DNA of 37,227 bases. Origin: Cyanosarcina radialis HA8281-LM2 (GTDB taxonomy: Bacteria > Cyanobacteriota > Cyanobacteriia > Cyanobacteriales > CCAP-1448). The DNA is taken from positions 1 to 37,227 of the forward strand of contig JAHHHA010000050.1 in the NCBI GenBank assembly GCA_019359615.1, given 5' to 3'. This document shows, one piece after another, positions 1 to 37,227 of the stretch. The position numbers were made by a program, and so were the translations under genes. Position 1 is the first letter of the stretch; each line of letters opens with the position of its first letter. The notes beneath the pieces are model-generated. The model was not told where the DNA came from, made no database searches, and worked only from the letters and a program-made list of their open reading frames with translations.

Positions 1-74
1 TTTTTGATAACAAGTAAAAACCGTAACATATGGTAAATTCAACAGTGTATCTAGGTGAAAATCCATTTTGAAAT

Positions 75-110
75 CGTGGTAAAATGTAGCTTAAGCTACA
101 TTTTACCACG
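75..110. repeat. 36-bp perfect palindrome
   Basis: Two 18-base arms, starting CGTGGTAAAATGTAGCTT, are exact reverse complements with no spacer, centred on TTAA. It lies about 290 bases upstream of the NERD-helicase gene. Base for base, it matches the dyad in front of the secreted protein at 27856 (24 of 30 central positions). It could be a protein-binding dyad, an RNA stem, or a small mobile palindrome; the sequence alone does not decide. The palindrome itself is certain. Confidence 0.9.
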
Positions 111-185
111 CGATGTCCGAAGAGCCGACATACCTAAAAGGATGCCCTGCGACGGATTGTTAAATTGAAGCTAAAATCAGGCATT

Positions 186-229
186 ATGGTTGGGTTCGTT
201 GGGTTTCCTCCCCTTCACCTAACCTACAG
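186..229. repeat. Degenerate GTTGGGTT...CCTAAC dispersed repeat
   Basis: This stretch contains GTTGGGTT-type blocks followed by ACCTAACCTACAGCT. It is a degenerate relative of the better-preserved copy at 5089-5128, which ends ACCCAACCTACAGCT. This is an intergenic repeat, and no coding sequence is visible from base 1 to the NERD gene. Confidence 0.5.
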
Positions 230-250
230 CTAATGGTACGTCGCACCGAG

Positions 251-286
251 CGTAATTGCGAATTGCGAATTGCTAACTGCGAATTG
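251..286. repeat. AATTGCG-type short direct repeats
   Basis: Imperfect reiteration of AATTGCG/GAATTGC units in the spacer before the NERD-helicase gene. The same unit is reiterated at 27761-27794. It is a short tandemly repeated repetitive sequence of the kind common in filamentous cyanobacterial spacers. Confidence 0.6.
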
Positions 287-396
287 GATTGGCTTTTGCT
301 TCATTTTTCTTTACACAATGTCCTAGATTTGCAACTCTAGGCTTAGCATTCAGTTAGGGTTGATTAGCTTAGGGAAATCAAAAGTTGAGGTGCGTA

Positions 397-2025
397 GTGG
401 CCAGGATGTTTCCCGAACGGATGCGCTCTGACGTAAAAAGCTATGCTGAAAGACGTTTATATCAGGCATTCAAAGAACAGTTGCCAGACGATTTCACCGT
501 CTTTCATCAGGTGCGCTGGCAAGTGCGCCATCTCAACAGCGGCGCTAGAGATGGTGAGGTTGATTTTGCGATCGCTTGCCCCCATTTGGGTATTTTGATC
601 TTAGAAGTTAAAGGTGGCGTTATTACCTACAACAGCGCCGCGCATAAGTGGTATAGCTACAACCAGCAGATCCAAGATCCATTTGAACAAGCGTGCGACA
701 GCAAATACAATTTGCTCGGTAGACTTAAAGAACAATATTACTGGCGCAAACGTTGGATTCCTATCGGCCATGCGGTGGCTTTCCCCGATACTCGCATTCA
801 AGGAAGGCTGCCTTTAGATGCACCCCGTGACATCATTTTAGATGCCATTCAATTGCAGAATTTATCAGATTGGATACAGGCTGTATTCAACTACTGGCGA
901 GGACATGACAGAACCAGAGGCAATTTCGATGCCAATAGTATTAGAGAACTGGTCAAAATCCTGAGTCCTTCGATCGTTTCTGAGTCAGTTCTCATTAGCA
1001 AAATTGGTACGGAAGCACAAGAATTTAAACGCCTTACTGAAGAACAAATTAATATCTTAGATTTATTAAGCCAACAGCGGCGAGTAGCTATTAGCGGTTG
1101 TGCTGGTTCGGGAAAAACGATATTAGCCCTGGAAAAAGCTTGTCGCTTAAACGAGCAGGGATTTAGCGTTTTATTAACCTGTTTCAATCGCGCTCTGGCT
1201 CAGTATTTACGCAAGCAAAAGAATATCGATCGCCGACTGAATATGCACGTTTATACGTTTCACGGCATCTGCGAGAAGTTATTCCGCGAGGCTGGTTTGG
1301 CACCAGAAAAAAATCGATTTACTGAAGAGGAGCTTTTTAATAGAGTTTATCCTAACTTACTATTAGAAGCTGCTGACAAGCTTAATTGGCGGGTAGATGC
1401 AGTCATTGTCGATGAAGGACAAGATATTTGCGAAGACTGGTGGTTAGCAATGAAATGCTTGCTTCACGATCCAGATAATGGAATTTTTTACTTCTTTTAT
1501 GACGACAATCAAAATATCTTCGATCGCCATTGGAAGCCCCCACTAGAAGAAGCACCTTTCTCACTGACTAAAAACTGTCGAAACACGCAAAAAATTCATT
1601 CTTATGTTTTGCAGTTTTATAGCGGACAGAATCTCACTCAAGCTGTCGGTCCGATTGGACAGGATGTAGAAATTTTCCACTATGACAACGATCCTCAATT
1701 AAAGAAGACTCTCAGCCGTCTGTTGCACTATCTAGTAGTCAAACAAGGATTTTCTCACCGAGATATTGTGATCCTAACCACTAAGCGCAAACAAACACTA
1801 CAAAATCAAATTATCGGCCAATTTCGCATTAAAGCCGATCCCAATCTCAACCTTCAGGAGATTCTTTGCAACACGATTCATCATTTTAAAGGTTTAGAAA
1901 GTCCGGTAGTAATTTTAGTAGAAACTGAACGGACAAATGCTAACAATTTTAACAAGTTGCTGTATGTCGGTACTTCCCGCGCTCGTCACCATTTAATTGT
2001 TTTGCAACCAAGTGGAATAAAGTAG
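397..2025 (+). CDS. NERD domain / UvrD-like superfamily 1 helicase protein
   Basis: This is a fusion of a nuclease-related (NERD) domain to a superfamily 1 DNA helicase core. The NERD part, about residues 15-140, shows Asp56 in GEVDFAI and Glu70-x-Lys72 in ILEVKGG, a PD-(D/E)XK-like triad. The helicase part has LTEEQ (Q motif) near 213, Walker A GCAGSGKT at 234-241, DEGQD (Walker B) at 339-343, DDNQNIF near 370, and C-terminal motifs HHFKGLESPVV and LLYVGTSRAR. I chose the GTG at 397, giving MARMFPER, because TTGAGG lies six bases before it and this family often begins MARM; TTG 385 and ATG 406 are alternatives. Such proteins are generally annotated as nuclease-helicases, and roles in DNA processing or defence are suspected but not shown here. 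It stands alone with no methylase or partner beside it. Confidence 0.88.
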   Translation: MARMFPERMRSDVKSYAERRLYQAFKEQLPDDFTVFHQVRWQVRHLNSGARDGEVDFAIACPHLGILILEVKGGVITYNSAAHKWYSYNQQIQDPFEQACDSKYNLLGRLKEQYYWRKRWIPIGHAVAFPDTRIQGRLPLDAPRDIILDAIQLQNLSDWIQAVFNYWRGHDRTRGNFDANSIRELVKILSPSIVSESVLISKIGTEAQEFKRLTEEQINILDLLSQQRRVAISGCAGSGKTILALEKACRLNEQGFSVLLTCFNRALAQYLRKQKNIDRRLNMHVYTFHGICEKLFREAGLAPEKNRFTEEELFNRVYPNLLLEAADKLNWRVDAVIVDEGQDICEDWWLAMKCLLHDPDNGIFYFFYDDNQNIFDRHWKPPLEEAPFSLTKNCRNTQKIHSYVLQFYSGQNLTQAVGPIGQDVEIFHYDNDPQLKKTLSRLLHYLVVKQGFSHRDIVILTTKRKQTLQNQIIGQFRIKADPNLNLQEILCNTIHHFKGLESPVVILVETERTNANNFNKLLYVGTSRARHHLIVLQPSGIK

Positions 2026-2070
2026 TCGTTTTGTGGTTTCATTTTAGGCGATCGCATATATTGGTTGCAA

Positions 2071-2310
2071 TCATAGATACAAATAAGGATATAATTCTGC
2101 TTCAGGAATATATTTGCTTGCTTGTCTAAAAATTGCTTTGCACGTTCCTGTATCTAATTATTGATGATTGGGGATTGTTAGAGTTTCTTTGCCTGTAACT
2201 CCCAAACGACGAAGTTTAATATGGCTGCCTTTTTGACTATGCACTTGAAATCCAAAAACAGCCAAAATATCTATTACTTCTGCACCTGACAATCTTTTGA
2301 TTCTAGGCAT
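2071..2310 (-). pseudogene. hicA: HicA-like toxin gene with in-frame stop
   Basis: Read leftward from the ATG at 2310, the frame gives a HicA-type mRNA-interferase fold start: MPRIKRLSGAEVIDIL, then GSHIKLRR with the family's active-site His, then TLTIPNHQ. After 50 residues there is a TAA at 2158-2160. The same frame continues beyond it with LDTGTCKAIFRQASKYIPE to a TGA at 2071-2073, which is the expected HicA C-terminus. One GAA-to-TAA change at a position that is usually Glu explains this. The start overlaps the hicB stop by eight bases (ATGCCTAG), as in intact hicBA operons. Either the toxin is inactivated or a 50-residue truncated form is made. Inactivation is my inference. Confidence 0.75.
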
Positions 2311-2536
2311 ATTCTGGTTGCAATTCCAAGGTAACTATTAACGACGGATGAGCAACTAATCCAAATTCTGCGGGGTCTTCATCGTGTAAGTGTAAGGTAA
2401 CTGCTTCTACTAGATTACGTGCTACTTCATCTAAAGTTTCTGCTTGAGTCACTACAGCTATTTCTAGGCATTCAGCTATATACCCTTCTTGTTCGCCAGG
2501 ACGAATAAAGGCTTTAATATTTTGCTGTAATTTCAT
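2303..2536 (-). CDS. hicB: HicB-like antitoxin
   Basis: A 77-residue protein of the HicB antitoxin family, with the partial RNase H-like fold typical of the group: IKAFIRPGEQEGYIAECLEI, then a TLDEVARNLVEAV helix and a C-terminal LIVTLEL strand. HicB binds and neutralises HicA and usually represses the operon. It is upstream of and overlaps hicA by eight bases, so the two would be co-transcribed and translationally coupled. The antitoxin frame is intact while the toxin frame carries a stop, the usual direction of decay for such pairs. No separate DNA-binding helix-turn-helix is evident in this short version. Confidence 0.85.
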   Translation of the reverse strand: MKLQQNIKAFIRPGEQEGYIAECLEIAVVTQAETLDEVARNLVEAVTLHLHDEDPAEFGLVAHPSLIVTLELQPEYA

Positions 2537-2697
2537 ATTGGTGTTGTAAGGGATTTAATATTTTATTTTAAGCGATCGCTCGATCGAAACAGATCGGGAA
2601 TTGATCGATCGAATTTACTGCCCTATGCCCAGGCCTCGACTTAGATCCTTCGATCTCGGCTCGCTATACTAAAATTATTCCTTATTGGCAATTAGTC

Positions 2698-3351
2698 ATG
2701 GTTGCGATTCAGCTTCAACAATTGCTCGTTCACCCCGGTCAACGCATCCAGCTTCAAGGGGTCAACTGGAGCGAATTTGAAGCTATTCTTGACGAACTAG
2801 GAGATAAACGTGCTAGTCGAATTGCTTATAGCGATGGAATTCTAGAGATTCGGATGCCTTTACCAAAACACGAAAAAGCCAAGGTTCTAATTGGCGATAT
2901 GGTTAAGATTATTCTAGAAGAACTCGATATAGATAATGAATGTTTTGGTTCCAGCACGTTTAAGCGTCAAGATATGGCCAAAGGCATCGAACCAGATGAC
3001 TGTTTTTATATTGAAAATTCTGCTCGGACGATCGGTAAAGATCGAATAGATCTGACCGTTGACCCACCTCCAGATTTAGCGATCGAAGTAGATGTTACCT
3101 CCAAAACTGGACTTGATGCTTATCAATCCCTTGGCGTTCGGGAATTGTGTCGGTTTGAGGACGGACGACTGCGAATCAGCCTGTTAGAGAACGGGCAATA
3201 TCGCGATGCCAATTTCAGTCCTCACTTTCCCAATTTCCCTATTGTCGATCGTCTTTCTCAATTCCTCGATCGCAGTAAAACAGAAGGACGAAGCCAAACC
3301 CTAAAAGCTTTTCGCCAATGGGTGCGAGAATTTGCTAAAGGAAGACAATAA
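2698..3351 (+). CDS. Uma2 family (DUF820) putative endonuclease
   Basis: A 217-residue Uma2/DUF820 protein with a restriction-endonuclease-like PD-(D/E)XK fold. Visible motifs are SRIAYSDGILEIRMPLPKHE at 40-59, GIEPDDCFYIEN at 96-107, DPPPDLAIEVDVT at 122-134, and YQSLGVRELCRF at 142-153. The family is greatly expanded in cyanobacteria, and its substrate is unknown. It belongs to the same subgroup as the gene at 19837-20484, which shares the DPPPDL-VEVD and SLGV-E-RF blocks, so the two are paralogues. TATACT at 2665-2670 could be a -10 element. Only 23 bases separate it from the HhH gene downstream, so they may be co-transcribed. Confidence 0.85.
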   Translation: MVAIQLQQLLVHPGQRIQLQGVNWSEFEAILDELGDKRASRIAYSDGILEIRMPLPKHEKAKVLIGDMVKIILEELDIDNECFGSSTFKRQDMAKGIEPDDCFYIENSARTIGKDRIDLTVDPPPDLAIEVDVTSKTGLDAYQSLGVRELCRFEDGRLRISLLENGQYRDANFSPHFPNFPIVDRLSQFLDRSKTEGRSQTLKAFRQWVREFAKGRQ

Positions 3352-3374
3352 CGATATTAGCCCGTGTGAAGCTG

Positions 3375-3641
3375 ATGAAAACAAAACGTTCCTGCGAACT
3401 ACAGCAAATTCCAGGGGTGGGTAAATCCATTGCCCAAAATTTGAATGACTTGGGCATCCACTCGATCGCAGATTTGAAAGGGCGCGATCCAGAAGAACTC
3501 TATCAAAAATTGTGCCACCAACAAGGCAAACCAGTCGATCGCTGTATGCTATACGTGTTTCGCTGTGCTATTTACTACGCTTCCACCGAAGAGCGCGAAC
3601 CAGAATTATTGAAATGGTGGAACTGGAAGTTAAAAAAATAA
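3375..3641 (+). CDS. Helix-hairpin-helix protein, Cdd1-like
   Basis: A short protein (88 residues from the ATG; a GTG three codons upstream is the other option) with a helix-hairpin-helix in LQQIPGVGKSIAQNLNDLGI followed by DLKGRDPEELYQKLC. The second half, VDRCMLYVFRCAIYYAS and PELLKWWNWK, matches the Cdd1 ('pathogenicity locus') family. Such proteins are presumed to bind DNA non-specifically through the HhH; no enzymatic role is established. It follows the Uma2 gene on the same strand, so the pair may be transcribed together, but no Shine-Dalgarno sequence is obvious for either start. Confidence 0.8.
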   Translation: MKTKRSCELQQIPGVGKSIAQNLNDLGIHSIADLKGRDPEELYQKLCHQQGKPVDRCMLYVFRCAIYYASTEEREPELLKWWNWKLKK

Positions 3642-3654
3642 TTAGATAATTCTT

Positions 3655-3681
3655 GTGGGATAGGCATCTTGCCTGTCCCAC
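3655..3681. repeat. Dispersed palindrome GTGGGATAGGCA...TGCCTGTCCCAC
   Basis: Two 12-base arms with a TCT loop pair with one G-T mismatch. It lies between the convergent HhH gene and ctpA, so it could serve as a bidirectional transcription stop. Related copies, which also begin with CTTGTGGGATAG, are at 5135-5161 and 27507-27549. Confidence 0.7.
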
Positions 3682-3732
3682 GCAGCAGCACCAAAGATGC
3701 AATATGAGCCGTAAAACAACCATTATCATCTG

Positions 3733-4965
3733 CTACTTAGTGGCGATCGCCTGTGGCTGGCTCAGGAGGTCTACAGCGGCTTGATATTGTCGATCGCTTT
3801 TGGTGGCAAATTCTACTAAAGAGGTTGGCTCTAGAGGGACTAGGCGATCGGGAACGATGCCCAACTTATGGATATCGCGGTGATTGGGGGTTTCATACTT
3901 AGCCACCGTTACTGCCAATCCCGAACCATCGGGCAAGTCAAACAAAGATTGAATGATGCCCTTGCCAAAGGTTTTTTCGCCGACTAGCACCGCTCGACCG
4001 CTATCTTGAAGGGCACCTGCTAGAATCTCGCTGGCGCTGGCCGTGCCGTGGTTGACTAAAACTACTAACGGATCTGGTGTCAGCCAGCCATCGACGGCAT
4101 CAAAGCTACCCATGGTCCCTTGACGGTTGACGGTATAAACGATCGTCCCTTCGTTCAACCACCTGTCAGCTATTTCCACTCCCGCTTGCAGCAAACCACC
4201 TGGATTGTTCCGCAAATCTAAAATATACGCTTCGGCCCCTTGTCGTTCCAAATCTTTGACCGCTCGATCGATCTCGGCTGGGGCGTTAGCGCTAAACTGG
4301 CTCAACTGGATATAGCCGATCGAAGTGCCATTATCTAAAGCCCGCAATTCTGCCCGCACGGGATTGAGAGCGATGCGAGAGCGCACTAGTTCGACTTCTT
4401 TGGTGGGTTCTCCCGGCCGCTGGACGGTTAGGGTTACCGTAGTGCCGATTGGCCCTCGCATTTTCTCTGCTGCTAGATCGAGGGTGAGTTGGTTAGTCGG
4501 AATGCCATCGATGGTCAAAATTCGATCGAGCGGTTGCAGTCCAGCGGCGGCCGCCGGAGAATCGGCGATCGGCGCTATAACTTGGATATTGCCAGTTTCG
4601 GACTCAAAAGCAATTTGCAATCCTACGCCGCTGAGTTCTCCAGAAGTATTTACTTGCAAGCTGCGATAGCGATCGGGTCTGAGTAACCGCGTGAACGGAT
4701 CGTCCAAGCTAGCAAGCATTTTTTCGATCGCTTCGTAAGCTTCCTCCCGATTTTGCCAATTTTGTTTTAAAGCTTTTTCTCGGATAAACCACCAATTTTG
4801 ATGGTTAAAAGTGTCATCCAGGTAAGAATTGTTGACGATGCGCCAAGCTTCCATAAACAGTCGCCGATCTTCCGTTAATGCTGCTGCTGATGGTGTCCGC
4901 CAACCAAATGCCAAGAAAACTGATAAGACCACCAAGCAACAGATCGAGAAAAATCGCTTACGCAT
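3733..4965 (-). CDS. ctpA: Carboxyl-terminal processing protease CtpA (S41 family)
   Basis: A 410-residue serine protease of family S41A. It has an N-terminal signal sequence (RKR, a hydrophobic run at 5-20, then TPSAAAL), pointing to the thylakoid lumen or periplasm. Residues about 105-190 form a PDZ domain (ELSGVGLQ, DRILTIDGIPT). The protease core has YILDLRNNPGGLLQ at 247-260, catalytic Ser310 in GTASASEI and catalytic Lys335 in KTFGKGIIQ, with the 25-residue Ser-Lys spacing of the family. The start of the mature part (FMEAWRIVNNSYLD, FNHQNWW) resembles the cyanobacterial CtpA group, whose member in Synechocystis matures the D1 protein of photosystem II. Two or three Ctp paralogues are usual, so the assignment to CtpA rather than CtpB or CtpC rests on this resemblance. 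It is a single gene. Confidence 0.9.
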   Translation of the reverse strand: MRKRFFSICCLVVLSVFLAFGWRTPSAAALTEDRRLFMEAWRIVNNSYLDDTFNHQNWWFIREKALKQNWQNREEAYEAIEKMLASLDDPFTRLLRPDRYRSLQVNTSGELSGVGLQIAFESETGNIQVIAPIADSPAAAAGLQPLDRILTIDGIPTNQLTLDLAAEKMRGPIGTTVTLTVQRPGEPTKEVELVRSRIALNPVRAELRALDNGTSIGYIQLSQFSANAPAEIDRAVKDLERQGAEAYILDLRNNPGGLLQAGVEIADRWLNEGTIVYTVNRQGTMGSFDAVDGWLTPDPLVVLVNHGTASASEILAGALQDSGRAVLVGEKTFGKGIIQSLFDLPDGSGLAVTVAKYETPNHRDIHKLGIVPDRLVPLEPTSLVEFATKSDRQYQAAVDLLSQPQAIATK

Positions 4966-5088
4966 GACACTAAATTTAAATTTCCTATTTCAGCTATATT
5001 ATCAATTCTTCACTGAGAGGAAACGGGTCGCTGTCAACACCATGGCTCCGACAGGCAATTGAATCTTGGTTGCAAAGGCATAGCAGAT

Positions 5089-5128
5089 CGGGTTTGTTGG
5101 GTTTCGTTCCTCAACCCAACCTACAGCT
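5089..5128. repeat. GTTGGGTT...AACCCAAC dispersed hairpin repeat
   Basis: Perfect eight-base arms GTTGGGTT (5096-5103) and AACCCAAC (5113-5120) enclose TCGTTCCTC and are followed by CTACAGCT. It lies in the spacer between the ctpA start and the acs end. A degenerate copy is at 186-229. It is a non-coding repeat of a type seen in many cyanobacteria. Confidence 0.65.
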
Positions 5129-5134
5129 ACCTTC

Positions 5135-5161
5135 TTGTGGGATAGCCCTCTGGGCTGTCCC
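5135..5161. repeat. Dispersed palindrome GGGATAGCCC-TCT-GGGCTGTCCC
   Basis: Ten-base arms with one G-T mismatch and a TCT loop, twelve bases beyond the acs stop codon. It is of the same family as 3655-3681 and 27507-27549. Its position would let it end acs transcription, but no T-run follows on either strand. Confidence 0.65.
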
Positions 5162-5172
5162 TGTGTCCGTTC

Positions 5173-7143
5173 TTATGCTCCTTCTCGCAGCTTATCTAAC
5201 ACGCTCCGATCTTCTAACGTTGAGGTATCGCCAGCTACTTCTTGTCCGGCGGCCAGATTGCGGAGCAACCGCCGCATAATTTTCCCGGAACGGGTTTTAG
5301 GCAGAGCGTCGGTAAACCGAATTTCTCCCGGACGAGCGATCGCGCCGATTTCTTTAACTACGTGTTGCTTGAGTTCTCGATCGAGTTCTTCGCTAGGGGT
5401 GCGATCGCTCTCTAGCGTGACGAAGGCGACGATATCTTCTCCTTTAACCTCGTCTGGCTTGCCGACCACCGCTGCTTCTGCTACGGCGGGGTGAGACACC
5501 AAAGCCGATTCGACTTCCATCGTTCCCAAACGGTGGCCGGAGACGTTAATCACGTCATCGACCCGCCCCATCACCCAAAAATAACCATCCTCGTCGCGCC
5601 GGGCCCCATCGCCCGCAAAGTATACATATTTTCCGTCTTTGGGGGGAATGTGTTCCCAGTAGGTGCGGCGGAATCGCTCTGGATCGCCGTAGACGGTCCG
5701 CATCATCCCCGGCCAGGGATGCTTAATTGCTAAGTAACCCCCTTCATTATCTGCCACCGAGTTGCCATCTAAATCGACCACATCCGCCAGAATTCCGGGG
5801 AAGGGACGGGTAGCAGAACCGGGTTTAGTGGCGATCGCCCCAGGTAATGGGGTAATCGTAATTCCACCCGTTTCCGTTTGCCACCAGGTATCGACGATCG
5901 GGCAGCGTTCGCCCCCAATGACGCGGTAGTACCACATCCAAGCTTCGGGGTTGATCGGCTCTCCAACGGTTCCTAGCAACCGTAGAGAAGACAAATCGCG
6001 TGCTTTCGGTAACTCTTCCCCCATCTTGATAAACGCCCGAATGGCCGTGGGGGCAGTGTAGAAGATGGTAACGCCGTGCTTGGCAATGACATCCCACATA
6101 CAACCGGGATTAGAAACGCGGGGAGCGCCTTCATACATTAAAGTGGTAGCCCCATTGGACAAAGGCCCGTAGACGATGTAGCTGTGTCCGGTAATCCAAC
6201 CGACATCGGCAGTACACCAATAAACGTCGGTATCTTGGAGGTCGAAAATCCATTTAGTGGTGATGTGGGTGTAGAGGTTGTAACCAGCGGTGGTGTGAAC
6301 CACGCCTTTAGGCTTGCCCGTAGTACCAGAGGTGTAGAGAATAAACAGCAGATCCTCGCTATCCATCGGTTCGGCAGGGCAATCTGGCGATACAGTGGCT
6401 TGCATTTCGTGCCACCAGCGATCGCGTCCTGGCTGCATATAAACATCTTTTCCAGTGCGACGCACGACCAAAACTTTTTCTACTCCAGGCGCACCGCCAT
6501 CGGCTAAAGCTTTATCGACTTGCTCTTTCAAAGGCACGATCGCATCTTTCCGATAGCCACCGTCGGCAGTAATTACCGCTCTCGCTTGGGCATCTATTAA
6601 CCGCTCTTTTAAAGCTTCCGCACTGAAACCACCAAATACTACCGTATGAGGCGCACCGATGCGGGCGCAAGCCAACATCGCGATCGCGGCTTCTGGGATC
6701 ATCGGCATATAAATCCCGACGCGATCGCCTTTTTCTATCCCTAATTGCTTCAGGGCATTAGCCATCTGACAGACTTCCCGATGCAATTGGGCGTAAGTCA
6801 AGGTTCTGACTTCTCCCGGTTCGCCTTCCCAAATCAAAGCGGCTTTGTTTTTGCGCCAGGTAGTCAAATGGCGATCGAGGCAGTTATAGGAAATATTGAT
6901 TTTGCCGCCCACAAACCATTTAGCAAAGGGGGGCTGCCAATCTAATACCTCATTCCATTTCTGGAACCAGTGCAATTCTTGCTCTGCTAGTTCCGCCCAA
7001 AACTGTTGGGGATCGGCTTGAGCGCGAGCGTAGAGCCGTTGATACTCTTCTATACTTTTAATATGGGCTTTGAGGGAAAATTCCGTCGGGGGATGGAATA
7101 GCCGTTTTTCTTGCAGAATGGATTCAATAGTAGGTTGCGACAT
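5173..7143 (-). CDS. acs: Acetyl-CoA synthetase
   Basis: AMP-forming acetate:CoA ligase that converts acetate, ATP and CoA to acetyl-CoA in the cytosol through acetyl-adenylate. I start it at the ATG at 7143 ([16 protein letters not shown]), giving 656 residues, the normal Acs length; the longer frame from 7266 adds 41 residues with no family resemblance. Adenylate-forming motifs are clear: [14 protein letters not shown] (P-loop-like), [41 protein letters not shown], and [12 protein letters not shown] near the C-terminus with the Lys that GNAT-type acetyltransferases modify in other bacteria. It is transcribed alone, divergent from the PD-(D/E)XK gene 137 bases away. Confidence 0.96.
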
Positions 7144-7280
7144 ATCTTTAAGCTGTATTCGACTGCTCTCAACTATTTTGCAGGCAGATTGCCCCACCAC
7201 ACTTTGATTTTCATTAAGTTTAAAATTTCTTTTAGTCTTTTGGCATGGCGATGCCGATTTCTTCATGAAGGTGAAGCAGT

Positions 7281-7922
7281 ATGACTCTAATTTTAGAAGC
7301 TAGTAATTTATCTTTAGATGACGTTCATCGTCTTCTAAAGCCGGAAAAGCAAATCGGAGAATCGTTCGCAAATTTATTATCTTTAGAACCTATAACCGAA
7401 ATCGAGCAACAAGATCTTTGGCGCATTAGAGATGATTTCGATCGCTACCTCAGTGCGGGCAAAATCTCGGAAGGAATGGTCAAGTTTTTGACTCTGGCCC
7501 CTCTAATGCGATTGACAGGCTTCTACGATGCTCCCATCAAAATGACGATGGAAGATAGCATTGCTATCTCTGTGGAAGACGAAGATACGACTATTACAGG
7601 GCGAATGGATATTTTAGCAGTCAATAACGCTCGATCTCTAAATGCTGCCAATTTCTGGATTTTAGTAATTGAAGCCAAAAACAGTGCGATCGCTGTTTCC
7701 GAGGGGTTGCCGCAATTACTAACTTACGCTTTTAAAAGCCTCGATCGACAATCTTCAGTTTGGGGATTGGCAACTAATGGCGAGAGTTATCGGTTTGTGC
7801 GTCTCAGTCAAGGAAACCCACCAATTTATCAGATTTTACCGGAACTCAACCTCATCGATCGCGATCGATCTCTTCAGTTAATCCAAGTCCTCAAAGCCAT
7901 CTGCAAATTACAGGACGATTGA
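7281..7922 (+). CDS. PD-(D/E)XK nuclease-like domain protein (type I restriction HsdR N-terminal type)
   Basis: A 213-residue stand-alone protein resembling the N-terminal nuclease domain of type I restriction enzyme R subunits. The core reads [11 protein letters not shown] with Asp110, then [11 protein letters not shown] with Glu131-x-Lys133, then [10 protein letters not shown], a QxxxY-like motif seen in HsdR-type nucleases, and finally [15 protein letters not shown]. There is no helicase or methylase part, and none is encoded nearby. Free-standing copies are frequent in cyanobacteria and have no proven job. The start ATG has GAAGGTGAAG upstream. Its 3' end overlaps a DUF4160-like tail by four bases, which suggests a rearrangement junction. 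Confidence 0.75.
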
Positions 7923-8026
7923 CAGCAGGATCGAGCAGACAGGCGGTAGCTAAAGCTTTGTATCTGGTTAAAGAACATCAAATCGAACTTTTGAATAAGT
8001 GGAGAGAAATTCATGGAGATGAGTGA
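7919..8026 (+). pseudogene. Remnant of a DUF4160-like gene (3' end only)
   Basis: In a different frame from the nuclease gene, codons run from TTG 7919 to TGA 8024-8026 and encode AGSSRQAVAKALYLVKEHQ followed by [14 protein letters not shown]. This resembles the C-terminal helix and W-containing end of DUF4160 proteins, which commonly precede DUF2442 genes. The DUF2442 start overlaps its stop by 14 bases, as expected for an old DUF4160-DUF2442 pair. No start with the rest of the domain exists upstream because the nuclease gene occupies that DNA. The family match is from memory and short, so moderate confidence only. Confidence 0.4.
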
Positions 8027-8486
8027 AGAGTTAGAAGCCGAAATTAGCCGCGCCAGACAAGCTGGATTGATAGCTAAAGAAAACGAACTACGCGCTGTAG
8101 CTGTTAGATACGAGCCAGAATCGGCAACGATCGTAATCTATTTAAATAATGGCTGTTACTTTGGCGTACCTTATCAAAGACTAGAAGGCTTACAAACAGC
8201 TACCCAAGCTCAATTAGAAGAAGTAGAGATTAGTCCGTCGGGATATGGCTTACATTGGAAAAGCTTAGACTTAGACTTAGCTGTAGCAGAAATGGTGCGC
8301 GGGTTGTTTGGGACTAAAGCTTGGATGTCTCAAATCGCTCATCATGCTGGGAAATCTACTTCAATAGCCAAACAAAAAGCGGCGCGAGAAAATGGAAAAA
8401 AAGACGATCGCATTCTAAATCTTCACTTCCCTAGCGCAACGGTCGCCTCTTCTCTAAAAACGGAGGCAGATCGGGATCTGAGCTAG
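8013..8486 (+). CDS. DUF2442 protein with altered C-terminus
   Basis: A 157-residue protein with a DUF2442 domain at about 27-100: [58 protein letters not shown]. Proteins of this subgroup usually end with ...AARANGxKGGRPRK. Here the sequence follows that pattern up to AARENGKK, then changes to [11 protein letters not shown] and runs on 56 bases into the 3' end of ftsZ on the opposite strand. DUF2442 proteins are often encoded beside DUF4160 and considered toxin-antitoxin-like, without proof. The likely partner has been reduced to a remnant. A downstream ATG at 8019 is an alternative start. Confidence 0.75.
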
Positions 8487-9618
8487 ATTTATCCGCCGCA
8501 GGTCTTTGAGAAGTATAAGCTGGCGTGAATGGACGCTTGGGCATTTGCGACACTTTAGAACTTGGCGAAGCCGATTGAGCTTCTCCAGTGAAACCCGTCG
8601 CGATCACGGTAATTCTAATTTCGCCTTGCATTCTCTCGTCGATCACCGCTCCAAAAATAATATTGGCGTTAGGATCGACAACTTCATATATAGTCTCGGC
8701 AGCAGTATTTACTTCATGTAGAGTCAGGTCGTTACCGCCAGTAATATTGAAAACAACTCCCTTAGCTCCTTCGATCGAGGATTCTAGCAGAGGTGATGCG
8801 ATCGCCGCCACCGCTGCTTCTCTAGCCCTAGATTTTCCAGAACCCAAACCGATTCCCATCAACGCCGAACCCGCATCTGCCATTACTGCCCGCACGTCGG
8901 CAAAATCGACGTTCACTAAACCTGGGATCGTAATGATGTCAGATATGCCTTGTACCCCTTGACGCAGAACGTCATCGGCAATCCGAAAAGCCTCTTGCAC
9001 TGGCGTTTGCTCGGAAATTACCGACAGCAACTTATCGTTAGGAATCACAATTAAAGTATCCACCCGCGTTTGCAAAGCCGAAATCCCTTCCTCGGCTTGG
9101 CTGGTGCGCCGCCGCCCTTCAAACATAAAAGGACGAGTGACAACTCCTACCGTTAACGCCCCCATCTCTTTAGCAATTTCTGCTACTACTGGGGCTGCAC
9201 CCGTCCCAGTACCGCCTCCCATTCCAGCAGTGATAAAAATTAAGTCGGTGTGTTCTAAAGCAGCGGCGATTTCGTCGCGAGATTCTTCCGCCGCTTTTTG
9301 ACCGATAGCTGGATTGCCGCCAGCACCCAAACCTCGCGTCAGCTTTTGCCCGATTTGCAAGCGCTTGAGGGCTGACGAATACGTCAGTGCTTGAGCGTCA
9401 GTGTTGATCGACCAAAATTCTACCCCCACCAAATCGCTAGCGATCATCCGGTTAACGGCATTCCCGCCACCACCGCCAACGCCAATAACTTTAATTTTGG
9501 CGATGCTGCTAGGCATGATATTGTCTCGCTTGGGGTCTTCCCTGGGGAAGCCTTTGGTCTCAATTGCCGAATTTAAATTTAGACCAGAGTTGCTAAAGGG
9601 ATTATTGGAGTTGTTCAC
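8431..9618 (-). CDS. ftsZ: Cell division protein FtsZ
   Basis: Tubulin-like GTPase that polymerises into the Z ring at mid-cell. After a poorly conserved 40-residue N-terminal extension of the kind found in cyanobacteria come [18 protein letters not shown], the GTP-binding signature GGGTGTG at 134-140, [23 protein letters not shown] and the T7 loop [11 protein letters not shown]. The variable linker leads to a basic-ended C-terminal peptide, [13 protein letters not shown], the tail that contacts membrane anchors. The start is a GTG at 9618; the ATG at codon 35 would remove only the extension. It lies downstream of ftsQ on the same strand but 479 bases away with a hairpin between, so it probably has its own promoter. 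Confidence 0.97.
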
Positions 9619-9994
9619 TGTAACTGCAAGACCTGTTTTATCTGGGTTGGCGAAAATGGGATAATTATGCCCTAGTTTACTATTAACTGTCCGAAGAAAA
9701 GGAAGTTAACCAAACAAAATTTTCAATTTTAAGGTACTCATCCGATCTAAGCCTGTATTTTAGTCATTTTTCTGAGGATTGTAACCATTTATTAAAATTT
9801 GTAACACGAGTTGGTCGCTATTACCATAGCAACTCTCTGCTCTCGCCGCCTCAATTATGCTCTTTGCTAGGCAGTGAGACTGTTTGAGAATATTTGAATC
9901 GCATTCGATCGCTCCTGTTGGCAAGAGTTATTTAATACATTTGTACTAACAAAAAAGCTGGGGCGATTCTGCTGGTTTATTTATTTTAAAGACA

Positions 9995-10033
9995 CGATCG
10001 CTATTTATTAGCCTGCCTAATAAATAGCGATCG
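9995..10033. repeat. 17-bp-arm perfect hairpin between ftsQ and ftsZ
   Basis: The arms CGATCGCTATTTATTAG and its exact complement CTAATAAATAGCGATCG enclose the loop CCTGC. It is 64 bases beyond the ftsQ stop and 376 bases before the ftsZ start, in a 479-base spacer with no other structure I can see. It may end or attenuate ftsQ transcription. No uninterrupted T-run follows on the minus strand, so it is not a textbook rho-independent terminator. Confidence 0.85.
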
Positions 10034-10097
10034 ACAGCTATTGCCATGACGATTTTAAAGCTAATAGCTGACCGCTGAAATCTTAAAGCTGAAAGGG

Positions 10098-10943
10098 TCA
10101 TCGGGGATCCGAGTCGGGGTTTTGTTTGTCTTCTTTGAGTTGTACGGAGGGAGAGTTGGGGTTTCTGAGGTCGATATAGTCAATTTGATTGGGATTGATA
10201 TGGGTTGGTAATTTACGCAAGCGATCGAGCGCCGCTAGTTGTTCTGGCAGTCGAAAACTACTGTAGGGGCCTAAATACACTTTTCCTAACTCAGTTTGTC
10301 CGACTAAATTGACAGGATCTCGCCAATCGATCTCAAAAACTTTTACTGGGCTGCGGCTGACATCTTGGTAAAGTTGAGTCCAATAAGGGCGATATCGATC
10401 GCTAAAACCAATAACTTTGAGCTTGGGTAGCTCAAAAGCAGGTTTATCGGTCATATAGCTGTTTAAGGGTATCCAAAACCCTTGGAGATCTAGCAATCCT
10501 ACTGGGGAAGAAGAGGAGGATCGATCGCTTCTGGCAGAATGATGCAAAATAGCGATCGCTACAGGTTGCCTCTCTCTGACTTGAATTATCAGCTTGGGCG
10601 GCCAAAGTTGGCGGTTAACGCTAACTTCAGCAATTGGCGGATGAGCGTTTAACTTTTGAGCGATCCCTTGCGGTTGGACTTCTAATAGGTATTGAGGATA
10701 GGAAATAGGCAGGAGCGTTCGAATGTTGGCAGTCGAGAGCAAGCGGTTCCCTTGAATTTCGACTTGTTCCGGTTGGCGAATCGTCCAATCGGAAAGAGTA
10801 GACACCCAATAGATCCCACCAGCAATACCGCTAAAGAGCAGACTGCGCCAAAGAGCTTGAAAAACTTTGATCCGCCGCTTGGTACGTAACTTTCGCCGCC
10901 GCTGGTTAATTTGTGTAGGAGAAACAGACGTGATGTTAGCCAT
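10098..10943 (-). CDS. ftsQ: Cell division protein FtsQ/DivIB
   Basis: A 281-residue bitopic division protein. A basic cytoplasmic start (QRRRKLRTKRRIK) leads to one membrane segment near 30-48 (LWRSLLFSGIAGGIYWVSTL). The POTRA domain follows at about 55-125 (VEIQGNRLLSTANIRTLLPISYP, IAEVSVNRQLWPPKLIIQVRERQPVA), then the FtsQ beta domain to the C-terminus with LGPYSSFRLPEQLAALDRL and NQIDYIDLRNP. In the divisome it links early and late proteins from the periplasmic side. It has ftsZ downstream as in many dcw clusters, but no mur or ddl genes accompany it. The C-terminal tail is Asp/Lys/Pro-rich and unstructured. Confidence 0.92.
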   Translation of the reverse strand: MANITSVSPTQINQRRRKLRTKRRIKVFQALWRSLLFSGIAGGIYWVSTLSDWTIRQPEQVEIQGNRLLSTANIRTLLPISYPQYLLEVQPQGIAQKLNAHPPIAEVSVNRQLWPPKLIIQVRERQPVAIAILHHSARSDRSSSSSPVGLLDLQGFWIPLNSYMTDKPAFELPKLKVIGFSDRYRPYWTQLYQDVSRSPVKVFEIDWRDPVNLVGQTELGKVYLGPYSSFRLPEQLAALDRLRKLPTHINPNQIDYIDLRNPNSPSVQLKEDKQNPDSDPR

Positions 10944-10947
10944 AAGT

Positions 10948-11078
10948 GAGGAGTTCAGGAGTCAGAAGTCAGAAGTCAGAAGTCAGAAGTCAGAAGTCAG
11001 AAATGTGGAGTTGAGAATTTTCTCCCCATCCCCCCATCCCCCCATCCCCCCATCTCCCCATCTCCCCATCTCCCCCTT
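10948..11078 (+). repeat. Composite tandem array: GTCAGAA x6 then CCCCATCY repeats
   Basis: Six exact copies of the heptamer GTCAGAA fill 10961-11002. A short AT-rich joint (GAGAATTTT) leads into CCCCATCC/CCCCATCT repeats to about 11078. It separates the divergent ftsQ and frmA genes. The purine-then-C-rich order on the + strand is shared with six other spacers in the window. Confidence 0.9.
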
Positions 11079-11120
11079 TTGGGCTAGACTATGCGAACAA
11101 TCTACTACAGGAGGATCGCC

Positions 11121-12230
11121 GTGGACGTTAAAGCCGCAGTTGCTTTGGCAGCAGGTCAACCCTTAATCGTTGAAACCGTACAGCTTGAAGGTCCTAAAGA
11201 GGGGGAGGTGCTGGTCGAGATCGAAGCCACTGGAGTTTGCCATACTGACGCTTACACCCTTTCTGGTGCCGATCCCGAAGGTTTATTCCCAGCTATTCTC
11301 GGTCACGAGGGTGCGGGGATTGTAGTTGAAGTCGGGGCGGAGGTCAAAAGTGTCAAGAAAGGCGATCGCGTGATTCCTCTCTACATCCCTGAATGCCGCA
11401 ACTGTGAATATTGTCTTAGCGGGAAAACCAACCTTTGTCAAGCGATCCGCGTTACCCAAGGGCGAGGATTGATGCCCGATGGTACGAGTCGATTTTCCTT
11501 CAGTGGGAAGATGCTCCACCACTATATGGGGACATCTACTTTTGCTAACTATATCGTGCTGCCAGAAATTGCGATCGCCAAAATTCGGGAAGACGCACCG
11601 CCAGGAAAAGTTTGTCTGATCGGTTGTGGAGTGACTACGGGGATCGGTGCAGTCATTAATACTGCCAAAGTCGAACCAGGGGCAAATGTAGTCGTTTTTG
11701 GCTTAGGTGGCGTTGGTTTAAACGTAATTCAAGGCGCTCGCTTGGTAGGCGCTAATATGATTATCGGCGTAGATACTAACCCTGCGAAGCGAGAAATTGG
11801 GGAAAAATTTGGTATGACTCACTTCGTCAACCCCAAAGAAGTAGAAGGAGATTTAGTTCCCTACCTCGTAGATTTAACTAAAGGGGGAGCCGATTACAGT
11901 TTTGAATGTATTGGCAACGTTAATTTGATGCGACAAGCGTTAGAATGCTGTCATAAAGGTTGGGGAACGAGCGTAATTGTAGGGGTGGCTGGTGCTGGCG
12001 AAGAAATTAGTACGCGCCCATTTCAATTAGTTACGGGGCGGGTTTGGAAAGGCACTGCTTTTGGTGGTGCTAAAGGACGCACCGACGTACCTAAAATCGT
12101 CGATTGGTATATGGAAGGCAAAATTAATATTGACGATTTAGTTACCCAAGTGATGCCAATAGAAAGAATTAATGATGCTTTCGATTTGATGCACAAAGGC
12201 GAGTCGATTCGGAGCGTACTAACTTTTTAA
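11121..12230 (+). CDS. frmA: S-(hydroxymethyl)glutathione dehydrogenase / class III alcohol dehydrogenase
   Basis: Zinc- and NAD-dependent enzyme that oxidises S-hydroxymethylglutathione (formaldehyde plus glutathione) to S-formylglutathione in the cytosol. I begin at the GTG 11121 ([12 protein letters not shown]) because AGGAGG lies seven bases upstream and this gives 369 residues, the standard length; an in-frame ATG at 11091 adds ten unrelated residues. Catalytic zinc motif [13 protein letters not shown] at 37-49, GHEGAGIV, the structural zinc loop [15 protein letters not shown], the Rossmann motif [11 protein letters not shown] and the class III tract [11 protein letters not shown] are all present. 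No formylglutathione hydrolase gene adjoins it. Confidence 0.95.
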
Positions 12231-12247
12231 AATAGGAAACTTCGGTT

Positions 12248-12439
12248 ATGGTTTTAGATAAAGAACGAATAGATTTTAGCAACACTTCAATCGCTCCTTT
12301 AGAAAGTGGCGATCGCCTGTCGCGCTATGAGTTTGAGCGTCGATATGCTGCTGCCAACATCAAAAAAGCTGAATTAATTGAAGGAATTGTCTACGTGGCT
12401 TCGTCAGTACGTTTTCGATCGCACGCTGTCCCTCTATAA
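12248..12439 (+). pseudogene. Truncated Uma2 (DUF820) gene, N-terminal fragment
   Basis: The 63-residue frame begins like a normal Uma2 protein of the 'ESGDRL-R-EFERRY' subgroup: LESGDRLSRYEFERRY, NIKKAELIEGIVYVAS, VRFRSHAVP. It stops where the fold should continue, so the PD-(D/E)XK residues are missing. The stop is followed directly by the spacer ATAATTCATAATTCAG and a different, intact Uma2 gene. It is most likely a deletion remnant; the intact neighbour is from another subgroup, so it is not its own 3' part. It sits 17 bases after frmA, whose transcript may run through it. Confidence 0.65.
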
Positions 12440-12451
12440 TTCATAATTCAG

Positions 12452-13054
12452 ATGACTCAAACGATCGCCACTACAGAAATTCTTCCGATCGTCTTACAAA
12501 TGTCTCCAGCATTTGAGATGACAGATGACCAATTCTTTGATTTTTGTCAACTTAACCGAGACTTAAGTTTTGAACGCACTGCTGAGGGGGAATTAATCAT
12601 CGTGCCGCCAACTGGAGGAATAACGGGAAACCATAACTTCAACCTTGCTGGGCAGTTTTGGAGTTGGGTAGAGCGAGATGGTACGGGAATTGCCTTTGAC
12701 TCTTCGACTGGCTTCAAACTCCCGAATGGGGCTAACCGTTCTCCCGATATTTCTTTGCTGAGGCTGTCTCGATGGAACGTTCTTTCTGTCGAACAACAAG
12801 AGAAGTTTATCCCTTTATGTCCCGATTTTGTCGTCGAGATTCGCTCCCCTAGCGACAGTCTTCAATTTCTCAAAAAAAAGCTCCAAGAATATATCGATAA
12901 TGGCGCTCTATTGGGTTGGCTGATAGATCGTAAAAATCGCTGCGTTTACGTCTATCGTCCAGGGGTAGAAGTAGAGAGATTAGAGCGTCCGGCGGTTATA
13001 AGTGGCGAGCCAGTTTTATCTGGCTTGAATCTGAATTTGGAGAATATTTGGTAG
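12452..13054 (+). CDS. Uma2 family (DUF820) putative endonuclease
   Basis: A full-length 200-residue Uma2 protein. The catalytic-type residues lie in NRSPDISLL (Asp99) and CPDFVVEIRSPSD (Glu129), followed by KKKLQEYIDNGALLGWLID and YRPGVEVERL, the classic DUF820 ending. N-terminal MTDDQFFDFCQLNRDLSFERTA is the substrate-side segment of the family. This subgroup differs from the paralogue pair at 2698 and 19837, which lack the QEYI-NGALLGWLID block. Function remains unknown. Confidence 0.85.
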   Translation: MTQTIATTEILPIVLQMSPAFEMTDDQFFDFCQLNRDLSFERTAEGELIIVPPTGGITGNHNFNLAGQFWSWVERDGTGIAFDSSTGFKLPNGANRSPDISLLRLSRWNVLSVEQQEKFIPLCPDFVVEIRSPSDSLQFLKKKLQEYIDNGALLGWLIDRKNRCVYVYRPGVEVERLERPAVISGEPVLSGLNLNLENIW

Positions 13055-13145
13055 ATAACTTCTGCAAGCAGTCTATTCAACATCTCCAAATAACTCACTT
13101 CAAAGGCAGGCAGGATGCCTACCTTACAAGAATTGTTAGAGATGT

Positions 13146-13493
13146 CTATTGATGAAGCGGATCGTGTCCCCAATTTTTGAGGGAGTATCGCCAGCGGCTA
13201 TGCTCGATCTTAGAAGCAGGTCTTTGGGCCGAGTGACGGCGAACGTAGCTTATAACTCGGCGCATTTGACTGTAATCAGCTTCGGTGTAGTCTGAGGTTT
13301 CCTTTTTGAGCAGTTCGACGATTTGGCGACCCGACTGATGCCCTACTGACTCACCATCTTCGCTCTCTTTCATCCCCACTGCTTTAGACTCTCTGGTTTT
13401 CAGCCAGCGTTCGAGTTCTCTGGCCGACATATTAACCACTTCTTGAAATTCCCGCAGAGTGGTTTCGTTTTCGGTCTCTGTACGCTCTATCAT
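13146..13493 (-). CDS. DUF3140 protein
   Basis: A 115-residue protein matching the whole DUF3140 family: EFQEVVNMSARELERWLKT, then ESVGHQSGRQIVELL, then the basic MRRVISYVRRHSAQRP, ending WRYSLKNWGHDPL. The biochemical role is unknown; the basic helix could contact nucleic acid. It lies two bases after the DUF2945 gene and is almost certainly in one operon with it. The two families are often neighbours in bacteria, which implies a shared function. No signal or membrane segment is present. Confidence 0.85.
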   Translation of the reverse strand: MIERTETENETTLREFQEVVNMSARELERWLKTRESKAVGMKESEDGESVGHQSGRQIVELLKKETSDYTEADYSQMRRVISYVRRHSAQRPASKIEHSRWRYSLKNWGHDPLHQ

Positions 13494-13495
13494 AA

Positions 13496-13717
13496 CTATT
13501 TCTCTTCAACTTTTCTCAGTTCTTCCGCCCGATGAATAGCTTGTTTTCCACTTTTGTCGCTTTCAACTAGATATTCTGGACGCTCTTTTGAGGCAGCAAA
13601 GTGATGGTTCTTGAAATCTGTCGGTTCGGTCACGATCTCCTTAATTACGCCGCGCGACGTGCCGCCAGAGGAATCCCACTCCATGGGATCGCCTTTTTTG
13701 AATTGCTCGCTCATCAA
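13496..13717 (-). CDS. DUF2945 (HVA1 TUDOR-like) protein
   Basis: A 73-residue small acidic-basic protein of the DUF2945 / hypervirulence-associated TUDOR family: FKKGDPMEWDSSGGTSRGVIKEIVTE, then PEYLVESDKSGKQAIHRAEEL. The single SH3/TUDOR-like barrel is inferred from the family. It is the first gene of a two-gene operon with DUF3140. The start may be either of two consecutive ATGs (MMSEQ). The actual role is unknown; fungal members have been linked to virulence, which does not transfer to a cyanobacterium. Confidence 0.82.
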   Translation of the reverse strand: MMSEQFKKGDPMEWDSSGGTSRGVIKEIVTEPTDFKNHHFAASKERPEYLVESDKSGKQAIHRAEELRKVEEK

Positions 13718-14036
13718 ATTTATTCCTCAATTTTTAGTCGAACTATTATGCGATCGACAATTAGAACTTTTGTCCTTCAAGCAAAGATTAACTGCGGTAA
13801 GCTGAAATGTTGGAAACAGACTCTAACATTGCTTACCTGGCAAATGGCGCATTGAAGTAGACGATTCTTAAAAAACCATATTCCTATTTCAGGCTAGAGC
13901 TATCGTGCCGTATTGACCTCTAACCAATGGCGTGCAACAAACTCTACCTTGGGACTGAATTAATCCCCTGGGAGAAGGGTGTTTGGGATGGGCAAATTTT
14001 CTCTATCTTGGAGAAGGATAGATAGAAAAAGCAGGT
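13718..14036. other. Divergent spacer, no gene seen
   Basis: These 319 bases separate the DUF2945 operon (leftward) from the metallophosphoesterase (rightward) and must hold both promoters. I see no convincing coding frame, hairpin or tandem repeat. Only the weak dyad CTATC...GATAG and an AGGT six bases before the phosphoesterase ATG stand out. Confidence 0.5.
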
Positions 14037-14969
14037 ATGGAAAGTCAGTTAGATCGGCAACCAGCGATCGAAATTGCTGTAGTTGGCGACGTTCACGAAC
14101 AATGGGAAGAAGATGACGGCATTGCCCTCAAGCATCTCGGTGTCGATTTGGTGTTATTTGTGGGCGATTTTGGCAATGAGTCAGTAGAAGTGGTAAGCGC
14201 GATCGCCTCTCTAGATCTTCCCAAAGCAGTTATTCTAGGCAACCACGACGCTTGGTACACGGCCACAGACTGGGGCAGAAGCAAGTGTCCTTACAACCGC
14301 CAGCAAGAAGACTGGGTACAGGAACAGCTAGATCTGCTAGGTAAATGTCACGTCGGCTACTCTCACCTAGATTTTCCCGAATTGAATTTAACTGTAGTTG
14401 GCGGCAGACCTTTTAGTTGGGGCGGTTCCGATTGGAGATATGGCGATTTCTACCAGCAACGATTGGGGGCTAGCAGTTTTACTGAATCGGCCGATCGCAT
14501 TGTCTCAGCCGCTTTAGAATCGACTTACGCTACGACAATTTTTCTCGGTCATAACGGGCCTTTGGGTTTAGGCGATCGCGCCGAAGATCCTTGCGGTAAG
14601 GATTGGGGAAATCCCATCGGCGGAGATTTTGGCGATCCAGATTTAAAAGAGGCAATCGATCGAACTCGCTTAGCTGGTAAAACCATACCCCTAGTCGCTT
14701 TCGGCCATATGCACCACCACCTGCGCCACACTAAAGAACGGTTGCGAACGCCTACTTACGTCGATGCAGCGGGCACATTTTACTTAAATGCAGCCAGCGT
14801 CCCTAGAATTTTGCCCGTCAAAGGCGATCGCTGGCGTAACTTTTCCTTAGTTTCTTTGCAAACAGGAGTTGTTACCCAAGCATCTTTAGTTTGGCTCGAT
14901 CGACAATTTCAAATCGCATCCGAGGAAGTTTTTTATAGGAGGAAGGAGTTTAGGAGTTTAGAAGTTTAG
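14037..14969 (+). CDS. Calcineurin-like metallophosphoesterase, TIGR04168 type
   Basis: A 310-residue cytosolic metallophosphoesterase with a full set of metal-binding blocks: GDVH at 17-20, GDFGNE at 43-48, GNHDAWY at 68-74, FLGHNGP, and AFGHMHHHLRH. Length and the insert RPFSWGGSDWRYGDFY fit the TIGR04168 family, which is shared by cyanobacteria and plants and whose substrate is not known. There is no signal peptide. The last codons (RRKEFRSLEV) run into the start of the purine-rich repeat, so the C-terminus may have been altered by repeat growth. Confidence 0.88.
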   Translation: MESQLDRQPAIEIAVVGDVHEQWEEDDGIALKHLGVDLVLFVGDFGNESVEVVSAIASLDLPKAVILGNHDAWYTATDWGRSKCPYNRQQEDWVQEQLDLLGKCHVGYSHLDFPELNLTVVGGRPFSWGGSDWRYGDFYQQRLGASSFTESADRIVSAALESTYATTIFLGHNGPLGLGDRAEDPCGKDWGNPIGGDFGDPDLKEAIDRTRLAGKTIPLVAFGHMHHHLRHTKERLRTPTYVDAAGTFYLNAASVPRILPVKGDRWRNFSLVSLQTGVVTQASLVWLDRQFQIASEEVFYRRKEFRSLEV

Positions 14970-14980
14970 GAGCTTTGGAA

Positions 14981-15164
14981 GTGTTAAGTGTGGAGTGTGG
15001 AGTGTGGAGTGTTGAATTAAGAATTCTCCCCTGCCTCCCCTGCTTCCTGCCTCCCCTGCTTCCCCTGCTCCCTGCCTCCCCTGCTCCCTGCCTCCCCTGC
15101 TTCCCCTGCCTCCCCTGCTTCCCCTGCTTCCCCTGCCTCCCCTGCCTCCCCTGCTCCCTCTCCA
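14981..15164 (+). repeat. Composite tandem array: GTGTGGA then CCCCTGCYTC repeats
   Basis: AGTGTGGAGTGTGGA reiterations at 14981-15013 are joined by GAATTAAGAATT to about 140 bases of CCCCTGCCTC / CCCCTGCTTC / CCTGC units that end one base before the sucrose synthase stop codon. The flanking genes are convergent, so this is a 3'-3' spacer. The frames through it encode only repetitive peptides and are not genes. Confidence 0.9.
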
Positions 15165-17585
15165 CTACCTGTACATCTGCTGCTCTAACAACTGCTTGGC
15201 TCTGGGTTTAAACAGCAAATAGAATAGCGACTCGATGTAACGAAGTAAATCCTCGCGATTTTCTTGAGAAGTGAAATTCCAAAAACCGTAAATTCGGGCT
15301 AAAGATAGCAGTTTTTTGGTGTGAATTCTCCACGTATAAGTGGTGTAAACGCGATCGATCCCTCGCGTAGAAACGTCGAGCCAAGCATTAGGATCTTCAT
15401 CGCACTTAATCACAAATTGGAGAATCTTTTCAGCAGTTTCTTCGAGATGCGTCGGGTTAATGTAAAACCCATTAACGCGATCTTGAATGATCTCTAAGGG
15501 ACCGCCAAATTGAGTAGCAAATGTGGGCAATCCAGAGAGCATGGCTTCTAAAATAGTTAAACCGAAAGCCTCAAATAGCGCTGGTTGAACGAATATACCC
15601 CGACGATCGCTAATTACTCTGTAAACTTCACCAGAATCGCCCTTAGACAGACGAACCCCCAACCAGCGAATTTTTCCATGGAGATTGTACTGGTCGATGA
15701 TGTGATACAGCTTTTCAATTTCGCTAGCTTCTTCGCGATCGCTTGTTTCCTCAGTTCGTAATTTACCAGCGATTAAAATTAAGTTACAACGCTCTTGCAA
15801 AGCTTCATTTTTACCGAAGCATTCAGCTAAGCCAGTCAGGTTTTTAATTCGATCGAGACGCGCCATCGAAAATATTGGACGCTTATTGGGATCGTCGAGT
15901 TTGCCAAAAATCTGGGCTGGATCTTCTTGGGTAAAAAGCATCGCTTCCAGCCTTTCTTTATCGCTAGAAATTCGATCTTCTTCCTGGGTATAGGGGAAGT
16001 AAGTATTCTCATTTACCCCAGGTGGAACCACGTTAAATTTAGGGCTGAATAACTCAATGCCACTCACCACATGATATAAATCGGGCATGGTAAAGCACTT
16101 GTAAGACTCATACTGACCGACGCTATCTGGCGTACCGACGATTTCTTGGTAGGTGCTGCTAATAATAAAATTGGCAGCATTCATGGCAATTAGGTCGGCA
16201 GTGAATTGGAGGGAAAAGTGATAGGTATCTTCCGATTCTTGCCAATAAAGATTGCTGAACAAATATTTCGATTTTTCTAAGGCATGAGCGATATTGCATT
16301 GCGTCACTTTCAGGCGACGAGATAACAAAAATGCTACCAAGTTGCCATCGGAATAGTTGCCCACAATTAAGTCGGGTTTACCTTGTAATTCTGCCAGCAA
16401 TTCTTTTTCAGAGTCGATCGCATAAGTTTCGAGATAGGGCCAAAACTCAAACCGCGAGATCCAATTTTGGGTCATATTGGGGTTGAATTCTCGCAGGGGA
16501 ACCCGCAAAATCCAGGCATTTTCAGTGCCGTGGACTTTCTCTAAACGTTCGTTGCAACGAGTGCCGTCGCTATTGGGAATCAGGCGAGTGAGGATGATAA
16601 CTTTGGGCTTGACCTCCAAACCATCTAAACCCGACAGGGTAATATCTTCTTGCAGTTGCTTTTCTAAACTCTTGGCCTGGTCGAGGACGTATACCACCTG
16701 ACCGCCAGTATCGGGTCGCCCTAAAACGCCTTCTTGCCCAAACCAGCCATGGGGAGATACCAAGACGATTTTGAAAATCATCGGGACGAACGAGAGAAAC
16801 GCCTCTAAGGTTTGGGGATTGGGAGAATCAATTAATTCGTCGAGAATTTCTAAAGTATATTGAACGCGGGTAGCAATGTTGCCCCAGCCAGGTTCAAAAC
16901 CCATCCCTTGGAGGACGAACCGGAATTTGTCGTAAGGTTCCTCCATCGGTCGATCGCTTACAAACGAAATCGCTTTTTTTACTTGTTCGGAAAGTTGTTG
17001 CGGCGATCTGATGCGATCGTTAATTAATAACTGTTGTCCTTGATATTGATGCAGGCGCAGAAAGTTATATAAAGCTGCTTGTCCCTGCTGGGGATCTTGG
17101 AATAACTTGCTAGATAGATAGCGGTTTAGTAGTTCTACTCCCTTGCCGATGTTTTTGGGGTCGCGAATTCTGGGGGTGTAGTCGTAAAACGGTTGAAAAT
17201 CGAGTTCCAGGATATCCCCATCTAAAGGGTGAAAGTGGTTGACAAAGCGATCGCGCAGATCTAGTAAATCCTGAGTGGTCATGGACTCAACTGTCAGATC
17301 TTCCGTCAGCCAATAGATTTCTTGAGAGGCAATTTTGGAGCGCACGATCAAACAGAGATTTCCACCGTCGCGAATGATTTCTTGCGTGTAATAAACTAGC
17401 CTTCCCAGTTGAGACGATCGGTAAAATTCAGGCGGCTTCTGCTGTTGGGTGCAATAGTCAGCAAAGGCAGTGAGAATGTCATTTCTCAGTAAGTAGGGTT
17501 TTTCCTGATGGCGCAATTCGCTGGCAAACTGACGGAGATCGTTCTTTTCATCGCTGTCAAGTACGGCCTGAATTAACTCTGACAT
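15165..17585 (-). CDS. susA: Sucrose synthase
   Basis: An 806-residue glycosyltransferase (GT4 family) that interconverts sucrose plus NDP with NDP-glucose plus fructose, mainly cleaving sucrose in vivo. The N-terminal 250 residues are the sucrose-synthase-specific region (ELRHQEKPYLLRNDIL, LDFQPFYDYTPRI). The GT-B core contains VLVSPHGWFGQEGVLGRPDTGGQVVYVLDQ, FSMARLDRIKNLTGLAECF, and the E-x7-E motif in EAFGLTILEAM near 668-680. The length matches plant and cyanobacterial SuSy. In filamentous cyanobacteria it links sucrose to glycogen and nitrogen-fixing metabolism. No sucrose-phosphate synthase gene adjoins it. The ATG is preceded by AAGGAAC. Confidence 0.96.
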   Translation of the reverse strand: MSELIQAVLDSDEKNDLRQFASELRHQEKPYLLRNDILTAFADYCTQQQKPPEFYRSSQLGRLVYYTQEIIRDGGNLCLIVRSKIASQEIYWLTEDLTVESMTTQDLLDLRDRFVNHFHPLDGDILELDFQPFYDYTPRIRDPKNIGKGVELLNRYLSSKLFQDPQQGQAALYNFLRLHQYQGQQLLINDRIRSPQQLSEQVKKAISFVSDRPMEEPYDKFRFVLQGMGFEPGWGNIATRVQYTLEILDELIDSPNPQTLEAFLSFVPMIFKIVLVSPHGWFGQEGVLGRPDTGGQVVYVLDQAKSLEKQLQEDITLSGLDGLEVKPKVIILTRLIPNSDGTRCNERLEKVHGTENAWILRVPLREFNPNMTQNWISRFEFWPYLETYAIDSEKELLAELQGKPDLIVGNYSDGNLVAFLLSRRLKVTQCNIAHALEKSKYLFSNLYWQESEDTYHFSLQFTADLIAMNAANFIISSTYQEIVGTPDSVGQYESYKCFTMPDLYHVVSGIELFSPKFNVVPPGVNENTYFPYTQEEDRISSDKERLEAMLFTQEDPAQIFGKLDDPNKRPIFSMARLDRIKNLTGLAECFGKNEALQERCNLILIAGKLRTEETSDREEASEIEKLYHIIDQYNLHGKIRWLGVRLSKGDSGEVYRVISDRRGIFVQPALFEAFGLTILEAMLSGLPTFATQFGGPLEIIQDRVNGFYINPTHLEETAEKILQFVIKCDEDPNAWLDVSTRGIDRVYTTYTWRIHTKKLLSLARIYGFWNFTSQENREDLLRYIESLFYLLFKPRAKQLLEQQMYR

Positions 17586-17893
17586 GGCAAGTTCCTTACT
17601 AAAATCGGGATTAGCGATCGGCGATATCCAACCTGGATATATTAAACTACTTTCTTCTGGTAACGAAAGTGGCAGCGATCGCTATTAGAGCCTACCTGGG
17701 CAGGCTCAAGAAAAGATAATTTTTTAAGATTGGATTTAGTTTGACTGGGGATCGAAGACTAACAAATATGCTTTACTTAATAACTTTAAATTTATTTAAT
17801 AGTAAAGCTTTTAGTAAACAGCTTGCAGGTTAGCATAATTTCAGCGATCGCCCAAATTCTTGATTTTGATTCGAGGGAAAGCCCTCACCCCAA
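17586..17893. other. Spacer upstream of sucrose synthase
   Basis: The 308 bases hold the susA promoter region (leftward) and the gmk 3' flank. I see HIP1-type CGATCG sites and AT-rich DNA (TTAATAACTTTAAATTTATT), but no gene, tandem repeat or recognisable operator. Confidence 0.4.
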
Positions 17894-17919
17894 CCCCTCT
17901 CCCAAGCTTGGGAGAGGGG
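17883..17919. repeat. CCCTCACCCCAACCCCTCTCCC palindromic repeat
   Basis: CCCTCACCCCAA leads into the perfect 26-bp palindrome at 17894-17919, made of CCCCTCTCCCAAG and its complement. It lies two bases beyond the gmk stop codon, so it would form a strong stem at the end of the gmk transcript. A shorter copy is at 26035-26067. Confidence 0.85.
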
Positions 17920-17921
17920 CT

Positions 17922-18506
17922 TCAATCCTCCGCTTCTGAATTTCGATCGGCGGTATTAGTGCCAAAAATGGCTTCTTCAATTTTCAAAAGTGCTGTTTCC
18001 AGGTCGTCGTTGACAATCTGGATCTGAAATTCACCAGCAGCGGCGATTTCGGTTTTGGCCCGCTGGAGGCGATGGGCGATCGCTTCTTCTGGATCTTGTC
18101 CCCGTCCTCTAATTCGCCGTTCTAGTTCGTCTACAGAAGGCGGCAAGATGAAAATACTCAGGGCATCGGGAAACGATTTGAGGACTTGTCTGGCCCCTTC
18201 TAGCTCGATTTCTAATATTACCCACTGACCGCGATCGATCCGTTCTTTAACGGCTGGGCGAGGAGTGCCATAGTAGTTACCTGCATACTCGGCCCACTCT
18301 AGCAGTTCTCTAGCTTGAACCATTTGTTCAAACTCACTGCGACTGACAAAGTAATAGTCTTTGCCATCGACTTCTGTGGCGCGAGGCGATCGCGTGGTGG
18401 CAGATATCGATAGATAAAGTTCCTGGTGGCGATTTAAGAGCGATCTGAGCAACGTACCTTTGCCCACGCCACTCGGCCCGGTTAGAACGATTAGTTTGCC
18501 TCCCAT
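17922..18506 (-). CDS. gmk: Guanylate kinase
   Basis: Phosphorylates GMP to GDP with ATP, an essential cytosolic step of guanine nucleotide synthesis. 194 residues, the usual bacterial size. P-loop GPSGVGKGT at 10-18, GMP-binding [21 protein letters not shown] and [16 protein letters not shown], then the lid [19 protein letters not shown] are all intact. In several cyanobacteria gmk follows a small remA-like gene (DUF370); I looked for one upstream and do not see it. The acidic C-terminus (RNSEAED) ends at a palindromic repeat. Confidence 0.96.
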
Positions 18507-18718
18507 TACCTGTTAACCCATTTCTGCGTAACTCAATCATCCTAGCGGCGATCGCACCCTTGATGTTTGTCGTGCAGAGCGATCGCAGGTCGGATTTTAA
18601 GACTTTGAGGCTGTTTGGGTGCAATTCCCAAATGGTGAGGTTACATTATTGAATAATTATTCGATCGCAAAATAGCTCGATCTCTTGGGATTCTTAGATT
18701 CAGAAATAAGTAGCGCCA

Positions 18719-18838
18719 ATGACTAATGACGAATTGCTGGAAATAATTCAACAAGCTGCACAAACTGCTCCACGTTTTGTCACTACCCGTCCCCTAAAAC
18801 CTGAATCAGAAGAGGGTAATTATGATTCAAAAACTTGA
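18719..18838 (+). CDS. Small ORF of unknown function upstream of DUF4926
   Basis: A 39-codon frame starting MTNDELLEIIQQAAQTAPRF and ending SEEGNYDSKT overlaps the DUF4926 start by 17 bases, which suggests translational coupling. The first 14 residues resemble the N-terminal helix of cyanobacterial leucine-rich-repeat proteins, but no repeats follow, so it may be a remnant. AATAAG upstream gives only a weak ribosome site. It may not be expressed. Confidence 0.3.
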   Translation: MTNDELLEIIQQAAQTAPRFVTTRPLKPESEEGNYDSKT

Positions 18839-19067
18839 TTCCCTATTTAAAGAGTTAGATACCGTTGCTCTTACTCGCGATCTTCCAGAACAAGGGCTGA
18901 AGCGAGGCGACATAGGAGCTATTGTCCATTGCTACTCCGATCGCACAGCCTTTGAAGTCGAGTTTGTAGATTCAGCAGGAGATACTATTGCCCTACTCAC
19001 ACTAACAAATAACGATATTCAACTTGTTAACACCGCTCGAAACTATGAGTCAACCAATGTCAAATAA
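18822..19067 (+). CDS. DUF4926 protein
   Basis: An 81-residue DUF4926 protein: LDTVALTRDLPEQGLKRGDIGAIVH, then RTAFEVEFVDSAGDTIALLTLT. It is a small beta-barrel-like fold, inferred from the family; such genes are often encoded next to DUF6883 or other toxin-antitoxin-like small proteins. Here the partner is absent, unless the overlapping 39-codon frame is what remains of one. AGAGGG five bases before the ATG is a good ribosome site. Confidence 0.82.
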   Translation: MIQKLDSLFKELDTVALTRDLPEQGLKRGDIGAIVHCYSDRTAFEVEFVDSAGDTIALLTLTNNDIQLVNTARNYESTNVK

Positions 19068-19197
19068 AGCTGATGAAGACTAGGGGTATTTAAAAATAAA
19101 TCTCAGATAAACTTCAGATTCCTATCATGGCAATTTCAGCCAACGCCTTCATACTTAACTGTAATCTAACTACTGCGATCTTCCTGGAGCCAATTCT

Positions 19198-19737
19198 ATG
19201 AAAACGAAACCAGTTATGCTAACTGCGATCGCCTGCCTCACTGCCAGTTTAGCGATCGGTTGCGCGAACCAGCAACAGTCCGATTCAGGAACTTCTCAAT
19301 CTGGGTCGCAAACCAGTTCTGCCTCAACCGACAAAGCATCTCCAGGGGCGAGCCTCGTTTACACCAACGATCGAGGAATCGCCATTGACGGCACCGATCC
19401 AGTGGCTTATTTCCAAGAGCAGCGTCCGGTTGCAGGCAACCCCAAGTTTAGCCATACCTGGAAGAATGCCACTTGGTATTTTGCCAACGCCGCCAATCGC
19501 GACCTGTTTTCTGCCAATCCCGAACGGTATGCGCCCCAGTATGGCGGCTATTGCGCCTATGCCGTCGCCAATGGCTATGCCGCTTCAACCGTGCCAGATG
19601 CTTGGAGCATAGTAGATGGCAAGCTCTATCTGAATTTTAGTTTAGGAGTGCGCGATCGCTGGGAACGAGATATTCCTGGTAATGTCGCCAAAGGGAATCA
19701 AAACTGGCCTGCCGCAGCCCGCAACTTTAAAGGATAA
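19198..19737 (+). CDS. YHS-domain lipoprotein
   Basis: A 179-residue exported protein. A basic start, a hydrophobic run and LAIGC at 18-22 form a lipoprotein signal with Cys22 as the likely lipidated residue. A Gln/Ser/Thr-rich linker follows to about 50, then a YHS-like domain: GIAIDGTDPVAYF, PKFSHTWKNATWYFANAANRDLFSANPERYAPQYGGYCAYAVANG, and AWSIVDGKLYLNFS. YHS domains are thought to bind metal or to occur beside metal transporters; the ligand here is unknown. CTGGAG lies nine bases before the ATG. Gene context gives no further hint. Confidence 0.85.
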   Translation: MKTKPVMLTAIACLTASLAIGCANQQQSDSGTSQSGSQTSSASTDKASPGASLVYTNDRGIAIDGTDPVAYFQEQRPVAGNPKFSHTWKNATWYFANAANRDLFSANPERYAPQYGGYCAYAVANGYAASTVPDAWSIVDGKLYLNFSLGVRDRWERDIPGNVAKGNQNWPAAARNFKG

Positions 19738-19836
19738 TTAATGCGAGGTTTACAGAAAAATATCGGCGATCGCGGGTTGTCCATCGCAAGGGATTAGTAC
19801 CATCAAGATTGCCCAAGCCTTTTGATAGCGATTCTC

Positions 19837-20484
19837 CTAACTTCGCCCTTGCCACCAAGCCCGTAACGATTGTACCGCTTCAATTTCATCCTCCTTCGCC
19901 TGCTCTAAAAACGCACACAGCCGTTCTTTGGGCACTTGGGGAAACGTGGGACTGACCTCAACTTCTACATACACGCCTTCCTGAAGTTGGTAAATTCGCC
20001 ATACTTTACCATTAAACCGCCAAAACTCTGGAACTCCCAAGCTGGAATAAAACTGATTTTTGGCAATATCTGTGTGAGTAATATCCACCTCAACCACCAA
20101 ATCTGGCGGTGGATCTTGGCTAAAATCTACAGTTCGACCTTTCACCAGCGGCTGATTTTGAATGTAATAGGCATTGTCTGGTTCTGCGCCTTTCTTAAGT
20201 CGAGGGTAGTTCATGGTTGTCGAACCCATCGTCTTGATTCGCATTCCCATCAATTCAACCATGGTCCAGATGAAGCGTTCGATCGAACGACCCAAAAACT
20301 CATGAGCTTCTAGTGGCACGGTAATTTCCAATACTTCATCATCGTAAGTCAATCGCGAACCACGAGATTGAGGCAGTGCCTCCAGAATTTGTAAATAAGC
20401 CTCCCAAGATAAGCCCCGCAGTACAACTCGCTGCTCTCCAACAGGCTGCAAATCAGCTTTTGGTTCGGGTGCGGCAATCACCAT
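19837..20484 (-). CDS. Uma2 family (DUF820) putative endonuclease
   Basis: A 215-residue Uma2 protein of the same subgroup as the gene at 2698. Matching blocks are LSWEAYLQILEAL, GSRLTYDDEVLEITVPLEAHE, GAEPDNAYYIQN, DPPPDLVVEVDIT (catalytic-type Asp and Glu) and YSSLGVPEFWRF. The C-terminal helix EIEAVQSLRAWWQGR also aligns with LKAFRQWVREFAKGR of the other copy. Function is unknown. It stands alone on the minus strand, convergent with the YHS lipoprotein, and 138 bases upstream of its ATG lies the end of recQ. Confidence 0.85.
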   Translation of the reverse strand: MVIAAPEPKADLQPVGEQRVVLRGLSWEAYLQILEALPQSRGSRLTYDDEVLEITVPLEAHEFLGRSIERFIWTMVELMGMRIKTMGSTTMNYPRLKKGAEPDNAYYIQNQPLVKGRTVDFSQDPPPDLVVEVDITHTDIAKNQFYSSLGVPEFWRFNGKVWRIYQLQEGVYVEVEVSPTFPQVPKERLCAFLEQAKEDEIEAVQSLRAWWQGRS

Positions 20485-20622
20485 TGATTCTCTCCTGACT
20501 TCAGAACCACTAGCGAACTTACCTATTCTATTCTCAGTAGCGAGAAAGTGGAACTCGATTTAATTTTATCGTATGACTTTGAAGATTACAGTTCCCATTA
20601 CAGTTGAAAATCAATCTCGTGC

Positions 20623-22788
20623 TTAATTCTGATGTTGGTGTAACCACCAAGCCCGTACTAATTTGATTTCCTCGTAACCACACTGTTCTCCTAAATGTTC
20701 GTGAATTATCTTGAGGGAATCAACACCCACTGCTTCGATCGCTTTAACGATCGCCTCTTGCCGAGACTGACTGACTAATCGCTCTAAATCCACTGGTAAG
20801 TTGAGGGCAATTAATTCTGCTAAATGAGTTGCGATCGTACTGACGCGCAGTTGGCGACTTGCAGAAATTTCTTCTAAACTCAAACCTTGTTGGTGTAAGT
20901 TTAGGGTTAACAATTGAGTGTAGCTAGCACCTTTCGATTCAAGCTCTGGCAAGAAGTTAGACTCAGTTGACAAATGCTGTGCCTGTTCTTTTATGTGTTG
21001 CTCGATTTCAGACACAAACCTAGCACCATATAAGTCTTTTTTGTGCGGACTGATCCCAGAAATTTTTTCAAATTCTTCTAGCGTTTGCGGTCGTTGTCTC
21101 GACATCAGTTTTAAACTAGAATCTCCTAGAATTGCATAGGGAGCAACTGATTGTTCGTCGGCAATTTGTTTGCGGAGCGATCGCAATCTTTGAAACAAGA
21201 TTTCTGCCTCGATCGATTTGGGATTTTCTGCTAAAACTTTGGTGGTTACTGTTGTCTCGACCGGAATTTCTACCGAGCGTTGACTTTTCAAGATTTCTCG
21301 ACTGCGATCGTTTAACTTCAAAGTACGATAGCCGTCGGTAGTTTCGTCAAGTAAGCCCTGGTGTAAGAGCGATCGGGCTAACATCTTCCACTGATCTGCG
21401 CTTTTTTCCCTGCCAATACCGTAGGTAGAAAGTAAGTGATGTCCGTACTGTTCGACCTTTTTATTGTTAGCCCCTCGCAGCACGTCAATAATATGCTTGA
21501 CACCAAACCGTTCTTGACAGCGCACCACGCAAGAAAGAAACTTTTGGGCTTCGATCGTCCAATCTTCTATAGGTTTAGGATGGCGACAATTATCACAATT
21601 TCCGCAATTTCCCCCGAAACGTTCGCCAAAATAACTCAACTGGATTTTGCGACGGCAATCTGTGCCTTCAGCATAGTCAACTACTTTTCTCAATTGCTGA
21701 ATCGCAACTTTTTGTTCTCGAACATCGGGTTTTTGCTCGATTAAATACTCAATCGTTTTCAAATCACCAAAGCCGAATAACAGCGTACAATTAGCAGGCT
21801 CTCCATCTCTACCAGCCCGCCCGGATTCTTGATAGTAACCTTCTAAATTACGAGGTAGGTTGTAGTGAATTACAAACCGCACGTCGGGTTTGTCGATTCC
21901 CATACCAAAAGCAATAGTTGCCACGATAATTCTGACATCATCGCGAATGAAGCGAGTTTGATTGTTAGTTCTATCCTCATCGCTCATTCCGGCATGATAA
22001 GGTAAAGCTGCGATGCCATCTTTTTCAAGGCGAAAAGCAATTTCTTCAACTTTCTTCCGACTGAGACAGTAAACTATTCCTGCCCCTTCATTTTGTTTGA
22101 CTAACTTTAATAATTGAAAATATGACTGTTTTTGTTTGGGCTGAACGTCATAGTAAAGATTGGGGCGATTAAAACTAGCAATGTGGACATCCGGTTGCCT
22201 GAGTGCTAGCTGTTGAATGATATCTTCGCGCACCACTTTGGTAGCCGTAGCAGTTAAAGCTAAGACGGGAACCCCGTTATAAAGTTGGCGTAGCTGTCGC
22301 AGTTGTCGATACTCAGGACGAAAATCGTGTCCCCACTGAGAGATACAATGAGCTTCGTCGATCGCAAAAGCCGAAATCCCCACGTTAGAGTGCAATTGTT
22401 CTAAAAACGGCAAAAATCTTTCTCCTAGTAACCGTTCGGGGGCGATATAGAGGAGTTTGACTTTGCCCTGAAGAATTGCTGCTTCGCGCGATCGCACTTG
22501 TTCCCGGCCGAGGCTACTATTGATAAACGTCGCGGCAATGCCGTTATTGCGCAAAGCTGCTACCTGATCTTGCATTAAAGAAATTAATGGCGATACCACC
22601 ACGGTTAAACCAGGTTTCAGCAGGGCTGGTAATTGAAAGCACAGCGATTTACCGCCCCCTGTAGGCATCAAAATCAGCAAATCTCGGTTTTGCAGTGCAG
22701 TTTCAACGATTTGACGCTGCCCCGGACGAAAGGTTTCATAGCCGAAATAGTATTTGAGTGCTTCCTCCAGAGAGAAAAACTGAGGCAT
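20623..22788 (-). CDS. recQ: ATP-dependent DNA helicase RecQ
   Basis: 3'-5' DNA helicase that resolves recombination intermediates and stalled forks. 721 residues in canonical order: helicase core with PTGGGKS at 42-48, DEAH at 144-147, FNRPNLYYDV, GIVYCLSRKKVEEIA, ATIAFGMGIDKPDVRFVIH and YYQESGRAGRDG. The zinc-binding part follows, with the first Cys in DCRRKIQLSYFGE and the rest in GNCGNCDNC. Then comes a winged-helix RQC domain, an HRDC domain near 530-600 (LRKQIADEQSVAPYAILGD), and a C-terminal helix-turn-helix (LTLNLHQQGLSLEEISASRQL). It is complete and is transcribed away from a repeat-filled divergent spacer. Confidence 0.96.
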   Translation of the reverse strand: MPQFFSLEEALKYYFGYETFRPGQRQIVETALQNRDLLILMPTGGGKSLCFQLPALLKPGLTVVVSPLISLMQDQVAALRNNGIAATFINSSLGREQVRSREAAILQGKVKLLYIAPERLLGERFLPFLEQLHSNVGISAFAIDEAHCISQWGHDFRPEYRQLRQLRQLYNGVPVLALTATATKVVREDIIQQLALRQPDVHIASFNRPNLYYDVQPKQKQSYFQLLKLVKQNEGAGIVYCLSRKKVEEIAFRLEKDGIAALPYHAGMSDEDRTNNQTRFIRDDVRIIVATIAFGMGIDKPDVRFVIHYNLPRNLEGYYQESGRAGRDGEPANCTLLFGFGDLKTIEYLIEQKPDVREQKVAIQQLRKVVDYAEGTDCRRKIQLSYFGERFGGNCGNCDNCRHPKPIEDWTIEAQKFLSCVVRCQERFGVKHIIDVLRGANNKKVEQYGHHLLSTYGIGREKSADQWKMLARSLLHQGLLDETTDGYRTLKLNDRSREILKSQRSVEIPVETTVTTKVLAENPKSIEAEILFQRLRSLRKQIADEQSVAPYAILGDSSLKLMSRQRPQTLEEFEKISGISPHKKDLYGARFVSEIEQHIKEQAQHLSTESNFLPELESKGASYTQLLTLNLHQQGLSLEEISASRQLRVSTIATHLAELIALNLPVDLERLVSQSRQEAIVKAIEAVGVDSLKIIHEHLGEQCGYEEIKLVRAWWLHQHQN

Positions 22789-22791
22789 GGT

Positions 22792-22908
22792 GAATGATGA
22801 ATGCTAAATTATGAATGCTAAATTATGAATGATGAATGAGGCCGGGGCATAGGGCATGGGTTATTCTCCCCTCATCTCCCCATCTCCCCATCTCCCCCTC
22901 CCCACTAG
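22792..22908 (+). repeat. Composite array: ATGAATGCTAAATT units, then CCCCATCT repeats
   Basis: Three rounds of ATGAATG(CTAAATT) at 22792-22838 are followed by GGGGCATAGGGCATGGG and then TTATTCT into CCCCATCT units up to 22905. It fills the divergent spacer between recQ and the DUF427 gene. The order (G/A-rich, then C-rich) matches the other composite arrays. Confidence 0.85.
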
Positions 22909-22957
22909 CACTCTTTGCTATGATGAAGGCGCAGTTAGTAATTTATGATAAACGAGA

Positions 22958-23242
22958 ATGCCAAAAGCTATCTGGAATGGCACGCAGATTGCCCAGAGCG
23001 ATCGCACTGAAGTAGTTGAAAGCAATCACTACTTTCCCCCCGAAGCGATCGACAAGCAGTATTTTAAAGCCAGTCAAACTCATACTACCTGCCCTTGGAA
23101 AGGTGTTGCCAGCTACTACGATATTGAAGTAAACGGGCAAATTAATAAAGATGCAGCTTGGTATTACCCTCAAACTAAAGATGCTGCTAAGAACATAGAA
23201 GGATATATTGCCTTTTGGAAAGGCGTAAAAGTTGAAACCTAG
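22958..23242 (+). CDS. DUF427 protein
   Basis: A complete 94-residue single-domain DUF427 protein: MPKAIWNGTQIAQSD, VVESNHYFPPEAID, FKASQTHTTCPWKGVASYYDI, and AAWYYPQTKDAAKNIEGYIAFWKGV. The family has a beta-tent-like fold and is widespread in bacteria and fungi without an assigned reaction. The conserved Cys-Pro-Trp-Lys-Gly segment and the Tyr-Pro pair are intact. TATGAT at 22919-22924 is a possible -10 element. Confidence 0.9.
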   Translation: MPKAIWNGTQIAQSDRTEVVESNHYFPPEAIDKQYFKASQTHTTCPWKGVASYYDIEVNGQINKDAAWYYPQTKDAAKNIEGYIAFWKGVKVET

Positions 23243-23255
23243 CTAAGAGCGAGCA

Positions 23256-23798
23256 TTAATTATCTGGGAAGTAAGCATAGTCAGCAGGACACTCAGGCGC
23301 TGTAGCATTAAAATTTCCCGCTCCGGGTGGAGTTGTACCAGGGGTTAAGGCTTCGCACATCTTACTAGAAATGGCGATCTGATTGGCCCCGTTATTATAC
23401 CTGAGATTAGCACCATAATATCCTTTAAGAGCAGTATCCCTAGCTGTGGCAGTGATGGTAGCGGTACTGTCATTACCAGCAATGGTGTAAGAATAATTGG
23501 TAGTTGTGGCGCTATTACCTCCTGTCAAACCAGAACCAAGAGCTAAATTATCGAAAGCGGTGGCAAACTGATTGCGTTCGGCTCGATAAGCCGTTTGAGC
23601 GCGATTAACCGTGCCCACGTATTGTCGTCCTTCTGACTCTTTAGATTTGGCAGTTTGGTTCAGGAAGGTTGGCAAAGCAATTGCTACCAAGATACCAATG
23701 ATAATAATAGTTACCAGTAATTCAACTAAGGTAAAACCTGAATCGCGTTTTTTGCGATTGAGGTAATGTAAAAATTTAGCCTGTAATTCTGGTTTCAT
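23256..23798 (-). CDS. pilA: Type IV pilin-like protein (PilA/GspG family)
   Basis: A 180-residue prepilin. A basic leader ends KKRDSG, with cleavage after Gly21 and before Phe22; Glu26 is the conserved Glu5 of the mature pilin, followed by the hydrophobic helix LLVTIIIIGILVAIALPTFL. The region EGRQYVGTVNRAQTAYRAERNQF is typical of cyanobacterial PilA1-like proteins. Two C-terminal cysteines (SKMCEAL and PECPADY) may form the D-region disulfide. I start at the ATG 23798, which has GGAG nine bases upstream; a TTG five codons earlier is less likely. Only one pilin gene is here, with no assembly genes nearby. Confidence 0.92.
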   Translation of the reverse strand: MKPELQAKFLHYLNRKKRDSGFTLVELLVTIIIIGILVAIALPTFLNQTAKSKESEGRQYVGTVNRAQTAYRAERNQFATAFDNLALGSGLTGGNSATTTNYSYTIAGNDSTATITATARDTALKGYYGANLRYNNGANQIAISSKMCEALTPGTTPPGAGNFNATAPECPADYAYFPDN

Positions 23799-24032
23799 CG
23801 GGGCAATCTCCAAGAGGGTTTTGACTGGGCTGTAAGAATGAATCTACTATTCCCCAATCTTGCTCTTTTCCTATCGCCTATAGTTTCCGTATAAACACGT
23901 AATTATTAATGTTGGATTGATGGTAGCACCCGCACTTTAACGTAATTTATGAACTAAATGTTAAAAAATTGCTCCGTCAATCTCCGTGAATTTTCTTATT
24001 CAAGCATCACAACTTAACTGCAAGGATCTAGC

Positions 24033-24061
24033 TTGGCTGAGAGCGAAATTTTTGCTATAAT
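24033..24061 (+). promoter_or_regulatory. Sigma-70-type promoter for tRNA-Leu
   Basis: TTGGCT (24033-24038), a 17-base gap, and a perfect TATAAT (24056-24061) sit just upstream of the tRNA. Transcription would start near 24068, about four bases before the mature 5' end. This is the best-formed promoter I can see in the window. Confidence 0.75.
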
Positions 24062-24071
24062 CTGAAAACTT

Positions 24072-24153
24072 GCGGATGTGGCGGAATTGGCAGACGCGCT
24101 AGATTTAGGTTCTAGTTCCGAGAGGAGTGAAGGTTCAAGTCCTTTCATCCGCA
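24072..24153 (+). tRNA. tRNA-Leu(UAG)
   Basis: 82-base class II tRNA. The acceptor stem GCGGATG pairs with CATCCGC, with discriminator A at 24153. The anticodon stem CTAGA/TCTAG encloses TTTAGGT, giving anticodon UAG, which reads CUA and other CUN codons. There is a long variable arm and the T-loop GGTTCAAGTCC. The 3' CCA is not encoded. There is no intron; the classic cyanobacterial group I intron is in the UAA isoacceptor instead. Confidence 0.97.
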
Positions 24154-24254
24154 TCAATACTTTGTCTGGTTCCAGGTTTACCTCTGGTATCTATAAGCCC
24201 CGTGCGGCTCGATCGCTTCTGAAACAGATTCATGAGGGTGGCACGTCGGATTAA

Positions 24255-25319
24255 CTATGCGATCGCAGAATTCGAGTCACCCGATCGCTTTTTGAGTTTA
24301 TCGATCTGGGCTTGCAAATCCTCCCGCAAGGTTTGGGCTTGCTGGTAAGCAGTTCTGTTCTGGGAAATCGCTACATCTTTTGCGGCTGACAAGGGTTGAT
24401 ATGGGGGTTGCACTACATATTTGAGGCGAGTTCTCATCGCCCAAACTCCCATCGAAGGAAAGAGAATAAACACCACCATCAAGCCTGACACGGGGAAGAA
24501 AGGTAGCCTGAGCTTTTTGGCTAACGAGTCGATTCCGATCGCCCAAGGATGCAAAAATTCGCTGCCCAAACAAAGCACTGGTAAAATCGGAATTCGATAT
24601 TGTTGGCTCAAGCGGATAAAACTAGGATGAAAAGTCTGCAAGCGATCGCGCCTTAACCATCCTTTAGCAGGTCCCCGCCCACCTTCTGGGGCATACAACA
24701 GGATAGTTTTTTCGGCTAAAGCCGCTTCAAAGTGTTCGGCATCGGCTCTCACGCCACCTAAAACATCGCTCCACCCTGGAGGCAACCACCAAACCACCCA
24801 AGGATGATCGAAGATCGCCATGTGAGCCAAAGGTTGTACTACCCATCCTTGCGATCGATTCAAGGCATAAGCCAATCCCAAAAAGTCCCACGGAAAACAC
24901 ATTCCAGCATGATTCATCGCTACGATTGCCGGGCCGTTTGCAGGCAAATTCTCGACACCTTTTAACTCGATGCGAAAATAATGATTAGCGATCGCCCCGA
25001 TAATTTCATCAGCAAAAGCTTTTTGGTAATTGGGATCGAACTTACTGCCCTCGCTGCTAGGACGGCGACAACCGAGACGCAGCCAGCGAATTAACCAAGC
25101 TAAATAAAATCCCCCAGGAACGAGAAACAAGAGATATTCCAGCCAGTTCCAACCATCGGGATCGGCATGATAGTGTTGCCAATGGCGGTTAAATAAAATC
25201 AGCCAGCCTGGGGGATACCAAAGACAAAACCAATCGAACCAGGTAAATCGATAGTTGTGAACACTCCCAGCCACGCCATCTTGAATCTCGCTCTTCTCGG
25301 TCAACAACAGCGACCTCAA
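24255..25319 (-). CDS. Lysophospholipid acyltransferase (PlsC-like) family protein
   Basis: About 350 residues of a glycerolipid acyltransferase-type protein. It has an aromatic membrane-facing N-terminus (FTWFDWFCLWYPPGWLILF), a hydrophobic segment near 60-78, FRIELKGVENLPANGPAIVAMNHAG, and the acceptor/catalytic block NHAGMCFPWD at 136-145. Further on are LLYAPEGGRG and PILPVLCLGSEFLHPW. His and Asp are separated by seven residues rather than the usual four, so the substrate may differ from classic PlsC. The start is unclear: TTG 25319, TTG 25307 (with GAGG six bases upstream) or GTG 25274. All overlap the 5' end of the divergent membrane gene by 18-63 bases. Confidence 0.75.
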   Translation of the reverse strand: MRSLLLTEKSEIQDGVAGSVHNYRFTWFDWFCLWYPPGWLILFNRHWQHYHADPDGWNWLEYLLFLVPGGFYLAWLIRWLRLGCRRPSSEGSKFDPNYQKAFADEIIGAIANHYFRIELKGVENLPANGPAIVAMNHAGMCFPWDFLGLAYALNRSQGWVVQPLAHMAIFDHPWVVWWLPPGWSDVLGGVRADAEHFEAALAEKTILLYAPEGGRGPAKGWLRRDRLQTFHPSFIRLSQQYRIPILPVLCLGSEFLHPWAIGIDSLAKKLRLPFFPVSGLMVVFILFPSMGVWAMRTRLKYVVQPPYQPLSAAKDVAISQNRTAYQQAQTLREDLQAQIDKLKKRSGDSNSAIA

Positions 25320-25832
25320 CTAAATCTGTTGGTGGTTATTAGCGCGATTTTACCGGATATTCCGATTTTCGTGTTTTATTTTTTTGCCAAGCACGTCTAT
25401 CGTCTGCCAGCAAAGGAAATTTGGTCGGTAGCTTATTATCAACCCGTTTGGCAAAATATCATCGCTACCTTTCATTCTATTCCCCTGGCACTAATTGGCT
25501 GGGGTATCGCTCGTTATTACGGCAAGCCGATCGTAGAACTGTTCTGCTTGAGCCTATTGTGGCATTCTCTGCTCGATTTACCAGTTCATAGCGAGGACGC
25601 GCACCGACACTTTTTCCCTTTCAGCAATTATCGCTTTATCAGTCCGATCTCTTATTGGGACCCCAAGCACCATGGGAAAGTTGTGGCTTTAATTGAGTTA
25701 CTGTTGGTCTTGGTAGCGACCGTTCGCGTCTTTCCTTTCGTTCGTTCTTATATGGGTAGAGGGTTGATGGTGGTAGTGAATTTGTTTTATGCGATCGCCT
25801 ACTTCTTTAGACTTCTTGCAGAAGTCAGGTAA
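25257..25832 (+). CDS. Membrane protein of unknown function (metal-dependent hydrolase-like)
   Basis: A 191-residue integral membrane protein starting at a GTG (MNTPSHAILNLALLG). Hydrophobic segments lie near 25-42 (LLVVISAILPDIPIFVFYFF), 70-85, 95-110, 140-155 and 170-185. The MNTPSH start, the LPDIPIF segment and later His/Asp residues (LLWHSLLDLPVHSEDAHRHFFPFSNYRFISP) recall small membrane-bound proteins annotated as putative metal-dependent hydrolases, but I cannot name a reaction. Its 5' end overlaps the divergent acyltransferase gene, so both start regions must lie inside each other's coding sequence. Confidence 0.7.
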   Translation: MNTPSHAILNLALLGQQQRPQLNLLVVISAILPDIPIFVFYFFAKHVYRLPAKEIWSVAYYQPVWQNIIATFHSIPLALIGWGIARYYGKPIVELFCLSLLWHSLLDLPVHSEDAHRHFFPFSNYRFISPISYWDPKHHGKVVALIELLLVLVATVRVFPFVRSYMGRGLMVVVNLFYAIAYFFRLLAEVR

Positions 25833-26034
25833 TAGATAATAGTTAATAGGTATGAGTTTTGACGGTTTCAACAGTCCCAACAATTATTTTTTCACTTTTG
25901 CAGGAGGTGTTTTTTCTATCTTCGACGATAGGCGATCGAAACAATTGCCAATTCGCAATTTGCAATGTTTGTAAATCCCACATCACAGATTTGAGATTAT
26001 ACCAAATCCGGTTCTCATACCATCCATTGCTGCC

Positions 26035-26067
26035 CTCACCCCCAACCCCTCTCCCTTGGGAGAGGGG
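26035..26067. repeat. CCCTCACCCCCAACCCCTCTCCC palindromic repeat
   Basis: The arms CCCCTCTCCC and GGGAGAGGGG with a TT loop span 26046-26067 and are preceded by CCCTCACCCCCAA. It lies between convergent genes, 42 bases after which the permease gene ends. The same family is present after gmk at 17883-17919. The rest of the 276-base spacer (25833-26108) shows no gene. Confidence 0.8.
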
Positions 26068-26108
26068 AGAAAGATGTCTTTTAGACATTTAGCAAAATGG
26101 TATTGGTA

Positions 26109-27458
26109 TTATTTAGTTTTCGATGGCTCGACTTTCATGAAAATCCGATGCAGCAGAATTAGTAGAAGTCCGATGCCGACAAAGACGGATGCCAAAATAT
26201 GACTTTCCTTGGAGGCAAAAGCAATCAAAATCAAGTTAGAGAGTAAGGCTAAAGCTGGAATGACAAAAGGAACGTTAAATCCTCCCTCAACTCTGTTGCC
26301 ATAGCGTTGTTTGATGACTAACAGCGAGAGATTCACGCCGCAGAACATCAATAAAATCAAGGTGGCAGTCGTTCCCGCCAAGAATTGCAGCGTCCCAGAA
26401 AGAGCCAGAAAGATGACTATCGGCAAAATTACCAAGAACGTGCGATAGGGGGTACGCTGGCGGTGATGTAATTGGCTCAACCAAGCAGGCAACAAGCCTT
26501 CTCTCGACATTCCATATAACAACCGCGAAGCAGTGACAAAGTTGAGCAACGCCGTGTTGAGTACGGCAAATAGAGGAATGAACGCAAACAGAACGCGGGG
26601 AAAATTAGGCTGCGATCGCGTTACTACATCCAGCAGGGGGGCGTTGGAGGCTGCCAAGACTGACGGACTGATGACGCTGGTAGCCAGCAAAGAGACGATC
26701 GTATAGATAACGGTGGCTATGGCCAGTGCCAGCAAAATCGCTCTTGGGACGTTGCGTTCGGGATTTTTAACTTCCTCAGCGACATTGACAATATCCTCAA
26801 AGCCGATGAAGGCATAAAAAGCTAGGGCCGCGCCCTGAATTACTGCCACCCAAGGAACTGCTGAAGTATTAGCAATAGCGTTGGCAGTTCCAGCATCGAC
26901 ATTAGTGCCGCCACCGAGCAGAAATGTACTAGCAGCCAAGATGACGATAATCAAGCCAGAAACTTCGATCGCGGTACAAACGATATTGAGGGCAGAAGAT
27001 TCTGCTATGCCGCGAAAATTAACCAAAGTCAGCGCGGCAAAGAGACTCAAGACGATCGCCCAATCGGGAAATCCGGGAATAAAAGCATTGAGATAGCCTG
27101 CAAAAGCTTTGGAGAGGGTTGCCATAGAAACCAGGCAAGTGCAAAACATCAGCCAGCCGACGAGGAGAGAGAGCCATTCTTGCCGAAATGCTTGATGAAT
27201 GAAATATGCCACGCCGCCGCTGCGGGGAAAGCGGCTGCCCAGTTCGGCGTAACTCCAAGCCGTAAGCGCAGCAACGATGGCAGCAAAAGCAAACGAGGCC
27301 CAAACTAAAGAGCCAGAAATTCCGGCAATTTTGCCAATAACAGCATAAATACCCGCACCGAGAATATCTCCTACTCCATATATCGTCAGAGTAGCCAGAC
27401 CGAAAACTCGTTTGAGGGAATCTGCTTGTGTGTCTGTTTTTGCTTCCATACTTTTCAT
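26109..27458 (-). CDS. APC family amino acid permease
   Basis: A 449-residue secondary transporter with about twelve membrane segments, belonging to the amino acid-polyamine-organocation superfamily. The first segment carries the signature TIYGVGDILGAGIYAVIGKIAG (unwound Gly-rich substrate site), followed by AWSYAELGSRFPRSGGVAYF. A second landmark is AFYAFIGFEDIVNVAEEVKNPERNVPRAI, with the Glu typical of the group. Substrate cannot be told from sequence. ATG 27458 is chosen because AGG lies six bases upstream; a second ATG is three codons in. It is a single gene, with a short basic C-terminus (FMKVEPSKTK). Confidence 0.9.
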   Translation of the reverse strand: MKSMEAKTDTQADSLKRVFGLATLTIYGVGDILGAGIYAVIGKIAGISGSLVWASFAFAAIVAALTAWSYAELGSRFPRSGGVAYFIHQAFRQEWLSLLVGWLMFCTCLVSMATLSKAFAGYLNAFIPGFPDWAIVLSLFAALTLVNFRGIAESSALNIVCTAIEVSGLIIVILAASTFLLGGGTNVDAGTANAIANTSAVPWVAVIQGAALAFYAFIGFEDIVNVAEEVKNPERNVPRAILLALAIATVIYTIVSLLATSVISPSVLAASNAPLLDVVTRSQPNFPRVLFAFIPLFAVLNTALLNFVTASRLLYGMSREGLLPAWLSQLHHRQRTPYRTFLVILPIVIFLALSGTLQFLAGTTATLILLMFCGVNLSLLVIKQRYGNRVEGGFNVPFVIPALALLSNLILIAFASKESHILASVFVGIGLLLILLHRIFMKVEPSKTK

Positions 27459-27506
27459 TCAACCTGAAGATTTCTTCGACAGGAGTTCAGCATACCTTCG
27501 ATCGAA

Positions 27507-27549
27507 CTCCTCTTGTGGGATAGCCCAGAGGGCTATCCCACAAGAGGAG
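27507..27549. repeat. 20-bp-arm hairpin CTCCTCTTGTGGGATAGCCC
   Basis: Perfect 20-base arms with an AGA loop. The inner part is the same GTGGGATAGCC palindrome found at 3655-3681 and 5135-5161, but this copy is longest and error-free. It is in a divergent spacer where neither gene ends, so a terminator role is unlikely and a dispersed repeat is the better reading. Confidence 0.85.
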
Positions 27550-27760
27550 CTTGGCCTCAGCCTATCCAACTGCCAACTGCTATGAGGTATCCTTACTATC
27601 CAGATTCCAAAGTTATAGCAGATCTAATCCTGACTGCCATCAGCGGGGACGAAGGTGAGAAAAGATGCCTACCTCGATCGCATTTGGATTAGAAACAACC
27701 AGTCAAACATTAACCATCCTGGTAATATTTGGGCTAAAACAATTGTGAATTTCTAATTGA

Positions 27761-27794
27761 AATTGCGAATTGCGAATTAGCAATTGCGAATTGA
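27761..27794. repeat. AATTGCG short direct repeats
   Basis: Four imperfect AATTGCG(A) units, the same motif as at 251-286. A non-coding short tandem repeat just upstream of the dyad in front of the secreted protein gene. Confidence 0.6.
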
Positions 27795-27813
27795 AGTTGA
27801 CGGCTTAAATAAT

Positions 27814-27853
27814 ATATGGTAAAAAGTAGATTAAACTACTTTTTAGGTCATAT
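27814..27853 (+). promoter_or_regulatory. Dyad overlapping the ribosome site of the secreted protein gene
   Basis: ATATG...CATAT and AAAAAGTAG...CTACTTTTT form an imperfect 40-base dyad centred on TTAA and ending two bases before the ATG at 27856. The only Shine-Dalgarno-like sequence, AGGT at 27845-27848, lies within the right half, so folding would mask it. Its core matches the perfect palindrome at 75-110. A DNA operator or an RNA stem are both possible. Confidence 0.5.
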
Positions 27854-27855
27854 CT

Positions 27856-28347
27856 ATGAAACTATTCAGTAACCGCTTTTTTTCATATACAGGTGTAGTA
27901 GCGATCGCTTATTTGGCATTGCAATCGGGAGCTTGGTTAATCGAGGCTAAACCTTCATTCGCCCAGAGTTCGGCAAATTGTATCAAAGTGGCAGGCAATA
28001 GCCCAATCAGAGATGAAAGAGATATATCGGTAGGCAAAAAATCGGAGCGCAGTCTTTGGAGTTTAAGAGCTTATCCGAACTTTTTCCATTTATTTACCTG
28101 TAAGCCAGAAAGTTCGCTAACTACTTTAGATGGTTCTTTAGCAATTCCAGATGATTCTACCTTGCTGTCAGCCGACATTTTGTTTTATCGAGATGGCAAA
28201 TTAGAAGAAACCATTAAGGTTTCTAGAGATGCAGTAAATAATTTTACCTTTAACCTCAGTGGCGCTCAAACTTTTGCCATTGAATATCGGTTTGTCGGCG
28301 GTGGTAGTTCCGATGTTATGTACGCCCTGAAATGGGATTTTAAATAA
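27856..28347 (+). CDS. Secreted protein of unknown function
   Basis: 163 residues with a signal peptide: KLFSNR, a hydrophobic stretch at 11-26, and cleavage likely after PSFAQ near 37. The mature part has two cysteines (NCIKVAG and FTCKPE) that may pair, and strands such as SADILFYRDGKLEETIKV and FAIEYRFVGGG ending YALKWDFK. This loosely recalls NPCBM-like carbohydrate-associated sandwich domains; I do not recognise the family with confidence. The gene is preceded by a dyad that covers its ribosome site and is followed by a repeat array. Confidence 0.7.
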   Translation: MKLFSNRFFSYTGVVAIAYLALQSGAWLIEAKPSFAQSSANCIKVAGNSPIRDERDISVGKKSERSLWSLRAYPNFFHLFTCKPESSLTTLDGSLAIPDDSTLLSADILFYRDGKLEETIKVSRDAVNNFTFNLSGAQTFAIEYRFVGGGSSDVMYALKWDFK

Positions 28348-28503
28348 GAAGTTCAGAAGTTCAGAAGTTCAGGAGTTTAGGAGTTTAGGAGTTCAGGAGT
28401 TCAGAAGTCAGAAGTCAGAAGTCAGAAGTCAGAAGTCAGAAGTTAATTTCCTCCCTTGCTCCCCTGCCTCCCCTGCTTCCCCATCTCCCCATCTCCCCCT
28501 CTC
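28348..28503 (+). repeat. Composite array: AGTTCAG / AGTCAGA, then CCCCTGC / CCCCATCT repeats
   Basis: Heptamers GTTCAGA, GTTTAGG and GTCAGAA run from 28348 to about 28441, then TTAATTT joins them to CCCCTGCCTC and CCCCATCT units ending at the purM stop. It is a convergent spacer. The heptamers drift from TTCAG to TCAG types, showing several rounds of local duplication. Confidence 0.9.
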
Positions 28504-28505
28504 TC

Positions 28506-29534
28506 TTACTCAGGTAGTCCGATAAGTTCGCCACTGCCAGCGATCGCTTCACCAATAACATCGGCTTTTAACCCTCGATCGTTAAACCAATCGAGGGTTT
28601 TTTGCGCTCGATCTGAAGCCACGAGCAAGACAAAACCAATGCCCATATTAAAGGTATTAAACATGGCGGTAGAACTGACCTCTCCCATCTCGGCTAACCA
28701 GGAAAAAATGGGGGGAATAGTCCAACTATGGGGGTCAATTTTAATCGATCGACCTGTTCCCAAACAGCGGGGTAAATTTTCTGGCAACCCGCCACCCGTA
28801 ATGTGAGCCATGCCGCGAATATCGATGCCAGCACGGAGAGCTTCGAGAACGGGTTTGACGTAAATTCTGGTAGGTGCGAGTAAGATTTCTCCTAAACTTT
28901 GACTGCTGAGAATTTCAGGAGAGAAATCTAAAGAAAGTTGGCGATCGCTAATAATTTTCCGGACTAAACTAAAACCGTTGCTATGAACTCCACTGCTGGC
29001 CAAACCAATAGCTACATCGCCGATTTCGACTTTAGAACCATCAATAATTTGGCTCTTTTCCACAATTCCCACGCAAAAACCTGCCAAATCGTACTCGCCT
29101 ACCTGATAAAAACCAGGCATCTCAGCGGTTTCTCCCCCTAGCAAAGCACACCCAGCTTGACGGCAACCTTCAGCAATTCCCGCCACAACTTCAGCTAGTT
29201 GTTCCGAATCGAGTTTACTGGTAGCCAAATAATCTAAAAAGAATAGCGGCTCGGCTCCCGATGTTAAAACATCGTTGACGGACATCGCTACTAAGTCGAT
29301 GCCAACGGTATCGTGGCGGTTTAAGATGCCAGCAAGTTTCAACTTAGTGCCTGCACCATCAGTGCCAGAAACCAAAACGGGTTCTCGATAGCCTGCGGGC
29401 AATTGAAAGCAACCGCTAAAGCCTCCGAATCCTCCCAAAACTTCAGGTCGGTGCGTGCTTTGTACCATGGTGCGGATGCGATCGACAAAAGCCCTTCCCG
29501 CTTCAACATCTACACCTGCGTCTCGATAATCCAT
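28506..29534 (-). CDS. purM: Phosphoribosylformylglycinamidine cyclo-ligase (AIR synthase)
   Basis: The fifth step of purine synthesis: ATP-dependent closure of FGAM to aminoimidazole ribotide in the cytosol. 342 residues, normal for PurM. Motifs: [13 protein letters not shown] at the start, [72 protein letters not shown], and [16 protein letters not shown]. The C-terminal [13 protein letters not shown] is intact. Transcribed alone, divergent from the ABC binding protein. With gmk and the adenosine deaminase it makes three purine genes in the window, but they are far apart and not an operon. Confidence 0.97.
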
Positions 29535-29735
29535 CTTTAGCTCTCATCTCGAACTATTACATTATCGATGATGGCCGTTCGTTGTCGATCGCTGGGCTGC
29601 CACCTAACTGCAAACGAGGGAGTAGAAAAATGTAGTATGATATCCAATCCATCAGCACAAATCGATCGACGATCCGTGCTACCGCAAAGGCTCCGCCAAG
29701 ACTTTTCGAGCCTATTATCTAAACATTTAAAGCCT

Positions 29736-31394
29736 ATGAACTGGTTTCGCCTGTTTGCCCAGCCGTGGCGACCTTGGGGAAAATTTGTTACCCTCTTTTG
29801 TTTATGTTTGGTACTGGCGATCGCTTGCACCAGGCCGCCTAGTCCTTCAGGTTCGGGTGGTTCTCCCACCGCTGGCAGTGGATCGGGTGACGGTCGAGTG
29901 ACCATCGGCACGACTCAAAAGCCTAGAACCCTAGATCCGGCTGATGCCTACGAACTGCGATCGATCAACTTAATTTACAACATGAGCGATCGCCTCTATA
30001 CCTACACCCCAGGTAGCACGGAAATCAAACCCCAACTAGCCACAGCTTTACCCAAAGTCAGCGCCGATGGTTTGACTTATACTATTCCCTTGCGATCGGG
30101 AGTGGTTTTTCACGACGGTACGCCCTTCGATGCCGCTGCCATGGCCTTTTCCTTAAAACGGTTTGCGGAAAATAAAGGTAAACCCTCGTTCTTGCTGTCA
30201 GATTTGGTAGCCTCGATCGAAGCCACTAGCAAAGAGGAACTGACAATTAAACTCAAAAAGCCATTTGCTGCCTTTCCTTCATTGCTAGCATTCGGCGGCA
30301 CTGGAGCAGTTTCTCCCAAAGCTTACGAATTGGGAGCAGGTAAATTTAAACCAGATACTTTTGTCGGCACCGGCCCTTACAAATTAGGGAAATATAGTCC
30401 AGATTCCGTCCGCTTGGAGGTATTTGACAAGTATTGGGGCGAAAAACCGACTAATAAAGGCATTAACTGGCAGATATACACCAACAATCCGGGGAATTTA
30501 TTTAACGCCTTCAAAACCAAATCGGTCGATGTGGCTTACATTTCCCTCAAACCGGAGCAAGTTCGCAACTTAGAAGATGGGGCTAAAAAAGGCAATTGGC
30601 AAGCAATTTCATCTCAAGGCAGCGCTATCAGTTATATAGTTCTCAACCGCCGCCAAAAACCTTTAGATAACCCAGTTGTCAGACAAGCGATCGCGGCCTT
30701 TGTCAATCGCACGCTGCTGAACGAACGGGTACTATACAATCAAGCCGAACCGCTCTATAGTACGATTCCTAATACTTTCGACGTTTCCCTACCCGTCTTC
30801 AAAGACCAGTATGGAGATGGCAACATCGACAAAGCCAAACAATTGCTCCAACAAGCCGGATTTTCCGCTGCCAATCCGGTGAAGTTGCAAGTTTGGTATC
30901 CATCGGCTTCGCCAACTCGCAGCGTCACCGCCAACGTTCTCAAAGAATACGCCCAAAAAGAGATGGGGGGAATGTTGCAGTTCGAGCCAAGTAATGTCGA
31001 AGGTGCAACCTTTTTTAAAGACATTACCAGGGGTGTTTATCCGGTCGCTTTGTTAGATTGGTATCCCGACTTTCTCGATCCCGATAACTTCGTGCAACCA
31101 TTTTTAGAGTGTCCCAAAGGTTCGGACGCTAATGGTTGCGAACAGGGAGGGAGTCAAACTCAGGGGTCTTTTTATTACAGCGCGAAGATGAATCAGTTAA
31201 TCGATGCCGAACGCAAAGAACAAAACCCCGAAGCCCGCAGAAAAATCTTTGCCGACATTCAAAACCTAATCGCCCAAGATGTCCCCTTAGTTCCCCTGTG
31301 GCAAAGCAAGGATTTTGCCTTCGCTCAAACTGGCGTTTCTGGCGTAGCGATCGATCCAACTCAAATTTTGCCCTACTCGACCATGAAAAAGTAA
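29736..31394 (+). CDS. ABC transporter substrate-binding lipoprotein (family 5, peptide/nickel type)
   Basis: A 552-residue binding protein of the DppA/OppA class. I start at the ATG 29736 (MNWFRLFAQPW), which places a signal sequence before Cys31 (LVLAIAC), a probable lipoprotein; the longer frame from 29568 adds 56 unlikely residues. A Gly/Ser linker follows, then VTIGTTQKPRTLDPADAYE, VFHDGTPFDAAAMAFSLKRF, TFVGTGPYKLGKY, VVRQAIAAFVNR, and VPLVPLWQSKDFAF near the end. It delivers oligopeptides or similar solutes to the permease encoded next. A repeat array of about 230 bases lies between the two genes. No ATPase gene is nearby. Confidence 0.9.
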   Translation: MNWFRLFAQPWRPWGKFVTLFCLCLVLAIACTRPPSPSGSGGSPTAGSGSGDGRVTIGTTQKPRTLDPADAYELRSINLIYNMSDRLYTYTPGSTEIKPQLATALPKVSADGLTYTIPLRSGVVFHDGTPFDAAAMAFSLKRFAENKGKPSFLLSDLVASIEATSKEELTIKLKKPFAAFPSLLAFGGTGAVSPKAYELGAGKFKPDTFVGTGPYKLGKYSPDSVRLEVFDKYWGEKPTNKGINWQIYTNNPGNLFNAFKTKSVDVAYISLKPEQVRNLEDGAKKGNWQAISSQGSAISYIVLNRRQKPLDNPVVRQAIAAFVNRTLLNERVLYNQAEPLYSTIPNTFDVSLPVFKDQYGDGNIDKAKQLLQQAGFSAANPVKLQVWYPSASPTRSVTANVLKEYAQKEMGGMLQFEPSNVEGATFFKDITRGVYPVALLDWYPDFLDPDNFVQPFLECPKGSDANGCEQGGSQTQGSFYYSAKMNQLIDAERKEQNPEARRKIFADIQNLIAQDVPLVPLWQSKDFAFAQTGVSGVAIDPTQILPYSTMKK

Positions 31395-31622
31395 TGGGGC
31401 ATAGGGCATAGGGCATGGGGCATGGGGCATGGGTTAGGAGTTGAGGAGTATGCACCGAGCGCAGGCTGCGCCAACAGAATGTCAGTTGTCAGTGGTTAAT
31501 TTTCCCCTCTGCTCCCCATCTTCCCATCTCCCCATCTCCCCATCTCCCCATCTCCCCATCTTCCCATCTCCCCATCTCCCCATCTCCCCATCTCCCCATC
31601 TTCCCATCTCCCCATCTCCCCC
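31395..31622 (+). repeat. Composite array ending at a start codon: GGGGCAT units, then 13 x CCCCATCT
   Basis: GGGGCATAGGGCAT-type repeats occupy 31395-31436, then a unique joint with TGTCAGTTGTCAGT. From 31514 to 31617 are 13 exact-length 8-base units, CCCCATCT or TCCCATCT. The T variant is units 2, 7 and 12, so a 40-base higher-order period is present. Five C residues separate the array from the permease ATG. Confidence 0.95.
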
Positions 31623-32648
31623 ATGTCTCGTTCTAAAGCCTTACAGTATTACGTTGTTGCCCGTCTGCTGCTCGCCCCGTTGATGCTGTGGACGATCGTT
31701 ACCATCGTCTTTCTCTTACTGCGGGCGACTCCAGGAGATCCTATAGATGCCATTTTAGGCGGTCGCGCTCCAGAAGAGGTCAAAGCCGAACTCAGAGAAA
31801 GGCTGGGCTTTAATGCCCCGTTGTGGTTGCAATATGTCACTTACTTGGGTAAATTGCTGCAACTCGATTTGGGAACTTCCCTCAGTGCTAGCGGCAAATC
31901 GGTGTGGTCGATCGTGCAAGAACACTTCCCCGCGACTGTAGAATTAGCCGTGTTTAGTATGGCGATCGCAGTTATTGTTGGGGTGGCTATTGGCATTTTT
32001 TCTGCCTCCCGTCCGGGGACGATTATCGATGCCAGCGGTCGGTTGTTCGGCATTATCAGTTACTCCCTGCCGATGTTTTGGGTGGGGATGCTGCTGCAAT
32101 TGATCTTTGCGGTCCAGTTGGATTGGTTTCCGGCTCAAAAGCGTTTCCCAGAAGCCCTGCCGCCACCAGAAACTATCACCGGGCTGTTTACGATCGATAG
32201 CTTGTTGCACGGCGATTTGGGCCAGTTTTTCACCTCTCTCTACTACCTGGCTTTACCGAGTCTGACTTTAGGTATTCTCTTAAGCGGCATTTTTGAGCGG
32301 ATCGTTCGGGTCAACCTCAAGCAAACGCTCAAAGCTGACTATGTAGAGGCAGCTAGAGCTAGAGGTGTGGGCGAAAGGCGAATTATTATGGCTCATGCCT
32401 TAAAAAACGCCTTAATTCCCGTGATTACCATCTTAGGGCTGACGCTGGCTTCATTGTTAGGCGGAGCAGTGCTAACTGAAGTTACTTTTTCCTGGCCTGG
32501 ATTGGGCAATCGACTATTTGAAGCGATCGTCGAACGAGATTATCCTACAGTTCAGGGAGTAATGGTATTTTTTGCTGCGATCGTGGTAATTGCTAGCATT
32601 GCGATCGATGTTTTAAATGCCTACATCGATCCTCGCATTCGATATTAA
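31623..32648 (+). CDS. ABC transporter permease (DppB/OppB type)
   Basis: A 341-residue inner-membrane permease with six predicted membrane segments. N-terminal LLLAPLMLWTIVTIVFLLLRATPGDP is the OppB-type start. The cytoplasmic EAA loop is VEAARARGVGERRIIMAHALKNALIPV, which docks the ATPase. The C-terminal GGAVLTEVTFSWPGLGNRLFEAIVERDYPTVQG is conserved in the family. It pairs with the binding protein upstream on the same strand; a second permease (DppC type) and ATPases must be encoded elsewhere. The start has no Shine-Dalgarno sequence, because a CCCCATCT array abuts the ATG. Confidence 0.92.
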   Translation: MSRSKALQYYVVARLLLAPLMLWTIVTIVFLLLRATPGDPIDAILGGRAPEEVKAELRERLGFNAPLWLQYVTYLGKLLQLDLGTSLSASGKSVWSIVQEHFPATVELAVFSMAIAVIVGVAIGIFSASRPGTIIDASGRLFGIISYSLPMFWVGMLLQLIFAVQLDWFPAQKRFPEALPPPETITGLFTIDSLLHGDLGQFFTSLYYLALPSLTLGILLSGIFERIVRVNLKQTLKADYVEAARARGVGERRIIMAHALKNALIPVITILGLTLASLLGGAVLTEVTFSWPGLGNRLFEAIVERDYPTVQGVMVFFAAIVVIASIAIDVLNAYIDPRIRY

Positions 32649-32694
32649 AAGGAGAGGGCAAAGAGATTGTAGGGGGCGCAAAGCATTCATTGGT

Positions 32695-32795
32695 GTCAAC
32701 TTAAGGCTAGAGCCATTGTTGGGCCTCGATCTTCAGCGCCAACCGCCAGGGGTTTTGAACCCCTGGCGGATCGTGCTTTTGACCATTAAGTTGAC
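32695..32795. mobile_element. MITE-like palindromic element, 101 bp
   Basis: Perfect 10-base terminal inverted repeats GTCAACTTAA (32695-32704) and TTAAGTTGAC (32786-32795) bound a segment holding a perfect 12-base-arm hairpin, CCGCCAGGGGTT-TTG-AACCCCTGGCGG (32743-32769). It has no coding capacity and sits between convergent genes. Target duplications are not evident. It could be a miniature transposable element or a dispersed hairpin repeat. Confidence 0.55.
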
Positions 32796-32818
32796 GCGCA
32801 TACAAAGAACTCCTGCAT

Positions 32819-32840
32819 GAGACGTTGCATGCAACGTCTC
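32819..32840. repeat. 22-bp perfect palindrome GAGACGTTGCA/TGCAACGTCTC
   Basis: A perfect palindrome 15 bases beyond the response regulator stop codon and 170 bases after the permease gene. GAGACGTTGCATGCAACGTC-type palindromes are widespread in cyanobacterial spacers. It may stop transcription from both sides. Confidence 0.85.
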
Positions 32841-32855
32841 TACATTCTGAACTTC

Positions 32856-33221
32856 TCACTTTGGCAACAACTTTTGCACTACTTCCAATAGGTCGGCTGA
32901 CTGGAAAGGTTTAGCAATGTAGGCATCTGCACCTTGTTTCATTCCCCAGTAGCGATCGAACTCTTCATTTTTAGTCGAACAAATAATTACGGGTAGTTTT
33001 TCGGTTTTGGGGTTACTTTTGATCCAACGGCAAAGTTCGTAGCCGTTCATTCTCGGCATGATGAGGTCTGTAATGACTAAATCTGGACTCTTAGCATCTA
33101 TTTTTTCTTTGGCTTCCATCCCGTCAGATGCCTGAACTACCGTCACTCCAGTTTGTCTCAGGACATCTGAGATCATTTCTCGTAAGGTGTTGCTGTCATC
33201 GACAATTAGAACCGTACTCAT
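32856..33221 (-). CDS. CheY-like response regulator (PilH/PixH type)
   Basis: A 121-residue stand-alone receiver domain. Asp8-Asp9 form the acidic pocket, Asp52 in VITDLIMP is the phosphoacceptor, Thr83 in CSTKN and Lys104 in AKPF complete the switch. The start MSTVLIVDDSNTLREMISD and the segment FDRYWGMKQGADAYIAKPF are typical of cyanobacterial PilH/PixH-like regulators, which act in type IV pilus-driven motility or phototaxis. There is no output domain and no kinase gene beside it, so the specific system cannot be named. Confidence 0.9.
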   Translation of the reverse strand: MSTVLIVDDSNTLREMISDVLRQTGVTVVQASDGMEAKEKIDAKSPDLVITDLIMPRMNGYELCRWIKSNPKTEKLPVIICSTKNEEFDRYWGMKQGADAYIAKPFQSADLLEVVQKLLPK

Positions 33222-33417
33222 AACTACCTAAATCTAAAATTTTAAATTGCGCCCGCTAACCTACTCTAACCTACACCGAACTGGTGCAAATAACGCCTCA
33301 AAGCTAAGAGAATCAAGAATTAGCCGACAATCGCGATCGCTCCGATCGGACTGACCTTGCTCTCAAGTTGCTGCTGCTCTATTTGAGGATACCTCAAATA
33401 AGCTGTAGAAGACCCAA

Positions 33418-33537
33418 ACAGAGAGTGTTAAGTGTGAAGTGTTGAGTGTGAAGTGTTGTAAGAAGTAAAGAGTGTTGAGTGTTGAGCGTAGAGTTAGGCA
33501 TTTTCCTCGCGTTTCCCCTCTGCCCCATCTCCCCCTG
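33418..33537 (+). repeat. Composite array: GTGTTAAGTGTGAA units, then CCCC-rich tail
   Basis: AGTGTTAAGTGTGAAGTGTTGAGTGTG-type reiterations fill 33420-33492, then AGTTAGGCATTTTCC leads to CCCCTCTGCCCCATCTCCCC. It is within the 411-base divergent spacer between the response regulator and sds, of which 33222-33417 shows only HIP1 sites and no gene. Same order and orientation as the other composite arrays. Confidence 0.85.
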
Positions 33538-33632
33538 CGATCGAGCAATTACTTTCTTCTAGGGAATGCTTCGCTTAGAATGGGAGAGAGTATGTAAACT
33601 TTCGTAAATAGCTCGCCCTATCCGGCCGATCC

Positions 33633-34604
33633 ATGACCTCAGTATCCTCCCTCTTTGCTCCGGTTGAAGAAGATTTACAGATTTTGACGGAGAATTTAAA
33701 AAAGCTGGTTGGCAATCGCCATCCCATTCTCTATGCAGCAGCAGAACACTTGTTTACAGCCGGAGGTAAGCGAGTTAGACCAGCAATCGTGCTATTAGTC
33801 TCACGGGCAACGATGCCCGGTGGAGATCTTACCCCTCGCCATCGGCGGTTAGCAGAAATTACGGAGTTAATTCACACCGCTAGTTTGGTACATGACGATG
33901 TGGTCGATGAATCTGAGATCCGGCGCGGCGTTCCCACCGTCCACAGCCGATTTGGCAATCGCATAGCCATCTTGGCAGGCGATTTTTTGTTCGCTCAATC
34001 CTCTTGGTATCTAGCTAATTTAGATAGTCTGGAAGTAGTCAAATTACTCTCAGAAGTAATTATGGATATGGCTCAGGGCGAAATTCAACAAGGACTGAGC
34101 CAGTTTGATACTAGCCTGTCGATCGAGGCTTATCTAGATAAAAGCTACTACAAGACTGCTTCGTTAATTGCCAACAGCGCTAAAGCAGCGGCGGTATTGA
34201 GCGATTTAAAACCCTCAATGACAGAAAACCTCTACAACTACGGCCGTAATTTAGGTTTAGCCTTTCAAATAGTCGATGATATTTTCGATTTCACTGGTTC
34301 TACGGAGGCATTAGGCAAACCAGCAGGCTCGGATCTTCAAAGCGGTAAACTGACAGCCCCAGTTTTATATGCTTTAGAAGAGAAACCTTACCTAGAGACT
34401 TTAATCGAGAATCAGTTTACTTCTGAGGGAGAGTTAGAGCAAGCGATCGCCTTAATTCAAGAAAGTCAAGGAATCGAACGCGCTCAAGAATTAGCCAAGC
34501 ACCACGCCCAACTAGCCGTTAAATGCTTAGCCGATCTTCCTCCCTCCCCTTCTTTGCAAGCCCTGATTAAAATGGCTGACTACGTACTCAGGAGACTCTA
34601 CTAA
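33633..34604 (+). CDS. sds: Solanesyl diphosphate synthase (trans-prenyltransferase)
   Basis: A 323-residue polyprenyl synthase that extends allylic diphosphates with isopentenyl diphosphate to make the long side chain of plastoquinone. GGKRVRP at 44-50, first aspartate-rich motif DDVVD at 88-92, KTASLI, and second motif DDIFD at 215-219 are intact. The N-terminus MTSVSSLFAPVEEDLQ matches the cyanobacterial Sds group rather than geranylgeranyl diphosphate synthase (CrtE). Chain length is inferred from this resemblance. The product serves photosynthetic electron transport together with NDH-1, one subunit of which is encoded next on the opposite strand. Confidence 0.92.
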   Translation: MTSVSSLFAPVEEDLQILTENLKKLVGNRHPILYAAAEHLFTAGGKRVRPAIVLLVSRATMPGGDLTPRHRRLAEITELIHTASLVHDDVVDESEIRRGVPTVHSRFGNRIAILAGDFLFAQSSWYLANLDSLEVVKLLSEVIMDMAQGEIQQGLSQFDTSLSIEAYLDKSYYKTASLIANSAKAAAVLSDLKPSMTENLYNYGRNLGLAFQIVDDIFDFTGSTEALGKPAGSDLQSGKLTAPVLYALEEKPYLETLIENQFTSEGELEQAIALIQESQGIERAQELAKHHAQLAVKCLADLPPSPSLQALIKMADYVLRRLY

Positions 34605-34731
34605 TGAAGTGTGGAGTGTTGAGTGTTAAGTGTGGAGTTGGGAAGGTGAAGAAGTGAAAAGTATGGAGTTGTCAGTTGTCAGTTGTTAATTTGCTCCTTT
34701 GTCTCCGCTTTCTTCGCCCTCTCCCCTCTCC
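34605..34731 (+). repeat. Composite array: GTGTGGAGTGTTGA units, then CT-rich tail
   Basis: AGTGTGGAGTGTTGAGTGTT at 34608-34634, TCAGTTGTCAGTTGTTAATT at 34673-34691, then a CT-rich tract to the ndhO stop at 34732. A convergent spacer. The C-rich part is less regular than in the other arrays, but the order is the same. Confidence 0.75.
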
Positions 34732-34944
34732 TTACTTAGCGCTTTCTAGCTGGTCGAGCCGCAACCAAATGTTGGGGGTGGGGACGTAAAACTTGACTAG
34801 GGCATAATCGCCGCGCACATCTACAATCTCGCCTTGGGTTTCAAATAGATAAGAAGAAAAGCGGCCGTCGCTGGCTTTTGCTTCTAGAGAAGTTTCTAAT
34901 TTTTCGCGAACAGCGCGGACTAGATCGCCTTTTTTCAGTGCCAT
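34732..34944 (-). CDS. ndhO: NAD(P)H-quinone oxidoreductase subunit O
   Basis: A complete 70-residue NdhO, the small peripheral subunit found only in cyanobacterial and chloroplast NDH-1 complexes. The whole protein matches the family: [42 protein letters not shown], and [13 protein letters not shown]. It sits at the stromal/cytoplasmic side of the thylakoid complex and, in published work, destabilises or regulates NDH-1 activity. It is a single gene, convergent with sds. Confidence 0.95.
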
Positions 34945-35110
34945 AGCTTGAAATACTACAAAAATTTGCCAAGCTTCATTTTATCGAATTGCTGCTGTCC
35001 ATGGAAAGCAGCAATAACCCCAATCGCCAGAGTAGGTCAAGAGGAAGACTACCTCGCCGATTGGAACATAGGGCAAGGCGCAACTAGAAGAATTACTTAT
35101 TACTTATTAC

Positions 35111-35635
35111 TTAAAATCTGGCTCTAGAGCCAACTCGCAAGCTGTCTTGTTCTGAAGATTCGACCCAGATACTACAGTCGGGTTGGGTGGTGTCAAAGTT
35201 GCAAGTATAAGCTGCTAGCAGCGCTTGCTGGGGGTTAAACACTCTGATGTTGTAGCCATATCCTCTAGCCACAGTACCAAATTGATTGACAAAACTATAG
35301 CGATCGATGTAATCGAGTAGCGTCCACAGTTGGCGGTTCACCACTACATCTACTCGATTTTCTTTGGGGTAGGCAATCCAGTTGCCGATCAATTTGCCAG
35401 AAAATGGATCGAATTGTTCTTTGGCCCACCACAGGCTGGGAACGGTTGGTTGCGTTTTAGAAATGGTATCTGCTGTTACTACATCGTTTCTGAGGAGCGA
35501 TCGATCTGGTTCTAGCAGTTCGATTTCTAAAGGTACGGTAGAAGGTAACAGAGCAGATCTTGTCTGTGCCTGTACCGATATGGGGAAGGAACAAGTTGCT
35601 GCTACCAACAGAAAAACCAATTGTGTTTGCCGCAT
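35111..35635 (-). CDS. Secreted protein of unknown function
   Basis: 174 residues with a signal peptide (QLVFLLVAATCSFPISVQAQ, cleavage near 24). The mature part contains SLWWAKEQFDPFSGKLIGNWIAYPKENRVDVVVNRQLWTLLDYIDRYSFVNQFGTVARGYGYNIRVFN, then a Cys pair YTCNFDTTQPDCSIWVES. The pattern looks like a conserved cyanobacterial periplasmic protein, but I cannot assign a family. It is a single gene; ATG at 35635 has GAGA ahead of it. Confidence 0.75.
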   Translation of the reverse strand: MRQTQLVFLLVAATCSFPISVQAQTRSALLPSTVPLEIELLEPDRSLLRNDVVTADTISKTQPTVPSLWWAKEQFDPFSGKLIGNWIAYPKENRVDVVVNRQLWTLLDYIDRYSFVNQFGTVARGYGYNIRVFNPQQALLAAYTCNFDTTQPDCSIWVESSEQDSLRVGSRARF

Positions 35636-35937
35636 CGATCGTTTTCTCTCCCAGCAAAATTGACTGAAACAGTTTTGCTCAAAAACTCATTTTTTTATGG
35701 TTTTCAGCTATTAATAGTTAACCAAAATTTAATTTAATAACTTATTAGAAATGGCGGGTTTTCAGTCTAAAGTAATTATACAATGTCAGCAGGCTTATTA
35801 GATAGCATTAAATTTTTTTTAGGCTCAATTACTCAGTTGCAAATTTGATTCGATCGGTGGGATCGCCTACTCACAACACTTATAGAAGAATAGTTATCAG
35901 AAAAAGAGTTCGATCGCACTTCTTCTCCAATGACTGG
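35636..35937. other. AT-rich spacer without visible gene
   Basis: 302 bases between two minus-strand genes, holding the upstream region of the secreted protein gene and the 3' flank of the deaminase gene. It is markedly AT-rich (TTTTTTTAGG, AATTTAATTTAATAA) and shows no tandem repeat, hairpin or frame that I can support. Confidence 0.5.
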
Positions 35938-36981
35938 TTAGCTGGCTGAGTGCAAGAATTTCTCCCACTCAAGGCGGTAGTTGTCTTTTTCGGCTTTATC
36001 TAAAAACGTCGCGGCCAAAGTATTCAAATTGAGTTGCCAAAGTTCTTCCCAGCTAAATCCTTGTTCTGCCAGGGTCAAATACTCATTGGTCAAACTCGTG
36101 GAAAACATGGCTGGATCGTCGGAGTTGACCGTGCAGTATAGGCCGGCATCAACCATTTTCCGGAGCGGATGAGGCTGACCCCGCTCGACCACCCCCAAAC
36201 AGTAGTTGCTCTGGGGCGACACTTCTAAGGGGATTTGACGTTGGCGGAGGATCTCGACCAGTTCTGGATCTTCTAAACATCGAATTCCATGCCCGATGCG
36301 TTCGGCTTTTAAAGTATTCACCGCGCCCCAGATACTTTCTGCGCCAACTGCTTCGCCAGCATGAGCGACTATTCTGAGTCCGTGCTTACGAGCTTCTGCG
36401 TAAGTTTCTGCGAACAATTCTGGCGGATATCCCACCTCCAGCCCTCCAACTCCCAAGCCAATAAATAACCCTCGTTCTTTTCCCTTTAAAACAAACTCTA
36501 GAACGCGATGTTGAGAGTCAGGAATCTCGCGGGAAATATCGGGAATCAGATTAATCTGGCAGCGATATTTGGCTTCGCCCGCAGCCCGTCCAGAGGCGAT
36601 CGCATCGAGAATTTCGTCATCCTCAAACTTGTCGGTCAGAAATGTGGCGCTTAAAAAGGCTTCGGTGTAGCGAATGTTTTCTTCAGCTTGCCGAGAGTAA
36701 AAACGTTCGATCGCCAGCGCGTAGTCTTCTGGGGTTTGCAAGCACTTGACGGCGGCGGCATAAACTTCAATGAAACGAGAAAAATCGCGAAATTCAAAAA
36801 ATGATTTCCATGCTTCCAATGAATCGGCTGGTAAATCGACTTGATTTCGCTGTGCCATTTGGTAGAAGGTTTCAGCGTCGGTTGCCCCTTCAATGTGAAC
36901 GTGGATCTCGGCTTTCGGCATGGCGCGAAGACGATCCGCAAGTTCGGGAGCAAGCAGGGTGGCAACGTCGGTCTGTGACAT
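35938..36981 (-). CDS. add: Adenosine deaminase family protein
   Basis: A metal-dependent deaminase of the adenosine/AMP deaminase family, turning adenosine (or a related purine nucleoside) into inosine. From the ATG at 36981 (MSQTDVATLLAPELADRL) it has 347 residues, the normal length. Zinc and substrate motifs are PKAEIHVHIEGATDAETF, GGLEVGYPP, RIVAHAGEAVG, RIGHGIRCLEDP, PLEVSPQSNYCLG, and TVNSDDPAMF. A longer frame starts at the ATG 37116, directly after the stop of an upstream gene (TAAATG); its 45 extra residues look unrelated to the family, but coupling to that gene is possible. The substrate within the family is inferred. Confidence 0.87.
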   Translation of the reverse strand: MSQTDVATLLAPELADRLRAMPKAEIHVHIEGATDAETFYQMAQRNQVDLPADSLEAWKSFFEFRDFSRFIEVYAAAVKCLQTPEDYALAIERFYSRQAEENIRYTEAFLSATFLTDKFEDDEILDAIASGRAAGEAKYRCQINLIPDISREIPDSQHRVLEFVLKGKERGLFIGLGVGGLEVGYPPELFAETYAEARKHGLRIVAHAGEAVGAESIWGAVNTLKAERIGHGIRCLEDPELVEILRQRQIPLEVSPQSNYCLGVVERGQPHPLRKMVDAGLYCTVNSDDPAMFSTSLTNEYLTLAEQGFSWEELWQLNLNTLAATFLDKAEKDNYRLEWEKFLHSAS

Positions 36982-37116
36982 CAATTCGGCCTCTCGATCG
37001 GTAGAAATATCTTGCTTTGCCGATTCTAACGCTGGCAATGACAAATCGCTGCTCGATCGCGCCCGCCTAATTAACTTTTTCTTTGCTATATTATGTCCGA
37101 CTAAGCTGTTGTACAT

Positions 37117-37227
37117 TTAAACTGTGATAATAGCATTGCCCTTGTTTTTGAGTTTTCGTCCCCACTTAATAATCAATCCTCCTTCATTTAAAAGCTGGTG
37201 CAACAAATATTCTAAATCTTCTATCGA
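37117..37227 (-). CDS. Partial gene at right edge (C-terminal 36 residues)
   Basis: An open frame enters from the right edge and ends at TAA 37117-37119, directly abutting the upper ATG of the deaminase frame. The visible residues read SIEDLEYLLHQLLNEGGLI then IKWGRKLKNKGNAIITV. This is too little to name a family; the acidic-then-basic pattern would suit a small helical protein. It would be transcribed in the same direction as, and possibly together with, the deaminase gene. Confidence 0.45.
   Translation of the reverse strand, partial: SIEDLEYLLHQLLNEGGLIIKWGRKLKNKGNAIITV

Follow-up and report, generated by a model that had tools for sequence, protein, structure and literature searches.

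The perfect palindrome at positions 75-110 lies within the left end of an ISL3-family insertion sequence (IS) that is repeated in the Cyanosarcina radialis genome. It forms a dyad between the terminal repeat and the transposase ATG, recurs at that place in many genomes, unusually well conserved for the end of a mobile element, and covaries among them. Judging from sequence comparison, we think it rather probable that this subterminal dyad of a multi-copy ISL3 left end comprises a putative transposase recognition site in its inner pairs and a putative leader hairpin in its outer pairs, and that a second, similar palindrome further along the same DNA is a separate feature.

The window, by which we mean the whole stretch of 37,227 nucleotides that was analysed, is one contig (C38) of the 65 that make up this 6.5 Mb genome (Table 1). 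Read on the minus strand, its first block runs from GGCTCTTCGGACATCG through the palindrome and a further 8 bases to ATG GAT TTT CAC, the transposase start, with the palindrome beginning 16 bases inward of the IS tip, just 5' of the ATG. An inverted-repeat scan of the window assigned the palindrome 18-base arms with a spacer of 0, folding gave a hairpin of about -25 kcal/mol, and the fold is strong against shuffled sequences (z -4.49, 0 of 200 as good); a terminator scan at this site found nothing. A genome search located the same palindrome within about 130 bases of a contig end in C5, C7, C38, C47 and C55, and a variant of it in the interior of C28. The left-end block of about 126 bases is identical in C5, C7, C38 and C47 and 99% identical in C55, while the flanks beyond the tip differ. 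The possibility of a mobile palindrome, which the sequence-only reading had raised, is borne out for this first site.

Table 1. Positions of the features discussed, numbered from the first base of the window
Feature	Position	Strand	Details
ISL3-family insertion sequence, left end, cut by contig start	1..126	-	Tip GGCTCT at 126-121
Transposase gene start, truncated	1..66	-	ATG 66-64; MDFHLDTLLNLPYVTVFTCYQK, 22 codons
Perfect 36-base palindrome, subterminal dyad of the left end	75..110		Arms GGTAAAATGTAGC flanking TTAA, plus outer pairs
NERD-domain/UvrD-like helicase gene, 546 aa, neighbour outside the IS	385..2025	+	ORF and domain match
Imperfect AT-rich dyad, without IS features	27814..27853		Relation to first palindrome unsupported
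Small putative secreted protein, 163 aa	27856..28347	+	ATG starts two bases past the dyad; "secreted" is the sequence-only reading of the N-terminus

The family assignment is made through the C28 relative, to which the transposase start in the window is 86% identical over 22 residues by tblastn (L041). The related transposase copy in C28 is split into two frames, and its pieces match the ISL3 transposase domains PF14690, PF13542 and PF01610 (Zn_ribbon_ISL3, HTH_Tnp_ISL3, DDE_Tnp_ISL3) as well as NF033550, for which the two pieces score 75.9 and 181.3 bits (cut-off 180); the assembled transposase otherwise comprises the first 22 residues in the window copy and the last stretch of the gene alone at the right ends of copies. 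There are also five matching right ends, likewise at the ends of contigs; they code for the C-terminal stretch seen in the C28 transposase and terminate in GGGAGAGCC. Terminal repeats beginning GGCTCTTC/T, as in the ISL3 family, are present as GGCTCTTCGGACATCG on the left and GGCTCTCCCGTACATAG on the right. Because the contig-end blocks are repeated, a transposase start adjoins the palindrome and the C28 relative carries ISL3 domains, we conclude that the window starts within an ISL3-family element, copies of which interrupt the assembly. Among the five left and five right contig-end copies of this genome, no left-right pair shows an 8-base target duplication. By eye, the left-end flanks of C5 and C47 share GGATTTGG/CCAAATCC, an 8-base match that would suit a duplication on either side of a two-left-ended unit, perhaps a composite of inverted copies. 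Transposase genes in this subgroup frequently break into two frames at an A-rich stretch (KKKTG / KKKDWG), possibly a case of programmed slippage; L015, L052 and L061 need the same -1 shift, the C28 copy (L016) needs a different one, and L047 and L054 are unbroken there.

The element is a member of a known ISL3 group. The accessible portion of an account of Microcystis ISL3 elements describes units about 1,215 bp long that have GGCTCTTCG ends and 8-base duplications, together with a 187-bp MITE (PMC11448079). In common with the present group these have the transposase family, the tip, a gene-less miniature with a predicted stem-loop, and 8-base duplications, which are found here in miniature copies. 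The organisms differ, and that portion of the account mentions no conserved, covarying left-end dyad at a fixed place. Our literature search, from which subscription journals mostly fell outside, returned no description of a palindrome or covarying dyad at ISL3 left ends, and none of ISL3 end recognition.

Across the order, the palindrome pattern (at most three mismatches) is present in 26 of 291 genomes. Taking one locus per genome, a transposase lies beside the palindrome in 16 by tblastn and three further loci (L038, L059, L063) have a transposase start by sequence; the remaining seven comprise three miniature elements (L048, L049, L050) and four loci of other kinds (L045, L046, L056, L058). 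Scanning for exact palindromes in 84,980 species genomes, a collection that may omit records close to the Cyanosarcina radialis genome, returned 27 of them in 26 stretches, 16 of these stretches coming from one strain, Phormidium sp. LEGE 05292. Twenty-five of the palindromes lie directly 5' of the same type of transposase start. One is a 68-base inverted repeat of two IS left ends arranged head to head in Phormidium sp. LEGE 05292 (L131, 2845-2912, equivalent to L092, 1946-2013), with 32-base arms and four bases between them, and one, in a metagenome-assembled genome titled Clostridium (L140), is unrelated. L140 aside, the titles of the stretches all name cyanobacteria, including Argonema, which we take to be a cyanobacterium. 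A similar end adjoins an annotated transposase gene on a plasmid of Gloeothece verrucosa PCC 7822 (76.9% over 120 bases), this being the one of three plasmid records that matched the IS end, the other two matching via the spacer repeats at 251-290 only. A strong left dyad general to ISL3 was considered and rejected: other ISL3 subgroups of the order, in which 12 of 31 loci examined have exact 8-base duplications, show weak dyads or none there, which implies that the ISL3 family as a whole needs no strong palindrome.

The position of the dyad is nearly fixed. The tip and the start of the 30-base core are 18-20 bases apart in 24 distinct left ends (19 in 22 of them), and the distance from core to ATG is 11-14 bases in the 16 with the start motif matched (the eight without it include miniature elements). 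Covariation was assessed in 30 distinct left ends out of 38 aligned segments, a set that omits six miniature-element segments (L048, L049, L050, L096, L097, L099), L092 (a double left end) and L046 (an IS-like tip without a transposase); L045 and L058 had been excluded earlier as chance matches. Of the 510 cells, 88.2% are paired as against 81.2% in shuffles, changes on both sides occur at 11 of 17 pairs, and 39 cells carry such both-sided changes compared with 11.8 in shuffles that ignore relatedness (0 of 500 as high). Since these left ends were found via a symmetric pattern, the fair test is confined to the positions free of that pattern, namely the outer four pairs and the innermost pair. 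Here 29 cells carry both-sided changes against 10.7 in shuffles that again ignore relatedness (0 of 500), and no more than 12 are obtained when the partner is shifted by 1-3 columns, while the count of pairs with both-sided changes is within the shuffle range (146 of 500 as high). The first of the outer four pairs is paired in 27 of 30 left ends, and the following ones in 18, 17 and 10. The proposal that symmetry is kept while the sequence changes, made originally from two sites, holds for this family of 30 covarying left ends. The inner arm is nearly invariant across left ends, as would be expected of a protein site, and the outer pairs vary freely, as would be expected of a fold.

Gene-less relatives of the IS separate these two parts of the dyad. 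With up to 40 candidates scored in each of five genomes, a miniature family of about 121 bases gave at least 96 matches, some of them partial or from both strands of a single place. The three genomes with matches belong to one genus, and 14 of 27 copies extracted from 30 loci have exact 8-base duplications. In 21 distinct miniature copies (26 used, one dropped), the inner nine pairs are held in 19-21 copies, with one inner pair T-A instead of A-T in seven, a swap that may be a single event. The next four pairs are held in 6-14 of the 21 copies, G-U counted, versus 26-29 of 29 IS copies, and the innermost pair, which closes the loop, in one of 21 versus 26 of 29. IS right ends carry a dyad of their own, ATAAG-n5-CTTAT, smaller than that on the left and with all five pairs present in seven of 10; coding may constrain it, since it overlaps the transposase stop codon. 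A similar motif, with up to three mismatches allowed, is found in 21 of 22 distinct miniature right ends. That the dyad persists without the gene, and is present at both ends, favours a role in recognition of the ends, although the miniature copies, all from one genus, may descend from few masters, which limits the argument. Outer pairs kept mainly where there is a gene would fit a leader hairpin.

We propose that the inner nine or ten conserved pairs would be recognised as a symmetric site by the element's own transposase, with ATAAG-n5-CTTAT as the probable smaller equivalent at the right end. Less certainly, the outer pairs, which change freely yet are mostly paired, would extend the dyad to a hairpin shortly before the ATG, and this outer-stem hairpin would dampen translation of transcripts entering from outside.

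The matched pair changes have a serious mutational rival, in which symmetry arises by mutation and not by selection: the polymerase switches template between the arms, producing paired changes in one event and flipping the spacer. The 35 distinct oriented left ends have 21 distinct loops, of which 17 are non-palindromic, and for 10 of these 17 the reverse complement is present in some other copy (null mean 1.6; one of 5000 shuffles reaches 10; 21 unoriented or ambiguous sites were left out of the count). Two copies in Phormidium sp. LEGE 05292 have TGTTAA (L126) and TTAACA (L125) before the same downstream sequence, that is, a loop flip in a single context. Homogenised arms together with inverted spacers are the effect that the accessible part of a study in yeast describes for template switching between arms (PMC8604942), and, to judge by the loop flips, this process could by itself maintain the symmetry of the arms. 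It leaves unexplained the fixed position of the dyad, the near-invariant inner arm across genomes and the miniature copies, in which inner pairs are kept and outer pairs mostly lost, and we regard it as a doubtful account of the symmetry. We extend the preferred reading, recognition site plus leader hairpin, only tentatively to a wider one, in which both ends of this ISL3 group carry fold-back dyads, the left one being bifunctional, its inner half being read in a sequence-specific way by the transposase, its outer half being kept for pairing only and throttling transposase translation; the loop flips might then be traces of hairpins or cruciforms extruded in cells, possibly in the course of transposition. 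Copies with the gene keep the outer pairs and copies without it mostly do not, which together with countable loop flips provides a natural test of selection against template switching, and if the two-layer reading is true, ISL3 end recognition becomes directly testable.

Several IS families offer precedents for one or the other layer. In IS10 and IS50, an inverted repeat before the transposase start forms hairpins in read-through transcripts. The inverted repeat described here could likewise fold in read-through mRNA, and by this analogy the palindrome might be solely a leader hairpin of the transposase mRNA that blocks read-through translation, as its fixed place before the ATG, its strong fold and its covarying outer pairs would suggest. 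Unlike in IS10/IS50, the inner dyad persists in gene-less miniature copies, and the right end also has a dyad; moreover, a promoter consensus scan of window positions 1-450, of a kind that can miss real promoters, gave no promoter-like site. A leader function alone is therefore, in our estimate, somewhat unlikely. Elements of the IS200/IS605 group have imperfect subterminal palindromes that are kept in gene-less relatives, much as here, but they are single-strand elements with HUH transposases, whereas the domains found here are of the ISL3 DDE type. Identity with GTAG REP sequences was considered and rejected. According to the accessible portion of their description (PMC3733652), these are likewise short palindromes with a GTAG motif that occur in cyanobacteria and are thought to be mobile, but their GTAG is an unpaired tag at one hairpin end, and the transposase proposed for them is a RAYT (HUH), whereas here GTAG lies inside a paired arm and the adjacent transposase is of ISL3 type.

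The second dyad had been placed in one family with the first, on the strength of 24 identities in 30 gapless positions (78-107 against 27818-27847), and this alignment is reproduced. The compensatory change reported with it stands in part: T85/A100 against A27825/T27840 is indeed a matched pair, but the three other changed pairs are broken, C90/G95 having become A/A and the two outermost G/C of the 30 bases G/G. As no site with at least 22 of 30 matches occurs in 300 dinucleotide shuffles of the window, base composition alone is no explanation of the resemblance. The fold of the second dyad exceeds that of shuffled sequences only moderately (z -1.71, 10 of 200 as good). Under a covariance model trained on left ends, the first palindrome scores 57.8 bits and the second dyad 22; genome-wide, the six IS ends score 55.6-58.4 bits, the second dyad 22 (E 0.023) and the next other site 15.8.

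These scores and identities, which make the second dyad the best non-IS site of the genome, would suit a solitary left end, since decayed, from the IS family of the first palindrome. Against this, no GGCTCT-like hexamer that could be the tip of a miniature element's terminal repeat is found within about 220 bases (L114), its locus has no transposase (tblastn, E 1e-4), and three of its four changed pairs are broken. Furthermore, loci without a transposase by the same search (tblastn, E 1e-4) reach at least 22 bits in at least 12 of 120 genomes of the order under stricter filters (G078, G019, G090, G008, G037, G059, G103, G083, G036, G080, G011 and G061, among which two pairs share a genus and L152, L155 and L156 have a tip-like hexamer within about 220 bases; G095, with its match beside an ISL3 match, and G117, with an IS-like tip, are left out). 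A decayed left end, and with it a common origin of the two dyads, is distinctly unlikely; the resemblance is probably accidental and the second dyad a separate feature, which could be an operator or leader hairpin of the 163-aa gene. The protein encoded there has no match in Pfam or NCBIfam at E 0.01. Upstream of a relative of the same family in G015 (50% identity), a repeat search found no inverted repeat of at least 10 bases, although by eye arms TGACTACA/TGTAGTCA lie 16 bases apart before the gene start, and no such dyad precedes the gene of a second relative in G026. A DNA search with the surroundings of the second site (40 of 205 candidates scored) returned the site itself and AATTGCGAATT-type neighbour repeats, none reaching the dyad, and a promoter and terminator scan gave one weak promoter-like match upstream.

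The single family of palindromes consequently comes apart, the second being a lone 22-bit site without tip or transposase that is not seen at the nearest ortholog. The sequence-only reading had allowed that an absence of further copies and of orthologous conservation would make the resemblance chance, and this applies to the second dyad, which has no further copies and was not found at the one close ortholog compared, but not to the first, which has further copies. A regulon of the NERD-helicase and secreted-protein genes had also been envisaged; the first dyad belongs to the transposase end and not to the NERD gene. The supposed regulon is thereby removed, and a matched base-pair change in a palindrome need not imply RNA structure. 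The binding consensus of the regulator NtcA is GTA-n8-TAC, with a -10 box about 22 bases downstream. That a single dyad-binding regulator such as NtcA recognises both dyads is most improbable: the GTA-n8-TAC core is present in both and occurs nine times in the window against 3.3 expected (0 of 100 shuffles), but by eye neither dyad has a -10 box at that distance before a start codon, no such dyad was seen at the nearest ortholog of the second gene, and the other seven GTA-n8-TAC sites are not among the dyads of the window. A looser search of the window for GTA-n3-TTAA-n3-TAC with two mismatches, giving at least 20 matches against 14.6 expected, was uninformative.

Other repeats occur in the window. 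At 27507-27549, upstream of an amino-acid permease gene, lies a perfect inverted repeat with arms of 20 bases and a loop of 3 (GGGCTATCCCACAAGAGGAG), and a similar sequence is found in L034 near 1355-1390. Short AATTGCGAATT-type repeats at 27760-27800 and 250-290 recur at dozens of places in the genome (at least 49 matches, self included).
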